Shown piece after piece: positions 1-64,000 of a stretch of DNA of 64,000 bases. The DNA is from Spelaeicoccus albus (GTDB taxonomy: Bacteria > Actinomycetota > Actinomycetes > Actinomycetales > Brevibacteriaceae), in contig NZ_JACBZP010000001.1 of the NCBI RefSeq assembly GCF_013409065.1, positions 62,001-126,000 of the forward strand. Direction: 5' to 3'. The position numbers and the translations under genes were made by a program. The notes beneath the pieces were generated by a model, which was given only the letters and a program-made list of their open reading frames with translations, was not told the DNA's origin and made no database searches. Position 1 is the stretch's first letter. Every line of letters begins with the position of its first letter.

Positions 1-299
1 CCGGCGATTTCGGCGGTGCCGGCGCTCAGCCCTTGCTTGCCCAGGAGCACTTTGATCAGGCTGGTCTTGCCCGAACCGTTCGGGCCGAGGACGGCGAGGA
101 ACTCGCCCGGCTGCACGTCGAAGCTGACATCGTGCCACAGCGTGCGCCGGCCGAACGTCAGACCGGCGCCGTCAAGTTTGATGGCCGGCTCGGGGCGCGC
201 ATCGTCGCCGCGCGAAGCATTGCGGACGCCGCTGCGCCGCTCTCGTGCGTCGTCCTGCGGGTCGCCGTGGCCCGGTGCCCAAGTCGACAGTCCGCTCAT
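1..299 (-). CDS. Metal-type ABC transporter ATP-binding protein, N-terminal part only
   Basis: The ATPase subunit of a metal-ion importer that would energise uptake of the ion delivered by the adjacent binding protein. The first 99 codons are in the window and the gene continues past position 1. After a hydrophilic extension of about 35 residues there is an ABC fold start with Walker [10 protein letters not shown] at residues 72-80. The ATG at 299 overlaps the stop of the binding-protein gene by 4 bp (ATGA), so the two are translationally coupled. The membrane permease is expected beyond the window edge. The metal (zinc or manganese) is inferred from the neighbour, not from this fragment. Confidence 0.85.
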
Positions 300-1195
300 C
301 GGCGTAGCGCCCGCTTCACGTGATCGAGGTTGTCGGTCATCCACTCACGATAATCTTTCCCCTTCGGCAATGTTTCGGCGACACCGACCACCGGGACGCC
401 GTTTTTCCGCGCAGCCTTTTTGACCTGCTCGGCGGCTTCGTCCGTCGATTGCGTGTTGTAGAACAGCGCAGACACTCGATGCTCGCTGAAGAGTGCCAGC
501 GTGTCCTTCAAAACGGCCGGCGACACGTCACCGCCTTCTTCCACGGCTTCGCTGAATGCGTCCGGCGTGCGGTTCGTCAGACCTGAGGCCTGAAGCAGGT
601 AGAGCGGCACCGGTTCGGTGATTGCCACAGCGTCGCCGCCGAATTTTTTCTTGATCGACGCTTCGGTTCTCTCGATCTGCGTGGTGCCGGACTTGAACCG
701 GGCGAGGTTGCGGTGAATTTGCTTCTTCGCATCCGGGGCCTGCTTTTCGATGTTTGCCGCAATCGCATCGGCGACCTTCGCAACGGCGTGCGCGTTGTAC
801 CAGACGTGTTCGTTCAGTTCCCCGTCGTGCGCCGTGATTCCCGACGTCGCGACGGCGTTGACGGTCGGCGTGTCCTCGTCGCCCAGGCTATCGCTCAGCC
901 GTTTCATGAAATCGTCGTAGCCGCCCCCGTTTTCAATCACCAAGTCGGCCTTGGACATGTGCAGCTTGTCGGCTGTCGTGATCTCGTAGGAGTGCGGATC
1001 CTTCGACGAATCCGAAATAATCGACGTCACGGACACCGCGTCGCCGCCGATCTGCTGAGCGATTTGGCCCCACACATTGGTGGACGCCACTATCGCCACC
1101 TGGGCGTCATCTCCGTCGTCGCCGCCGCCCGCGCCGCATCCGGACAGTAACAGCGAAGCGGCGCCGACCGCGGCGACGAGGGATTTCAGGTGCAT
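296..1195 (-). CDS. Metal ABC transporter substrate-binding lipoprotein (ZnuA/AdcA-like)
   Basis: Binds a divalent metal outside the membrane and hands it to the ABC permease. The N-terminus is a lipoprotein signal with lipobox LLSGC, lipidated Cys near residue 20. Cluster A-I motifs are visible: DPHSYE, NEHVWY and [12 protein letters not shown], which place the expected metal-binding His and acidic residues. The His-rich loop typical of many zinc-specific ZnuA proteins is absent. I prefer the ATG at 1195 (299 aa), because AGGAA lies about 9 nt upstream; a GTG at 1201 is too close to it. A Zur/Fur-like palindrome lies directly upstream, favouring zinc. Manganese cannot be excluded. Confidence 0.88.
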
Positions 1196-1210
1196 GACCA
1201 CGCTTTCCTA

Positions 1211-1230
1211 CTAATAAGAATGATTATCAG
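1211..1230 (-). promoter_or_regulatory. Candidate Zur/Fur-type operator
   Basis: An AT-rich imperfect palindrome, CTAATAAGAATGATTATCAG, matches between its halves at 7 of 10 positions. It lies 15-35 bp upstream of the metal-binding lipoprotein start. Zur and Fur boxes of actinobacteria resemble TGATAAT-type inverted repeats. In a very GC-rich genome such an AT-rich palindrome before a metal importer is a strong hint. Which regulator binds is inference. Confidence 0.5.
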
Positions 1231-1260
1231 TAAGAAGTATATGGCAATACTGACCTAATT

Positions 1261-1290
1261 GAAAATCGGTCTCGATAAGACGATTTTTTA
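1261..1290 (-). terminator. Rho-independent terminator after asd
   Basis: Immediately after the asd stop, read leftward, AAAATCG and CGATTTT arms (7 bp) enclose a 12-nt loop and are followed by a short T-run. The stem is AT-rich, so strength is uncertain. The position between asd and the metal importer fits separation of the two units. Confidence 0.5.
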
Positions 1291-1293
1291 ACG

Positions 1294-3643
<2,350 letters not shown>

Positions 3644-3710
3644 ATAGGCTCCTGGGAATTCGTTGGTATTGGACCCACCCCAGTTTACGGACTTCAGATG
3701 TGATGGCTAA

Positions 3711-3736
3711 TCGAGAAAGCGCGCTCATGAGCGCGC
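3711..3736 (-). terminator. Hairpin terminator candidate downstream of recR
   Basis: A perfect 18-bp palindrome GCGCGCTCATGAGCGCGC at 3719-3736 is followed, in the leftward direction, by TTTCTC. It lies between the recR stop and the lysC promoter region and may end the dnaX-recR transcript. The T-run is poor, so it could instead be a symmetrical protein site. Confidence 0.4.
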
Positions 3737-3794
3737 ACGACGCGCCTTCCCGCACCAGCATGCGGATGGCGACGGCGGCAAATCCGTTCCGGAA

Positions 3795-4400
3795 TCACAC
3801 GTCCAGAAGGCGTCGGCCCTCGAAAGCGCGACCCAGCGTGATCTCGTCGGCGTACTCCAGATCGCCGCCGACCGGGAGCCCGCTGGCGAGCCGCGTCGTC
3901 TTGATTTCCAGGGTGTGGAGCATCCGGGCCAGGTAGGTGGCTGTCGCCTCTCCTTCCAGGTTCGGATTCGTGGCAATGATCACCTCGGTCACGACGCCGT
4001 CGGCCAGCCGGGTCATGAGATCGCGGATGCGCAATTCGTCCGGGCCGATTCCTGCCATCGGGTCGATCGCGCCGCCGAGCACGTGGTAGCGGCCGCGGAA
4101 TTCACGGCTTCGTTCGACGGCAACGACGTCCTTGGGCTCCTCGACGACGCAGAGGATCGTCTGATCGCGGCGGGGGTCGCGGCAAATAGCGCATTCCTCG
4201 ACGTCAACGGCAACGTTTCCGCAGGTGGAACAGAAATGGGCTTGCTTTTTCACGTCCCGAAGCGCCGTGGCCAGTCGTTCCACATCGGCCGGGTCCGCGC
4301 CGAGAATGTGAAATGCGAGCCGCTGGGCGCTCTTGGGCCCGATTCCGGGCAGCCGCGAGAACTCCTCGATGAGGTCTTGGATGACGCCTTCATAAAACAT
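3795..4400 (-). CDS. recR: Recombination mediator protein RecR
   Basis: Acts with RecO/RecF to load RecA on gapped single-stranded DNA. The protein has 201 residues, the normal length. Order of domains: helix-hairpin-helix around [17 protein letters not shown] (17-33), a four-cysteine zinc finger CSTC...CAIC (57-73), a Toprim domain beginning at ILCVVEEP (about 80-175) and a Walker-B-like C-terminal tail. The ATG lies 2 nt after the dnaX stop, so the genes are co-transcribed. The ybaB/ebfC gene that usually sits between dnaX and recR is not there. Confidence 0.96.
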
Positions 4401-4402
4401 GC

Positions 4403-6838
4403 CTACTCCTCAACCTCGTCGATGACGACACCGCCGAGGATCTTTTCGACGACGGCGGCGCCGAACAGCCCGGAATCGTCTTGATCCGGGTCGTCGTCGC
4501 TCGCCTCGTCGGTTGTATCGCCGGCCCGACCGGGCGCCGAAGCGGCCGGCCGGTCGGGGTTTGGTCCGGCCGGCGGATCAGCGGGGCCGGTATCATCGGC
4601 GCGGCCGAATTCCGGGTAGACCACGTTGCTGCCGCCGGTGCCGCTTCTCGCCGTCGGTTCGCCGTCGTGTTCGGGCCCGTCGTCGGGCGGAACCCACTCG
4701 TCGTACGTCGCGGGGGTCGGGTCGGACGGCGTGTGCCCGGCGACCGGGTTGGATTCGACGGTCTGCACCGGGTCGACTCCCGGGTCGGAGCCGGGAGCCG
4801 GACCCACCGCCCAGTCGGGCGGCGGACCGGCGCCGTCCGCCGGGGGCATGGCATTGTCGACGGGCGAGTCGCCCGCGGGGCGTGGAGCATCGTAGCGCTC
4901 GGCGACGGCCGGTCTCCCGGCGGGCGCGGAACCGGACGGGATCGGCGGGCCGATGTCCGGCCAGTCGATCCCGCTTGCATCCGGCCTGCCGCCGGCCGGG
5001 TTACCCCCTTTTGGGCCGGAGCCCGCCGCCCCGCCTGCCGCTTCGGACCTGATAGTGCACGGGATTCCGATTGCCTGCGAAATCGCTTCGGTGACGTGGC
5101 TGGCGTACTGGCCGCGAGAAAACGCGTCGGCCAACCCTTGGGTGGGAAATTGCAGCGTCAGCACGCCGTCGGTCAAGTCGTGAATTTGCGCATTTTGCGA
5201 TACAAGAGCCCACGAGCCTCGACGGATGCGGGCCAGTCGGTCGAGCACGTCCGGCCACGCTCGCCGGAGAGTCTCCACCTCGGCCGGTGCCCCGGCGCGT
5301 TGCGAATCCGGACCGATTCCACCCGATGCGGGGCCGGCCGGTGCCGGCCCGGCGGGTTCGGGCGTGCCCAATTCGGAAGCAGCCGGTTCCGAACTGGCCG
5401 GACCCCGACTACTTCGGACCGAAGCGGCCGATTCCGCATCGATTGGCACGTCATCGGCTGGTTCCGGTTCGGCAGGGCCCGGCTCGACGGGATCCGGCTC
5501 GGCCGGTTCCGGCCAGTCGACTGTCGGCTGAGCCGCCTGCGCGGGCGAGTCGACGGGCGCCGCCGGTGCGGCGGCTTGGGAGGCGACAGGTTCGCGGGTG
5601 ACCCGATCCTGAGCCCGGGCAGCCGGCTCCGGCTGCGCACGTCCGGTCGGCGGCGTCATCGACTGATCACCCGGCGTCAGGCCGAACCGGCGTTCGAGTC
5701 TGTCGACTCGGGCGCGAGTGCCGCGTTCGGCTTCGTCGGCGCCGGGCAGGAGCACACGTGCGCAAATCAGTTCGAGTTGAAGTCTCGGCGAGGTGGCGCC
5801 CGTCATTTCGGTCAACCCGGCGTTCACGACGTCGGCAGAGCGCGAGAGTTCGCCCGCGCCGAAATTCCTGGCCTGAATGCGCATGCGCTCGAGCTGATCG
5901 GCCGGTGTGGCGCGCAGGATTCCGCCGGCACCGTCGGGATCGGCAGCTATCACTATGAGATCGCGGAAACGCTCGAGCAGGTCTTCGACGAATCGGCGGG
6001 GATCGTGTCCCGATTCAATGACCCGGTCGACCACGCGGAACACAGTTGCACCGTCACCGACCGCGAAGGCATCCGCAACGTCGTCCAGCAGCGAGGCGTG
6101 CGTGTAGCCGAGCAAAGCGACTGCCCGTTCGTAGTCGACGCCGTCCTCGCCGGCTCCGGCCATCAACTGGTCGAGCACCGACAACGAATCGCGCACCGAG
6201 CCGCCGCCCGCCCGCACGACCAACGGCAACACGCCTTTTCCGACTACCACGCCTTCGCGGTCGCACAGCTCGGCCAAATAGTCGGTGAGACGTTCGGGCG
6301 GAACCAGTCGGAACGGATAATGGTGCGTCCGAGACCGAATGGTGCCGATCACCTTGTCCGGTTCGGTGGTGGCAAAGACGAATTTGACGTGCTCGGGTGG
6401 TTCCTCGACCAACTTGAGCAGCGCGTTGAAGCCCTGGGTCGTGACCATATGGGCCTCGTCCAGGATGAAGATCTTGTACCTGTCGCGGGCCGGGGCGAAG
6501 ACTGCGCGGTCGCGGATGTCCCGCGCATCGTCGACGCCGTTGTGACTTGCCGCATCGATCTCCACGACGTCCAGGCTTCCGGGGCCGCCGGTCGCAAGAT
6601 CTTGACAGCTCCGGCACACGCCGCACGGCACTGCGACGGGGCCGTTTTCACAATTCAAACAACGCGCCAAAATGCGCGCGGACGTCGTCTTGCCGCACCC
6701 GCGCGGGCCCGAAAACAAGTAGGCGTGGTTGACTCGCTGCCGACCCAAGGCCGCCATCAGCGGTTCGGTGACGTGCTCTTGCCCGATCACCTCGGCAAAG
6801 GTATCCGGACGGTAGCGGCGATACAAAGCTGTGGACAC
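4403..6838 (-). CDS. dnaX: DNA polymerase III subunit gamma/tau
   Basis: Clamp-loader ATPase that loads the sliding clamp and ties polymerases together. The protein has 811 residues. The AAA+ core shows Walker A GPRGCGKT (44-51), a four-Cys zinc module CLNC...CGVCRSC, Walker B DEAHM and sensor SRTHHYPF. Domain III follows to about residue 365. The C-terminal half is unusual in composition: long Pro/Ala/Asp/Glu-rich stretches (about 380-540 and 600-790) surround a folded island near residues 545-600 that starts [21 protein letters not shown] saw no A-run or T-run frameshift signal, so a separate gamma form is not supported. recR follows 2 nt downstream. Confidence 0.96.
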
Positions 6839-6931
6839 GCTTCAACCCTAACGCGTGCGGCTGACAGTCGACATGTGCCAATGGCCCGGCAGTCTGCCCG
6901 GCAGAGCGTCCGCGTGGTTATGCTCGTGACC

Positions 6932-7531
6932 ATGGCAGGTCACTCCGATCACAGGCGGCGCAGCGTACGGGCGAGCGACCAGGACCGTGATCTCGTCGCC
7001 GAGGTGCTGCGCGAGTCCGCAGGAGACGGCCGCCTGACCATGGACGAACTCGACGAGCGCTTGGGACAGGCATTTGCCGCCGCGACCTATGGCGAGCTTG
7101 ACGATCTCGTCGCCGACCTCCCGGTCACGTCCATGCCGTCCGAGGGAGCGCCGCGGATGGCGCGTCCACAGGGCTCGGACGCCGCATTGACAATTCGCGC
7201 GACTCTTGACAATCAGCACCGCTCGGGCGCGTGGCGGGTACCGGAAAAGATCGTCGCCGAACCCTTGTTCGCCAATATCAAGCTGAACTTTCTGCATGCG
7301 GCAACAGTGCCCGATCGGATCGACCTGACCATCAAGCCGGGCGCCGGGAACGTCGTCCTGATCCTCCCCGACGGGTGGGCTGTCGATACCGAGAACCTGA
7401 ACAAGTCGTGGGGGTCGGTGAAGAACAAGGTGCCGGGTCCGCCGCAGCCGGGTCGCCCGGTCATCCGGGTTTCGGGAAGCGTGGGAGTTGCCTCGTTCGT
7501 CGCTCGCGGGCCGCGATTCTTCGAAGACTGA
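6932..7531 (+). CDS. DUF1707 protein with LiaF-like C-terminal region
   Basis: A 199-residue protein of unknown exact function. Residues 8-60 are a DUF1707 domain (RASDQDRDLVAEVLRESAGD, then a DELDERLGQAFAAATYGEL core), a small domain common in actinobacterial envelope or regulatory proteins. The C-terminal half (IKLNFLHA, VVLILPDGWAVDTE) resembles the beta-rich LiaF/cell-wall-response region. No membrane segment is seen, unlike many DUF1707 proteins. The start at 6932 is chosen because homology begins just after it; the same frame stays open far upstream but only as an antisense shadow of dnaX. It is divergent from dnaX. Confidence 0.8.
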   Translation: MAGHSDHRRRSVRASDQDRDLVAEVLRESAGDGRLTMDELDERLGQAFAAATYGELDDLVADLPVTSMPSEGAPRMARPQGSDAALTIRATLDNQHRSGAWRVPEKIVAEPLFANIKLNFLHAATVPDRIDLTIKPGAGNVVLILPDGWAVDTENLNKSWGSVKNKVPGPPQPGRPVIRVSGSVGVASFVARGPRFFED

Positions 7532-7561
7532 ATGAAGCCCGCTCCGGCTGTCCGCTGAGCG

Positions 7562-7652
7562 AAAAGACCCCTCGCGTACCCGCCAGAGCCTTCTTACCCT
7601 TGCTGCCTTCCGGCCCTGGGGGAGTTCGCAGGATGACGCCACACGAGGGGTC
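7562..7652 (-). ncRNA. ffs: Signal recognition particle RNA, small bacterial type
   Basis: Read leftward, the transcript begins GACCCCTCGTG, contains the universally conserved apical loop sequence AGGGCCGGAAGGCAGCAAGG, and ends with CGAGGGGTC, which closes the helix, followed by TTTT. The asymmetric loop and the GGAA-type tetraloop are where Ffh binds. At about 87-91 nt it is the short 4.5S type expected in actinobacteria. Its position beside dnaX and tRNA-Ser is a conserved actinobacterial neighbourhood. Confidence 0.93.
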
Positions 7653-7751
7653 GGATTTCAGTGTAACAACGACCCCGGCGCCGGCCCAATCCGAGACGAC
7701 GCCGACCGGCCGATTCTGTAATTGGCCCGGGTATCCGGTAACGTTTCGGGC

Positions 7752-7839
7752 GGAGGATTCGCCTAGTGGCCTATGGCGCACGCTTGGAAAGCGTGTTGGG
7801 TTAACGCCCTCAGGGGTTCGAATCCCCTATCCTCCGCCA
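7752..7839 (+). tRNA. tRNA-Ser(GGA)
   Basis: The acceptor arms GGAGGAT (7752-7758) and ATCCTCC (7829-7835) pair over 7 bp, the discriminator is G and CCA is encoded. The anticodon loop reads CTTGGAAAG, giving anticodon GGA. A long variable arm, typical of class II serine tRNAs, lies between the anticodon and T arms, and the T loop GGTTCGAATCC is canonical. It decodes UCC and UCU. Confidence 0.96.
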
Positions 7840-7888
7840 ACTCCGCCCCGCCCGCACCAAGTGGCGGCGAACGGTTCCTTCCCGGTAT

Positions 7889-7945
7889 CGAGTGGCGGCG
7901 AGTGGCGGCAAAATCGTCGATTTTGCCGCCACTCGCCGCCACTCG
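7889..7945. repeat. 57-bp perfect palindrome, copy 1 of a dispersed family
   Basis: Two 28-bp arms starting CGAGTGGCGGCGAGTGGCGG are perfectly complementary around a single central base (7917). It lies between tRNA-Ser and the 3' end of metE, i.e. at a convergent junction. Related elements lie at 12845-12897 and 51076-51138, with a half element at 62001. A partial extra copy of the arm (GTGGCGGCGAACGG) lies at 7861-7874. It could work as a bidirectional terminator or a REP-like element. Confidence 0.85.
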
Positions 7946-8007
7946 GCATGATGCGGGAGGTCCCGGGGCAGCCTACGGAGCGCCCGCGAGGCGTTCGGGT
8001 CCCGACC

Positions 8008-10389
8008 TCATGCACCAACCGCCGCACGGGTACGCCGGACGGCGTGCGCGGCCCCGACCAGATTCTCCAGCGCCGCCCGGGTCTCCGCATAGCCGCGGGT
8101 CTTCAGCCCGCAGTCCGGGTTCACCCACAGCCGGTCGGCCGGCGCCGACTCCAGCGCGGCACGGATCAGACCGGTGATCTCCTCGGTCGTCGGCACGCGC
8201 GGCGAATGAATGTCGTAAACGCCCGGACCGATCCCCCGCGAGAATCCTTCGGCGCGCAGATCGCTCAGCACTTCCATCCGCGAGCGGGCCGCCTCGATCG
8301 ACGTGACGTCGGCGTTCAAGTCGTCGATGGCGCCAATCACCTCGCCGAATTCCGAATAGCACAAGTGCGTATGGATGCTGGTCGCGTCGGCGACACCGGA
8401 GGTGGCGAGCCGGAAGGCGCCGACCGACCAGTCGAGATAGGCCGGCCGATCCGCTGCCTTCAGCGGCAGCAACTCGCGCAACGCCGGCTCGTCGACCTGA
8501 ATGATCGGAATACCCGCGGATTCCAGGTCGGCGACCTCGTCGCGCAGGGCCAGCGCGACCTGACGGGCGGTGTCTCCGAGCGGCTGATCGTCGCGCACGA
8601 ACGACCAGGCCAGGATCGTCACGGGACCGGTGAGCATGCCCTTGAGCGGCTTCTCGGTCAGCGATGCGGCATACGACGCCCACGGAACGGTCATGGGTGC
8701 CGGCCGACTCACGTCGCCCCACAAGATCGACGGCCGCGTGCACCGGCTCCCGTACGATTGCACCCAGCCGTTCGCGGTGGTGGCGAACCCGTCCAGGTTC
8801 TCGGCGAAATATTGCACCATGTCGCTCCGCTCGGGCTCGCCGTGGACTATCACGTCGAGCCCGAGGTCGTGCTGGAGTTCGACGACGCGCGCGATCTCGG
8901 CGCGCATGGCGTCTCGGTATTCGTCCGCCGACAGCTCCCCCGTGCGCAGCTTCCCGCGGGCCGCGCGCACTTCGGCAGTTTGCGGGAACGAGCCGATAGT
9001 GGTCGTAGGCAGCGGCGAAAGGCCGAGCCGTCGGTCCTGCTGCAATCGTCGCCGCGCGTAATCGCCCCGTTCAAAATCTCCGGCCGCCAGCCCGGCCAGA
9101 CGGCCCCGGACGACGCCGTCCCGCACGCCGGTGGCCCGCTCCCGCGACGCACCGGCCTCCGTGGCCTCCTCGATCTCGCTGCGGACCGTGTCGAACCCGT
9201 CGCGCAGCCCCCGAGCCAGCACGGCGACCTCGGCGACTTTTTCGTCGGCAAACCGCAGCCAGGACTTCAACGCGGCCGGCAACGACGGCTCGTCGTCCAG
9301 CGTGTGCGGCACGTGGAACAACGACGTCGACGTCGATACGCTCACGGAGGGCACCAGGCCGGCCAGTCGTTCCAGGACGCCGGCAGCGCGCGCTAAATCG
9401 GTACGCCAAACGTTGTGGCCGTCGACGAGACCGGCGACAACGGTTTTCCCGGCCAGGCCCGAGACGACGTCGGACGTGAGATCCGGCACGTCCCCGCGCA
9501 CCAGATCGATGCCGATCGCCTCGACCGGCGTCCGAGCCAGCACCGCGAATGCGTCGCCGGCGTCCGCGTACTGCAGCGACGCAAAAATGGCGGGCCTCTC
9601 GGCTCCTATCGGCGCAGCGCCCAGCTCGGCGTACGCCGTCCGGGCTGCGCCGAGGGCCGCCGTCGAGTTCGGGCCGTCGACGACGAGTCCGGGTTCGTCG
9701 AGCTGCACCCATTCCGCGCCCGCCTCGGCCAGTCGAGCCAGCAGCCGCCGGTACGCGGCAACGACGTCGCCGAGCCGGTCGAGCGGGCGGAAGCCGGACG
9801 GCGCATCGTCCGCGGCCTTACTCAACAGCAGGAACGTGACGGGGCCGACGATGACCGGGCGCGTGGTCACGCCGTCCGCCGTAGCTTCCCGGAACTGATC
9901 GACGATCGCCGTCGAGCCCAACCGGATATCGGTATCGGGCGACAGCTCGGGGACGAGGTAGTGGTAATTGGTGTCGAACCATTTGGTCATCTCCAGCGGC
10001 GCCGTATCGGCGTTGCCGCGGGCCAGCGAAAAGTACCCGTCGAGGTCGATGCCGCCGTCCGGGCCGCGCACGCCGGAGAGCCGTTCGGGAACGGCACCGA
10101 GCGTGACGGCGGCGTCGAGCACCTGGTCGTACAGCGAGAATCCGCCGGGGATGGCGCCGGAGACCGGGTCCAGACCGAGGCGCGTCAACCGGTCGGCGGT
10201 GGAGCGGCGCAGATCGGCGGCGGCGCTGCGCAGCTGCTCGGCGTCGGTTCTGCCCGACCAGTACGATTCGAGCGCCTTTTTCAGTTCGCGCCGCGGGCCG
10301 ATCCGCGGGTAGCCGAGGATCGTTCCGCTCGGAAATTGCTTGGTACCGGGATCCGTGGCGGTCGTGGTGGAAGTCGTGGTGTTAGTCAT
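8008..10389 (-). CDS. metE: Cobalamin-independent methionine synthase
   Basis: Transfers a methyl group from 5-methyltetrahydropteroyl-polyglutamate to homocysteine, the last step of methionine synthesis. The protein has 793 residues, slightly longer than most MetE because of a Thr-rich N-terminus. The N-terminal barrel starts [19 protein letters not shown]. The catalytic barrel starts [12 protein letters not shown] and carries zinc ligands in [11 protein letters not shown] (His, Cys) and [13 protein letters not shown] (Cys). The start overlaps the metF stop by 4 bp, so metF and metE are coupled behind one leader. The SAM-riboswitch-like leader upstream of metF probably controls both. Confidence 0.97.
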
Positions 10390-11294
10390 GCGATTTCACT
10401 TTCCGTCGGTGCGCCATTGCGCGCCGGCAGGTTGAGGGCATCGAGCACGGCAAGTGCCGATGAATGCTGATTGAACGTGTAGAGGTGCAAGCCCGGCGCT
10501 CCGACGTCGAGCGCGGCACGGAGCAAGCCGACCGTCGCATCGACGCCAATGCGCCGTGCGTCGGCTTCGCTGCCGGCGTGCGCCAACCGCCGGCAGAGTC
10601 GCGCGGGAGGGTCGATGCCGGCCAGCCGTGCGAGGGTGCGTACGCGGCGCAGGCTCGTCATCGGGAGGATCCCCGGGATGATCGGGATCGTGACGCCGGC
10701 GTCCCGTGCCCGTCGCACCAGCGCGGCGTACCGGGAAGCGTCGAAGAACACCTGGGTGATGGCGAAGTCCGCTCCGGCTGCCTGCTTGGCGGCCAGCACC
10801 TCGATGTCCTGTTGCCAGGTCGCCGATTCGGGGTGCCTGGTCGGATAGGCGGCCGCGCCGACGGCGATCCGGCCGGCAGCCAGTTGAGCCGCGTTCCCCC
10901 GTTCGACGTCGCGGATCAGTTCGATCAAGTCGACCGCGTGATCAACGGCTCCGTCGGGCGGCACGTAACCGTCGGGAATGTCTCCGCGCAATGCCAGGAC
11001 GCCGCGAACGCCGAGGTCGAGCAGATCGGTGACGGTTCGCCGCAACGAGTTGCGGGTGCCTCCCACGCACGTCAAATGCGCCAGCGGCCGCAGCGTCGTG
11101 CGGCCGACCAGCTCGGACAATAAGGTCAACGCAGTATCGTGATTGCCGCCGTTCGCCCCGTAGGTGACGGAGACGTAGTCGGGGGCGGTGCTTTCGAGCT
11201 CGCGGATCGTCGTCCAGAGGTTTCCGGCCGCCATGCTGCGCGGCGGGAACAACTCGTACGACAAGGCGAGCCGGTTTGTGGATGGTGTGGGCAT
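10386..11294 (-). CDS. metF: Methylenetetrahydrofolate reductase
   Basis: Reduces 5,10-methylene-THF to 5-methyl-THF, the methyl donor used by MetE. It is a 302-residue flavoprotein barrel with SYELFPPRS at the start (catalytic Glu), [25 protein letters not shown], and ITQVFFD, all conserved in the family. It is the first gene of the metF-metE pair and is transcribed away from a MetE-like gene. The 285-bp gap between them holds a structured leader on the metF side. Confidence 0.95.
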
Positions 11295-11349
11295 TTTCCG
11301 TCCTGGGATCGGTGTTCGGGCAAGGTCTTCGCCGGAACGAAGTCGCCCG

Positions 11350-11420
11350 CGTCAGGCCCGCACCCGGGGCACCCACACCCTTTCGGGTCGCTGTCGCAAG
11401 CTGTGCGTGTTCGGCCGAAA
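11350..11420 (-). promoter_or_regulatory. Candidate SAM riboswitch (SAM-I/IV type) in the metF-metE leader
   Basis: The leader, read leftward, contains CAGCTTGCGACAGCGACCC, then GAAAGGGTGTGGGTGCC, then CCGGGTGCGGGCC. This order resembles the SAM-IV core as I recall it (GCTTGCTGRCCGGCAACCC ... GGGGTGCCCCGGGTG). The element is about 55 nt upstream of the metF ATG and precedes methionine-synthesis genes, where SAM repression is expected. The P1 closing helix is not convincing by eye, so the exact class and limits are uncertain. Confidence 0.55.
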
Positions 11421-11579
11421 CTGCCGGCCGTGCCGATCAATCTAGTGTTGCCCGGCGCCGCGGCGGAAGGGCCCGCGACATATGCCGTAACATTCCTGGC
11501 CGCTGTGCGGGTGCGGCCGGGTAGATTGAATGCGGAAAGATTCAGGACGCCGTCCTGCCCGCCAACCGTAAGGAACGTC

Positions 11580-12818
11580 ATGCGCCGATCGACCGACGAG
11601 ATTCTTGTGTCGCAGGCCGGGAGTCTGCCGCGCACCCCCGAGCTCATCGAGGCCAATGAGCAGCGCGCCGAGCAAGCCGCCCGCGCCGAAAAGACTGGAG
11701 TGCCGCTCACCGACGACTACACGGAACTGCTCGGACGCGAGGTCGCGGCCCTGGTCCAGCGCGAAAAAGACGCCGGCGTCACGGTGCCGGGTGACGGCGA
11801 GTACGGAAAATCAATGAGCTCGCCGGTCGATTACGGCGCGTGGTGGTCGTATTCGTTCCAGCGGCTATCGGGTCTGTCGCTCGGCGGTGTCGACATTTGG
11901 AAGGACGCCGAAGTGCACAGGTCGTCGCCGGGAAACGTGGTGCTGACCAGTTTCAGCGACCGGCGGGACCGGCAACTCTTCCACGATGCGTACCACGATC
12001 CCGACTCCGGGATCACGACCGGCCGCAAGGCGCAGGTGTTTCCGAAATGCACCGGCAAGATCGAATACACCGGCCAGGACGCGATTGCCGCCGATACCGC
12101 GAACTTCGTGAAGGCGCTGGACGATGCGGGAATCGAAGAGGGCTTCATGACGAGCCTGTCGCCGGGCAGCGCCTCCCGGATCGCCAATGAGTACTACGAC
12201 ACCGAAGACGAGTTCATGTACGCGTGCGCCGACGCCATGCGCGAAGAGTACAAGGCGATCATCGACGCCGGGCTCATCCTTCAGATCGACGACCCGTCGA
12301 TCGCCGAGAACTTCGACCAGATCAATCCCGAACCGACGATCGAGGACTATCTGGCATTCACGCAAAAACGCGTCGACGCCCTCAACTACGCGCTGCGCGA
12401 TCTGCCGCAGGACCGGATCCGGTTCCACTTGTGCTGGGGCAGCTGGCACGGCCCGCACACCACCGATATCGAAATGGCCGATTTGGTGCACACCATGCTG
12501 GGCATCAACGCCGGAGCGTACTTGTTCGAGGCCGGCAACGTGCGCCACGAGCACGAATGGCGGGTGTGGGACGACGTGGAGTTGCCCGACGACAAGATCA
12601 TCGTGCCCGGCGTCGTCAGCCACGCCACCAACGTCGTCGAACATCCCGACCTGGTCGCCGACCGGATCGAGCGGTTCGCCCGCCGGGTCGGACGCGAACG
12701 GGTCATCGCCTCCACCGACTGCGGTCTCGGCGGCCGCGTGCACCCGCAAATCGCCTGGGCCAAGCTGGAGACCCTGGCCGAAGGGGCCAGGCGCGCCACT
12801 GCCCGGCTCTGGGGCTGA
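11580..12818 (+). CDS. MetE-like methyltransferase (cobalamin-independent methionine synthase II family)
   Basis: A 412-residue single-barrel relative of the MetE catalytic half. It keeps zinc-site motifs HLCWGSWHG and STDCGLGG and the substrate-site pattern LQIDDPSIAENF. It has no N-terminal MetE domain, so it may use another methyl donor or a partner protein, like the YxjG/YxjH group. The ATG at 11580 follows TAAGGAA at good distance; the same frame is open further upstream but runs through metF antisense sequence. It is divergent from metF-metE. A palindromic repeat ends the transcript region. Confidence 0.88.
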   Translation: MRRSTDEILVSQAGSLPRTPELIEANEQRAEQAARAEKTGVPLTDDYTELLGREVAALVQREKDAGVTVPGDGEYGKSMSSPVDYGAWWSYSFQRLSGLSLGGVDIWKDAEVHRSSPGNVVLTSFSDRRDRQLFHDAYHDPDSGITTGRKAQVFPKCTGKIEYTGQDAIAADTANFVKALDDAGIEEGFMTSLSPGSASRIANEYYDTEDEFMYACADAMREEYKAIIDAGLILQIDDPSIAENFDQINPEPTIEDYLAFTQKRVDALNYALRDLPQDRIRFHLCWGSWHGPHTTDIEMADLVHTMLGINAGAYLFEAGNVRHEHEWRVWDDVELPDDKIIVPGVVSHATNVVEHPDLVADRIERFARRVGRERVIASTDCGLGGRVHPQIAWAKLETLAEGARRATARLWG

Positions 12819-12844
12819 TCCCCGGCCGCTGCGGCGCTCCATCG

Positions 12845-12897
12845 AGTGGCGGCGAATGGCTGCCGAATCAGCGATTCGGCAGCCATTCGCCGCCACT
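12845..12897. repeat. 53-bp palindrome, copy 2 of the dispersed family
   Basis: Perfect 25-bp arms beginning AGTGGCGGCGAATGGCTGCC surround a 3-nt centre. It lies exactly between the stops of two convergent genes (12818 and 12919), the ideal place for a bidirectional terminator. The outer part of the arm equals copy 1 and the inner part equals copy 3. Confidence 0.85.
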
Positions 12898-12918
12898 GGG
12901 CGCGGAGGAGCGGATCGG

Positions 12919-14220
12919 TCAGGCCAGTTTCTTGGTCGAGCGCAGTCCCAGGCTGATGACGAACGCAATGGCGACGAGCGTCACGGCCATTGCGGCAACC
13001 CCGGGCCAAGCCAGCCCGGCGAACACTGCACCGGCCACGCTGCCGCCGATCGATGAGCCAATGTAATAGCTGACCATGTAAATGGAGGCGGCTTGCGCCG
13101 CGCCGCCCACACCGGCTGACGCACGGGCGGCTACCCATCCGGACGCAAGACCGTGCGTGGCAAAGAAGCCGGCGGTCATGATGGCCGTGCCGATGATGAT
13201 CACCGGGAGCGACCCGACGAGAGTCAACGCGATTCCGCCGATCGTCACAAGCGCCGCGATCGGCACAACCGCACGCTGCCCCACCTTGTCGGCGATCCGT
13301 CCGGCCAGGACGGAGGAAACACTGCCGACCGGATAGACGAGGAACACCAGGCCGGCGGCGCCCACGCTGAGTGCGAACGGCGCCGCTTCAAGTCGGAACC
13401 CGAGCGTGTTGTAGACGCCGACGAACGATCCCATCATCACCGCGGCTATGCCATAGAGCGCCAACAGAGCCGGATCGGTGAAGACCTTCACGAACTGCTT
13501 CGCCAAATACGAGACGCTCTTCGGGGCCGGGACGAAGCCGCGCGAACGCGGCAGCAATGTCAGACAGGCGATGGCGCATCCGAGTCCCATCACTCCGTTT
13601 CCCAGCAACGAGACTTGCCAGGCCGCCAACGCCCCGCCGGCGGGCCACCCCGTCCCGGCCATCTCGACGAGGCCGGCGCCGACGAGCCGTCCCAGCATGC
13701 CGCCGAGCGCCGTCCCGGCAATGTAGAGCCCCGTTGCGCCGGCAGCCAGGCCGGCGTGGACTTCTTCTTTCAAGTAGACCGCCGCAACTGCCGGCAACCC
13801 GGCAAGGACGAGCCCCTCGATGCCGCGCCCGAGCAACAGCACGTTCCACGACGGGGCAAACGCGATCACGAGCCCGCACGCCGCCGCAGCGAACAATGAA
13901 ATGTGGATCAGCCGGGTGCGGCCCAGGATCTCCGACAGCGGACCGGCGATCAACAGTCCGATGCCGAGCCCGATGGTCGACACGGATACGGAATAGGTCG
14001 ATTGAACCGTGCTGATGGAAAACGCCGAGGACAACTCCGGCAAGATCGCCTGCGTGCTGTAAAGCAGCGCAAATGTGGCGATTCCCGCCAAGAAGAGGGC
14101 GATGCGGATGTCCCGCAAGGACTTGTCGCCGCGGGTGTAGCCCTGCCACCGGCCGGTTTTCGAATAGCCGGTTCCCGTCCCCCCGGTTTCGGTCCGGCCG
14201 GGCGACGACGCTGAAGTCAT
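12919..14220 (-). CDS. MFS transporter, YnfM-like
   Basis: A 433-residue 12-helix major facilitator. After a soluble N-terminus of about 35 residues, helix 1 starts IALFLAGIATFALLYSTQAILP, a pattern typical of YnfM/YdhP-like drug or sugar efflux proteins. The loop 2-3 signature GPLSEILGRTR is present. The partner LysR regulator is divergent, 85 bp away, the same arrangement as ynfM-ynfL in enteric bacteria. The substrate is unknown. Confidence 0.85.
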   Translation of the reverse strand: MTSASSPGRTETGGTGTGYSKTGRWQGYTRGDKSLRDIRIALFLAGIATFALLYSTQAILPELSSAFSISTVQSTYSVSVSTIGLGIGLLIAGPLSEILGRTRLIHISLFAAAACGLVIAFAPSWNVLLLGRGIEGLVLAGLPAVAAVYLKEEVHAGLAAGATGLYIAGTALGGMLGRLVGAGLVEMAGTGWPAGGALAAWQVSLLGNGVMGLGCAIACLTLLPRSRGFVPAPKSVSYLAKQFVKVFTDPALLALYGIAAVMMGSFVGVYNTLGFRLEAAPFALSVGAAGLVFLVYPVGSVSSVLAGRIADKVGQRAVVPIAALVTIGGIALTLVGSLPVIIIGTAIMTAGFFATHGLASGWVAARASAGVGGAAQAASIYMVSYYIGSSIGGSVAGAVFAGLAWPGVAAMAVTLVAIAFVISLGLRSTKKLA

Positions 14221-14256
14221 GGTTCCATCGTGCTTGCCTGCCGACTATTTGTGAAA

Positions 14257-14291
14257 TGCATATCATGATGATTTTCCATGCAAGATACGCA
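14257..14291. promoter_or_regulatory. Candidate LysR-type operator between divergent genes
   Basis: AT-rich intergenic DNA carries arms TGCATATC (14257-14264) and GATACGCA (14284-14291), an inverted repeat with one mismatch. LysR regulators usually bind such interrupted palindromes between their own gene and a divergent target. Confidence 0.4.
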
Positions 14292-14305
14292 TATAGACTA
14301 AGAAC

Positions 14306-15187
14306 GTGAATTCCGACCAACTCGCGGCATTCGTCCACGTCGCCGAGACCGAGAACGTCACGGAGGCGGCGGCGGTGCTGAAACTCTCGCAACCGACAGT
14401 GTCGCGAATGATCAACCGCTTGGAATCGGAACTCGCCACGGCGTTATTCGACAGGGTCGGTCGCCGTCTGCACGTGAACCGGAAGGGAAGGGATTTCCTT
14501 CCGCATGCCCGAGCCGCGCTTGCTGCCTTGAGCGGCGGCGTCGAATCGGTGCGCACCCTGGACGACCCCGATCGCGGCCGGTTGCGCATTGGATTTCTAC
14601 ATTCACTCGGCGTCTGGCTCGTGCCGGGTCTGCTGCGCGATTTCCGCGCGGAAGCCCCGGCCGTGACTTTCGAACTGTTCCAAGGTGCGGCCAGGACCAC
14701 ATTGGACAAGTTGCTCCATGGCGAGCTCGACGTCGCGTTCACCGGGCCAAAACCCGAAGACGCAGCATTGGGCTGGCAACAGCTCTACCGGCAGCAGCTC
14801 GTCGTAGCGGTTCCGCCGAACCATCCGCTTGTCGGACTGAGGCGATGCGTCACGCTCGCCGACGTCGTGGGCCACCCGTACCTGGCGATGACGCCGGGGC
14901 ACGGCATGCGCCGTTTGACCGATGCGCTGTTCACTCGCGACGGCCTCGAACCGGACATCGCGTTCGAAGGCTCCGATATCGAGACGTTGCGCGGCTTGGC
15001 CGCCGCCGGGCTCGGCGTCGCAATAGTTCCGCGCGCGCACCGACTCCAGCCATCGACCGCCGTCGAGCTGCCTCTCGGCGGCCCCGGAGCGTATCGGGAC
15101 GTCGGGATCGCCTGGACCGAGACCGGCAGGGCAACCCCGGTAGCCGCCCGGTTCCGTCGCTTTGCCGTGGAACACCAGATACGGTGA
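14306..15187 (+). CDS. LysR-family transcriptional regulator
   Basis: A 293-residue LysR protein with the N-terminal winged helix (LAAFVHVAETENVTEAAAVL, then SQPTVSRMINRLESEL) and a C-terminal periplasmic-binding-like effector domain (residues about 90-290). It probably controls the divergent YnfM-like transporter, as YnfL does for YnfM, though the effector is unknown. It starts with GTG at 14306. An M3 peptidase follows 64 bp later with its own ribosome site. Confidence 0.9.
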   Translation: MNSDQLAAFVHVAETENVTEAAAVLKLSQPTVSRMINRLESELATALFDRVGRRLHVNRKGRDFLPHARAALAALSGGVESVRTLDDPDRGRLRIGFLHSLGVWLVPGLLRDFRAEAPAVTFELFQGAARTTLDKLLHGELDVAFTGPKPEDAALGWQQLYRQQLVVAVPPNHPLVGLRRCVTLADVVGHPYLAMTPGHGMRRLTDALFTRDGLEPDIAFEGSDIETLRGLAAAGLGVAIVPRAHRLQPSTAVELPLGGPGAYRDVGIAWTETGRATPVAARFRRFAVEHQIR

Positions 15188-15251
15188 TAGAGATCGCGCG
15201 CGCACGTCGTCCGTGTGCGCGCTCTGCGTCTACTCGCGAGGAGAATCGTTC

Positions 15252-17285
15252 ATGCCGGCGGACAATCCGTTTTTCGAAACCAGCGCGCTGCCCTATCAGC
15301 TGCCGCCGTTCGACGTCATCGACGACTCGCATTATCTGCCCGCCTTCGAACGCGGATTCGCCGAACAGCTCGCCGAAATCGACGAGATCACGGGCAGCGA
15401 CGAGCCCGCCACGTTCGCCAATACGGTTGCGGCGTTCGAAAAGTCCGGACTGCTGCTCACCCGAGTCGCCAACACGTTCTTCGCGCTGCACTCCTCCGAT
15501 GCCACCCCGGAGATGGAGGCGATCGATGAAGAGGTCACGCCGCGCTTTGCCGCGCACCGCGACGCCATTCGGATGAACCGCGCCCTCTACCGGCGCCTCA
15601 CGGCCATCGACGCGGACGCCGAGAACCTGGACGCCGAATCGCGCCGGCTACTGGACAAAATGCGCAAAGACTTCGTTCGCTCCGGCGCCGAACTCGACGA
15701 CGCCCAGCAAGATGAATTGCGCGCCATGAACACCGAACTGGCGTCGCTGACCAGCGAGTTCGGCCGGAAGCTGCTTGCCGACACCAATGACTCCGCGCTC
15801 GTCGTCGACGACCCGGCCGAACTCGACGGCCTCTCCGCCGACGCCGTGAGCGCCGCAGCTCACGCGGCCGACGAACTCGGACGATCCGGCTCCTACGCCC
15901 TGCCGCTGGTACTGCCGACCGTGCAGCCGGACCTGGCGGTGCTCACGAACCCGGAAACCCGCCGAGCACTGTTCGACGCCTCGATAGTTCGCGGCGCCCG
16001 CGCCAATGAGAACGACACCCGCAAGCTGGTCAGCCGCATCACGTCGCTGCGATCACGCCGGGCCAAGCTGCTCGGGTACCAAACGCACGCCGATCTGCAG
16101 ATCGAAGACCAAACCGCCGGAACCCCCGAAGCGGCCGGCGCCATGTTGTCCGAGCTGGCACCACCGGCAGTGGCCAACGGACGCCGCGAACTCGCCCAGC
16201 TCGCCGAACAATCCGACAGCGACACGGCTGTCGACCCGTGGGACGTCCACTTCTTGTCCGAAGAGTTCCGCAGGGAGCGGCTCAGCATCGACACCGCCGC
16301 GTTCCGGCCGTATTTCGAGCTCGACCGAGTGCTGTTCGACGGCGTGTTCTACGCGGCGAACCGGCTGTACGGCATCACGTTCGACGAGCGGACGGACCTG
16401 CCGACCTACCATGACGGCGTCCGGACTTTCGAAGTCCACGACGCCGACGGCAGTGAGCTCGGCCTGTTCCTGGGCGACTATTTCACTCGGCCGACCAAGC
16501 GCGGCGGAGCCTGGATGACCAGCTTCGTGGACCAGTCGACGTTGCTGGGGCAAAAACCCGTGGTGGTCAACAATCTCAATATCCCCGAGCCGGCGGACGG
16601 CGAAACGACGCTTCTCACGCTCGACCAGGTGCGCACCATGTTCCACGAGTTCGGTCATGCGCTGCACGGGCTGTTCTCGAACGTGACGTTCCCGAGCCTC
16701 TCGGGAACGAACGTGCCGCGCGACTTCGTCGAGTACCCGTCGCAGGTCAACGAAATGTGGATGGTCTGGCCCGAGGTGATCACGAATTACGCTCGCCACT
16801 ACGAGACCGACGAGCCCATGCCGGTCGAATGGATCGACAAGATCGTCGAGGCACGACGGTTCGGTCAGGGGTACGCCACCACCGAATATCTGGCCGCCGC
16901 CATGCTCGACCTGGTCTGGCACTCCTTGGAGGACGGCGAGTCGATCGACGATCCGATCACATTTGAAGCGCAAGCGCTGGACGCGGCCGGCCTGCACGTT
17001 CCGGCGATCCCGCCGCGCTATCGCAGCTGCTATTTCAACCACATCTTTGCCGGCGGGTATTCGGCCGGCTACTACTCCTACATCTGGAGCGAGGTGCTCG
17101 ACGCCGACACCGTCGAATGGTTCAAGGAAAACGGCGGTCTCGGCCGCGTCGGCGGCGACTACTTCCGCGAAACGCTGCTCAGCCGCGGCGGCAGCGTCGA
17201 TCCGATGGACGCCTTCCGGAACTTCCGCGGCCGCGACCCGCAAATCGCGCCGTTGTTGCGCAGGCGCGGCCTGAACCGGGACTGA
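15252..17285 (+). CDS. M3 family metallopeptidase (peptidyl-dipeptidase Dcp-like)
   Basis: A cytoplasmic zinc oligopeptidase of 677 residues that trims short peptides. The zinc motif HEFGH appears in MFHEFGHALHGLFS, with a downstream EYPSQVNEMW segment that supplies the third ligand. The end (FRNFRGRDPQIAPLLRRRGL) is typical of Dcp. No signal peptide is seen. ATG 15252 is preceded by GAGGAGAA. An upstream extension in the same frame is read-through of the LysR 3' end. Confidence 0.94.
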   Translation: MPADNPFFETSALPYQLPPFDVIDDSHYLPAFERGFAEQLAEIDEITGSDEPATFANTVAAFEKSGLLLTRVANTFFALHSSDATPEMEAIDEEVTPRFAAHRDAIRMNRALYRRLTAIDADAENLDAESRRLLDKMRKDFVRSGAELDDAQQDELRAMNTELASLTSEFGRKLLADTNDSALVVDDPAELDGLSADAVSAAAHAADELGRSGSYALPLVLPTVQPDLAVLTNPETRRALFDASIVRGARANENDTRKLVSRITSLRSRRAKLLGYQTHADLQIEDQTAGTPEAAGAMLSELAPPAVANGRRELAQLAEQSDSDTAVDPWDVHFLSEEFRRERLSIDTAAFRPYFELDRVLFDGVFYAANRLYGITFDERTDLPTYHDGVRTFEVHDADGSELGLFLGDYFTRPTKRGGAWMTSFVDQSTLLGQKPVVVNNLNIPEPADGETTLLTLDQVRTMFHEFGHALHGLFSNVTFPSLSGTNVPRDFVEYPSQVNEMWMVWPEVITNYARHYETDEPMPVEWIDKIVEARRFGQGYATTEYLAAAMLDLVWHSLEDGESIDDPITFEAQALDAAGLHVPAIPPRYRSCYFNHIFAGGYSAGYYSYIWSEVLDADTVEWFKENGGLGRVGGDYFRETLLSRGGSVDPMDAFRNFRGRDPQIAPLLRRRGLNRD

Positions 17286-17369
17286 TCCGGCGTCCGCTCC
17301 GCGCCGGCCGGACGACGTCCGCGTCGCGCCGACCGGGCGCGGGCCGGTAAGGTGAAAAGACAAACAGTG

Positions 17370-17440
17370 ACACGGGGTGCCGCCGCGCGGCTGAGAGCAG
17401 ACCCGTCGAACCTGATCTAGTTCGAACTAGCGAAGGGATG
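17370..17440 (+). promoter_or_regulatory. TPP riboswitch (THI element)
   Basis: The leader contains the invariant features of the thiamine pyrophosphate aptamer: GGGGTGCC, GGCTGAGAGCAGACCCG, then AACCTGATCTAGTTC and finally CGAAGGGATG. The last arm of the aptamer contains GAAGGGA, 6-7 nt before the thiM ATG at 17446. It doubles as the ribosome-binding site. TPP binding should therefore hide it and block translation of thiM-thiE-thiD/tenA. Confidence 0.95.
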
Positions 17441-17445
17441 TCGCG

Positions 17446-18276
17446 ATGGACGTCGCATACACCTCCGAAGTATTGGCACGGGTGCGGGCTACCAATCCGC
17501 TCGTCCAGTGCCTGACCAATTCCGTCGTCACCGGATTCACGGCCAATGTGCTGCTGGCTTTGGGCGCCTCGCCGGCCATGACCGACGTGCCGCGCGAGTC
17601 CGGTCCGTTCGCCGAGATCGCCTCGGCCGTGCTGATCAATACCGGCACGCCGCACGCCGAACAGCGCAATGCCATGGCCGAGGCGGCAAAGGCCGCGCAC
17701 CGGGCCGGAACGCCGTGGGTGCTCGATCCGGTAGCGGTCGGCAGCCTCCCGGTGCGCACGGCCCTTGCCCGCGGGCTGCTCGACTTCCGTCCGACGGCCG
17801 TGCGCGGCAACCCCTCCGAGATCATCGCGCTTGCGGAATTGGGCGGCGGCGGTCGCGGCACCGACGCCATCGATACGCCGGACGACGCGCTGCCGGCCGG
17901 GGCAGCGCTTGCCGCGTCGTGCGGCGCCGTCACTGCCGTGTCCGGTCGCGTCGATCTGGTCACGGACGGCACTCGAGTGATCCGGTCGGCGTCCGGCACG
18001 TCGCTGTTGACGAAGATCACCGGCGGCGGGTGCGCCCTCGGCGCCGTCACGGCGGCATTCCTGGCCGTGGCCGGGGCCGACCGTAGCGGCGGCGAACCGG
18101 CCGACGGCCCGGGTGCCGTCTTGAACGCTACGGCCGCCGCAACCGTGGTCTATACCGCCGCTGCCGAAATGGCCGCCGAATCCGCCGGAGGGCCGGGCAC
18201 GTTCGCCGGGCTTTTCCTCGACGCGCTCGCCGCAGTGGACACCGCCGACATCGAGCGTCGGGCGGCGCTGTCATGA
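17446..18276 (+). CDS. thiM: Hydroxyethylthiazole kinase
   Basis: Phosphorylates the thiazole alcohol so it can be joined to the pyrimidine: a thiamine salvage step. The protein has 276 residues, with the N-terminal [24 protein letters not shown] signature (NPLVQCLTN...), and the ribokinase-like catalytic GGGCALGAV near residue 190. It is the first gene behind the TPP riboswitch and overlaps thiE by 4 bp. Confidence 0.95.
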
Positions 18277-18920
18277 CGGCGGCGGGCAGCGGAATCTACC
18301 TGGTCACCGACGCCGGGCAGTGCGGACGGCGCGGCGTCGTTGCCACGGTCGGGGCGGCGATCGACGGCGGCGTACGCACGATCCAAGTCCGCAATAAAAG
18401 TGCCGGCGGCCGCGAACTCTTCGACGAGGTGACCGCCGTTGCCGACGCAGCCGGCGACCGGGCGTTCGTGCTCGTCGACGACCGCGTCGACGTCTACCTT
18501 GCCGCGCGGGCGGCCGGAGCAGCCGTCCACGGAGTCCACGTCGGCCAGGACGATCTCCCGGTGGAACTGGTTCGCGAGATTGTCGGCCCGCAGGCCGTCG
18601 TCGGTCTGACCGCGAATTCGGATGCGCACGCGGCCGCAGCCCTCCGGATGCCGCCCGGCACCGTGGATTATCTGGGAGTGGGCGCGATCCGCGCCACATC
18701 GACCAAACCGGACCATCCCACCCCGCTCGGCGTCGCCGGATTCGCCCGGTTCGCGGCCACGGCGTCGCTTCCGTGCGTGGCGATCGGCGGAATCGGCCGT
18801 GCCGACGTTCCCGCGCTGAAACAAGCCGGCGCCGCAGGCGTGGCGGTCGTGTCCGCCATCTGCGCGTCGACCGACCCGGAACGAGCCGCCCGCGATCTCG
18901 TGACTGGGTGGGCTTCATGA
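18273..18920 (+). CDS. thiE: Thiamine-phosphate synthase
   Basis: Joins HMP-PP and thiazole phosphate to thiamine phosphate. The 215-residue barrel shows GIYLVTD at the start, [15 protein letters not shown] (pyrophosphate site), [21 protein letters not shown], and [13 protein letters not shown]. It overlaps thiM upstream and thiD/tenA downstream by 4 bp each, so the three proteins are made from one message. Confidence 0.95.
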
Positions 18921-20422
18921 CCCTGCCCCGAGTCCTCAGCATCGCCGGCACGGATCCGACCGGCGGCGCCGGCATCCAGGCGGATCTGAAATCGATTGCG
19001 GCAGTGGGCGGGTTCGGCATGGCTGCCGTGACGGCCCTTGTTGCGCAAAACACGCGCGGAGTGCGTTCGGTGCACACTCCCCCTCCGTCGTTCCTGCGGC
19101 AGCAGCTGGACGCCGTGAGCGCAGACGTCCGGATCGACGCCGTCAAGATCGGCATGTTGGGCGGCGCCGATGTGGTGCGCACGGTTACCGACTGGCTTAG
19201 CGAGGCCAAGCCGCCCATCGTCGTCCTCGACCCCGTCATGGTGGCCACGAGCGGCGACCGGCTGCTCGCCAAGTCGTCGGAGGACGCCGTCCGGAGCCTT
19301 GCGACGGTTGTCGACCTGGTGACGCCCAATCTTGCTGAACTAGCGGTGCTGACCGGGTCGGCGGAAGCAACGCAATGGCACGACGCGCTCGCACAAGGCC
19401 GCCAATTGGCCGATTCCTGCGGCGTCCGGGTACTGGTGAAGGGCGGACATCTCGGCGGTCCGGCCTGCCCCGATGCCTTGATTTCCGGATCCGGCTCGCC
19501 GTTCGTCGTCGACGGGCCTCGGATCACGGCGACGACGACGCACGGCACCGGTTGCTCGATGTCGTCGGCGCTGGCCACGCTGCGGGCATCGCGGGGCAGC
19601 TGGGAAGACGCCCTGACCGAGACCAAGGCCTGGCTGACCGACAGCATTCGGCACGGCCCCGAGTTGCACGTGGGGTCCGGCAACGGCCCGGTCCATCACT
19701 TCCATGCGCTGTATGAACGAGCGGGGCTGGGCGAACGGGCGGAGCCGGGCGGCCTGGCGGAGCCGGAGCCCGCCGCAGTTGCCGCGGCGCCGCCGGCCGG
19801 CCCCGAGACCGCCGCGCTCTGGCGGGACACCGAGCCGGTCCGGCGGCAGATCGACGCCCTGGATTTCGTTCGCGGACTCGGCGACGGAACGCTTGCCGAA
19901 GAGCACTTCACCTATTATCTGGCGCAAGACGCGATGTACCTGCGCGATTACAGCCGCGCCTTGGCCCGGGCCAGCCAGCTCGCCCCGACTGCCGGCGAGC
20001 AAGCATTTTGGGCCCGGGCGGCATGCGGAGCGATCACCGAAGAGGGCGAACTGCATCGAACGTGGCTCGCCGGTCACCCCGCGGATCCGGGCCGCGGCCG
20101 CGCGCTCGACGCGTACGCCGGGCTGCTGCGCGAGTCCGGCGGGACCTATCCGCAACTTGTCGCCGCCGTGCTGCCGTGTTTTTGGATTTACCAGGACGTC
20201 GGCGCGCGCCTGCACGCACGGCGCACCGACGGCCATCCATACGCGGCATGGCTCGACACGTACGCCGATCCGGAGTTTGCCGCGTCCGTGACGACGGCAA
20301 TCGGATACGCGGAGACCGCGCTGGCCGGAGCCCCGGGCGAGGAACGGGCAGCGGCCGCCGACGCTTTCGCCGCAGCCGCCTCATTGGAACGGGATTTCTT
20401 CGCTGCGCCCATGGAGCGATGA
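18917..20422 (+). CDS. thiD: Bifunctional HMP/HMP-P kinase - TenA aminopyrimidine hydrolase fusion
   Basis: A 501-residue fusion. Residues 1 to about 260 are ThiD (SIAGTDPTGGAGIQADLKS, later the anion hole in TTTHGTGCSMSSAL), which phosphorylates the pyrimidine twice. After an Ala/Pro/Glu-rich linker comes TenA, with YLAQDAMYLRDYSRAL (catalytic Asp), LPCFWIY (catalytic Cys) and a C-terminal SLERDFF (Glu). TenA recovers the pyrimidine from degraded thiamine, so the fusion makes substrate and uses it. The ATG at 18917 overlaps the thiE stop by 4 bp. Yeast THI20 has the same domain order. Confidence 0.92.
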   Translation: MTLPRVLSIAGTDPTGGAGIQADLKSIAAVGGFGMAAVTALVAQNTRGVRSVHTPPPSFLRQQLDAVSADVRIDAVKIGMLGGADVVRTVTDWLSEAKPPIVVLDPVMVATSGDRLLAKSSEDAVRSLATVVDLVTPNLAELAVLTGSAEATQWHDALAQGRQLADSCGVRVLVKGGHLGGPACPDALISGSGSPFVVDGPRITATTTHGTGCSMSSALATLRASRGSWEDALTETKAWLTDSIRHGPELHVGSGNGPVHHFHALYERAGLGERAEPGGLAEPEPAAVAAAPPAGPETAALWRDTEPVRRQIDALDFVRGLGDGTLAEEHFTYYLAQDAMYLRDYSRALARASQLAPTAGEQAFWARAACGAITEEGELHRTWLAGHPADPGRGRALDAYAGLLRESGGTYPQLVAAVLPCFWIYQDVGARLHARRTDGHPYAAWLDTYADPEFAASVTTAIGYAETALAGAPGEERAAAADAFAAAASLERDFFAAPMER

Positions 20423-20509
20423 ACGGGTGATCACAATCCGTCATCGAATACGTACACGCCCGGCGTCGCCTGCCGGGGTTGTGGGCAAGCGGCCCCGTAG
20501 ACTTGGTGG

Positions 20510-20809
20510 GTGATTTTCAAAGGCATCGGCGACTCGCGACCCTACCCCGACCATGGGCTGGCATCGCCGAAACAGTGGGCCGATGTTCCGCCGCGGCAGA
20601 TCCGTTTGGATGAGCTCGTCACGACGAAATCGACATTGAGTCTCGACACTTTGCTGGCCGAGGACTCAACGTTTTTCGGCGATCTGTTCGCCCACGTCGT
20701 GCAATGGCGCGGCGATTTGTACCTCGAAGACGGCCTGCACCGGGCCGTCCGCGCCGCACTGCACCAGCGTGCGATTCTGCACGCCCGCGTTCTCGTGTTG
20801 GACGATTAG
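20510..20809 (+). CDS. Small conserved actinobacterial protein, ParB-like motif
   Basis: A 99-residue protein with GTG start. I recognise the conserved actinobacterial family (IRLDELVTTKSTLSL, then a DLYLEDGLHRAVRAALHQR core), often labelled a VapB-type antitoxin in databases, but there is no VapC toxin next to it. LEDGLHRAVRAA resembles the GxHR motif of ParB/sulfiredoxin-fold proteins. The real function is unknown. It is separated by 10 bp from the LytR_C gene and is probably co-transcribed with it. Confidence 0.75.
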   Translation: MIFKGIGDSRPYPDHGLASPKQWADVPPRQIRLDELVTTKSTLSLDTLLAEDSTFFGDLFAHVVQWRGDLYLEDGLHRAVRAALHQRAILHARVLVLDD

Positions 20810-20819
20810 GGGCGCCCCC

Positions 20820-21458
20820 GTGTCCCTTCCGGATGGCCGCTCCGGCGGCCGGCGACGGTACCGGGTCAGGCACATCGTTGTGCTCTCCCTCATCGCGCTG
20901 CTTCTGCTTGCGGCCGCCGGGTACAGCGTCGGTACTCTGACGCTCGGCTGGTCGTCCCCGCTGGATGCTTGGGCCGCAAAACGGCACGCCTGCGACACGA
21001 CGGCCGTCAAAGCGGCGCCGCAGCCGGTGGACATTCGCGTGTTCAACGCGTCAAAACGAGCCGGACTAGCGGGCCGGACGGCGCGCAAGCTCAAGAAGCG
21101 CGGGTTCGCCATCGTGCAGGTCGCCAACGACTCCGATGGCCCGCGACACGGCAAACAAGTACGGATCCGGTATTCCGGCAATTCCAAGCCGCAAGCGCTG
21201 ACGCTCGCCTCGCAATTCCGCAGCGTCGATATGAAGAAGGTCTCCGGCGACGACGACGTCGTCGATGTCGTCTTGGGCGGCAAGTTCACGAAATTGCGCA
21301 GGAGCCGGGCCGTCAAGGCGGAATTGAAGACTCCGCGGCCCTTGCCGTGCAATTCGGCGACAAGCAATTCACCAACGGCTACGTCGTCCGCCTCACCGAC
21401 CGGGACGCCGCGCAGCGACCGGTCGCCGAAACCCGCAGGATCGCCGTCTGGCCACTAA
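20820..21458 (+). CDS. LytR C-terminal-domain membrane protein
   Basis: A 212-residue protein with one N-terminal membrane helix (HIVVLSLIALLLLAAAGYSVGTL) and an extracytoplasmic LytR_C domain (VDIRVFNASKRAGLAGRTARKLKKRGFAI). The C-terminal end is a Ser/Thr/Pro-rich tail. LytR_C domains are found in cell-wall polymer attachment proteins, but here the catalytic LCP domain is absent. The GTG at 20820 is chosen because the basic pre-membrane stretch begins there; the frame is open further upstream only inside the previous gene. Confidence 0.78.
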   Translation: MSLPDGRSGGRRRYRVRHIVVLSLIALLLLAAAGYSVGTLTLGWSSPLDAWAAKRHACDTTAVKAAPQPVDIRVFNASKRAGLAGRTARKLKKRGFAIVQVANDSDGPRHGKQVRIRYSGNSKPQALTLASQFRSVDMKKVSGDDDVVDVVLGGKFTKLRRSRAVKAELKTPRPLPCNSATSNSPTATSSASPTGTPRSDRSPKPAGSPSGH

Positions 21459-21501
21459 GCGGGCTCGCGCGCCGTGCCGGGGATGCCGCACAATTGGAGG
21501 C

Positions 21502-22035
21502 ATGCATGCAAATACCGAACGAGTCAGTGCTGCCCTCGAGGCGGCCCATATCGCCGGCCGCCCCCGCCGGCTCGATAGCGGCGCCACCACCGCTGCGGCA
21601 GCGGCCGCGCTTCTCGGCTGCGACGTCGGCGCCATCGCCAACAGCCTCGTCTTCACGGCCGACGACGGGATAATTCTCGTCATGACATCCGGCGCGCATC
21701 GCGTCGATACCGAGTATTTTGCCGGCGCAATCGGCGCGGGACGGGTCGGACGCGCAAGCGCCGACCAGGTTCGAAGCGCGACGGGACAGCCGATCGGCGG
21801 CGTCGCGCCGACCGGTCATCCGGCACCCGTGACGACGTACGTCGATCCGGCTCTGGCGGAGTACCCCACGATCTGGGCCGCCGCGGGCACCCCGGACACC
21901 GTCTTCCCGCTGGCTTATGACGAGTTGGTGCGCCTGACGAACGGAACCGAGCAGCCCGTCGTCCCGAGCGCCGCCGGGAAGTCCGCGGATGCCGGGTCGG
22001 CTCCGGATGAGTCTGGGCAGGGCGGCCAGCGATGA
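21502..22035 (+). CDS. YbaK/EbsC-type aminoacyl-tRNA deacylase
   Basis: A 177-residue trans-editing domain protein that hydrolyses mischarged tRNAs such as Cys- or Ala-tRNA(Pro). The fold is shown by RLDSGATTAAAAAALLGCDVGAIANSLVF, the DGIILVMTSGAHRVD core and the GGVAPTGH loop. The C-terminal 25 residues are low complexity. GGAGG lies only 1 nt before the ATG at 21502, unusually close, so the true start may differ slightly. It overlaps the queuosine transporter gene by 4 bp. Confidence 0.88.
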   Translation: MHANTERVSAALEAAHIAGRPRRLDSGATTAAAAAALLGCDVGAIANSLVFTADDGIILVMTSGAHRVDTEYFAGAIGAGRVGRASADQVRSATGQPIGGVAPTGHPAPVTTYVDPALAEYPTIWAAAGTPDTVFPLAYDELVRLTNGTEQPVVPSAAGKSADAGSAPDESGQGGQR

Positions 22036-22724
22036 GCCGTCCGATCAACGCTCAATACGCACTGCGCGGAAGCGGCAACTACGACGTCATCCTTGCTCTT
22101 TTCGTGGCCATCCTGCTCATTTCCAATATTGGGGCCACCAAGCTGATCGCCTTTGGACCCATCATCACCGATGGCGGCGCCTATCTCTTTCCGTTGGCCT
22201 ATGTGATCGGCGATATTCTCAGCGAGGTCTACGGATTCAAGGCAGCCCGCCGCGCCGTCATGATCGGCTTCGGCGTTCTGGTCTTGGCGGTCGTGGTGTT
22301 CTGGCTGGTTCAAATCTCGCCGCCGGCCGCCGATTATCATCACCAAAAGGCGTACGAAGCCGTTGTCGGCTTTGTGCCGCGGCTGGCTCTTGCCGGCATC
22401 TGCGGGTATTTCGTCGGGCAACTTCTCAACTCGTACGTCTTGGTCCGGCTCAAAGAGCGCACCTTGGAAAAGAAGCTCTGGGTGCGCCTGCTCGGCTCCA
22501 CGGGGGTCGGGGAGCTCGCCGACACGCTGGTGTTCTGCACTATCGCGTTCTACGGCGTCCTGACCGGCTGGAACTTCCTCAACTACGTAGTTGTCGGTTA
22601 CGTCTACAAATGCGCCGTGGAGATCATCGTCATGCCGATCACTTATCAAGTGTGCAAATTCGTCAAACGCCGCGAACCGACGTACGCGGCGCGCGGCTCC
22701 GAGACCGACACCATCGCGGCCTAG
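22032..22724 (+). CDS. Queuosine precursor transporter (YhhQ/VUT family)
   Basis: A 230-residue membrane protein with about six helices; family hallmarks are LLISNIGATKLIAFGPIITDGGAYLFP, GDILSEVYGFKAARR and GSTGVGELADTLVF. YhhQ imports preQ0/preQ1 or queuine for tRNA modification. The tRNA-guanine transglycosylase gene tgt is 1.5 kb away on the other strand, and no queuosine synthesis genes are seen, so a salvage role fits. Its start overlaps the YbaK gene. Confidence 0.9.
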   Translation: MSRPINAQYALRGSGNYDVILALFVAILLISNIGATKLIAFGPIITDGGAYLFPLAYVIGDILSEVYGFKAARRAVMIGFGVLVLAVVVFWLVQISPPAADYHHQKAYEAVVGFVPRLALAGICGYFVGQLLNSYVLVRLKERTLEKKLWVRLLGSTGVGELADTLVFCTIAFYGVLTGWNFLNYVVVGYVYKCAVEIIVMPITYQVCKFVKRREPTYAARGSETDTIAA

Positions 22725-22760
22725 GGTCGAGGCTGCCCGCCCGTTTCCTCTCCTCCCCTG

Positions 22761-22879
22761 TTCCGCGTGGGTGTCGGTGTTCCGCGTGGGTGTCGGTGTT
22801 CCGCGTGGGTGTCCAGCACGTAATACACCTACGCGGAGTACCGGGCCGCACGCGGAACGAACTTACGCGCACGCGGAAC
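22761..22879. repeat. Flanking repeat, left copy
   Basis: Three head-to-tail units of TTCCGCGTGGGTGTCGGTG (22761-22779, 22780-22798, and a shortened one from 22799). Inverted, degenerate versions of the same motif (ACACCTACGCGG, CACGCGGAAC) follow. About 90 bp from 22780 onward recur in the same orientation at 24035 with about seven differences. No coding capacity is evident here. Confidence 0.85.
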
Positions 22880-23019
22880 AAGCCAAAGTTCGCGCTGAAT
22901 CCTGGTCGTCGACGAAGTGACGATCCGGCTTGACGGCACATTTGCCCTGCACCGCCGCGCTATCCACAATTCAGCAATCGCTCCTGGCCAGTTGTCGGCG
23001 ACAGTCGCACCCTGAACCT

Positions 23020-23985
23020 ATGATTACGACAGATAATCCGGCGCTTGCTCAGATCTTTGCCGCGCGCGAAACTTTATCGTTCGGCGAGTTACGATCGGCA
23101 GGCTTGAGCAGCGCGCTTATCCGGCTGTCGCTGACGCGCCGGGCACTGGTCCGGATCGGGCGCGACATCTACACGCTTGGGCCGGAATGGGCCGATCTCG
23201 ACACGTATGTGCGAGCAGGCAGGCGGATCCGTAGCATGGCGCGGCGAAGTGAGGCGACGAAGACCGCGAGCGGAATCGCCGTCGGGCCGTCAGCCGCCGT
23301 TCTCTGGGGCGCCGACCTTTTGCACGTGCCGACACTCGTGCATCTGGCCGGCGAAGCGCGGTACGGTCGACGGTCGGCCGACGGCGTCGTGGTGCACGGT
23401 TTCGCGCTTCACCCCGACGAAGTGACGTCACTCGGCGGCGTTCTCGTCACCACTCGCGAGCGCACTTTGATTGATTGTGCGGCGATGCTTTCGCGCGAAG
23501 AGGCGGTCGTCGTCGTCGATAGCCTGCTTCATGCCGGGGCCAGGAAACACGTGGCCCGAGAACTTTTCCGTCGGCATCGACGAATCGGCGCCGCAAATAT
23601 CCGGTGGGCGCTCGACTTCGGCAACGGCTTAGCGGAATCCGCCGGAGAAAGCCGGGCCCGGTATGCGTTCAATCTGCTCGGGCTTCCCGCTCCGGAGCTG
23701 CAGGTCGTGTTGGAGACGCGGCGCGGCAGCGTCCGGCTCGATTTCCGTTGGAAGAAGTACAGATTGGTCTGCGCTTTCGACGGCAAGGTCAAATACGGCA
23801 AATATGCCAATGGCGACCCACAAAACGTCGCATGGAACGAACGTCAACGTGAATTGGCGATCATCGATACCGATCATGAGGTCTTCCGGCTGATATGGCC
23901 CGACTTGTCGAACCTGCAACTGATCAATCGTCGTTTTCTTGATGCCAGGGATCGGGCGATTCGCCGCTTCGGCCTTATCGTGTGA
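23020..23985 (+). CDS. AbiEi-like winged-helix / DUF559 nuclease-fold protein
   Basis: A 321-residue protein. Residues 1-55 look like the winged helix found in AbiEi-type antitoxins (FGELRSAGLSSALIRLSLTRRALVRIGRDIY). The C-terminal 110 residues match DUF559/PD-(D/E)XK: ESAGESRARYAFNLLGLP (Glu), VRLDFRW (Asp) and LVCAFDGKVKYG (Lys). Such solitary proteins are very common and numerous in actinobacteria; a toxin partner is not seen. I chose the ATG at 23020; an in-frame GTG-type start 90 bp upstream adds residues without homology. The gene stands between two direct repeats and a fragment of its own 5' part follows. Confidence 0.78.
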   Translation: MITTDNPALAQIFAARETLSFGELRSAGLSSALIRLSLTRRALVRIGRDIYTLGPEWADLDTYVRAGRRIRSMARRSEATKTASGIAVGPSAAVLWGADLLHVPTLVHLAGEARYGRRSADGVVVHGFALHPDEVTSLGGVLVTTRERTLIDCAAMLSREEAVVVVDSLLHAGARKHVARELFRRHRRIGAANIRWALDFGNGLAESAGESRARYAFNLLGLPAPELQVVLETRRGSVRLDFRWKKYRLVCAFDGKVKYGKYANGDPQNVAWNERQRELAIIDTDHEVFRLIWPDLSNLQLINRRFLDARDRAIRRFGLIV

Positions 23986-24034
23986 TTTGCGTCGCGGGTG
24001 CCCGGCGCCCGGCCTGTTGCCCAGGCGCGTCCCG

Positions 24035-24116
24035 TTCCGCGTGGGTGTCGGTGTTCCGCGTGGGTGTACAACACGTAATACGCCTACGCGGAGTACCGAG
24101 CCGCACGCAGAACGAA
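24035..24116. repeat. Flanking repeat, right copy
   Basis: Two units of TTCCGCGTGGGTGTCGGTG-type sequence followed by CACGTAATACGCCTACGCGG and CGCACGCAGAACGAAC. This is the same order and orientation as in the left copy at 22780-22863. Left and right copies are direct repeats around the AbiEi/DUF559-like gene. Confidence 0.85.
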
Positions 24117-24173
24117 CTGACGCGCCGGGCACTCGTCCGGATCGGGCGCGACATCTATCTACACGCTTGGCCA
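24117..24173 (+). pseudogene. Truncated duplicate of the AbiEi-like gene
   Basis: CTGACGCGCCGGGCACTCGT and the following CCGGATCGGGCGCGACATCT repeat the parent gene from 23131 with one change, then a small duplication (ATCTATCT) and ACACGCTTGG. The fragment covers parent codons for LTRRALVRIGRDIYTLG. It begins directly at the end of the right repeat and has no start codon or continuation. It looks like the remnant of a second gene copy. Confidence 0.8.
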
Positions 24174-24208
24174 GAGAACTGTTCCGTACACGCGGCAGCG
24201 GCGGCCAT

Positions 24209-25450
24209 TTACGCGTAGTACCGACCCAGGAACTCCTGTTTGAACGCAAAGAACGTGCCGGCGTCGATACTGGCCCGGATATCGTCGACCAAACGGATCA
24301 CGAAGCGTTCGTTGTGGATTGTGGCAAGCGTCGCCGCGAGCCGCTCTTTGGCCTTGAACAAATGGTGCAGGTAGGCCCGGGAGTAGTTGGCGCACGTATA
24401 GCAGTCGCAGCCGTCGTACACCGGGCCGAACTCCCGCTTGTGCTTGGCGCCGGTGACGTTGAATCGGCCGTCCGGCGAATAGACAGCCCCGTTACGAGCC
24501 ACCCGGGACGGTGACACGCAGTCAAATGTGTCAGTACCGTTCTCGATCGCCGTGAACATGTCGTCCGGTTCGGAAATGCCCAGCAGGTGCCGGGGTTTGT
24601 CCTCCGGAAGCTCTTCGCTCACCCAACGGACAATAGTGCCGAGATTCTCCTTCTCCAAGGCGCCTCCGATGCCGTAGCCGTCGAAATCCATGGCGCCAAG
24701 ATCCCGGGCCGCTTGACGCCGCAGGTCCTCGTATTGGGCTCCTTGCAGCACCCCGAAGAGCGCTTGATAGGGCCGGTACGACCGTTCGGCCGTCAACCTG
24801 GCGTGCTCGGTCAGGCAACGTTCGGCCCACAGCCGAGTGCGTTCGAGCGACGACTCCTGGTAACTGCGCGTGTTCATCAGGGTCGTGAGTTCGTCGAACG
24901 CGAACATGACGTCGGCGCCCAGCCGGTGCTGTACCTGCATCGAGACCTCCGGGGTGAACCGGTGCATCGATCCGTCAAGGTGCGATTTGAACGTCACCCC
25001 GTCATCGTCGACATGTGCCAGCCGGGTCTTGCCCTCGGCGATCACCTCGTCACTGCGCACTCCGGTTTTGTCCATGGCAATGACCTTTTTGAACCCGGCT
25101 CCGAGCGACATCACCTGGAAACCGCCCGAATCGGTGAACGTCGGCCCGGGCCAATTCATGAACCGGCCGAGCCCGCCGGCTTCATCGATGAGGTCCGAGC
25201 CGGGCTGCAGGTACAGGTGATATGCGTTCGCCAGCACCGCCTGCCCGCCGAGCGCCGAAACCGCCTCGGGCACCACCGCCTTCACCGTCGCCTTGGTGCC
25301 CACCACGATGAACGCCGGCGTTTCGATCCGGCCGTGCGGGGTGCGGATAGTTCCGGTGCGGCCCAGAAAGCCGTCGCCCATGGTGTTCCGGACGTCGAAT
25401 CCGAACTCCGCACGCACCGCTTCGGTTTCGCCCCCGCGCAAAATACTCAC
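24209..25450 (-). CDS. tgt: tRNA-guanine transglycosylase
   Basis: Swaps guanine 34 of GUN-anticodon tRNAs for a queuosine precursor. The protein has 413 residues. Catalytic and binding motifs: FTDSGGFQVMSLGAG (Asp), GVLQGAQY, GIGGALEKENL, FDCVSPSRVARNG (nucleophile Asp). The zinc ligands are in DGCDCYTCANYSRAYLHH. I selected the GTG at 25450 (start SILRGGETEAVRAEFGF), because upstream sequence lacks homology and overlaps lhr. It is convergent with the precursor transporter gene. Confidence 0.93.
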   Translation of the reverse strand: MSILRGGETEAVRAEFGFDVRNTMGDGFLGRTGTIRTPHGRIETPAFIVVGTKATVKAVVPEAVSALGGQAVLANAYHLYLQPGSDLIDEAGGLGRFMNWPGPTFTDSGGFQVMSLGAGFKKVIAMDKTGVRSDEVIAEGKTRLAHVDDDGVTFKSHLDGSMHRFTPEVSMQVQHRLGADVMFAFDELTTLMNTRSYQESSLERTRLWAERCLTEHARLTAERSYRPYQALFGVLQGAQYEDLRRQAARDLGAMDFDGYGIGGALEKENLGTIVRWVSEELPEDKPRHLLGISEPDDMFTAIENGTDTFDCVSPSRVARNGAVYSPDGRFNVTGAKHKREFGPVYDGCDCYTCANYSRAYLHHLFKAKERLAATLATIHNERFVIRLVDDIRASIDAGTFFAFKQEFLGRYYA

Positions 25451-25512
25451 CGCACCATCCAAGCAAGAACCCGCCGTGGGCGCGAATTCGGGGCGACCCG
25501 GGGACTCGGCAC

Positions 25513-28500
25513 TTAGCCGTCGAGCCGCCAGCCCTTCGGATTCGGCCGGAACCCGGCGGCCTCCAGACTGCCGGCGAGTACCTCGGCGGAACCGCCGTCC
25601 ACTTGTTCGATCGAAAGCCGTCGCACCCGGCCGCTCGTCACGACGTCGGCCAGTGACCGGCACGCGGCGTCCAACAGTCGCGGATCATCCGTGAACGTGA
25701 GCAAGGTGCGTCCACCGCGCTCGAGGTACACCGCGAGCTCGCCGCCGATCAGGACGACGAGAGCACCGGCTTTGCGTCCGGGCCGGTGCGCGGCATCGGG
25801 CCACGGCAACGCCGCGCCGTACGGATTGGCGGGGTCCGTGGCAGCCACCGTCACCGCACCGGCGTCGGCGCTTCCGGTGCCGGACCGACCATCCGACTCC
25901 GCGACGATCCGTCGCAACCGGTCGATCGTCGAGGCATCGGCGAATTGGGCTGCGCCGAGCCCTTGCACGAAATAGCCGCGGCGGGCCTTCCCTGCGTGCT
26001 CGAATTCGCTGAGGACCTTGTACGCCAGGGCGAATGCTCCGGGCACGTGTTCGGCAGTGACGGCGCCGCGGGTCACGATGCCGTGCCGGTCGAGCAGTTG
26101 CTCACAGACGGCGTGCGCGCGCACCGTCGGGTCGGACTCGGGCTCCGGCAGCAGCGACCACCGGCCCGCCGCCGTCGGAGGTCCCGCCCGCACGGACATT
26201 CCCGTGCGGCCCCTGTACATCCTGGCCCGCGGCGGCCGCGAGCGCTGCCGGTGCGTCGTCCGGCCTCCGCCGAGCAGCGCGCGCACCGGCGCGAACGTGT
26301 CATTGCCGATGAGCCCGGCCCAAAACAGATCCCAGAGCTCCGACTCGACGCCGCCGTCGGAGAGGTCGCCTGCAGCCTCCGCGATTTGCCGGAAGAAGTA
26401 GCCGCCTCCCCCGCCCAGCAAGTCGAGGATGCGCCGGCCGGCATCGGACACGTCGTCCGCGCTCCGGACCGGCAAGGACAACGGCGCCACATCGAGCGGA
26501 TGCATGGCGATCCACCCGTCGCTTCCGCTCAACCGCCCGGCACCGCTGACTATCACATCGCCGGCGGACATGACCTCATCAAGCATGGCCGGCGAATACC
26601 CCGCAATGCGCGAGGGCAGGATCAATGATTCCCAGGCGGACGCCGGCAGCGGCAGACCGGCCAGTCTGTCGGCAACCGCCACGAGCTCGTCGGCGCCGCG
26701 CGGGTTTTCGCGCACGCGCGTCGTGGCGTGGCCGATACCGTGCCAGTCGATAGTGAACCTGCCAAATGCACCCTGCGGGGCCGGCTCGACCTCGCTGCGC
26801 AAAGCGGCCAGCGACCTGCGACGCAGCGTGGCCAGGACGCCGCTGTCGCACCATTCGACTCCGACCTCGCCGGGGCGGAATTCGCCGTGCACGACACGGC
26901 CGGACGACTCGAGGCGAGTCAGGGTCGCGGTCACGAATTCAATGCCGGCACCAAGGGTTTCCGCGGCCTCGTCGGCCGTGAACGGACCGTGCGTGCGCGC
27001 GTATCGGCCGATGATGTCCCCCGATGCGTCCTCAACTGGTTCCGTGAACGCGTCGGGGATACCGGCGGGCGGCCGGACGCCGAGCGCATCGCGCAGCCGG
27101 GCGGCGTCCTCGACCGCCGCACACCGCTCCTTCCCGCCGATTTGAACGATGATGGCCCGGCCGGCCGTGACGAGTTCGGTCAGCCACCGGGCCGTGCGAG
27201 CTTCGTCGGCGTCGTCGGCGCGCGCGGCGACCTCGCCCCGGGTGAGCGGGCCGAGGGTCCTGAGCAGATCGGCGACCCCTTCGACGTCCGCGATCCTACG
27301 ACCCGGCGCCAGGTGTTGCAGTTCGTCCTCGGTCTGGCTGACGACGTCGGAGTCCAACAGTTCGCGCAGTTCGGCCCGCCCGAGAAGGTCCGCCAACAAC
27401 GACGAATCGAGCGACAGCGCCTGTGCCCGGCGTTCGGCCAGCGGGTTGTCGCTTTCATACAGGAACGATGCCACGTACCCGAACAGCATGGCGCCGGCGA
27501 ACGGCGACGCTCGCGGCGTCTCGACCTCGGCCAGTCGCAGTTCTCGCGCGGCGATGCGCCGGGACACGGCCAGCAGATTCGGCACGTCGTACACGTCGTT
27601 CATGCACTCGCGGACGGCTTCGAGCACTATGGGGAAGTCCGGGTACCGGGTGGCAACTGCCAGCAATTCGGCCGAGCGTTGGCGTTGCTGCCACAACGGC
27701 GAACGGCGTCCGGGATTGCGGCGGGGCAGAAGCAACGCGCGGGCCGCGCTTTCCCTGAATCTGGCGGCGAACAAAGCCGAATTGCCGACCTGCTCGGTGA
27801 CGATGCGGTCGAGTTCGACCGGGTCGAAAACGAACAGACTTGCCCCGGGCGGGTCGTCGTCGGTATCGGGAACGCGCAGCACTATGCCGTCGTCCCCGGC
27901 CACGGCACTGCCGGCCGTGCCGTGTTTCTCGGCCAACCTGGCACCGACCGCGAGTGCCCACGGAGCGTGCACGGCCATGCCGTACGGCGAATGCAGGACG
28001 ACGCGCCAGTCTCCGAGCTCATCGCGGAAGCGTTCGACGAGCAGTTCCCGGTCGGTGGGGACGAGCCCGGTCGCCGCGCGTTGTTCGCGCAGGTAGGCCA
28101 CCACGTTCCCGGCTGCGCGTTCGTCCAGCCCCTGCGCCAGGCACCGCGACCGAACCGTGGCGTCGTCGCTGGCGTCGAGTTGCCGCATGAACTCGCCGAG
28201 GGCCTCACCGAGTTCGTACGGCCGTCCGAGATTGTCGCCCTTCCAAAACGGCAGCCGCCCGGGCCGGCCGAAAGCAGGGCTGACGACCACCTTGTCGTGC
28301 GTGATCTCTTCAATGCGCCAGCTCGTCGCTCCGAGCGCGAAAACGTCGCCGACGCGGGATTCGTACACCATCTCTTCGTCGAGCTCGCCGACCCGCGCGG
28401 ATTTTTCGCCGGCCATGAAGACGCCATAAAGTCCACGATCGGGGATGGTGCCGCCGGACATGACAGCCAGTCGGGACGCGCCCGGCCTGCCGGTGATCGT

Positions 28501-30042
28501 GCCGGCATCCCGGTCCCAGAGCAACCGCGGGCGCAACTGGGCGAATTCGTCACTGGGATATTTGCCGGCCAACAGGTCAAGCGTCGAGTCGTAGGCGGAT
28601 CGCGGCAAGTCGGCGTATGGGGCGCTGCGACGCACGACCCGATACCAGTCGTCGACGCCCAGCGTGTCCATTGATGCGGCGGCAATGGTGTGCTGGGCAA
28701 GGACGTCGAGCGCGTTGGCCGGCACCGTGAGTGCTTCGATTCGGCCTTCGGCCATGCGTTCGGCCGTCACTGCCGCGTGAATCAGGTCGGTGCGGTGGTT
28801 CGGGTAGATGACGCCGCGGGAGACGTCGCCGACACCGTGCCCGGAGCGGCCGACGCGTTGCAGCCCGCTGGCGACGCTCGGCGGCGACTCGACTTGGACG
28901 ACGAGGTCGACCTCGCCCATGTCGATGCCCAGTTCAAGGCTGCTCGTGGCGACGACGCAACGGAGCCGTCCCGATTTCAGGTCGTCTTCGATCCCGGCAC
29001 GCTGTTCCTTGCTGACCGAACCGTGGTGCGCGCGGGCCAGCACGGTGTCGGCGCCGTACGACGTACCGCTTTCGGCCATCAGTTGGGCCGGCGGGCCGGT
29101 CTCCGGGCGAGTGAATCCGGACGTGCGGGCGGCATAAATCTCGTTCAGGCGGGCAGTGAGGCGTTCGGCGAGGCGGCGCGAGTTGGCGAACACGATGGTC
29201 GAGCGTTGCTGGACGACCGCGTCCACGATGCTTTCCTCAATATGCGGCCAGATCGACCTCTTCCGGTCGTCGCCGGGCACATCGGGCAGATCGTTCATAT
29301 CGTCGACGGGCACCGTGACCGTCAGGGCGAACTTCTTCCGGCTCGGCGGCGCCACGATGGTCACGGGCGCTGCCCCGCCTAAGAACCGTGCCACTTCGGC
29401 GTGCGGCCGGACCGTTGCCGACAGACCGATGCGCTGTGCCGGGCGGGCCAACAGCTCGTCGAGACGCTCGAGACTCAACGCCAAATGGGCGCCGCGTTTG
29501 TCACCGGCTACGGCGTGTACCTCGTCGACGATGACGGTCTCGACGCCGCGGAGGGTCTCACGAGCGGACGACGTGAGCATGAGATAGAGCGATTCGGGCG
29601 TCGTGATCAAGATGTCGGGCGGACGCGTAATGAGCCGGCGCCGTACGGCCGGCGGGGTGTCGCCGGAACGGATGCCGATGCTGATGGCCGGCAGGTCCGG
29701 ATCGCCGGCGCGAATACCGCTCAGCGGGGCTTGCAGATTGCGTTCGACGTCGACGGCCAGGGCCTTGAGCGGCGAAATGTAGAGCACCCGGGTGCGCGGA
29801 GCGTCGTCCGGGCGCCGGGATCCCGGCGCTGAGCCGTGCGAATGCCCGGGGCCGGAGCCGTGCAGGAGCCGGTCGATCGCCCACAAGAAGGCGGCAAGCG
29901 TCTTACCCGATCCGGTTGGCGCGACGACGAGCGTGTTCGCGCCGTCCGCAATCGTTTCCCACGCGCGCCGCTGGACCTCGGTCGGTTCGCCGAAAGCACG
30001 CGTGAACCAGTCATTGACCGGAGCGGAGAACCGCGCGGGCAT
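25513..30042 (-). CDS. lhr: Large ATP-dependent helicase Lhr
   Basis: A very large superfamily 2 helicase (about 1,509 residues) of the bacterial Lhr type, a DNA/RNA-hybrid unwinding enzyme linked to DNA repair. Visible motifs are APTGSGKTLAAF (Walker A), VDEVHAVAG (motif II), LSATVRP (III) and QRVGRSGH (VI). The remaining 900 residues hold the Lhr-core winged-helix and beta-barrel modules. The start is uncertain: I prefer the ATG at 30042 (PARFSAPVNDWFTRAFGEPT follows). The frame stays open to a GTG at 30072. tgt follows 62 bp downstream on the same strand. Confidence 0.93.
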   Translation of the reverse strand: MPARFSAPVNDWFTRAFGEPTEVQRRAWETIADGANTLVVAPTGSGKTLAAFLWAIDRLLHGSGPGHSHGSAPGSRRPDDAPRTRVLYISPLKALAVDVERNLQAPLSGIRAGDPDLPAISIGIRSGDTPPAVRRRLITRPPDILITTPESLYLMLTSSARETLRGVETVIVDEVHAVAGDKRGAHLALSLERLDELLARPAQRIGLSATVRPHAEVARFLGGAAPVTIVAPPSRKKFALTVTVPVDDMNDLPDVPGDDRKRSIWPHIEESIVDAVVQQRSTIVFANSRRLAERLTARLNEIYAARTSGFTRPETGPPAQLMAESGTSYGADTVLARAHHGSVSKEQRAGIEDDLKSGRLRCVVATSSLELGIDMGEVDLVVQVESPPSVASGLQRVGRSGHGVGDVSRGVIYPNHRTDLIHAAVTAERMAEGRIEALTVPANALDVLAQHTIAAASMDTLGVDDWYRVVRRSAPYADLPRSAYDSTLDLLAGKYPSDEFAQLRPRLLWDRDAGTITGRPGASRLAVMSGGTIPDRGLYGVFMAGEKSARVGELDEEMVYESRVGDVFALGATSWRIEEITHDKVVVSPAFGRPGRLPFWKGDNLGRPYELGEALGEFMRQLDASDDATVRSRCLAQGLDERAAGNVVAYLREQRAATGLVPTDRELLVERFRDELGDWRVVLHSPYGMAVHAPWALAVGARLAEKHGTAGSAVAGDDGIVLRVPDTDDDPPGASLFVFDPVELDRIVTEQVGNSALFAARFRESAARALLLPRRNPGRRSPLWQQRQRSAELLAVATRYPDFPIVLEAVRECMNDVYDVPNLLAVSRRIAARELRLAEVETPRASPFAGAMLFGYVASFLYESDNPLAERRAQALSLDSSLLADLLGRAELRELLDSDVVSQTEDELQHLAPGRRIADVEGVADLLRTLGPLTRGEVAARADDADEARTARWLTELVTAGRAIIVQIGGKERCAAVEDAARLRDALGVRPPAGIPDAFTEPVEDASGDIIGRYARTHGPFTADEAAETLGAGIEFVTATLTRLESSGRVVHGEFRPGEVGVEWCDSGVLATLRRRSLAALRSEVEPAPQGAFGRFTIDWHGIGHATTRVRENPRGADELVAVADRLAGLPLPASAWESLILPSRIAGYSPAMLDEVMSAGDVIVSGAGRLSGSDGWIAMHPLDVAPLSLPVRSADDVSDAGRRILDLLGGGGGYFFRQIAEAAGDLSDGGVESELWDLFWAGLIGNDTFAPVRALLGGGRTTHRQRSRPPRARMYRGRTGMSVRAGPPTAAGRWSLLPEPESDPTVRAHAVCEQLLDRHGIVTRGAVTAEHVPGAFALAYKVLSEFEHAGKARRGYFVQGLGAAQFADASTIDRLRRIVAESDGRSGTGSADAGAVTVAATDPANPYGAALPWPDAAHRPGRKAGALVVLIGGELAVYLERGGRTLLTFTDDPRLLDAACRSLADVVTSGRVRRLSIEQVDGGSAEVLAGSLEAAGFRPNPKGWRLDG

Positions 30043-30120
30043 GCCGTTAGTCACATGACCATGCTGGCACACCGAACCGATCCCGTCGCCGTTACTGCGT
30101 TCCGCGTACGGCTCCGTTCC

Positions 30121-30144
30121 TTCCGCGCGGGTGTCGGTGTTCCG
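30121..30144. repeat. Third copy of the TTCCGCGTGGGTGT motif
   Basis: TTCCGCGCGGGTGTCGGTGT followed by TCCG differs by one base from the repeat unit of the flanking repeats at 22761 and 24035. It is single here and lies between the lhr start and the FMN reductase stop. A shorter match (TTCCGCGTGGG) is at about 40240. Confidence 0.7.
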
Positions 30145-30165
30145 ACGTCGGCGGGGCGACGCCGG

Positions 30166-30777
30166 TTAGGACAACTCCATCAGCGTCAGCGCAGTCTCGT
30201 CGGCGATTTCGTTGTCGGTGCGCTGCACGCGGCCGAGCCCGGTGCCCGCCAGCAAACCGGCGAACTCGCGGCCGGCTCGGGCGATCCGCGCCGACAGCCC
30301 CGTCTCCTCCGAGGCGCCCCAGTCCTCGGAGGACGCGTAGACACCTGTCGGAACGGCGAACGCTTGCATGTATGCGAACAGCGGGCGCATTGCCGATTCG
30401 ATGGCCAGCGAGTGCCGCGGCGTGCCGCCGGTCGCCGCCAGCAGGACCGGTTTACCAATGAGCGCCGAGTTGTCCATGACGTCCATGAACATCTTGAACA
30501 GGCCGTTGTACGAGGCCTTGAAGATCGGCGAGGCAACTATCAGCCCGTCCGCCTCGGCCACGGCGTCCAGGACGGACTGCAGCTCGGGGTCGGCGTATCC
30601 GACGACGAGATTGTTGGTGATGGATTGAGCCAGCTCGCGCAGTTCGATGGTCGTGACCTGCACGTCCTGCCCGTCGGCGCGCAGCCGGCCGGTCGCGTCG
30701 TCCGCAAGCTTGTCGATCAGCAGCCTTGTGGACGACGGCTCCGACAAGCCCGCCGAGAGTGCAACGATCTTCGTCAT
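30166..30777 (-). CDS. NADPH-dependent FMN reductase (CE1759-type)
   Basis: A 203-residue flavodoxin-fold reductase that supplies reduced FMN. ALSAGLSEPSSTRLLIDKLA gives the phosphate-binding loop, and ASPIFKASYNGLFKMFMD and ATGGTPRHSL complete the FMN site. It is the third gene of an operon: its start overlaps the MarR stop by 4 bp. The first gene is a luciferase-like monooxygenase of the matching CE1758 type, its likely partner. Confidence 0.9.
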   Translation of the reverse strand: MTKIVALSAGLSEPSSTRLLIDKLADDATGRLRADGQDVQVTTIELRELAQSITNNLVVGYADPELQSVLDAVAEADGLIVASPIFKASYNGLFKMFMDVMDNSALIGKPVLLAATGGTPRHSLAIESAMRPLFAYMQAFAVPTGVYASSEDWGASEETGLSARIARAGREFAGLLAGTGLGRVQRTDNEIADETALTLMELS

Positions 30778-31244
30778 GCGTGGTGCCTTTCTTCAATTGA
30801 CTCCTGCGCCCGGCGCAATTTTCCGGTCAGCTCGCGCAGCGTGGCAAGTTCGCCGGCGTCGAGCGCATTGCTCATGTAGTGGTGAATGCTGGCCAGGTGA
30901 CGTCTGCCGATCTCGCGCTGTTTCTCGGCGCCGGACGGCGTGAGCGCCACGAGCGTGCCGCGGCGGTCGCCGGCGCTCGGCGTCCGTTCGACATAGCCGG
31001 CACGCTCGAGTCGTTCGACCATCCGGCTCAGCGACGGCTGGCTGAGCAGGACGAATTCGTTCAGCTCGCCAAGGCGCATGGCGCTCTTCTCGCGGCCGGC
31101 AAGCGTGAACAGCACGTCGTATTCGCGCACCGTCAGCTCGCCCCACACGTCGTCCGCGGCAAAGCGGCGCATCAACGTCACCTGCGCCCGAAAGAGCGAT
31201 TCCCAGGCGTCGCCGCTGAGCCGCGGACCGGACCGGGCGGTCAT
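30774..31244 (-). CDS. MarR-family regulator
   Basis: A 156-residue winged-helix protein with the MarR core (LTVREYDVLFTLAGREKSAM, then LSQPSLSRMVERLERAGYVE and a wing TPSAGDRRGTLVALT). It sits inside the monooxygenase operon with 4-bp overlaps on both sides, so it probably auto-regulates the unit in answer to a substrate or redox signal. The ligand is unknown. Confidence 0.9.
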   Translation of the reverse strand: MTARSGPRLSGDAWESLFRAQVTLMRRFAADDVWGELTVREYDVLFTLAGREKSAMRLGELNEFVLLSQPSLSRMVERLERAGYVERTPSAGDRRGTLVALTPSGAEKQREIGRRHLASIHHYMSNALDAGELATLRELTGKLRRAQESIEERHHA

Positions 31245-32395
31245 GACCGGGCTCCTACCGCGTCCGTGTGCTCGGCGGTTGCCACGGCGCCGGTCGAGTG
31301 GTCGGACGACGCTTCGGCTGTTGCCTCGGCAGCGGCCTTGCGGGCAGCGAACGTCGGGCCGTCGGGCACGTCGCCGGGCTTCAGAGCGGCGAATTCCTTG
31401 CGCAATACCGGCACGACCTCCTCGCCGAGCAGATCGAGCTGCTCCAGCACGGTCTTCAGCGGCAGCCCGGCATGATCCATGAGGAACAGCTGGCGTTGAT
31501 AGTCACCGTAGAATTCGCGGAACGACAACGTCTTTTCAATGACTTGCTGCGGACTGCCAACCGTCAACGGCGTTTGCGCCGTGAAATCCTCCATCGACGG
31601 GCCGTGGCCGTAGACCGGCGCATTATCGAAGTACGGACGGAATTCGCGGACGGCGTCCTGCGAGTTCTTCCGCATGAACGCCTGGCCGCCGACGCCGACT
31701 ATTGCTTGTTCGGGCGTGCCGTGGCCGTAGTGGGCGAACCGTTCCCGGTATAGGTTGATCAGCCGGATGTAGTGCTCCTTGGGCCAAAAGATGTTGTTGG
31801 CGAAAAAACCGTCGCCGTAGAACGCGGCTTGTTCGGCGATCTCGGGGCTGCGGATCGACCCGTGCCACACGAACGGCGGCACACCGTCCAGCGGTCTGGG
31901 AGTCGAGGTGAAGCCTTGGAGCGGCGTGCGGAATTTGCCGGACCAGTCGACCTTTTCGTTGCGCCAGAGCTTGTGCAGCAGCGCGTAGTTCTCGATGGTC
32001 AGCGGAATGCCTTGGCGAATGTCCTTGCCGAACCACGGGTACACCGGGCCGGTGTTGCCGCGGCCCATCATCAGGTCGACGCGGCCATCGGACAGGTGTT
32101 GGAGCATTGCGTAGTCTTCGGCGATGCGCACGGGATCGGTGGTGGTGATCAACGTCGTCGACGTCGACAGGATGATCCGCGACGTGCGCGCGGCAATATG
32201 GGCCAGCATGGTGGTCGGCGCGGACGGGATGAACGGCGGGTTGTGGTGCTCGCCGGTGGCAAACACGTCGAGGCCGACCTCTTCGGCGTGCTGGGCGATC
32301 GTCATGATCGCCTTGATGCGCTCGTGTTCACTCGGGGTGTGGCCGGTCGTCGGATCGGTCGTCACGTCACCAACCGAAAAAATGCCGATCTGCAT
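31241..32395 (-). CDS. LLM-class flavin-dependent oxidoreductase (CE1758-type)
   Basis: A 384-residue luciferase-like monooxygenase that would use FMNH2 and O2. The barrel is shown by QIGIFSVGDVTTDPTTG, FATGEHHNPPF, ISTSTTLITTTDPVRIAEDYA and MMGRGNTGPVYPWFG. The C-terminal 30 residues are low complexity. It is first in the operon with MarR and the FMN reductase, the CE1758/CE1759 pairing. GGAGG precedes the ATG. The substrate is unknown. Confidence 0.9.
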   Translation of the reverse strand: MQIGIFSVGDVTTDPTTGHTPSEHERIKAIMTIAQHAEEVGLDVFATGEHHNPPFIPSAPTTMLAHIAARTSRIILSTSTTLITTTDPVRIAEDYAMLQHLSDGRVDLMMGRGNTGPVYPWFGKDIRQGIPLTIENYALLHKLWRNEKVDWSGKFRTPLQGFTSTPRPLDGVPPFVWHGSIRSPEIAEQAAFYGDGFFANNIFWPKEHYIRLINLYRERFAHYGHGTPEQAIVGVGGQAFMRKNSQDAVREFRPYFDNAPVYGHGPSMEDFTAQTPLTVGSPQQVIEKTLSFREFYGDYQRQLFLMDHAGLPLKTVLEQLDLLGEEVVPVLRKEFAALKPGDVPDGPTFAARKAAAEATAEASSDHSTGAVATAEHTDAVGARS

Positions 32396-32410
32396 GGGGC
32401 GCCTCCAGAA

Positions 32411-32430
32411 GTTAATGCGTTTGCATGGAT
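32411..32430 (-). promoter_or_regulatory. Candidate MarR operator
   Basis: GTTAATGCGTTTGCATGGAT contains the inverted repeat ATGC-GTTT-GCAT and is AT-rich. It lies about 20 bp upstream of the monooxygenase start, a likely position for autorepression by the operon's MarR protein. Confidence 0.4.
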
Positions 32431-32508
32431 TTATGAAGGGAGAACTGCCGGGCCGCGTGAGTTATTCCCGGCGCCGGCCGCGTCCGCGTTCTCGGTCGCT
32501 CGCCCAGT

Positions 32509-33198
32509 TCACGGCTCGCTCGTCTTGTTCACGACCCTGCGCAGCCACTCGGCCACTCCCGCCACGTGCACGGTGAGCAGCGAACGGACCAGCTCGGCGT
32601 CCCGCGCAGCCACGGCATCCAGGATCGCGGCGTGCTCGCCCAAGGTCCGTGCCACGGCGTGCTGTTGTGTCAGACCCCGCCATATGCGCGCCCGGACCGT
32701 CTGTCCGGCCAAGAGTTCGAGCTGACCGGCCAGATACGAATTGCCGGAAGCCTCCGAGAGCACACGATGGAACCGGACGTCGTGGCTGACCAGTTCTTCG
32801 ACGCCGGTGGACTCGTCCACGCCGTCCATGGTGGCCCGCAGCCGTTCGACCTCGTCGTCGCTGATCCGGACGGCGGCCATGGCGCCGGCGGCCGGCTCCA
32901 GGATGCGGCGGACTTCGAACAGTTCAAGGATCGAGCGATCCTGATAGAGATCGACCACGAAGCCGACCGCATCGGCCAGCAGGCCCGGCTCGAGACTCGT
33001 GACATAGGTGCCGTCGCCGCGACGGACGTCGAGCACCCGCACGAGATCAAGAGCCTTGACGGCTTCGCGCAGCGAATTCCGAGACAATCCCAGCCGCTCG
33101 CTCAGCTCCTTTTCCGGAGGCAGCCGGTCGCCCGGACGCAACTCGCCGGACAAAATCATGCCCTTGATCTTCGTGATCGCGTCATCGGTAAGCGCCAT
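32509..33198 (-). CDS. FadR-subfamily GntR regulator
   Basis: A 229-residue GntR protein. The winged helix runs from ITKIKGMILSGELRPGDRLP through LSERLGLSRNSLREAVKALD and the wing GDGTYV. The FCD ligand domain has DVRFHRVLSEASGN and LGEHAAILDAV, with the metal-binding Asp/His pattern. The start at 33198 is chosen because homology begins there; the frame is open 195 bp further but that stretch reads through the intergenic operator and the transporter start. It is divergent from an SHS-type carboxylate transporter, probably its target (LldR-like role inferred). Confidence 0.88.
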   Translation of the reverse strand: MALTDDAITKIKGMILSGELRPGDRLPPEKELSERLGLSRNSLREAVKALDLVRVLDVRRGDGTYVTSLEPGLLADAVGFVVDLYQDRSILELFEVRRILEPAAGAMAAVRISDDEVERLRATMDGVDESTGVEELVSHDVRFHRVLSEASGNSYLAGQLELLAGQTVRARIWRGLTQQHAVARTLGEHAAILDAVAARDAELVRSLLTVHVAGVAEWLRRVVNKTSEP

Positions 33199-33218
33199 GG
33201 ACGCGATTCTACCGATTG

Positions 33219-33273
33219 GTCGGATGTTTCGTCGGGTGTCGCGTGATGCATCCGACATCCGGCGGCGTACTAT
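33219..33273. promoter_or_regulatory. Operator/promoter region between GntR regulator and transporter
   Basis: Perfect 8-bp arms GTCGGATG (33219-33226) and CATCCGAC (33249-33256) form an inverted repeat. A -10-like TACTAT (33268-33273) follows on the transporter side. A regulator bound here could repress both divergent genes. No good -35 was found. Confidence 0.4.
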
Positions 33274-33332
33274 GCGTTTGTCGATAGTAGAGCAATGTAA
33301 TTCCCCAACTCGGTCAGTAAGGACACTCCGAC

Positions 33333-34598
33333 ATGTCTTCGGAAGCCACGCACGCGCCAAAAGAGACGTGGAACGGCGCACAACGCAGCACATTATTCGC
33401 CGGCGTAGGAAGCTGGACGCTCGACGCGTTCGACTACTTCATCCTGGTATTCGTCCTGGACGCGGTTGCGCACGGATTCGACGCGAGCATCACCGCCGTC
33501 TCGTTGGCCATCACGCTGACCCTTGTGATGCGGCCGGTCGGGGCGCTCATCTTCGGTGCCGTCGCCGAGAAAATTGGCCGCAAACCCGTCTTGATGATCA
33601 ACATCGTCATATTCGCCGTCATCGAGTTGCTCACCGCACTCGCTCCGAACTTGGAGACGTTCCTGACGCTACGCGTGATCTACGGCGTCGCCATGGGCGG
33701 CATCTGGGGTGTCGCTTCGGCGCTGACCATGGAGACGATCCCCCAACATGCGCGCGGACGCGTTTCCGGCATCTTCCAAGCCGGCTATCCGCTCGGCTAC
33801 CTCATCGCATCAATCGTTTTCGGTCTCTGCTTCGACGCGATCGGATGGCGGGGCATGTTCGCGGTCGGCGTCGTCCCGCTCCTGTTGGCCGTGTTCATCT
33901 TCTTCTTCGTCAAGGAGTCCCCTGTCTGGCTGGCAGCACGCGGAACACCGGAGAAGCCAAAGAAGCCGGCCTTCTGGCCGGCCGTCGCCAAGCATTGGAA
34001 AGTGCTGATCTTCACTGTCGTCCTCATGGCCGCGTTCAACTACTTCAGCCACGGCACTCAGGACATGTACCCGACATTCCTGCAAGAGCAGCACGGATTC
34101 GGTTCGGGCACCGTCAGCGTGATCGCCATTTCGTACAATATCGCCGCCATCATTGGCGGTGTCTTGGCCGGGACCTTGTCGCAGCGGTACGGCCGCAAAA
34201 AGATCATCATGATTTTCTCGCTGCTGGCACTGCCGTGCATCCCGTTGTGGGCATTTGCGACCGGGTCGTGGGGGCTCGGCATCGGCGCGTTCCTCGTGCA
34301 GTTCATGGTGCAAGGCGCGTGGGGCGTGATTCCGGCGTACCTCAACGAGCTGATGCCCGAAGGCACCCGCGCCATTCTGCCGGGCTTCGTCTACCAGCTC
34401 GGCAACGTCATCGCTTCGCCGAACTCGGTGCTGCAGGCGTCGATCGCCAGCCACACCGGCGGCAATTACGGCCTGGCCATGGCCATCGTGGCCGGTTCGG
34501 TCGCCATCATCATCGCCGTGATGATCTACTTCGGCAAGGAGACCAAGAACACGACGTTCGTCGATCGGCCGGCTTCGGCGACGCCGTCCGGGGGTTAG
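33333..34598 (+). CDS. MFS transporter of the SHS (lactate/sialate) type
   Basis: A 421-residue major facilitator with 12 helices. The N-terminus FAGVGSWTLDAFDYFILVFVL is the classical pattern of sialate/lactate:H+ symporters, with the loop GAVAEKIGRKP and the repeat GTLSQRYGRKK. The divergent FadR-type regulator suggests an organic acid such as lactate or pyruvate; that is inference. An AAGGA ribosome site precedes the ATG. Confidence 0.85.
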   Translation: MSSEATHAPKETWNGAQRSTLFAGVGSWTLDAFDYFILVFVLDAVAHGFDASITAVSLAITLTLVMRPVGALIFGAVAEKIGRKPVLMINIVIFAVIELLTALAPNLETFLTLRVIYGVAMGGIWGVASALTMETIPQHARGRVSGIFQAGYPLGYLIASIVFGLCFDAIGWRGMFAVGVVPLLLAVFIFFFVKESPVWLAARGTPEKPKKPAFWPAVAKHWKVLIFTVVLMAAFNYFSHGTQDMYPTFLQEQHGFGSGTVSVIAISYNIAAIIGGVLAGTLSQRYGRKKIIMIFSLLALPCIPLWAFATGSWGLGIGAFLVQFMVQGAWGVIPAYLNELMPEGTRAILPGFVYQLGNVIASPNSVLQASIASHTGGNYGLAMAIVAGSVAIIIAVMIYFGKETKNTTFVDRPASATPSGG

Positions 34599-34634
34599 CC
34601 GACGCCGGAATCCCGCACTCTCCCCGGTCGAGAG

Positions 34635-34853
34635 TCAGCGGCGCGTGAGGCCGCGCAGCCCGATGACCGAGGTGACTGTCCCCAGGGCCAACGAGGTGCC
34701 GATCAGGCAGGCGTGAACCTTGAGGAACGTCGTGGGGCTTCCGTCGTCGTCGAACGACCGGGCGTCCTTGTAGATCCGCGTCCAGAACCGCGGCCAGATG
34801 ACCCAGTTCCATGCGCCCGCACCGATCAGCACTACCGAACTCTTCTTGCTCAT
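34635..34853 (-). CDS. SCO4848-family membrane protein
   Basis: A 72-residue protein with two membrane helices (VVLIGAGAWNWVIWPRFW and LIGTSLALGTVTSVIGLRGL) separated by a short acidic loop containing DDDGSPTTFLKVHA. This matches the small conserved actinobacterial SCO4848 family of unknown function. GGAGG is only 1 nt before the ATG. It is convergent with the transporter gene upstream. Confidence 0.8.
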   Translation of the reverse strand: MSKKSSVVLIGAGAWNWVIWPRFWTRIYKDARSFDDDGSPTTFLKVHACLIGTSLALGTVTSVIGLRGLTRR

Positions 34854-34922
34854 GCCTCCATTGTGCAGCCGAGCGGCTGGACGTTTCCTGAGTGCCCTTT
34901 CGGACGCCGGACGCCGGGCGCG

Positions 34923-36083
34923 TCACGCTCCGTGCATCAGCGCCTTGTCGAACATCAATGCCAGCCCTGCCGACATCAGCCCGAGGAGGCCCAACGCCCA
35001 GAAGACCATTTCGATATTGTGCCCAACCCACAGGCCGACGACGAAAACGAGCAACGCGCCGACGCCGTTGGCGAATCCCAACGCGATCCCCGATCCCATC
35101 GAGCGGTTTTCCGGGAAGATGTCCTGCCCGAGCAACACGGTCGTCGATCCGGTCAGGAAGAACGCGATGCCCAGGAGGGCTGCCGATATCCACGCCCACG
35201 GCCCCATCAAATAGACGCTCGGCACGATCAGCACGGCACCTGCCACGGCCGACACGACGAGAACGAGCCGCGTGCCGAACCGGTCGGTCAGATGACCGCC
35301 CCAGAGATTGCCGATCACCCCGACCGTCGTCATGGTCGTAATGATCGACGCGCCGACCACGAGCGATCCGCCGCGCTGGTCCCACAGAATGGGGACGAAG
35401 GTGACGAACGAGTAAATGGAGAGCGTGCGAATGCCCTGATAGCCGATCAACAGTGTCATCGGCCGGGCATGTTCACTCATCCGGATGGCGTGGCCGTTCT
35501 GCTTCTTTGGCGGAAGCGCCGGCATGAACCGCAATACGAAGGGCGCCGTGACGATCCCGGGCACGGCGATGACCCAGAGATTGGCCAAGCCGGCGCTCGA
35601 GACGATCAGGCTGGCCGCGGTCGGCCACAGCCCGCGGCCGATTTCGCCGCCGACGAGAAACACCGAGGTCAACAGGCCCTTCTTACCGGCAAGCATGCTG
35701 CGCACGCCGGCGAGCGCTTGCGGATGGAAAAACGCGTTGCCCACGCCGATCAACACCAGCAGGACGATCAGCAGCCAGGTTGACTGGACCACGCCGATCA
35801 AGCCGCCGCCGATCGACGTCATCAACAGGCCGATGACCACGAGGCTGCGGCCGCCGAGGCGGTCGGCGAGCCTGCCGGTGAGCGGCTGCAGAACTTGGCC
35901 GATTGTCAGGGCCGTGACAAGCACCCCGGCCATTTGCACCGGCTCCCCGAGCGTGGCCAGCACGGCCGGCAGGACGCCGGGCAGGTAGTTCGATGCGCCG
36001 TCGTTGAGCAGGTGCGCCCAGCTCAGCCCAAAGAGGCGTCGGCGGAATTTGGGTGCCGGATTCGCCTCTTGCACGCTGCTCAT
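34923..36083 (-). CDS. MFS transporter, fosmidomycin-resistance (Fsr)-like
   Basis: A 386-residue, 12-helix transporter. LSWAHLLNDGASNYLPGVLPAVL is the Fsr-type first helix (H...ND...LP); GRLADRLGGRSLVVIG is the loop 2-3 motif; LGQDIFPENRSMGSGIALGF is in the C half. Likely a drug or metabolite exporter; the substrate is unknown. A direct repeat GCCGGTCGGAT occurs twice at 36121-36142, just upstream. Confidence 0.85.
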   Translation of the reverse strand: MSSVQEANPAPKFRRRLFGLSWAHLLNDGASNYLPGVLPAVLATLGEPVQMAGVLVTALTIGQVLQPLTGRLADRLGGRSLVVIGLLMTSIGGGLIGVVQSTWLLIVLLVLIGVGNAFFHPQALAGVRSMLAGKKGLLTSVFLVGGEIGRGLWPTAASLIVSSAGLANLWVIAVPGIVTAPFVLRFMPALPPKKQNGHAIRMSEHARPMTLLIGYQGIRTLSIYSFVTFVPILWDQRGGSLVVGASIITTMTTVGVIGNLWGGHLTDRFGTRLVLVVSAVAGAVLIVPSVYLMGPWAWISAALLGIAFFLTGSTTVLLGQDIFPENRSMGSGIALGFANGVGALLVFVVGLWVGHNIEMVFWALGLLGLMSAGLALMFDKALMHGA

Positions 36084-36143
36084 CCGGCTGCTCCCCCTTC
36101 ACTGCACATCGCGATGCCTCGCCGGTCGGATGCCGGTCGGATG

Positions 36144-36189
36144 AAAAAGGCCCCGCCGGTCCCTTGAACATCAAGAGAAGGCGGGGCCT
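36144..36189 (-). terminator. Rho-independent terminator of tRNA-Ser(CGA)
   Basis: Arms AGGCCCCGCC and GGCGGGGCCT (10 bp, perfect) are followed, in the leftward direction, by TTTTC. It begins 3 bp past the encoded CCA end of the tRNA. Confidence 0.9.
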
Positions 36190-36191
36190 CG

Positions 36192-36282
36192 TGGCGGTAG
36201 CGGTGGGATTTGAACCCACGGTGCGCTGTTAACGCACACAACATTTCGAGTGTTGCACCTTCGGCCGCTCGGACACGCTACC
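36192..36282 (-). tRNA. tRNA-Ser(CGA)
   Basis: Acceptor arms GGTAGCG and CGCTACC pair over 7 bp, discriminator G, encoded CCA. The anticodon stem CAACA/TGTTG holds loop CTCGAAA, so the anticodon is CGA (reads UCG). A long variable arm (GTGCG...CGCAC) marks a class II serine tRNA, and the T arm GTGGGTTCAAATCCCAC is canonical. Confidence 0.96.
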
Positions 36283-36291
36283 GCCGACAAG

Positions 36292-36320
36292 GCTATATGA
36301 AACACCCCCGCACTGCCCAA
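36292..36320 (-). promoter_or_regulatory. Promoter of tRNA-Ser(CGA)
   Basis: Read leftward, TTGGGC (-35) is followed by a 17-bp spacer and TATAGC (-10). The tRNA 5' end lies 9 nt after the -10. The spacing is ideal for the housekeeping sigma factor. Confidence 0.6.
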
Positions 36321-36397
36321 TCGGGGGATTCCGGGCCGACTCCGCCGCCGTCCCGCCGGGCCAGCAGCGAGGCCACCAATCGGGCCATCATTCGGGC

Positions 36398-36877
36398 TTA
36401 TCGGCGTGCCGCAAAGAAATCGGTGAGCACCCGCCCACACTCGCCCGCCCGCACGCCGGGGATCACCTCAACCCAGTGATTGGCGCGTTTGTCGCGGACG
36501 ACGTCCCACACACTTCCGGTCGCGCCGGCCTTCTCGTCCCACGCGCCCAGCACGATGCGCTCGACTCGCGCCGATAACGCTGCACCGGCGCACATGAGAC
36601 ACGGCTCGAGGGTGACGACGAGAGTGCACCCGGTGAGCCGCCATGAGCGGAGGTGCGCTGCGGCCCGGCGAAGCGCGATGATTTCGGCGTGTGCCGTCGG
36701 GTCGCCGAGTTCTTCGCGTTGGTTGTGGCCGGTGCCGACGATCTCGCCGGCCTCCGACACCACGACGGCGCCCACCGGGACGTCGCCGGTGCGGCTCGCG
36801 GCCGAGGCCTCGGTCAGTGCCGCACCCATCCAGGCCACGTGACGGCGCGCGGGCGGCATTTCCGCACTCACGCTCAC
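36398..36877 (-). CDS. tadA: tRNA-specific adenosine deaminase
   Basis: Deaminates A34 of tRNA-Arg(ACG) to inosine. The 159-residue protein has the zinc site HAEIIAL (catalytic Glu) and EPCLMCAGA, plus VPVGAVVV and the C-terminal tail. It is directly coupled by a 4-bp overlap to the upstream gene, which encodes the tRNA adenosine deaminase-associated protein, a typical actinobacterial arrangement. Confidence 0.94.
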   Translation of the reverse strand: MSVSAEMPPARRHVAWMGAALTEASAASRTGDVPVGAVVVSEAGEIVGTGHNQREELGDPTAHAEIIALRRAAAHLRSWRLTGCTLVVTLEPCLMCAGAALSARVERIVLGAWDEKAGATGSVWDVVRDKRANHWVEVIPGVRAGECGRVLTDFFAARR

Positions 36878-37434
36878 CGCAGAGCGTCGAGCAGTTCGCT
36901 GAATCCGACGGTTTCGCCGATCTCGGTGAGCACTTGCCCCGGATCTTCGGAATGCTCTTCAACGAGGGCGCAGAGTTTTTCACCATCGATACCGCGCGCT
37001 TCCAACACGTCGATATCGCCGCCCCATTCGGCGGGGGTATTGACGCTCAAGACAGCGGTAGCCGACGTCTGATCCTCTTCGTCCTCGTCGTCGGGCTCCG
37101 CCGGGTCCTGCTCGACGTCGTCATCGGGTTCCTCGTCGGCGTCGAAATCCCTGGCCGGCACGCCGATATAGTCCGCCAGGACGTCGACGAACGTGCTCCG
37201 GGCGGCGGCATGCACGTCGGAGACGAACACCTTGGCATCGTCGTCCGACCTGGCGCGCACCAGCGCGAACCACTCGTCTTCGTGTTCGATCACGGCTACG
37301 GTGTCGAGCCCGTCGCACGAGACAGTTCGCATCGTGTCGACGAGATCCTCCATATCGGCCGAGTCCATCGGATCCACGTCTCTGGCCCGCCAGCCGTCGC
37401 CGGTATCCGCGAGCACTGCAGTGAAGTACGACAT
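36874..37434 (-). CDS. tRNA adenosine deaminase-associated protein
   Basis: A 186-residue protein of the family found next to tadA in actinobacteria; the exact role is unknown. It begins SYFTAVLADTGDGWRARDVD, has a central acidic low-complexity stretch (about 105-135) and ends with a conserved VLTEIGETVGFSELLDALR. The start is the ATG at 37434; an in-frame TTG 18 bp upstream is less likely. Confidence 0.82.
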   Translation of the reverse strand: MSYFTAVLADTGDGWRARDVDPMDSADMEDLVDTMRTVSCDGLDTVAVIEHEDEWFALVRARSDDDAKVFVSDVHAAARSTFVDVLADYIGVPARDFDADEEPDDDVEQDPAEPDDEDEEDQTSATAVLSVNTPAEWGGDIDVLEARGIDGEKLCALVEEHSEDPGQVLTEIGETVGFSELLDALR

Positions 37435-37536
37435 AAGCCCATGATCGCCCAAATACCGCTATTCGGAAACACTCGACGCGCACAGGCAGGTGTTTTTCCG
37501 TGGACGGCCGACCGCCGAGGCCCGGTTCACGCCGCG

Positions 37537-38406
<870 letters not shown>

Positions 38407-38490
38407 CGTGTCTCCTTTTCGGCGCGACCGTCGATTTCGGCGTGACCAGCGGTGTACAGCCGTTGCCGGTGACAAGGTACATTGGCATCC

Positions 38491-39126
38491 ATGCGCTTGC
38501 ACATCGCCGATCATCCGCTCATTTCCCACAAACTTACTGTGTTGCGCGATCGGACGACCGACTCGCCCACATTCCGGAGACTCGCCGACGAGCTCGTCAC
38601 ATTGCTGGCCTACGAGGCCACCCGCGAGGTCCACGTCGAACCGCGCGAGATCACCACCCCCGTCACCGAGATGACCGGGGTGCGGATTGCCGATCCCCGG
38701 CCGCTCGTCGTCCCGATTCTCCGCGCCGGCTTGGGAATGCTCGAAGGCATGACGCGGCTTGTGCCGACGGCCGAGGTGGGGTTCCTCGGCATGGTTCGCG
38801 ACGAAGAGACGCTCACCGCCACCACGTACGCCGAACGGCTCCCCGATGACCTGTCCGGCCGGCAGATCTTCGTCCTCGACCCGATGCTGGCCACCGGCGG
38901 CACCCTGGCGGCGGCTATCCGATTCCTGCTCGATCGGGGCGCACGGGACGTCGTCGCCATCTGTTTGCTGACCGCACCGGAGGGCGTGCGGTTGATCGAG
39001 ACCACGTTCGGCCAAAGCGCGAACGTCACGATCGTGACGGCGGCGTTGGACGAGCGGCTGAACGAGAAGGGGTACATCGTGCCCGGTCTCGGGGACGCCG
39101 GCGACCGCCTTTACGGAGTCGTCTAA
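38491..39126 (+). CDS. upp: Uracil phosphoribosyltransferase
   Basis: Makes UMP from uracil and PRPP in pyrimidine salvage. The 211-residue protein begins [20 protein letters not shown] and shows the PRPP site [16 protein letters not shown] plus the uracil-binding end [20 protein letters not shown] 38491 is chosen over an in-frame TTG 9 bp upstream. No Shine-Dalgarno is visible, so translation may be leaderless. Confidence 0.95.
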
Positions 39127-39246
39127 CTTCGACTCCCGGGTCGGACGGCGCGGGTGCTCACGATGCAAGACGATCGTGCCGAGTGCTTGCGCCGGACCGG
39201 AAAGTACAGCAGAATCAAGACTGTGTCAGGACAACAGCCGACCACG

Positions 39247-39318
39247 ATGATGGTCATGATGCCGCGCGCTATGATGCTCAGCGCCTGCGGCTGCTGTTGC
39301 TGTCTCTCCATCAAGTAG
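39247..39318 (+). CDS. Met/Cys-rich leader peptide
   Basis: A 23-codon open frame ATG ATG GTC ATG ATG ... with six Met among the first ten residues, then CGCCCC (five Cys), ending LSIK and TAG. The peptide is MMVMMPRAMMLSACGCCCCL followed by SIK. Polycysteine leader peptides are known to attenuate downstream genes by cysteine limitation in mycobacteria. Here Met and Cys codons are both concentrated, which suggests sensing of both sulfur amino acids. No Shine-Dalgarno is seen, so it may be a leaderless start. The next gene, a winged-helix regulator, begins 89 nt later. Confidence 0.72.
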   Translation: MMVMMPRAMMLSACGCCCCLSIK

Positions 39319-39346
39319 ACACAACGTGCTGCGCCAGCCGCAGGCG
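39282..39346 (+). promoter_or_regulatory. Attenuator-like stem overlapping the leader peptide Cys codons
   Basis: CGCCTGCGGCTG (39282-39293, inside codons Ala-Cys-Gly-Cys) and CAGCCGCAGGCG (39335-39346) are perfect 12-bp complements. A ribosome stalled or progressing at the Cys codons would melt or block the left arm. A second CAGCCG at 39360-39365, just before TCGATTTTTT, could pair instead with CGGCTG. The architecture resembles a leader-peptide switch; whether it acts on transcription or translation is unknown. Confidence 0.6.
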
Positions 39347-39406
39347 GACTTCTCTCCCGCAGCCGTCGATTTTTTCAAGACCTCTTGACATCGCACGGAG
39401 AACACC

Positions 39407-40225
39407 ATGAGCATTGCAACGGCAATTTCCCACCCCACGACTCGTACGTCCACCGCGGCACGCCGCTGGCGGACATCGCCGGACGGCGTCAAGCGCTTGT
39501 CCGGCCGCAGCGCCGCCCCGCTACGGGCAGTCCCGGCTGATGCGCGCACGCTCGCGCCGGCCGGAGTCACGCAGTCTCAGCGCGCTGCCCGCGGCATCGT
39601 CCTGTACGTTGGCCTCGATGAGGAGACGGCGGGCGCGAGCGGCACCAATTTGACGGCGGTCGCCGCCGAATTGCAGCGCTATGCCCGCGAACTCGTCGCC
39701 GAAGCGCAAACCCAGACTGTCATCGCCCTGGCGCCGGAAGGCCGCGGCACGGATTTGGATGCCGTACGCGCCGTCGTCAGCGGCTCGCCTGCGGCCACCG
39801 GCGGGGAGGCTACCGCCCACGGTCCGGTGCGATCCCGCATTCCGGGACGGGTTGCGCCGCCGCAACGCAGTGCGGCCCCCGCACGCGGGCACGTCCCGAA
39901 CGAGGGCCTGCTCATCGACGCGCCTCGCCGCGAAGTGCATATCGACGGGGCGGCCGTGGAGTTGACGTACAAGGAATTCGAGCTGTTGACCCATTTGGTG
40001 AACGCCGAGTCCCGCACGGTCAGCCGCGACGACCTGATCGATGCGCTGTGGTCGGACGGCGAGTCCGCGCCGACGGCCCGAACCATCGACGTGCACGTAC
40101 GCCGGTTGCGCAGCAAACTCGGCGGCTATGCCTCGATAGTCCGCACCATCCGCGGCGGCGGCTACCGTTATGACGCCCATCCGGACGTCGTGGTGTGGCA
40201 AGCCGTCGCGCGCTCGTCCCGGTAG
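39407..40225 (+). CDS. Winged-helix (OmpR-type) regulator without receiver domain
   Basis: A 272-residue protein. The C-terminal 100 residues are a DNA-binding winged helix of OmpR/PhoB type (LIDAPRREVHIDGAAVELTYKEFELL begins it; RTIDVHVRRLRSKLGGYASI and RTIRGGGYRYD end it). The N-terminal 150 residues are basic or Ala-rich with a small conserved patch (GIVLYVGLDEE) but no phosphoryl-acceptor receiver. ACGGAG precedes the ATG. It sits directly behind the Met/Cys leader, which suggests a sulfur-related regulon; that is inference. Confidence 0.8.
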   Translation: MSIATAISHPTTRTSTAARRWRTSPDGVKRLSGRSAAPLRAVPADARTLAPAGVTQSQRAARGIVLYVGLDEETAGASGTNLTAVAAELQRYARELVAEAQTQTVIALAPEGRGTDLDAVRAVVSGSPAATGGEATAHGPVRSRIPGRVAPPQRSAAPARGHVPNEGLLIDAPRREVHIDGAAVELTYKEFELLTHLVNAESRTVSRDDLIDALWSDGESAPTARTIDVHVRRLRSKLGGYASIVRTIRGGGYRYDAHPDVVVWQAVARSSR

Positions 40226-40268
40226 ATCACGCGCCCGTCTTCCGCGTGGGACGCCGTACGATTGCCGC

Positions 40269-41075
40269 ATGAGTCCTCTTGAAGCCTCGATCACGGCATG
40301 GCACGAGTCGGCCGATCGGATCATTACCCTCGGCGCCGCGATGTCCGACGACGATTGGCTGCTGCCCACGGATTGTCCCGGGTGGTCCGTCGGCGACATC
40401 GTTGCGCATCTGACGCACTTGGAATCGCTGCTCACGACCGAGCCGCACCCGGCCGATACCTACGACGGTTCGATTCATGCCGAAGTTGGGCCCCGGTACA
40501 CCGAGTCGGGAGTGGACTCATACCGCGATCAACCCCCGGCTCACGTCCGGGATGAGTTCGCGGCAGCGACGACTGCGGCCCGAACCGTGTTGACGTCTCT
40601 CCCGGCCGACCCGGACGCCGTCGCCCCGGCACGTCCGCCGGGCACCGAATGGTCGTGGCGAACGCTACTGCGCAACCGCGCGATCGACCTTTTCGTGCAT
40701 GAACAAGACCTGCGGCGCGCGCTCGGCCGGCCCGGCGGCTGGGACGGTACGGCGGCCCGGTTCACGCTGTCGTATTTCGCTTCGGCCATGCCCTTCGTCG
40801 TCGGGAAGAAGGTGAAGCCCCCGGCGCGGACGACTGTGGTGTGGAACGTCGACGGGGACGTCGCCTTTGAAACCGGAGTGATCATGGGCACCGACGGCAG
40901 GGCCCGCAGCGCCGACCCCCTCCCGCACAATCCGACCGTAAGACTGGGCACCGATTCCGAAGGCTTTTTAGTGCTGTGCGCCGGCCGTCGCTCTCCCGAC
41001 CAGGTGCCCGTCGACATCGCCGGGGACCACCGGCTCGCCTCGGACGTCCTCACGGCAATGCGGATCACCCCGTAA
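40269..41075 (+). CDS. DinB-fold maleylpyruvate isomerase family protein
   Basis: A 268-residue protein of the mycothiol-dependent DinB-type family. DCPGWSVGDIVAHLTHLESLL starts the four-helix bundle and supplies metal-binding His residues; LFVHEQDLRRAL supplies another. The C-terminal half (TTVVWNVDGDV ... LPHNPTVRLGTDSEGFLVL) is the extra domain of this group. The substrate is unknown. The ATG at 40269 is preferred; a longer frame upstream lies in the previous gene. Confidence 0.8.
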   Translation: MSPLEASITAWHESADRIITLGAAMSDDDWLLPTDCPGWSVGDIVAHLTHLESLLTTEPHPADTYDGSIHAEVGPRYTESGVDSYRDQPPAHVRDEFAAATTAARTVLTSLPADPDAVAPARPPGTEWSWRTLLRNRAIDLFVHEQDLRRALGRPGGWDGTAARFTLSYFASAMPFVVGKKVKPPARTTVVWNVDGDVAFETGVIMGTDGRARSADPLPHNPTVRLGTDSEGFLVLCAGRRSPDQVPVDIAGDHRLASDVLTAMRITP

Positions 41076-41161
41076 CGAAGCTCCGCCCGGCGGCCCGTCC
41101 GCCGGCCGGTTTATCGGGCACTCATCGCACGATTCACGACGGAACTCGATAGGTTAGGCGT

Positions 41162-41848
41162 ATGGACGCTCCCCTGGATGATTTGGAAACCGGTGCCCCG
41201 GCCGAGCATGCGCATCGGACGACCTGGGCGGCCGGCGTCCTGCGTCGATGGATCGGGGCCGGACGGCTGAAGCCTGCCATGAAGCTGTCGGAGTATTCGC
41301 TGGCAGCCACGCTGCACGTATCGCGCAATACGCTGCGGGAGGCGTTCACGGTGCTGGCCGGGGAATCGATCATCACGCGGATTCCGAACCGCGGCGTGTA
41401 CGTGGCAGCGCCGAACGCCGACGATGTGCGCGAAATGTACAAGGTTCGCCGGATGGTCGAACCCGCCGCGGTGTTATGGGGCCCGGGAAGCGTGGCCCGC
41501 GAGGTCGAAGCCATGGAAGCGGCAATCGAACGCGCGCGCATCGCCAGGGAGTCGAATCTGGTACCGGACATGGCGGGCGCCAATAATGATTTCCATCGCG
41601 CCGTGGTCGCGCTCAGCGGCAGCGCCGATCTGCAAAACCTGATGGTGCGAACGTTGGCGCAAATGCGGCTGGTCTTCCATGCCATGTCATCGATCCCCGA
41701 TTTCCACAGCCATTATGTCGAGCGCAACGCCGAACTCGTGGAGTTGATCAAATCGGGTGACAGGCCCCGCGCCGCGGACGTCTTGCGGGAGTATCTCGAC
41801 ATTTCGGAGGCCGAGCTGTTGGAACACATGTCCGGCGAGGGCAGCTGA
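41162..41848 (+). CDS. GntR-family regulator (FCD domain)
   Basis: A 228-residue GntR protein. The winged helix lacks a perfect start but shows LKPAMKLSEYSLAATLHVSR and NTLREAFTVLAGESIITRI with the wing NRGVYVA. The FCD domain has NNDFHRAVVALSGSADL and HYVERNAELVELIKSGD. It is convergent with the YcsG/YcsI-like operon, whose upstream DNA holds two symmetrical TTGTT-N-AACAA sites of the type GntR/FCD proteins bind. It is therefore the likely regulator. Confidence 0.88.
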   Translation: MDAPLDDLETGAPAEHAHRTTWAAGVLRRWIGAGRLKPAMKLSEYSLAATLHVSRNTLREAFTVLAGESIITRIPNRGVYVAAPNADDVREMYKVRRMVEPAAVLWGPGSVAREVEAMEAAIERARIARESNLVPDMAGANNDFHRAVVALSGSADLQNLMVRTLAQMRLVFHAMSSIPDFHSHYVERNAELVELIKSGDRPRAADVLREYLDISEAELLEHMSGEGS

Positions 41849-41883
41849 CGGCCGCCTGCACCCCTTCATCCCGCGCCGCACCC

Positions 41884-41957
41884 TCGCAAAACGCGCCGCG
41901 ACGGATAGCCCGCCCCGTCATGACGGGGCGTTCCCGACGGCGCGGCGCGTTTTGCGA
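41884..41957. terminator. Nested palindromes at a convergent junction
   Basis: Outer arms TCGCAAAACGCGCCGCG (41884-41900) and their exact complement at 41941-41957 (17 bp) enclose an inner 20-bp perfect palindrome, CGCCCCGTCATGACGGGGCG (41911-41930). It lies 11 bp before the hydro-lyase stop and 36 bp after the GntR stop. T-runs flank the outer stem on both strands only weakly. It is probably a bidirectional terminator. Confidence 0.6.
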
Positions 41958-41967
41958 AAATGGCGGA

Positions 41968-42771
41968 TCAAGGCACCTGGTAGTCGGCATCCCGCGCGTC
42001 GGTGATCAGCATGTGCCCGGGAGCGTGCGAGATGGCCAGCGGAGGGCGCGATTCCATCACTGCGGCTTGCGGCGTCACACCGCACGCCCAAAACACCGGG
42101 ATCGACCCGTCCGGAATGCGCACGGGATCGCCGAAGTCCGGGCGGGACAAGTCGGCAATACCGAGATCGCGCGGATTGCCGACATGCACGGGAGCGCCGT
42201 GCACGGCGGGATACCGGCTCGTGATGCGGACGGCGTCGGCGACTTGCGCAGCCGGGATCGGACGCATCGAAACCACCAACGGGCCCGCTATTTGTCCGGC
42301 CGGGGCGCACCGTCGGGCAGTCGAGTACATGGGCACGTTGACGCCCTGATCGATGTGGGCCATTCGGATTCCCGTGTCCACCAGCGCCGTCTCGAAGGTA
42401 AAGCTGCAGCCGACGATGAAGGTCACGAGATCGTCGCGCCAATAGTCGGTGATCTCGGTGGGCTCTGCCGTCTTCTTACCGTCCGAGTACACGACGTAGC
42501 GGGGCGCATCGGTGCGGATGTCGCCGCCGGTCAGCAACGGCCCGCTGGTCTGCCCGGCGTCCAGCACGCCGAGGATCGGGCACGGCTTCGGATTGCGCTG
42601 GGCGAAGAGCAGCACGTCGAAGGCGATATCGCGCGGCACGATGATGAGGTTGGCTTGGGCGTATCCGCGCGCCCAGCCGGACGTCGGGACGGCAACTCCC
42701 CGCGCAAACAGCGACCGCGCTTCGGACGGCGTGAGGGCGCCGGGGTCGTCGGGCAGATCCACCGCGCTCAC
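41968..42771 (-). CDS. Putative hydro-lyase (DUF1445, YcsI-like)
   Basis: A 267-residue protein of the DUF1445 family. Its mammalian relative is part of D-glutamate cyclase, which makes 5-oxo-D-proline. Recognisable segments are [51 protein letters not shown] and [20 protein letters not shown]. It begins with a GTG that overlaps the stop of the NRAMP-like gene by 4 bp, so both are made from one message. Bacillus ycsG-ycsI has the same pairing. Confidence 0.88.
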
Positions 42772-44090
42772 GCCCACAGCGATTCGAGGCCGGATATCGA
42801 GTTCCAGCCCAAATAGATTGTCAGCAGCCAAGCGAGGACGCCGGCGATCAGCAGCCATTTCGGATACTTGTATCCCTGCAGCAGATCGCGCCGTCGCCAC
42901 GCCGCGTACAGCAGGACCGCAAGCCCGATGGGCAGGATCAATCCGTTGAACGCTCCGGCAAAGATGAGCAGCGTTTGCGGGGTCTGGCCCAACACGGCAA
43001 ACAAAATCGTGCACACGACGATGAAAACCACCGTGAGCAAGTTGCGCACCCTCGGGCTGGTCTTCGAACTCGTCACGAACGACACCGACGTGTACGAGGC
43101 GCCGATGACCGAGCTGATGGCCGCGGCCCACAGGACCACGCCGAACACGCGCATGCCGATCTCGCCGGCCGCAGCCTTGAACGCATCGGCTGCCATATTG
43201 TTGCCCGACAACGCGACGCCGCCGGCCACGACGCCGAAGATCGCCAAGAACAAGAGCACTCGCATGATGCCGGTGATGATCACGCCGATGACCGACGTCG
43301 TAGCGATGCTGCGCATGTTCTCCGGGCCGGAATATCCGGAATCGACCATGCGGTGCGCGCCGGCATACGTGATGTACCCGCCGACCGAGCCGCCAATGAG
43401 GGTGGTGATGATGAGGAAGTCGATCTTGTCGGGCATGACCGTGTTCTTCAATGCCTCGCCGACCGGCGGCGCCGACACGATTGCCACGTAGAGCATCAAC
43501 AGGATCATGATGGCGCCGAGGATCACGATGATCCGGTCGAGCGCCACGCCGGCGCGTTTGCTGAGGAAGATCAAGGCGGCTACGACGGCCGAGATGATAC
43601 CGCCGATTGTCGTATTGGCCCCGAACATGGCATTGGTGCCGAGCCCGGTGCCCGCGATATTGCCGATGTTGAAGACGAGGCCGCCAATGAACACCAGCAC
43701 GGCAAGCACCCAGCCGACGCCGGGCAGTACCTTGTTGCCGATTTCCTGGGCGCGGATTCCTGCCGCTCCGACGATGCGCCACACGTTCATCTGGATGCAG
43801 ATGTCGAGGAGCACCGAAATCAAGATGGCAAACGCGAACGCCGCGCCGAGTTGCACGGTGAACACCGTGGTTTGGGTGATGAACCCGGGGCCGATACAGC
43901 TGGTGGCCATGAGAAACATGGCGCCCAAGTACGCGGTGCGCCGCGCGCCTTTTTTGCCGGACGGCGCGCCGCCCGCGGCTTGTCGATCGGCGCGCTCCAT
44001 TCCGCCGGTGCCCGCTCCATCGGAGCTGGGTTGATTGGAACCGGGTCGATTGGTGCTCGGTCCGTCAGTGCTCGGTCCGTCAGTGTCCAT
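42768..44090 (-). CDS. NRAMP-like transporter (YcsG-like)
   Basis: A 440-residue membrane protein of the NRAMP fold (11-12 helices). The metal-binding helix 1 motif of true NRAMPs (DPGN) is replaced by [10 protein letters not shown], and helix 6 reads [17 protein letters not shown] without the metal-binding MPH. The protein should therefore move something other than Mn/Fe, perhaps an organic substrate linked to the YcsI partner. The ATG at 44090 is preferred (MDTDGPST); a further in-frame start lies 30 bp upstream. Twin palindromes lie upstream. Confidence 0.85.
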
Positions 44091-44136
44091 GAGCGTTCCC
44101 CAGAGAGATAGTGACTGCAATCACATCGACACTACA

Positions 44137-44174
44137 GTTGTTGAACAATCCGCGCAAGGATATTGTTCAACAAC
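44137..44174 (-). promoter_or_regulatory. Twin GntR-type operators upstream of the YcsG/YcsI operon
   Basis: TTGTTGAACAA (44138-44148) and TTGTTCAACAA (44163-44173) are each perfect palindromes around one base. Their centres are 25 bp apart (43 and 68). The two blocks extend to GTTGTTGAACAAT and ATTGTTCAACAAC, which are inverted copies of each other. They are AT-rich in a GC-rich genome and lie 47-85 bp upstream of the transporter start. A dimer pair on one side of the helix is plausible. Confidence 0.7.
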
Positions 44175-44201
44175 TTTGGGGTGTTGGAGTCTTACCGGTC
44201 G

Positions 44202-45107
44202 TCAGTCTCCGACCACGAGCGTGGCGTCGCCGACGACGCGAGCCGTGTCCTTGGCCACAAGATCATCGAGTACCCGCACCACGACGCCCATCGAATCGTC
44301 GGTTTCCACGACGACCGGATGAGTGGCGGCCAGCTGCCCCAAGAGGGCGAGCACGTCGTCCGCGTTACCCGAGATGTCGTCGTGATCGGCAGTGCCAAGC
44401 AGCAACTGCGTCGGAAGTTCGCTGCCTTCTTCGGCGTAGCTGACGGCGAACGAGCGCAATTCGCGGTTCCGGCGCAACACCGCGGCGCCGCGGGCGCCTG
44501 CTTCCTCGGACAAGAACACGGCATTGACGCGCCCCAGCCCGAGATCGGCCGGCGGGTCCCAGTGGTGGATGCGCCGGTACCACGACCACAAGGCTTCGGT
44601 CAGTTCGACGCTGCCGGTCGCCACTACTTCAATATCGAGGTCGGTGTTTTCAAAGTCCTCGGGGCCGGCAACGGGCAGCACCCCGGCCGGTACCTCGATC
44701 ATGCGCGAGCGCTCGAGCACCGCAAACCCGTGCCGGGACGCGAACTGCTCGCCCGGCGTCCCGACCGAGACCTTGGCGCGCAATCGTCGTCCGCTGAAAC
44801 CGGCGTCGTCCGCCGCGGCGCGCAGTGCCCCGAGAATGCGGGAGCCGAGGCCGCCGCGCCGCTCTTCCCTCGTCACCTCGACGTAGACCCAGAGCCGCTC
44901 CGGGTGCACCGTCGATTCGGCCACGAATCCAGCCGCGACCGGCAGTCCGTCACGCTGCGCGACGATGGTGCGGCGGAACGGCGAGTCCGCATCCTCCGCC
45001 AGTCCGGCTCGGGATGCGGCGAGTTCGGGCGCATCGGCATCACTCCACAATTGCCCCAGCGCGAGATCGTCGCCGCTCTGCCACGGGCGAAGTTCGATTT
45101 CCGGCAC
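44202..45107 (-). CDS. GNAT-family acetyltransferase
   Basis: A 301-residue protein. The N-terminal half is a GNAT domain (VYVEVTREERRGGLGSRILGALRAAA contains the acetyl-CoA loop RRGGLG). The C-terminal half (LTEALWSWYRRIHHWDP, then RNRELRSFAVSYAE) looks like a second degenerate GNAT fold. The acceptor is unknown. It is divergent from an ABC-F gene and not obviously linked to the YcsG/YcsI operon. Confidence 0.82.
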   Translation of the reverse strand: MPEIELRPWQSGDDLALGQLWSDADAPELAASRAGLAEDADSPFRRTIVAQRDGLPVAAGFVAESTVHPERLWVYVEVTREERRGGLGSRILGALRAAADDAGFSGRRLRAKVSVGTPGEQFASRHGFAVLERSRMIEVPAGVLPVAGPEDFENTDLDIEVVATGSVELTEALWSWYRRIHHWDPPADLGLGRVNAVFLSEEAGARGAAVLRRNRELRSFAVSYAEEGSELPTQLLLGTADHDDISGNADDVLALLGQLAATHPVVVETDDSMGVVVRVLDDLVAKDTARVVGDATLVVGD

Positions 45108-45182
45108 GGATCCTCCTTAGGCGATAGACCACGCCAGCCTACCGCCGGGCGCGCGCCGCCGCCTCTCCCCTACCCTTGAACG

Positions 45183-46991
45183 GTGGCACATCTGCTCGGG
45201 GCCGAGGCCCTCCACCTGGACTATCCGACCAAGGTCGTACTCGATTCCGTCACCATCGGCGTGAACGAGGGCGACAGGATCGGCATCGTCGGCCGCAACG
45301 GCGACGGCAAATCGAGCCTGCTGAATCTGCTTTCCGGCCGCGTGACTCCGGACGGCGGGCGGGTCACGTCACGGGGCGGAACCCGCATCGGCATGCTCGA
45401 TCAAGCCGACGTCCTGGACGGGTCGCTGACGGTCCGGGAGACGATCGTCGGGGATCGTCCGCATTACGAGTGGGCCGGCGACGCCCGGGTGCGCGACGTC
45501 CTGGCCGGGCTGGTCAGCGACGTCCCGTGGGAAGGCACCGTCGCGTCGCTCAGCGGCGGGCAGCGGCGTCGTACCGCGCTGGCCGCCCTGCTGGTGGGCG
45601 ACTGGGACATCCTGATTCTCGACGAGCCGACGAACCATTTGGACGTCGAGGGCATCACATGGCTTGCCGCGCACTTGAAACGCCGCTGGACGCCGTCCAC
45701 CGGGGCGCTGTTGGTCGTCACCCACGACCGGTGGTTCCTCGACGAGGTCTGCAATGCGACATGGGAGGTGCACGACCGCATCGTCGAACCGTTCGAAGGC
45801 GGTTACGCGGCATATATCCTCCAGCGCGTCGAACGCGACAGGCAGGCCGCCGCCGCCGAATCGAAGCGGCAGAATCTGATGCGCAAGGAACTCGCTTGGC
45901 TGCGGCGCGGCCCGCCCGCACGCACGTCGAAGCCGAAATTCCGCATCGATGCGGCAAATCAGCTGATCGCGGGCGAGCCGCCGGCGCGCGACACGGTCCA
46001 GCTGACGCAAATGGCGACGGCCAGGCTCGGCAAGGACGTCGTCGACCTACTGGATGTCAGCGTGTCCTACGGCGACCGGGAAGTACTGCGGAACGTCGAA
46101 TGGCGGATCGCACCCGGTGAGCGCACGGGAATTCTCGGCGTCAACGGCGCCGGCAAGTCGACGCTGCTGCACCTCATCACCGGCCGGATCGACCCGACGT
46201 CGGGCCGGGTCAAACGCGGCAAAACCGTCAAAGTCGTCACCCTGACGCAGCGCCTGGCCGAACTTGACGACATCGCCGCCGAACGGTTGAGCGATGTCAT
46301 CGCGACCAAACGCAGCTCGTACGTGGCGGGCGGAAAAGAGCTGACGCCGACCCAGTTGCTCGAGCGGCTCGGCTTCACCAGCGCACAATTGTCGACCCCC
46401 GTCAAAGACCTGTCCGGAGGTCAGCAACGCCGTCTTCAACTGCTGTTGATCCTGTTGGACGAGCCGAACGTACTGGTGCTGGACGAGCCGACGAACGATT
46501 TGGACACCGACATGCTCGCAGCCATGGAGGACCTGCTGGACTCGTGGCCGGGCACCCTGGTGGTCGTCTCGCACGACAGATATTTCCTCGAACGCGTCAC
46601 CGACCAGCAGTACGCGATCCTGCACGGCCGGCTTCGCCATCTTCCCGGCGGCGTCGAGGAGTTCTTGCGACTCGACAAGTCGGTCACGCACGAGCGCACC
46701 TCCGGCGAGTCCGGGGCAAGCGGCGGGGCCGGAGACGCCAACACGGCGTCCGGCGCCTCCGCCACGCTGTCGAACGCGGAATCGCGTGCCGTGACCAAGG
46801 AACTCTCCGCCATCGACCGAAAGCTCGGCAAGCTGTCCGACCGGATCGATGCGGCGCACCACGACATCGCCGAACACGACCAGACCGATTTCGTCGGCCT
46901 GGCCGAGAAGACTGCAGCGCTGCAAAAGCTCGAGGACGACGTCGCCGAGCTGGAAACGCGTTGGCTCGAGTTGTCCGAACGGCTCGACTGA
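45183..46991 (+). CDS. ABC-F family ATPase
   Basis: A 602-residue protein with two ABC cassettes and no membrane part; such proteins act on the ribosome. Cassette 1: VGRNGDGKSSLLN, LSGGQRRRTALAALL, LILDEPTNHLD. Cassette 2: LGVNGAGKSTLLH, LSGGQQRRLQLLLIL, LVLDEPTNDLD. A linker (ESKRQNLMRKELAWLRRGPPARTSK) joins them and a charged C-terminal coiled coil follows after a low-complexity segment. It starts at a GTG. Translation factor or antibiotic-resistance role cannot be told apart by sequence. Confidence 0.93.
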   Translation: MAHLLGAEALHLDYPTKVVLDSVTIGVNEGDRIGIVGRNGDGKSSLLNLLSGRVTPDGGRVTSRGGTRIGMLDQADVLDGSLTVRETIVGDRPHYEWAGDARVRDVLAGLVSDVPWEGTVASLSGGQRRRTALAALLVGDWDILILDEPTNHLDVEGITWLAAHLKRRWTPSTGALLVVTHDRWFLDEVCNATWEVHDRIVEPFEGGYAAYILQRVERDRQAAAAESKRQNLMRKELAWLRRGPPARTSKPKFRIDAANQLIAGEPPARDTVQLTQMATARLGKDVVDLLDVSVSYGDREVLRNVEWRIAPGERTGILGVNGAGKSTLLHLITGRIDPTSGRVKRGKTVKVVTLTQRLAELDDIAAERLSDVIATKRSSYVAGGKELTPTQLLERLGFTSAQLSTPVKDLSGGQQRRLQLLLILLDEPNVLVLDEPTNDLDTDMLAAMEDLLDSWPGTLVVVSHDRYFLERVTDQQYAILHGRLRHLPGGVEEFLRLDKSVTHERTSGESGASGGAGDANTASGASATLSNAESRAVTKELSAIDRKLGKLSDRIDAAHHDIAEHDQTDFVGLAEKTAALQKLEDDVAELETRWLELSERLD

Positions 46992-47021
46992 CCGCGGCGG
47001 GCGTCGTACGCGTCAGGAGAA

Positions 47022-47990
47022 TTACGCATACGACGAGCCGGTGCCGGCCGGATGCCCGTCGTGCGGGCGGAGGATACGCGCGCCGGCGGCCGGCGACGTC
47101 ACGCGATGCACGCCGTCCACGGCTCCGGACGCCGCCAGGATGAGCGCCAGGTCAAGGGCCTGTTCGGCGTGCGGCACCAAGAACGCGATGGTCGGGCCCG
47201 ATCCGGACACGAGGCCCGCCAGGGCGCCGGCCTTCTCACCGACGTGGAGGACCTCCTCGAGTCGCGGTTCGAGAGCGGTGGCGGCTTGCTGCAGATCGTT
47301 GTGCACGGATGCGGCGAGCAGGCCGGACTCACCCAAGCGCAAGGCGTGCATGATGACGTCGGGGATCGACGGGTCGGCGGCGGGCCCGCTGCCCGAGCGC
47401 TGCCTGTCGAGTTCGCCGTAAACGCGCGGCGTTGACAATCCGGTCTCGGACGTCGCGAGCACCCAGTGGTAGCGTCCGCGGCCGAGCGCCGGCGTGAGCT
47501 TATCGCCGTGCCCCGTGCCGACAGCCGTTCCGCCCAGCAGCGCGAACGGGACATCGGCGCCCAACGTCGCGGCAAGTTCGGCCAGCTCGGCCTTGCCGAG
47601 GTTCGTGTGCCACAGCCTGTCGCAGGCCAGCAGCGCGGCAGCGGCGTCCGCCGACCCGCCGCCCATGCCTCCTGCCACCGGCACGTTCTTATGGACGGTC
47701 AGCTCGGCGCCGCCGGCCACATCGGCGTGCTCGGCCAGCAACCGGGCGGCCCGGACGGCCAGGTTCGATGAATCGAGCGGGATGTCGGGCGTGGCGGCCG
47801 GTCCGGTGACGGTGACGGAGAATTCACTGGACGCGGCGGCAGTCACGTCTTCGTACAACGTCACTGCCTGGTAGACGCTGGCGACGTCGTGATATCCGTC
47901 GTCGCCGAGCGGCCCGACGCCGAAATGCAGATTGATCTTCCCCGGGGCGCGCGCAGTGACAGAGGACTTTCCTGCCGAGATCGCTGCCAT
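47022..47990 (-). CDS. ispE: 4-diphosphocytidyl-2-C-methyl-D-erythritol kinase
   Basis: GHMP kinase of the MEP isoprenoid pathway, phosphorylating CDP-methylerythritol. The 322-residue protein has ARAPGKINLHFGVGPLGDDGYH, then VPVAGGMGGGSADAAAALLA (ATP-binding glycine-rich loop) and SGSGPTIAFL. It lies 33 bp after rsmA, on the same strand, the conserved rsmA-ispE order of actinobacteria. It converges with the ABC-F gene, leaving a 30-bp gap. Confidence 0.93.
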   Translation of the reverse strand: MAAISAGKSSVTARAPGKINLHFGVGPLGDDGYHDVASVYQAVTLYEDVTAAASSEFSVTVTGPAATPDIPLDSSNLAVRAARLLAEHADVAGGAELTVHKNVPVAGGMGGGSADAAAALLACDRLWHTNLGKAELAELAATLGADVPFALLGGTAVGTGHGDKLTPALGRGRYHWVLATSETGLSTPRVYGELDRQRSGSGPAADPSIPDVIMHALRLGESGLLAASVHNDLQQAATALEPRLEEVLHVGEKAGALAGLVSGSGPTIAFLVPHAEQALDLALILAASGAVDGVHRVTSPAAGARILRPHDGHPAGTGSSYA

Positions 47991-48023
47991 GGCCCTAACC
48001 TAGGCGACCGCCGCCCGGCTCAC

Positions 48024-48914
48024 TCATCGGGGGTCGTGTGCAGCGGCCAGTCGGACGAAATCGTCGATGCGGATCGCCTCGCCGCGCAGCCGCGGGTCGA
48101 TGCCTGCCGCCTCGAGGATTTCACCGGCCCGCGTGGCCGACCCTGCCCAGCCGGCAAGCGCTGCCCGCAGGGTTTTGCGGCGTTGGGCAAATGCGGCATC
48201 GATTGCCGCGAACACTGCCGTTCGCCCGGCCTGCTCCCTGGGCGGACGGCGCATGACGAGTTCGACGAGCCCCGAGTCCACATTCGGGGCCGGCCAGAAC
48301 ACGTTCCGGCCGACGGCGCCGACCCGACGGACCTCGGCGAACCACGCCGCTTTGACGCTCGGCACACCGTACGTGCGCGATCCCGGGGCCGCTGCAAGCC
48401 TGTCGGCGACCTCCGACTGCACCATCACCAATGCCCGTTTCAGACTCGGGAAGGCCGCCAGAAAGTGCAACAGCACGGGCACCGAAATGTTGTACGGCAA
48501 GTTCGCCACGAGAGCGTCCGGCGGCGTCGGCAATTCGGCCACGGTCAATGCGTCGGCACGCACCACCTCGAACCGGCCGACGGCGGACGGCTGGTGCGCC
48601 GCAATCGTGGCGGGCAGGCGGCCGGCCAGGACGGCGTCCACTTCCACGGCCGTGACGGCCGCGCCGGTTTCGAGCAGGCCCAGCGTGAGCGATCCCAATC
48701 CCGGGCCGATCTCGACGATGTGCTCGTCGGCGGTCACTGCCGCCGAGGCGACAATGCGGCGCACCGTGTTCGGGTCGATCACAAAATTCTGGCCGAGCTG
48801 TTTGGTCGGCCGCACGCCGACCAACTCGGCCAGCGCGCGGACCTCCGCAGCACCCAGTAGTGCGTCGTCGGCGCCGGCTCGGTGGCCGCCGGAGGGCAAG
48901 TCGGGGTTATGCAC
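48024..48914 (-). CDS. rsmA: 16S rRNA (adenine(1518)-N6/adenine(1519)-N6)-dimethyltransferase
   Basis: Dimethylates two adenines in helix 45 of 16S rRNA. The protein has 296 residues with [33 protein letters not shown] (SAM loop) and [17 protein letters not shown] (NLPY catalytic motif). The GTG at 48914 follows GGGGGA at good distance. The frame is open 177 bp further up, but that would run into the start region of the divergent methyltransferase gene. ispE lies downstream. Confidence 0.94.
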
Positions 48915-48943
48915 GTCCCCCAGCGTAACCGTAGGGTGAATAT

Positions 48944-50149
48944 GTGGACCCCGAAACTCTGAAGCTGCTGCTCGATCCGGACGGCTATGCACTGCTCGAT
49001 TCACTTCCGCCGTACGACGAGTCCTTGGCAATGGCGCTATCGGAGCGGCTGCGTGCCGACGGGCATGCGCCGGCGCTCGTGGCGGCCGCATTGACGCAAT
49101 CGCGGCTGCGGAAAAAAGCTCACGAAAAGTTCGCCGATTTTGCCGCCGACATGCTGTTCACGGCGGACGGGCTCGAGCAAGCCACCAGGCTCCCGGTGGC
49201 CGCCCGGCACGCCGAACGGTTCGCCGGTGCCGGAGTACGGACCGTGGAGGACCTCGGCTGCGGAATCGGCTCCGACTCGATGGCATTTGCGGCAATGGAC
49301 CTGAACGTGCGCGCCGTCGACTCCGACGAAGTCACTGCCGCCATCGCAACGATGAATCTGCGTCACTTCCCGTCCGCCTCGGTCACGCACGCCCGCGCCG
49401 AGGACGTCGATCTGACCGGCGCGGACGGCGTCTGGCTCGATCCGGCCCGCCGCGACAACGGGTCGCGCTTATTCGACCCCGAGGCGTTTTCGCCGCCCTT
49501 GTCATTTGTCTCGGAGGTGGCGGAGCGCGTGTCGGCCGTCGGGGCAAAGCTGGGGCCGGGGATTCCGCACGCGAGCATTCCGGCCGGCGCCGAAGCGCAA
49601 TGGGTGTCGGTGGACGGCGGCGTGGTCGAAGCCGGCCTGTGGTTCGGCGCGCTGGCGCGGGCCGGAGTCGGTAAGGCCGCCTTGGTGCTGGGTCCCGGCG
49701 GGGCCGTCGAACTGACGGACGTGGATCTACCCGGCCAAGACGTCGGCGAGGTTGGCGACTATCTGTACGAACCGGACGGTGCGGTCATCCGGGCCGGCCT
49801 CGTCACGGGGCTGCTGCCGATCACCGACGGCCGGCTGATCGACCCGAAAATCGCGTACGTCACATCGGACCGAGCAGTCGACACACCGCTGGCGACCGGG
49901 TACGTCATCGACGACGTCTTGCCCATGAGTTTGAAGAAACTTCGGGCCTATCTGGCCGAGCGAAACGTCGGCATCGTGACCATCAAGAAACGCGGAAGCA
50001 ATATCGTTCCGGAGCAATTGCGTCAACAATTGCGTCTTTCCGGCGATAATGAGGCAACTATCGTGCTCACCCGGGTCGGTAAATCGCATCTGGCAATGGT
50101 GGTGCGGCCATTGGAGCACGCCGGCGAGCACGCACACGACAAACGGTAG
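48944..50149 (+). CDS. Class I SAM methyltransferase with THUMP-like C-terminus
   Basis: A 401-residue protein. [20 protein letters not shown] is the SAM-binding loop, and VWLDPARRD is the catalytic-like motif. The C-terminal part ([27 protein letters not shown]) resembles a THUMP-like RNA-binding domain. A role in RNA methylation is likely but the target is unknown. It is divergent from rsmA with a 29-bp gap, begins with GTG, and a sulfurtransferase follows 27 bp downstream. Confidence 0.85.
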
Positions 50150-50176
50150 ACGCCGATCACTGGGAGGGGACGCCGA

Positions 50177-51025
50177 ATGAGCGCGAAAACGCCGCGCGAG
50201 ACAGTACTTGTCGACGCCGAGTCGTTGAAGGCCGAACTGACGTCGGCACCGGTTCCATTGCTGCTCGACGTGCGCTGGACCCTTGCCGATCCCGACGGGC
50301 GGGCGAAATACGATGCCGGGCACCTGCCGGGAGCGCGCTATGTCGATATGGAACGCGAATTGACCGGGCCCGGCAGCCGCGCCCGAGAAGGCCGCCATCC
50401 GCTGCCGCGCATCGCCGACCTGCAGGCGTCGGCACGTCGGTGGGGATTGCGAGAGGGGCAAGCCGTCGTCGCGTACGACGATTCGTCCGGCCTTGCCGCG
50501 TCCAGGCTGTGGTGGCTGCTGCGGGACGCCGGTGTCGCCGATGTGCGCGTCTTGGACGGCGGGTTCCCGGCCTGGGTGGCCGCCGGCGGCGACGTCACGA
50601 CCGACGTGCCGGACGCCGAGCGCGGCGACGTGTTCTTGTTCGACGGCTACATGCCGAGAATCGACGCGGACGGCGCGGCCGCCTTCGCGGCGTCCGGACG
50701 GCTTTTCGACGCTCGCGCCGCGGAACGGTTTCGCGGCGAGATCGAGCCGGCCGACCCCGTTGCCGGGCACATTCCCGGCGCGCGCAGCGCCCCGGCCACG
50801 GATTCGCTCGACAACGGGAAGTTCGCCGGCGACGATGCTCTCCGGGCGCATTTTGCCGAACTGGGGATCCGGGCCGGAAGCGACGTCGCGGTGTACTGCG
50901 GCAGCGGGATCACGGCAGCCCAGCAAGCGCTGGCGTTGGAGGCCGTCGGGGTGCGGGCAAGTGTCTACCCGGCGTCCTGGTCGGGCTGGCTGGCCGAATT
51001 GCGCCCGGTGGAAACCGGCGAATGA
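50177..51025 (+). CDS. Sulfurtransferase (two-domain rhodanese)
   Basis: A 282-residue tandem rhodanese. The N-terminal domain (LLLDVRWTLADPDGRAKYDAGHLPGA) lacks the catalytic Cys, with AYDDSSGLAASR in that place. The C-terminal domain has the active loop VYCGSGITA and AGHIPGARSAPATDSL. It would transfer sulfane sulfur from thiosulfate or 3-mercaptopyruvate to an acceptor. It is preceded by GGGAGGGGA and follows the methyltransferase gene. Confidence 0.92.
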   Translation: MSAKTPRETVLVDAESLKAELTSAPVPLLLDVRWTLADPDGRAKYDAGHLPGARYVDMERELTGPGSRAREGRHPLPRIADLQASARRWGLREGQAVVAYDDSSGLAASRLWWLLRDAGVADVRVLDGGFPAWVAAGGDVTTDVPDAERGDVFLFDGYMPRIDADGAAAFAASGRLFDARAAERFRGEIEPADPVAGHIPGARSAPATDSLDNGKFAGDDALRAHFAELGIRAGSDVAVYCGSGITAAQQALALEAVGVRASVYPASWSGWLAELRPVETGE

Positions 51026-51075
51026 CCGGGTAGCCGCAACAACGTCGTTTTGCCCCCTTCCCGGTCATCCCTCCC

Positions 51076-51138
51076 CGCCGAGTGGTGGCGAATGGCTGCC
51101 AAAATCGCAAAACGCCCACCATTGGCCACCACTCGGCG
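51076..51138. repeat. Palindrome, copy 3 of the dispersed family (imperfect)
   Basis: CGCCGAGTGGTGGCGAATGG starts the left arm, and ATTGGCCACCACTCGGCG ends the right arm. Inner parts are imperfect. It lies at the convergent junction of the sulfurtransferase and YciO genes. The motif GAGTGG[C/T]GGCGAATGGCTGCC is shared with copy 2. Confidence 0.78.
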
Positions 51139-51140
51139 CG

Positions 51141-51184
51141 GGCGGAGGGGTACGGCGGACGGTACGGGCGGAGGGGTACGGCGG
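51141..51184. repeat. Short tandem repeat GGCGGAGGGGTACGGCGG
   Basis: Two exact 18-bp units at 51141-51158 and 51167-51184, period 26 bp, separated by ACGGTACG. It abuts the palindrome copy 3 and overlaps the intergenic space before the YciO stop. The function is unknown. Confidence 0.6.
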
Positions 51185-51185
51185 G

Positions 51186-51812
51186 CTATTCGAACCGGGA
51201 CGGGTCGCCGGTTCCGCGCCGGACGACCTCGGGGTAGCCGGCCGAGAAATCGACGACGGTTGTCGGCTCCGACCCGCACTCGCCGGATTCGATCACGGCG
51301 TCGACCTGGTGGTCGAGTCGTTCCTTGATCGCCCACCCGTCGGTCATCGGCTCCTCGTCATCGCTGTCCGGCAAGAGCAGCGTCGACGACAAGAGCGGTT
51401 CACCCAGCTCGCTGAGCAGCGCTTGAACGAAGTTGTGCTGCGGGATGCGCGCGCCGACCGTCTTCTTCTTCGGGTGCATCAGCCGCCGCGGCACTTCCTT
51501 GGTGGCCGGCAGGATGAACGTGTAGCTGCCCGGCGTGGCGGCCTTGATGCTGCGGAACACCGAGTTGTCGATATGGACGAATTGCCCGAGCTGCGCAAAA
51601 TCGGCGCACACCAACGTGAAATGATGCTTGTCGTCGAGATGCCGGATCTTGCGAATCCTCTCCAGCCCGTCCTTGTTGCCGAGTTGGCACCCTAGCGCGT
51701 AGCACGAGTCGGTCGGGTATGCGATGAGTCCGCCGGCCGTCAGCAGATCGACGACCTGGCGCACCAGCCGCGGCTGCGGGTCTTTCGGGTGGATGTCGAA
51801 GAACTTGGCCAT
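51186..51812 (-). CDS. YciO-type Sua5/YrdC family protein
   Basis: A 208-residue protein. Residues IAYPTDSCYALGC and IRKIRHLDDKHHFTLVCADF match E. coli YciO, as do PGSYTFILPATKEVPRRLM and GEPLLSSTLLLP. It belongs to the YrdC/TsaC fold, but YciO lacks demonstrated threonylcarbamoyl-AMP synthase activity of TsaC strength. A real TsaC is expected elsewhere. The t6A partners tsaB, tsaD and tsaE are 5-8 kb downstream in this window. Confidence 0.88.
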   Translation of the reverse strand: MAKFFDIHPKDPQPRLVRQVVDLLTAGGLIAYPTDSCYALGCQLGNKDGLERIRKIRHLDDKHHFTLVCADFAQLGQFVHIDNSVFRSIKAATPGSYTFILPATKEVPRRLMHPKKKTVGARIPQHNFVQALLSELGEPLLSSTLLLPDSDDEEPMTDGWAIKERLDHQVDAVIESGECGSEPTTVVDFSAGYPEVVRRGTGDPSRFE

Positions 51813-51828
51813 ATCACCACCCTAGTCG

Positions 51829-53532
51829 TCAGCAGACGGTTTTCATCCCTTTCACCGCGATCGGCAGCGTCCCGTGCGGTTTCGCGCGGCCGGTCAGAAC
51901 TCGGACGAGCGCCGTCATGGTGGCCGGCGTGTGGCCGAACGCCGCATACTGCCGCCCGGCCGTCGATCCCGGCAATTGCCACGGGCCGTCCAAGGCCACT
52001 GCCACATCGCCGGACGACGTCGTCGACATTTTCGTCACGAGTCGCACCACCGGCCCGGATCCGACGCGGATCCCTGCCGTGCGCGCGGCCGCTGCAAGCC
52101 GGGCCCTGTCGGAGGTGCTGCCGCCGACGATCCGCATCGATCCATGCACGGCCGTGCCCCGGCAGCTGCCCTTCACCTGCGTGATTGCCGCCTGGGCAAG
52201 TCGACGCACGGCGGACGCCGCATCTGGCCGTTCGTCGTCGGCCGCGGCTTGCCGTGCCGCCCGCTGTTGCCGGATCATCAGCGCCGCGGCGTGTGCGGCG
52301 GCGTCCGTCAACCGCTTCTTCGACAGCGAGCCGCCCCGCACTGCCCGCATCAGCCCGGAGTGCGCGGCGGTGACGTCGGCCGGCATGAGCGCGACGTCCG
52401 CGCCCGCTTTGATGGCCTTCACTGCCGCTTCGGACGACGTGTACTCGCCGGTGATGGCGCCCATGTTGAGTGCATCCGTCATTGTCACGCCGGTGAAGTG
52501 CAGGTCGTGGCGAATCGTGCGGTACGCGGGCGCCGACAACGAAGCCGGCACGCCCGGTTCGAGTGCCGTCGCGGCGATATGGCCCACCATGACCACCGGA
52601 GCGCCATCGGCGACGGCTGCTCGGAACGGCTTCCAATCGCGGCGACGCAATTCGTCTTTCGAGGCGCTTTGCACCGGCAACGATTTGTGCGAATCGGTGT
52701 CCACCGTGCCGTGTCCCGGGAAGTGTTTGACGGTGCTGACGATGCCGGCTCGCGTGAATCCGGTGACGGCGGCCGACACGATCCTGCCGACCCGGCCGGG
52801 TTTTCCGCCCGCGCTGCGCACGTTGATGATGGGGTCGCGAGCGCCCATTGTCACATCGGCGTCCGGCGCGAAATCGATGGTGAACCCCAGTCGACGCAGT
52901 TCGGCTCCCTGCGCGCGGCTGGCCGCCGTCGTCAGCGTCGGGTCGTTCGCGGCGCCGTCCGCCATGAAATGCGGATAGCGCGTCAGCGGCGGCCCGAGGC
53001 GTTCGACCTCCCCGCCCTCCTGATCGACGCCGATCATGGCCGGCCACGACCGGTGGCCGGTGCGGGCCGCCTCGGCGATCCGATGCAGCGACTTCCGCAA
53101 CGCGCGCGTGTCGACCTTGTCGCCGCGCATCGGCACGTTGTCGCCCATGATGATGACGCCGCCGAGATGCAGCCGGCGCACCAGCGACGCGGCCGTGCGG
53201 GAGCTCGTGCCGCCGTATTCGGCGATGAGTACTTGCCCGGCCAGCTCGCTGAGCGTCATCGTCGATACCGCCGCCTCGGCCTGCGCCCGGTCGGCCTTGG
53301 ACGGGAGCATGCCAAGCGTTCCCGCGTCGTCCGGCGCGGGCGCGGACGAGGACGTCGCAGGCGAAGGGGTGCCCGTTCTACCGGACCCGCCGTCGTCCGG
53401 CCCGTGCGCCGTGCATCCGGCCAGGCCGAGCGCCACGGCCGCGACGCCGGCGACCAGGCGCCCGGCGGCCGGGCGCCGGGCGCGATGACGCGTGTGTTTC
53501 GCGCCGATGGCCCGGATGGAAGATAATGACAT
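51829..53532 (-). CDS. Glycoside hydrolase family 3 lipoprotein, beta-N-acetylhexosaminidase (NagZ-like)
   Basis: A 567-residue secreted lipoprotein (signal ending ALGLAGC). After a Ser/Pro/Gly linker, the catalytic barrel has GVDQEGGEVERLG, STVKHFPGHGTVDTDSHKSL (the NagZ His/Asp loop) and VTMTDALNMGAI (nucleophile Asp). A C-terminal domain of about 160 residues follows. It would trim N-acetylglucosamine from cell-wall fragments outside the cell. It is divergent from the GCS2 gene. Confidence 0.92.
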   Translation of the reverse strand: MSLSSIRAIGAKHTRHRARRPAAGRLVAGVAAVALGLAGCTAHGPDDGGSGRTGTPSPATSSSAPAPDDAGTLGMLPSKADRAQAEAAVSTMTLSELAGQVLIAEYGGTSSRTAASLVRRLHLGGVIIMGDNVPMRGDKVDTRALRKSLHRIAEAARTGHRSWPAMIGVDQEGGEVERLGPPLTRYPHFMADGAANDPTLTTAASRAQGAELRRLGFTIDFAPDADVTMGARDPIINVRSAGGKPGRVGRIVSAAVTGFTRAGIVSTVKHFPGHGTVDTDSHKSLPVQSASKDELRRRDWKPFRAAVADGAPVVMVGHIAATALEPGVPASLSAPAYRTIRHDLHFTGVTMTDALNMGAITGEYTSSEAAVKAIKAGADVALMPADVTAAHSGLMRAVRGGSLSKKRLTDAAAHAAALMIRQQRAARQAAADDERPDAASAVRRLAQAAITQVKGSCRGTAVHGSMRIVGGSTSDRARLAAAARTAGIRVGSGPVVRLVTKMSTTSSGDVAVALDGPWQLPGSTAGRQYAAFGHTPATMTALVRVLTGRAKPHGTLPIAVKGMKTVC

Positions 53533-53592
53533 AGTTTGACCCTAGCGTTCGACCTAGCGGCAGGCAGTACCTTCCACGCGTAAGCAGGTTCC

Positions 53593-54744
53593 ATGACCAT
53601 TGAATTTCACCCGTCCCGGCCGTCCACGCTGGGCGTGGAATGGGAGCTGGCCCTTGTCGACAAGGTGTCCGGGCAGCTCGTCTCCGTGGCGGAGGAGCTG
53701 CTGGACGCCGTGCGGCCGCCGGGCGCCGACGAGCACCCGAAAATCAAGCAGGAGTTGCTGCTCAACACCATTGAAGTGATCACCGGGATTTGCCGGACCG
53801 TCCCCGAGGCGATGACCGATATCCGCGCCTCGATGGCGGAAGTGCGCGAGGCCTCCGAACCGCTCGGCGTCGGACTCATGTCGGCAGGCACGCACCCGTT
53901 CTCGGTCTGGCACCAGCAAAAGGTGACCAATCGGGCGCGTTACAACGAGTTGATCGAGCGCACGCAGTGGTGGGGCCGGCAGATGCTGATTTACGGCGTC
54001 CACGTGCACGTCGGAATCGATTCCCGCGACAAGGTGCTGCCGATCGTCAACTCGCTGCTGCGCTATTACCCGCATTTGCAGGCGCTCTCGGCGTCATCGC
54101 CGTTCTGGGGCGGGGACGACACGAATTACGCGTCGAACCGGGCGCTCATGTTCCAGCAGTTGCCGACGGCCGGGCTGCCGTTCCAGTTCGGGTCGTGGTC
54201 GGAGCTCGAACGGTATGTGGACGACATGATCAAGACCGGCGTGATCGACTATTTCAACGAGGTCCGGTGGGATATCCGGCCGTCACCGGCTCTTGGCACC
54301 GTCGAAGTGCGAGTCTGCGACGGCGTGCCCACGCTGCTGGAGCTCGGCGCGATCTCGGCGCTGACCCAATGTCTCGTCGACGATATGAGCCGGCGCCTCG
54401 ACGAGGGCGAGACTTTGCCCACCATGCCGTCGTGGTTCGTGCAAGAGAACAAGTGGCGCTCGGCCCGGTACGGTCTCGACGCGATCATCATCCTGGACGC
54501 CGAGGGCAACGAACGGCTCGTGACCGACGAGTTGGCCGATTTGATCGAGCGGCTGGCGCCGACTGCCGAACGGCTGGGGTGCGCACGCCAGCTGGACGAC
54601 GTCCGGGTCATTTTGCGGGCCGGCGCAAGCTATCAGCGTCAACGCGCCGCGGCGCGGGCCGGCGGCGATCTGCCGTCGGTCGTTCGTGCGCTCGAGGCCG
54701 AGATGCGCGCCGAAGTGCCGTTCGAGGGCCCCTACCGTTCATGA
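53593..54744 (+). CDS. GCS2-type carboxylate-amine ligase (YbdK family)
   Basis: A 383-residue protein with TLGVEWELALVDKVSGQLVS and NTIEVITGICRTVPEA at the ATP/substrate site, HVHVGIDSRDKVL, DIRPSPALGTVEVRVCDGVPT, and SWFVQENKWRSARYGLDA. It belongs to the weak gamma-glutamyl-cysteine ligase group. In an actinobacterium that likely uses mycothiol it may not serve glutathione synthesis. Its C-terminus overlaps the convergent Nudix gene by 6 bp. Confidence 0.9.
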   Translation: MTIEFHPSRPSTLGVEWELALVDKVSGQLVSVAEELLDAVRPPGADEHPKIKQELLLNTIEVITGICRTVPEAMTDIRASMAEVREASEPLGVGLMSAGTHPFSVWHQQKVTNRARYNELIERTQWWGRQMLIYGVHVHVGIDSRDKVLPIVNSLLRYYPHLQALSASSPFWGGDDTNYASNRALMFQQLPTAGLPFQFGSWSELERYVDDMIKTGVIDYFNEVRWDIRPSPALGTVEVRVCDGVPTLLELGAISALTQCLVDDMSRRLDEGETLPTMPSWFVQENKWRSARYGLDAIIILDAEGNERLVTDELADLIERLAPTAERLGCARQLDDVRVILRAGASYQRQRAAARAGGDLPSVVRALEAEMRAEVPFEGPYRS

Positions 54745-55656
54745 ACCGGAGTCGATGGAGCTCCACACCGTTCCCGGGCCGGTCACCGATCCCCCAAGGG
54801 TTTCCAGCCGGCCCCGCAGTTCACGGTCGGCCGTGGCCGTGACGACGCGGGCGCCGTCCTCCAGTTCCCGGTGAGCCACTTCGACTATCGTGTCGTCGCC
54901 TTCTCCGGGCGCCTGCACGATGTCGACGGCCCCGCTGACGGAGGGGTCGGACGTCCACTCCCCGCGGGCCCTGCCTTCCACCACCACAATCACGCGGCCC
55001 GGCCACCAGCGGTCGCCCGGCAGACCGACGACGTCCGCCGGGACGCGAATCCGCGAGTGCCGGAACGCGCCGGCAAGCCCCCGGACCATGGTGCGAGTGG
55101 CGCCGGCGCGGTCGCGCCACCAGCCGTTGGGGCGCGACCCGACGGTGTTGGCGGCGTCAACGACGAGCGTGAGCCGAGTGTCGAGCACGCCGCGCAAGGT
55201 CGGCCAGTCCGCGGCGAACCCCGGATGCAGCGGCAGCGCGTCGACGTCCGGAACGGGCACCCAGCCGACGTCGACGCTCTCGACGTCCGTGACGTGCGGG
55301 GTCAAGGCGGCGCGTGTCCGCGCGAGCACCGTGGAATACGACCAGTAGTCGAGGTCGAGCACGGACACGCCCAGCAAATCGATTTCGTCGCGGCCCGGGA
55401 TCCCGGTCTCTTCGGCGCATTCGCGCACTGCCGCCTCGACGGCCGGTTCGCCGGAATGCCGCGCGCCGCCCGGAATTCCCCAGGTTCCGCCGTGATGGCT
55501 CCACGCGACGCGGTGCTGCATGAGCACGCCGCGGCCGGGATCGTGGAGGAGAAGGCCGGCAGCGCCGTAGAGCCCCCACCGTTTGTCGCCGTCCGGCCCT
55601 CGCACCCAGCCGTCGCCGTCGCCGGTGAAATGCGGGACGTCGGGCCCGCCGGTCAT
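54739..55656 (-). CDS. Nudix hydrolase fused to a NYN/PIN-like domain
   Basis: A 305-residue protein. The Nudix box fits GGARHSGEPAVEAAVRECAE followed by ETGI (residues about 65-90). The C-terminal 140 residues begin LTLVVDAANTVGSRPNGWWR and contain VVVVEGRARGEW, APGEGDDTIVEVA and ATADRELRGRLE, an acidic-residue pattern of NYN/PIN nucleases often annotated as NTP pyrophosphohydrolase when alone. The start at 55656 overlaps the pentapeptide gene by 4 bp. It is the last gene of the leftward tsa operon. The substrate is unknown. Confidence 0.85.
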   Translation of the reverse strand: MTGGPDVPHFTGDGDGWVRGPDGDKRWGLYGAAGLLLHDPGRGVLMQHRVAWSHHGGTWGIPGGARHSGEPAVEAAVRECAEETGIPGRDEIDLLGVSVLDLDYWSYSTVLARTRAALTPHVTDVESVDVGWVPVPDVDALPLHPGFAADWPTLRGVLDTRLTLVVDAANTVGSRPNGWWRDRAGATRTMVRGLAGAFRHSRIRVPADVVGLPGDRWWPGRVIVVVEGRARGEWTSDPSVSGAVDIVQAPGEGDDTIVEVAHRELEDGARVVTATADRELRGRLETLGGSVTGPGTVWSSIDSGS

Positions 55657-56332
55657 CCGTCGCTCACTTCGATGCCCAGATGATCGGCCAGCGCGGGCGC
55701 GAGATCGTAGAGCTGGAGGTCGTTGATGATCGACCCGCGCAGATCCGGCAGCGAGTCGACCTCGCCCAGCTCGGCGCCGCGCAGGTCGACGGAGGCGAGC
55801 GTTGCATGCCGGACGTCGATCCTGCCGACCCGGGCGTCGACGAACCGCAGTCGTCCCACGGTGGCTTCGCCCAGATCGATCTCGCCAAGGACCGCGCCGG
55901 TGATCGTGAAGTCTTTCACTGTCGCTCCGCGCAGGTTCAGATAATCGATCTTGCCGCCGTCGATGGCGACCCTGTCGAGAACGGCACCGTGCAGATCGGC
56001 CGCGCCAAAGCGCGGTTCGACGATTTCGCAGTTGTCGATCCGTACGTCCCGGGCGTCGAGGGACGCAGCCCGGGGCGCCGTCCACCGGCAGCCGATCATG
56101 CGCGCGCCGGCCAGTGCGACGCCGTCCGAGTCGCCCGGCGCCAGCAGGCAGTCCACGAATTCGGTGTGTACCGCGTTGCCGCCGGCAAACGAACCGGACG
56201 GGAAGTCGAGCCCCCCGTAACGTTCTTCGCTGACGAGCGTGCCGTCGAATCCGGCGCGGCGATCGGCCGGCACCACGTCGCCCGGCGCAAGCGACGGCGC
56301 TGCCGGCGCGGCGTGTTTGGTTGCACGGCGCA

Positions 56333-56333
<1 letters not shown>
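55653..56333 (-). CDS. Pentapeptide-repeat-like protein
   Basis: A 226-residue protein with loose five-residue periodicity A(D/N)LxG (LHGAVLDRVAIDGGKIDYLN, VRHATLASVDLRGAELGEV) forming a right-handed beta-helix. There is no signal peptide. The ATG at 56333 shares one base with the tsaD stop. Some proteins of this kind mimic DNA and protect gyrase; here that is only a possibility. It is coupled to tsaD upstream and the Nudix gene downstream. Confidence 0.82.
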
Positions 56334-57391
<1,058 letters not shown>

Positions 57392-57423
57392 TTCTTCAGC
57401 CTATCGCCCGCGGGACGCCGTCC

Positions 57424-57921
57424 CTACTCCGCCGAGCTTCGAGTGGGTCGGGATTTCACCCGACGGCGCATGATCAGCGCATCGACGCCAATTGACGCGT
57501 AATAGCCGCGGCGGACGGCGATCTGTTCGAACCCGGCCCTGCGGTAGAGATCGGCAGCCCTGTCGTTATCGGCGCGCACTTCGAGCATCAAGGAGGACGC
57601 TCCGGACTTGTGCGCGCCGTCGATCAGTGCGGCGAGCAGCCGCCGGCCGAGCCCCTGCCCCTGCGCCTGCTTCGACACGGCAATGGTTTGCACCTCGGCT
57701 TCGGCGCCGCCGGTGGCCAATCCGGCGAAGCCGACGATCCGGCCCTCGGGGGTTTCGGCGACCAGGTAGTGCCGGCCGGGAGCGGCGAGTTCGGCCCAGA
57801 AGTTGGCCGGTGTCCACGCCGTCGGGCCGAACAGCTCGCCGTCCAGGCGCATCACGTCGTCCAAGTGCCACCAGCGCATCCGGGTCAAGACGGGGCGGCC
57901 GGGCTCGTCATCGCAAGACAC
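57424..57921 (-). CDS. rimI: Ribosomal protein S18-alanine N-acetyltransferase
   Basis: A 165-residue GNAT. MRWWHLDDVMRLDGELFGPTAW begins the domain; SKQAQGQGLGRRLLAALIDGA is the acetyl-CoA loop; LMLEVRADNDRAADLYRRAGF is the conserved end. RimI sits in tsa operons in many actinobacteria. It overlaps tsaB by 14 bp. Confidence 0.9.
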   Translation of the reverse strand: MSCDDEPGRPVLTRMRWWHLDDVMRLDGELFGPTAWTPANFWAELAAPGRHYLVAETPEGRIVGFAGLATGGAEAEVQTIAVSKQAQGQGLGRRLLAALIDGAHKSGASSLMLEVRADNDRAADLYRRAGFEQIAVRRGYYASIGVDALIMRRRVKSRPTRSSAE

Positions 57922-58642
57922 GTTTAGGGGCTCCCGGCGCGGCGGCGTCCGGACGACGCAGGTATTCCGGTTCGGGCTCCGGCAGCGTGAGGCCGGCCGC
58001 CAGCCGGCGCAACGCGACCGCGCCCACGGCGGCGGCCACGGGTTCCATCAGCTCGGGCAGATCGCTGACCGGCGTGCCCAAGATTTCAGGGTAGAGCGCG
58101 AACCCCTTGCCGGCACGAATCGGATCGCCGTGCCGGAACGCGTCGGCGACATCGGCGGGACGGTCGACCGACGGCCCCGCGACGCGCTGCGGCAACTGCG
58201 CCGGATCGGTACCGGCGTACCGAGCCCAGTACACTTCACGGCGCCGCGCATCGGTAGCCGTCACGATGTCGCGGCCGGCATCGTCACCGCCCCCGGTGCG
58301 GCCGGCCGTCTGCAGCGCCAGAGCATCGAGACTCAGGACGCCGTGCACCGGCACGTCCCAGCCGAGCGCGTATCCGAAGGCCGAAGCGATGCCGACGCGC
58401 AGGCCGGTGTACGGCCCCGGACCGACGCCGACGGCCACGGCGTCCGGAGGTCCGTTCAAGCCCGCCTCATCGACGATTTCATCGACGAACGGGGCCAAAA
58501 CCTCGGCATGCCGGCGGGCACCGAAGACGGTGCGGGCGGCATGCATGCGCACGGCCGATGCGTCGTCGGGTGACGCGCCGGCGGGGAGTTCGACAAGCGC
58601 GGCCGAGGCGGCGGAGGACGTGTCGAGGGCGAGAATCAGCAC
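57908..58642 (-). CDS. tsaB: tRNA threonylcarbamoyladenosine complex subunit TsaB
   Basis: A 244-residue scaffold subunit of the t6A enzyme. It starts MLILALDTSSAASAALVEL, with VAVGVGPGPYTGLRVGIASAFGYAL as its hallmark. It is an inactive TsaD paralogue that dimerises with TsaD. It lies 4 bp after tsaE and overlaps rimI. Confidence 0.93.
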   Translation of the reverse strand: MLILALDTSSAASAALVELPAGASPDDASAVRMHAARTVFGARRHAEVLAPFVDEIVDEAGLNGPPDAVAVGVGPGPYTGLRVGIASAFGYALGWDVPVHGVLSLDALALQTAGRTGGGDDAGRDIVTATDARRREVYWARYAGTDPAQLPQRVAGPSVDRPADVADAFRHGDPIRAGKGFALYPEILGTPVSDLPELMEPVAAAVGAVALRRLAAGLTLPEPEPEYLRRPDAAAPGAPKRVLR

Positions 58643-58646
58643 TGTG

Positions 58647-59177
58647 TCACTCTATCGCCGACCAGGCGTCGAAGTCGGTGGAGCTCCACCGTTGCCCGAG
58701 CGCACGGATAGTGACGGTACGCGGCTCGTCGACGTCGTCCGGTTCCGCGCCGTCGTCCGGCGCGGACGCGTCGCCGACGGGCCGCGCAATGTGGATCTCG
58801 AGCCGATCGGTCGATAGCATCTCGGCAAGTCCGGCGCCCCATTCGACCACGGTGACCGATTCGTCCAGGTCGGCGTCCAGATCGAGGTCGTCAAGCTCGT
58901 CGGCACCGGACAGCCGGTACGCATCGACGTGCACCAAGGCGGGGCCCCCGACGAGCGACCGGTGCACTCTCGCGATCACGAAGGTCGGTGAGATGATCGC
59001 GCCCTGGACGCCGAGCCCCGTGCCGATGCCCTGCGTCAATGTCGTTTTACCGGCGCCCAGCGCGCCGTCCAGCACCAGCAGATCGCCGGCCCGGAGCAGC
59101 CCGGCGAGTCTACGACCGAATGCATGCATGGCGTCGGTGCCCGGGACGGCGACCGTGACGGTTGGCGATTCATCCAT
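58647..59177 (-). CDS. tsaE: tRNA threonylcarbamoyladenosine complex ATPase TsaE
   Basis: A 176-residue P-loop ATPase. LDGALGAGKTTLTQGIG is Walker A, VISPTFVIARVH-type text (IISPTFVIARVHRS) follows, then ALVHVDAYRLSGADEL (Walker B region) and VTVVEWGAGLAEML. The last 50 residues are an acidic extension. Its start overlaps the alr stop by 8 bp. Confidence 0.93.
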   Translation of the reverse strand: MDESPTVTVAVPGTDAMHAFGRRLAGLLRAGDLLVLDGALGAGKTTLTQGIGTGLGVQGAIISPTFVIARVHRSLVGGPALVHVDAYRLSGADELDDLDLDADLDESVTVVEWGAGLAEMLSTDRLEIHIARPVGDASAPDDGAEPDDVDEPRTVTIRALGQRWSSTDFDAWSAIE

Positions 59178-60372
59178 CGACGCGCCCGCTGTCCACGGCC
59201 CGCCCGGCAGCCGCCGTCCGGCCTCCGCGCACGTACCGACGGTCGATCCGGGCGCTGAGTCGCGTGACGACCTCGTAGTTGATGGTGTCGGTGGCCCTTG
59301 CCCAGTCTTCCGCAGTGGGTTCGCCCGGCCCCGAGCCGATCAGCACCGCCTCGTCGCCGATGTGCACGTCGTCGTCGCCCACGTCGATCACGAACTGGTC
59401 CATCGCCACCCGGCCGACGATGCGGTACCGGACGCCGTGCACGCTGACTTCGGCGCGGTTCGACGCCGTACGCGGAATGCCGTCGCCGTATCCGCCCGCC
59501 ACGAGCGCCAGCGTCGTCTCACGTTCGCACCGGTAAGTCAGGCCGTAGGACACTCCGTGGCCGGCCGGGACGCGTTTGACGTTGCTGATGGGGCTGACCA
59601 GACGCAGGGCCGGCACGAGTCCCAAGTCGCCGGCGGTCCGACCCTCGAATGGCGACAGACCGTACAGGCCGAGGCCGGCGCGCACCATGTCGTAGTGCAG
59701 TGCCGGAGACGCAAAGACGCCGGGGGTGTTTGCCAGATGCTGGATTTCAAAGCGGACGCCGCGCGCCCCGGCCTCGTTGACGGCATCGACGAACGCGACG
59801 TTTTGCGCATCGATACTCGGATGTTCGGGTTCGTCGGCGCATGCCAGATGGGAGAACACTCCGACGACTTCGACAAGGCCGTACTTCTCGGCGGCGCGGA
59901 CGGCGTCGATGAGCGGTCCCCATTGTTTGGCGGTCGCGCCGTTGCGGCCGAGTCCGGTATCGATCTTCACGTGCACGCGCGCCGGCGTGCCGGCGGCCGC
60001 CGCGGCGGCGCGGACCCCGTCGAGAGCCTCAAGGGTGGAGATCCCGATGTCCACGCGCGCGTCAATGGCCGCGCCGAAATCCTCGCCGGGCGTGTGCAGC
60101 CAGAAAAGGATCGGTTCGCTGATCCCGGCGGCCCGCAGCACGAGGGCTTCGTCGAGTTCGGCCACGCCGAGCCATGGTGCTCCGGCGCCGGTGGCGGCGC
60201 GCGCGATTTCGACCATGCCGTGGCCGTAACCGTTGGCCTTCACCACTGCCATCAGTTGCGCCGGTCCGATTGCCGCGCTCAGGCATCGCACGTTGGCGGC
60301 CACTGCGTCCAAATCGATGATGGCGGTGATCGGTTTGACGCCGGACCGATGATCGCGCGCTCGGGTGGTCAT
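59170..60372 (-). CDS. alr: Alanine racemase
   Basis: PLP enzyme producing D-alanine for peptidoglycan. The 400-residue protein shows AVVKANGYGHGMVEIARAA (PLP-binding Lys), HVKIDTGLGRNGA, MVRAGLGLYGLSP and SYGLTYRCERETTLALVAGG (catalytic Tyr region), then GRVAMDQFVID. The ATG at 60372 is chosen since homology begins shortly after it; an upstream frame of 40 codons overlaps nnr antisense. nnr is upstream, tsaE downstream, the standard actinobacterial order. Confidence 0.94.
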   Translation of the reverse strand: MTTRARDHRSGVKPITAIIDLDAVAANVRCLSAAIGPAQLMAVVKANGYGHGMVEIARAATGAGAPWLGVAELDEALVLRAAGISEPILFWLHTPGEDFGAAIDARVDIGISTLEALDGVRAAAAAAGTPARVHVKIDTGLGRNGATAKQWGPLIDAVRAAEKYGLVEVVGVFSHLACADEPEHPSIDAQNVAFVDAVNEAGARGVRFEIQHLANTPGVFASPALHYDMVRAGLGLYGLSPFEGRTAGDLGLVPALRLVSPISNVKRVPAGHGVSYGLTYRCERETTLALVAGGYGDGIPRTASNRAEVSVHGVRYRIVGRVAMDQFVIDVGDDDVHIGDEAVLIGSGPGEPTAEDWARATDTINYEVVTRLSARIDRRYVRGGRTAAAGRAVDSGRVDG

Positions 60373-60394
60373 TCGTTCATTTTCGCAAACACCG

Positions 60395-61969
60395 TCATCG
60401 TTGCGCTCGTCCGCGGGTACTGTGCTCGCCGACGGGCCGGCGGTCGGCGCCGGCGAGGTGATCGGCGATGACTGCCGGCAGCGCTGCCGCAATGTCGCCG
60501 GCAGCTATCGGCCCACCGCCGGAAGCCCGGCCGGCGGCCAGTCCGTGCGTCATGACGCCGAGAGCTGCGTAGCCGGCCAAAGCAGGCAATGATTTCCCCG
60601 TGGCGGTCTCACTGGACGTGGCAGTGATTGCGCCGATGATGCCGGCCAGCACGTCACCGGCCCCGGCCGTAGCAAGCCAGGACGGGGCCTCGCCCTGCGC
60701 ATAGGTCGGACCGTGCGGCTGCGCGATCACCGTGACGGGGCCCTTGAGGACGACGACGGCGTCGGTGCGGCGAGCGGCCCGCTGCGCCCAGACCGCAGGA
60801 GCGGCTTCGACGGCCGAGCGGGACACGTCGGTATCGCCGAGCCTGGTCATGAGTGCGACGAGTTCCCCGGCGTGCGGGGTGAGGATCATCGGCGGGTCGG
60901 TGCGCTGCACGGCCGAGTCGGCCGCCTCGACGGCGGCAAGCGCGCCGGCGTCAAGAACGCACGGCAGCTGCGTGTCCCCCGCCTCGGCCAAGTACCGGCG
61001 AACATCGCTCATCCGGTCGTCATCGGCCGGATCGATGCCGGGGCCGAACAGCCAGGCCTGCACGCGTCCGTTTCCGGGGACGACCTCCGGATAGGCGGCG
61101 TTCACGGCGCGAGCGACATGGTCGGATCCGACGTAACGGATCATGCCGACACCGCAGGCGCGGGAACCGCCGGTGGCCAACACGGCGGCGCCGGGATATC
61201 CGGAACTTCCGGCCACTATGCCGAGTACTCCGCGGGTGTATTTGTGATCGTGCGGCCCGGGAACCGGCCAACGGCCGGCAATATCGGACGGATTCAGCCG
61301 TGCCGTCGCGGTCGTCTCGTCGGCAAGCGGGACGCCGATGTCGACGACTTCGACATTGCCGGCGCAGCCTGCGGCCGGCGGCAGCAGCAGGCCCGGTTTC
61401 GCGCCGGCGAACGTGACCGTGCAATCGGCCCGGACGCAGTCATCGGACGCTTCACCGGTGTCCACATCGATACCGCTCGGCATGTCGACGGCAATGACGA
61501 TCTGTCGCTCGGAGCGGGCGGGCGTCCAGTTTGCGACGAGTTCGCGCACCGGGCTGCGCAATCCCGGCCGGGCTCCGGTGCCGACGATCCCGTCGAGGAC
61601 CGCATCGGCAATCCGTAAGAGTTCAGCGGCCCGGGAGGCCCCTCGGTCGTCAAGGCGGTGAATCCGGGCCCCGGAGGCACGGGCGGCAGCCAGCCCGCCC
61701 TGGTGTGCGTCGTCCGCAGTCAGGACAACGTCGACGCGTGCTCCGCGACGGGCCAAATGCGCGCCCGCATACAAGGCGTCCCCGCCGTTGTTGCCCTTGC
61801 CGGCAAGGATCGCGACCCGGCTGCCGTAGACGTGTCCGGCGTCGAGCTCGCGCACGCACACCGCGGCCACGGCGGCGGCCGCCCGCGCCATCAGCGGCGG
61901 CCCGTGCCCGGCGTCCAGAAGCGGCTGCTCGGCCGCCCGGATGTCCTTCGGCGTCCATGCACGAATCAT
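60395..61969 (-). CDS. nnr: Bifunctional NAD(P)HX epimerase / dehydratase
   Basis: Repairs hydrated NAD(P)H. The 524-residue protein has an N-terminal epimerase domain (VAILAGKGNNGGDALYAGAH, AVDMPSGIDVDTG) and a C-terminal ADP-dependent dehydratase domain (HKYTRGVLGIVAGSSGYPGA, LTPHAGELVALM, VLKGPVTVI, TAGAGDVLAGIIGAI). It is first in the nnr-alr-tsaE-tsaB-rimI-tsaD operon. The stop and the alr start are 22 bp apart. Confidence 0.94.
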   Translation of the reverse strand: MIRAWTPKDIRAAEQPLLDAGHGPPLMARAAAAVAAVCVRELDAGHVYGSRVAILAGKGNNGGDALYAGAHLARRGARVDVVLTADDAHQGGLAAARASGARIHRLDDRGASRAAELLRIADAVLDGIVGTGARPGLRSPVRELVANWTPARSERQIVIAVDMPSGIDVDTGEASDDCVRADCTVTFAGAKPGLLLPPAAGCAGNVEVVDIGVPLADETTATARLNPSDIAGRWPVPGPHDHKYTRGVLGIVAGSSGYPGAAVLATGGSRACGVGMIRYVGSDHVARAVNAAYPEVVPGNGRVQAWLFGPGIDPADDDRMSDVRRYLAEAGDTQLPCVLDAGALAAVEAADSAVQRTDPPMILTPHAGELVALMTRLGDTDVSRSAVEAAPAVWAQRAARRTDAVVVLKGPVTVIAQPHGPTYAQGEAPSWLATAGAGDVLAGIIGAITATSSETATGKSLPALAGYAALGVMTHGLAAGRASGGGPIAAGDIAAALPAVIADHLAGADRRPVGEHSTRGRAQR

Positions 61970-62000
61970 GAGTCCATGCTGCCACGTCCCGCGTTTGCGC

Positions 62001-62015
62001 GCCGAGTGGTGGTGC
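62001..62015. repeat. Half copy of the palindrome family
   Basis: GCCGAGTGGTGGTGC matches the left arm of copy 3 but has no complementary right arm. It lies in the 63-bp gap between the kinase stop and the nnr start. Confidence 0.5.
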
Positions 62016-62032
62016 GGGAGGACGGGGGCGGC

Positions 62033-63580
62033 TCAGTCCACGTCGGGGTCTGCCGGCTTCAGCAGCACTGTGAATTCGGTGCATCCCGGTTCGCTCATGA
62101 CGGATACCGACCCGCCCAAGGCGCGGGTGATGGCGTCCACGATGGACAGGCCGAGGCCGGTGCTGCCGACGCCGCGAGAGCGCCCCGAATCGCCGCGGGC
62201 GAACCTGTCGAAGACCGAGTCGATCAACTCGCCGGGTATTCCCGGCCCGTCGTCCGACACCGTGACGGCCACCCAGCCGTCGCCTCCCCCGGCGGCGTCC
62301 GCTGCGCCCCCGGAACCATCGCTCCCGGCATGTTCGGCGTCGCCGGCGCCGGCCGGACGTCGAAGGCGCACCGCCACATGCGTGCCGAAGGGCGTGTGCA
62401 CGCGCGCGTTGGTCAGCAAATTGCCGAAAACCTGCCGCAAGCGCATATCGTCGCCGCGCACGAAGACCGGCTGGTCCGGCAGATCCAACGACCATTCGTG
62501 CCCGCTGCCGGCCACGTGCGCATCCGCGACGAGGTCGAGCAGAACGGCCGACACGTCGACGTCGCGGATCTCGATCTCGCGCCCCGAGTCGAGCCGGGCC
62601 AACAACAACAGGTCGTCGACAAGAGTCCCCATGCGGCTGGCGCCGAGCTCGACCTGCGTCAATGCGTGCGTGACGTCGGGCTCCAGCGAATCGCGGTAGG
62701 GCCGCGTCAGCTCGGCGTATCCGCGGATGGTGGCCAGCGGGGTGCGCAGCTCGTGACTGGCGTCGGCGACGAACCGTCGCACCTGCTGCTCGCTCGCGTG
62801 CCGCGATTGCAGCGCCTCGCCGATATGGTCGAGCATCCTGTTGATGGCGGCGCCGACCTGGCCGATCTCGGTCTGCGGGTTCGCATCGGGTTCCCGGACC
62901 CGGTCGGCCAGCACGACCTCGCCGCGGTCCAGCGGCAATTCCGACACGCGGGTCGCGGTTTCCCGGACGCGTTGCAGCGGACGCAACGCCCTTTCCACCA
63001 GCGTCGATACCCCGACAGCGGCAATCAGCAACCCCAAGACGACGATGATGAGCTCGGTGAAGATGACCTGCCGCGTCGTCCGGGACACGTCGGACAGGGA
63101 AATTCCGGATATCGCCGTCCCGATCGGCGTTCGAGACGCAATGACGCGGAACGATCCGAGTCCGGGCACCCGCACCGTCTGGATATCGTCCGTCTGCCGC
63201 ACGCCGGCCAATACGTCGCGCTGCTTGGCGCTGAGCGGTTGAATGGCGCCCGGCGCCTCGACGAATCCCGAGCTGACGACGGTGCCGTCGACGACGAGTG
63301 CCGCCAGGGACCCGACACCCTGACCGGGCTGGCAGAGCACGTCGGGCGGTGCGCCGCGTTGCCGGCTCAGCGTGCACGTGCGCTCGGTCCCGCCCGATTG
63401 CGGGTTGAACCGGGCCGCACCGGCGACCAGGCGCGAGTCGAGCTGATTGATCTGATAATTCCGGACGGCCAGCACGGTCACCAGCCCCAGGCACACGGCC
63501 ACGACCGTGAACACCGTGACCGTCGACAAGACGATCCGCGACCGGAGCGTCCACCGGCCCGGATGCAGCAAATCAGCCAT
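62033..63580 (-). CDS. Sensor histidine kinase
   Basis: A 515-residue membrane kinase. Two helices (about residues 15-40 and 170-195) frame an extracytoplasmic sensor of about 130 residues that contains two Cys, then HAMP (ERALRPLQRVRETATRVSEL), the H-box DASHELRTPLATIRGYAEL, N-box GNLLTNARVHT, and G-boxes DDGPGIPGE and GSTGLGLSIV. A Gly/Ala/Ser insert sits between the N and G1 boxes. The closest group by eye is TcrY/PrrB-type. It overlaps the response regulator by 8 bp. Confidence 0.92.
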   Translation of the reverse strand: MADLLHPGRWTLRSRIVLSTVTVFTVVAVCLGLVTVLAVRNYQINQLDSRLVAGAARFNPQSGGTERTCTLSRQRGAPPDVLCQPGQGVGSLAALVVDGTVVSSGFVEAPGAIQPLSAKQRDVLAGVRQTDDIQTVRVPGLGSFRVIASRTPIGTAISGISLSDVSRTTRQVIFTELIIVVLGLLIAAVGVSTLVERALRPLQRVRETATRVSELPLDRGEVVLADRVREPDANPQTEIGQVGAAINRMLDHIGEALQSRHASEQQVRRFVADASHELRTPLATIRGYAELTRPYRDSLEPDVTHALTQVELGASRMGTLVDDLLLLARLDSGREIEIRDVDVSAVLLDLVADAHVAGSGHEWSLDLPDQPVFVRGDDMRLRQVFGNLLTNARVHTPFGTHVAVRLRRPAGAGDAEHAGSDGSGGAADAAGGGDGWVAVTVSDDGPGIPGELIDSVFDRFARGDSGRSRGVGSTGLGLSIVDAITRALGGSVSVMSEPGCTEFTVLLKPADPDVD

Positions 63581-64000
63581 CCGCCGCCTTCAGCATGTAC
63601 CCGGCGCCGCGCAACGTCTTGATCATGGGGCTGCGGCCGGCGTCGATCTTCTTGCGCAAATACGAGATGTACAGTTCGACGACGTTGGCGTTGCCGCCGA
63701 AGTCGTAGCTCCAGACGCGGTCGAGGATCTGCGGTTTGGACAGCACGCGTCGCGGATTGCGCATCATGAATCGGAGCAGTTCGAACTCCTTGGCCGTCAA
63801 CTCGACCGGCTCGCCGGCCCGGTACACTTCATGGCTGTCCTCATCGAGGGTGAGATCGCCGACCTGGATGACGGCATCGTCGCCTACTTCCACGGACCCC
63901 GCGCGACGCATCAAGGCGCGCACCCGTGCCACCACTTCTTCCAAGCTGAACGGTTTGGTCACATAGTCGTCGCCGCCGGCCGTCAGCCCGACCACGCGGT
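63573..64000 (-). CDS. Response regulator, OmpR/PhoB type, 5' end off window
   Basis: The C-terminal 140 or so residues are visible. GLTAGGDDYVTKPFSLEEVVAR is the end of the receiver (invariant Lys), followed by an OmpR-type winged helix (LTLDEDSHEVYRAGEPVELTAKEFELLRFM and NVVELYISYLRKKIDAG). The stop overlaps the kinase start by 8 bp, so this is one two-component system. The phosphorylation Asp lies beyond the window. Confidence 0.93.
   Translation of the reverse strand, partial: RVVGLTAGGDDYVTKPFSLEEVVARVRALMRRAGSVEVGDDAVIQVGDLTLDEDSHEVYRAGEPVELTAKEFELLRFMMRNPRRVLSKPQILDRVWSYDFGGNANVVELYISYLRKKIDAGRSPMIKTLRGAGYMLKAADG

Follow-up and report, generated by a model that had tools for sequence, protein, structure and literature searches.

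A gene for an AbiEi-like protein with a Vsr-like nuclease domain in Spelaeicoccus albus is bracketed by dispersed palindromes, a candidate REP/RAYT-like system of Actinobacteria

The window analysed here is a stretch of 64,000 nucleotides of the Spelaeicoccus albus genome, in which a forward-strand gene (23020-23985) encodes a protein of 321 amino acids composed of an AbiEi-like part and a Vsr-like nuclease domain. To its left, a queT-type transporter gene was found on the forward strand (22032-22724; Pfam PF02592, Vut_1, E-value of 2.1e-52), and to its right the gene tgt, encoding queuine tRNA-ribosyltransferase, on the reverse strand (24209-25663; Pfam PF01702, E-value of 4.9e-124 over residues 101-483), the true start of which probably lies inside this open reading frame. 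Thus, queT and tgt are convergent, and the location between two queuosine genes given in a preliminary description of the sequence was confirmed. In total, the five neighbours scanned matched the domains tRNA_edit, Vut_1 (queT), TGT, Lhr helicase and LytR_C. Moreover, a repeat appeared on both sides of the nuclease gene in the same orientation (22779-22870 vs. 24034-24125), with 93% identity over 92 nt and 6 differences (blastn E-value of 2.9e-37), close to the about 90 bp and some seven differences previously described. Scanning for a 14-bp unit, TTCCGCGTGGGYGT, with up to 4 mismatches resolved both repeats into imperfect palindromes built of this unit, in which head-to-tail copies spaced at 19 bp were accompanied by inverted copies, again in agreement with that description. 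The left palindrome (P1, 22760-22880, no strand) presented three direct units (starting at 22761, 22780 and 22799), a 26-bp step and three inverted units (22825, 22844 and 22865), and the right one (P2, 24034-24113, no strand, with the direct-repeat match extending to 24125) presented two direct units (24035 and 24054) and two inverted ones (24080 and 24099), the core steps of 19, 26 and 19 bp being the same in both. Two decayed fragments of the nuclease gene were found to the right of P2, both keeping its order and orientation. The first (24117-24170, forward strand) corresponded to 23131-23180, with 98% identity between 24117-24157 and 23131-23171 and an exact match between 24157-24170 and 23167-23180, while the second and shorter one (about 24165-24188, forward strand) resembled 23548-23571 in a local alignment. 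Of these, the preliminary description had recognized the former, as a truncated gene copy at the right repeat, and had missed the latter. The simplest reading is that P2 and the gene fragments represent a second copy of palindrome plus gene shrunk by deletions, which fits the duplicated and decayed cassette that had been envisaged between queT and tgt.

The structure of the protein was predicted with AlphaFold2 from a 64-row alignment (mean pLDDT of 92.1, pTM of 0.89) and compared with known structures using VIA-align. Residues 5-202 (23032-23625, forward strand) matched AbiEi (6y8q; Z of 11.6, 178 residues, rmsd of 6.3) and Rv2827c (1zel; Z of 9.0), and residues 207-315 (23638-23964, forward strand) were nearest to the catalytic domain of the homing endonuclease I-Bth0305I (3r3p; Z of 10.8, rmsd of 2.6, 97 residues) and to Vsr (1cw0; Z of 9.2). 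Foldseek alone gave an E-value of 4e-5 for AbiEi and just 0.23 for Vsr. The predicted fold, together with the PADLOC AbiEi models matching the protein (best E-value of 3.9e-9), sustained the earlier view of an AbiEi-like protein with a nuclease-like C-terminus. Regarding sequence families, the window protein had no Pfam match at an E-value ≤1 and no relative in the Protein Data Bank at ≤0.1. At ≤0.01, PF18741 was matched by 25, PF04480 by 6 and AbiEi_4 by 38 of the 64 rows of alignment A3, the window protein matching none of them, and no NCBIfam model was matched by any of the 64 rows. In the same alignment, E210, D241 and K258 were present in all 64 rows and E252 in 62 of them, and these four residues are predicted to be catalytic by comparison with the matched nuclease folds. 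However, residue 252 (codon 23773-23775, forward strand) is Ala in the window protein and Lys in one of its paralogs (L063), against Glu in those 62 rows. Such a change is a probable loss of an active-site acid, and the window protein may be catalytically dead. The lost Glu and the decayed second copy make the window copy look old and perhaps inactive.

A fold joining AbiEi and a nuclease also raised the alternative of a defence or toxin-antitoxin module, in which a solitary AbiEi relative would kill or restrict and the repeats would serve as self-markers. This agrees with the PADLOC matches, and residues 64-202 (23209-23625) also aligned with the nucleotidyltransferase toxin MenT1 (8an4, Z of 9.2) and the MenAT1 complex (8an5, Z of 9.7). 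However, an AbiEii-type nucleotidyltransferase toxin partner was absent among the five neighbours scanned, and, with the window protein as the sole family query, only 1 of 72,556 plasmid records (E-value ≤1e-10) and none of 50,697 phage records (E-value ≤1e-5) were matched, counts on which plasmid or phage cargo was likewise rejected. Furthermore, a defence role leaves the dispersed cognate palindromes described below unexplained. Between the selfish and the defence element initially suggested, the former is favoured, and we regard the latter as very improbable.

To begin with the wider family, relatives of the window gene (E-value ≤0.001) were found in 48 of the 59 genomes searched, the genome of S. 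albus included. Among the first 15 homologous loci, nine had a repeat shared by both flanks at an E-value ≤1e-5, three had a weaker one (L061, 3e-5; L019, 1e-4; L062, 4e-4) and three had none (L010, L020 and L063). A larger sample was then taken from named genomes, comprising the best 80 of 535 loci, from Arthrobacter, Rhodococcus, Pseudonocardia, Geodermatophilus, Tomitella and others, of which 79 were testable and one was too short. A repeat common to both flanks was found in 55 of these 79 loci at an E-value ≤1e-3, in 48 at ≤1e-5 and in 37 at ≤1e-8, while 24 and 31 loci had none at ≤1e-3 and ≤1e-5, respectively, one locus (L144) being counted as a miss with a gene end that was wrong. For random spans of the same loci, the corresponding numbers were 35, 18 and 6 out of 800, and for other genes of 600-2000 nt they were 4, 0 and 0 out of 209 (2, 0 and 0 out of 66 when spacers of at least 80 bp were present on both sides), gene starts and control gene calls having been made by simple scripts. 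Independence cannot be assumed for the 48 loci, given that queT and/or tgt occur in 21 of the 80 and that many of them are closely related. Palindrome bracketing is common in this nuclease family in Actinobacteria, and the random-span and other-gene controls disfavour local duplication or chance as its origin.

The anatomy of these repeats was analysed in 76 repeats, taken from the 37 loci whose repeats reached 45 bp or more and from the window pair. Dyad symmetry exceeded the 95th percentile of shuffles in 70 of them, and 23 repeats matched themselves at an offset of 19 bp and 12 at 20 bp, compared to about 1% in the shuffles. The palindromes were mostly about 60-90 bp long, with units at 19-20 bp. 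Moreover, a GTAG tag lay beside 6 of 96 palindromes against a background of 4.4%, and hence this feature of REPtrons was not found.

The queT locus was obtained in 20 out of the 22 other genomes of the host's family, and no gene of this kind was detected in any of the 20 by tblastn with the window protein (E-value ≤1e-3). The alignments of queT and tgt ended 21-303 bp apart in 12 of these loci, about 0.9 kb of other sequence was present in two, and tgt was out of reach in the remaining six. Given this absence, either the window lineage acquired the gene or the other lineages lost it, and the arrangement thus varies among relatives, in line with the insertion initially proposed. On the other hand, a homologue between queT and tgt was also found in another family (G041, locus L089), where the palindrome bracketing it is a different one. 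In a tree of 73 rows, the window protein grouped with two of its own paralogs and with a gene of G003 (97/93), the window row being long-branched, and labelling the queT-tgt site on the tree needed 7 changes. A common origin of the insertions in the window and in the G041 genus was therefore rejected. Since the tree does not join them, they are read as separate arrivals, suggesting from these phylogenetic relations that the queT-tgt junction may be a recurrent target.

In the genus of G041, 21 of 30 queT-tgt loci were readable on both sides. These comprised 12 cassettes, in one of which the gene is truncated, two near-empty junctions (in G099 and G104; one of 54 bp with an apparent palindrome remnant, the other of 42 bp), one palindrome without the gene (L197, in G085) and six junctions with other content. 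Further short junctions were indicated by coordinates in G062, G091 and G098. Two palindrome types were distinguished by eye at this site in the genus, both sides being alike in the 12 readable cassettes. In the occupied junctions the palindromes lay only a short way from where queT and tgt end, and the junctions of the relatives were too diverged for a target-site duplication to be read. As for the less regular cases, the gene-free palindrome of L197 seemed by eye to be split by another palindrome unrelated to it, and the other content (L190, L192, L196, L200, L205 and L209) measured 0.8-1.0 kb, with palindrome-like sequence at the left end in two of the six.

Within the S. albus genome (4.03 Mb in one contig, 98.9% complete), 13 candidate stretches were fetched and nine further palindrome arrays were found, once four stretches (L059, L060, L064 and L065) with only one or two units each had been excluded from the unit count. 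The inner step was 26 bp in eight of these arrays and 39 bp in the one at 3948024. A pattern of two units with up to 3 mismatches occurred in this genome and in none of 34 relatives. Consequently, the search for the repeat elsewhere in the genome, advised in the preliminary description, was answered positively, and both this genome-wide dispersal of a palindrome family specific to the protein and the recurrence in other actinobacteria go beyond what had been noted there. Regarding the paralogs, L061 (3387472-3388380) and L062 (3913882-3914817) were each flanked by a distinct repeat, in one case containing a tandem unit of 19 bp, at the E-values given above, which are weaker than the 1e-5 threshold, and the third (L063) had no flanking repeat.

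The palindromes of the 48 loci were compared in pairs, considering the palindromes only. Where a pair of loci had at least one homologous flank, similar palindromes were found in 0 of 32 at 40-50% protein identity and in 2 of 57 at 50-60%, rising to 26 of 38 at 60-70% and 29 of 31 at ≥70%. Among pairs without homologous flanks, the numbers were 0 of 731 below 50% identity, 5 of 146 at 50-60%, 25 of 77 at 60-70% and 7 of 16 at ≥70%. According to these tallies, the type of palindrome depends on the protein and not on the insertion site, and each protein lineage has its own palindrome.

Presence of the palindrome was also related to the protein across genomes. In the genus of G041, the palindrome of this genome was found at an E-value ≤1e-5 in 14 of 51 genomes, including all seven with a protein at least 64% identical (G041 itself included, and G103 with a truncated gene). 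It was present in 6 of 29 genomes with a protein of 57-63% identity, G067 (63%) being one of those without it, in the single genome at 53% it was absent, and it appeared in 1 of 14 with no protein above 50%. The number of sites, gene-side copies included, was 18 in G101, 8 in G041, 7 in G106, 6 in G108, 5 in G061, 3 in G103 and 2 in G094 (both beside the gene). A second genus agreed only partly with the link between gene and palindrome: the G043 palindrome was found in 4 of 18 genomes, with seven sites in G043, five in G120 (best protein 73% identical, the match covering 252 of 333 residues) and a single site in both G111 and G122, and it was absent from genomes with proteins of 69%, 69%, 65%, 65% and 61% identity. 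Overall, solo palindromes are dispersed in genomes that have a close cognate gene. Separately, matches of the nuclease gene that were broken up or incomplete were observed in G089:C197, G103:C10, G082:C26 and G105:C179, suggesting repeated decay of cassettes.

These counts bear on homing, according to which the nuclease would cut a solo palindrome as an empty site and repair from a cassette would copy the gene in, leaving a palindrome on each side, with recombination between the two restoring the solo state. Such a cycle agrees with the nuclease domain being closest to the catalytic domain of I-Bth0305I and with the gene-free palindrome, near-empty junctions and cassettes that coexist at queT-tgt. 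However, there are more palindromes than genes: in G101 the 18 sites, among them those flanking the gene, contrast with 2 protein matches. Homing by itself thus fails to account for how the palindrome spread, and it is considered distinctly unlikely.

Presence and absence were checked at one solo site. The solo palindrome of G041 at C11:746274 lies between convergent genes and was absent at the same junction in G067, where the stop codons overlap, and in G101 and G081, where about 10 bp separate them. In one further genome (G093, L270), short tandem repeats filled this junction. Unrelated palindromes were observed by eye at the junction in other genomes, as would be expected if convergent junctions were passive hot spots that gather terminator palindromes, with the gene inserted by chance and a local duplication following; the six queT-tgt junctions with other content point in the same direction. 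Nonetheless, the other genes of the same loci showed almost no flanking repeats in the controls (4 of 209 at the most lenient threshold), and the palindrome type follows the protein even among loci with homologous flanks, which leaves this explanation barely credible.

Another way of accounting for the palindromes is autoregulation, where they would be AbiEi-type operators, and perhaps bidirectional terminators where convergent genes end, through which the protein controls itself and other genes, the nuclease being secondary and the spread due to ordinary duplication. In its support, AbiEi and Rv2827c are described in passages of PMC7319586 as binding, in the promoter of their own gene, inverted repeats of 23 bp that occur in pairs, neither of them binding those of the other. 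Moreover, the palindromes fold strongly as RNA (P1, -85.7 kcal/mol, a value without a shuffled control), and 41 of the 80 family genes lie between convergent neighbours according to a rough ORF caller. However, an operator would be expected neither to recur downstream of the gene nor to occur alone at other places, the solo copy checked was missing from the same junction in relatives, and the presumed nuclease residues are kept in nearly all rows of alignment A3. This reading is therefore held to be unlikely.

The REPtron-like reading, behind which the regulator, homing and defence readings rank, is that the palindromes and the nuclease gene form a cassette that works in the manner of REP/RAYT, with an unrelated nuclease as its enzyme. 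In REPtrons, as described in parts of PMC8266576 and PMC8049555, a RAYT gene is bordered by palindromes that also occur genome-wide, their abundance often going with the presence of the gene, and RAYT enzymes are thought to mobilise the REPs. A RAYT was rejected as the mobiliser here, as the Y1 family (PF01797, RAYT-type) was found in none of eight genomes, with the control positive in 5 of 14, and such absence favours a REPtron-like system with a different enzyme. By analogy with AbiEi and Rv2827c, the winged-helix part would bind the units spaced at 19 bp, and the nuclease would cut palindromes or their close surroundings, or else intergenic targets, many of them between convergent genes. 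Break repair or strand transfer would then copy the palindrome, occasionally with the gene, to new places, since a homing-type nuclease held at the palindrome could start copying by break repair. In the window, a cassette would have entered the queT-tgt junction and undergone a tandem duplication, after which the second copy decayed. While association, specificity and presence or absence are observed, mobilisation by the protein is our inference, and the cassette reading is given about even chances of being right.

A broader proposal is made more tentatively and at slightly less than even confidence, namely that palindrome systems of a selfish or domesticated kind are widespread in Actinobacteria. 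In them, a protein combining AbiEi-type DNA binding with a homing-type nuclease would recognise its own palindromes, periodic at 19 bp, and copy them across the genome. These would be the functional counterpart of REP/RAYT arising from a different enzyme, and could explain many of the solitary AbiEi/DUF559-like genes in these bacteria. Relatives of the window gene are common and are currently annotated either as antitoxins or as proteins of unknown function. Should each of them have its own dispersed palindrome, this would amount to a second, RAYT-independent origin of REP-like repeats. Many matched pairs of protein and recognised DNA would also become available, and the spread of small palindromes in bacterial genomes could be tested with a different enzyme.

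Regarding the literature, the search covered open-licence PubMed Central papers. Within it, no description of palindromes flanking AbiEi/DUF559-like genes and no report of a mobilising role for an AbiEi/Vsr-type nuclease in DNA-repeat systems were found. Passages of PMC3710099 name a REase domain of the Vsr family as part of a single large protein that also contains HEPN, transglutaminase and wHTH domains, and palindromes go unmentioned in them. With respect to this open-licence literature, no known family was found whose defining features are all shared by the system.

Compared with known systems, REase_MTES_1575 (PF18741) and DUF559 (PF04480) are matched by part of the rows of alignment A3, while the window protein matches neither. 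I-Bth0305I shares the Vsr-like fold of its catalytic domain with the window protein, despite the Ala at residue 252 in the latter, and differs from it in that here a free gene lies between two housekeeping genes, which is not the usual setting of I-Bth0305I, with an AbiEi-like part joined to the nuclease and palindromes on its flanks. The likeness to the AbiE type IV toxin-antitoxin system lies in the AbiEi fold of residues 5-202 and in the binding of inverted repeats by AbiEi, as presented in parts of PMC7319586. However, the window gene is solitary, without the toxin gene among the neighbours scanned, has an extra nuclease domain and has palindromes on both sides and elsewhere. Finally, the REPtron is resembled in that the palindromes border the gene, are dispersed and are specific to their cognate protein, as found here and, in part, in the second genus. 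Unlike REPtrons, with their HuH/Y1 enzymes, the cassette protein consists of an AbiEi-like fold and a Vsr/homing-type nuclease, and its palindromes lack the GTAG tag, are mostly about 60-90 bp long and have units at 19-20 bp.
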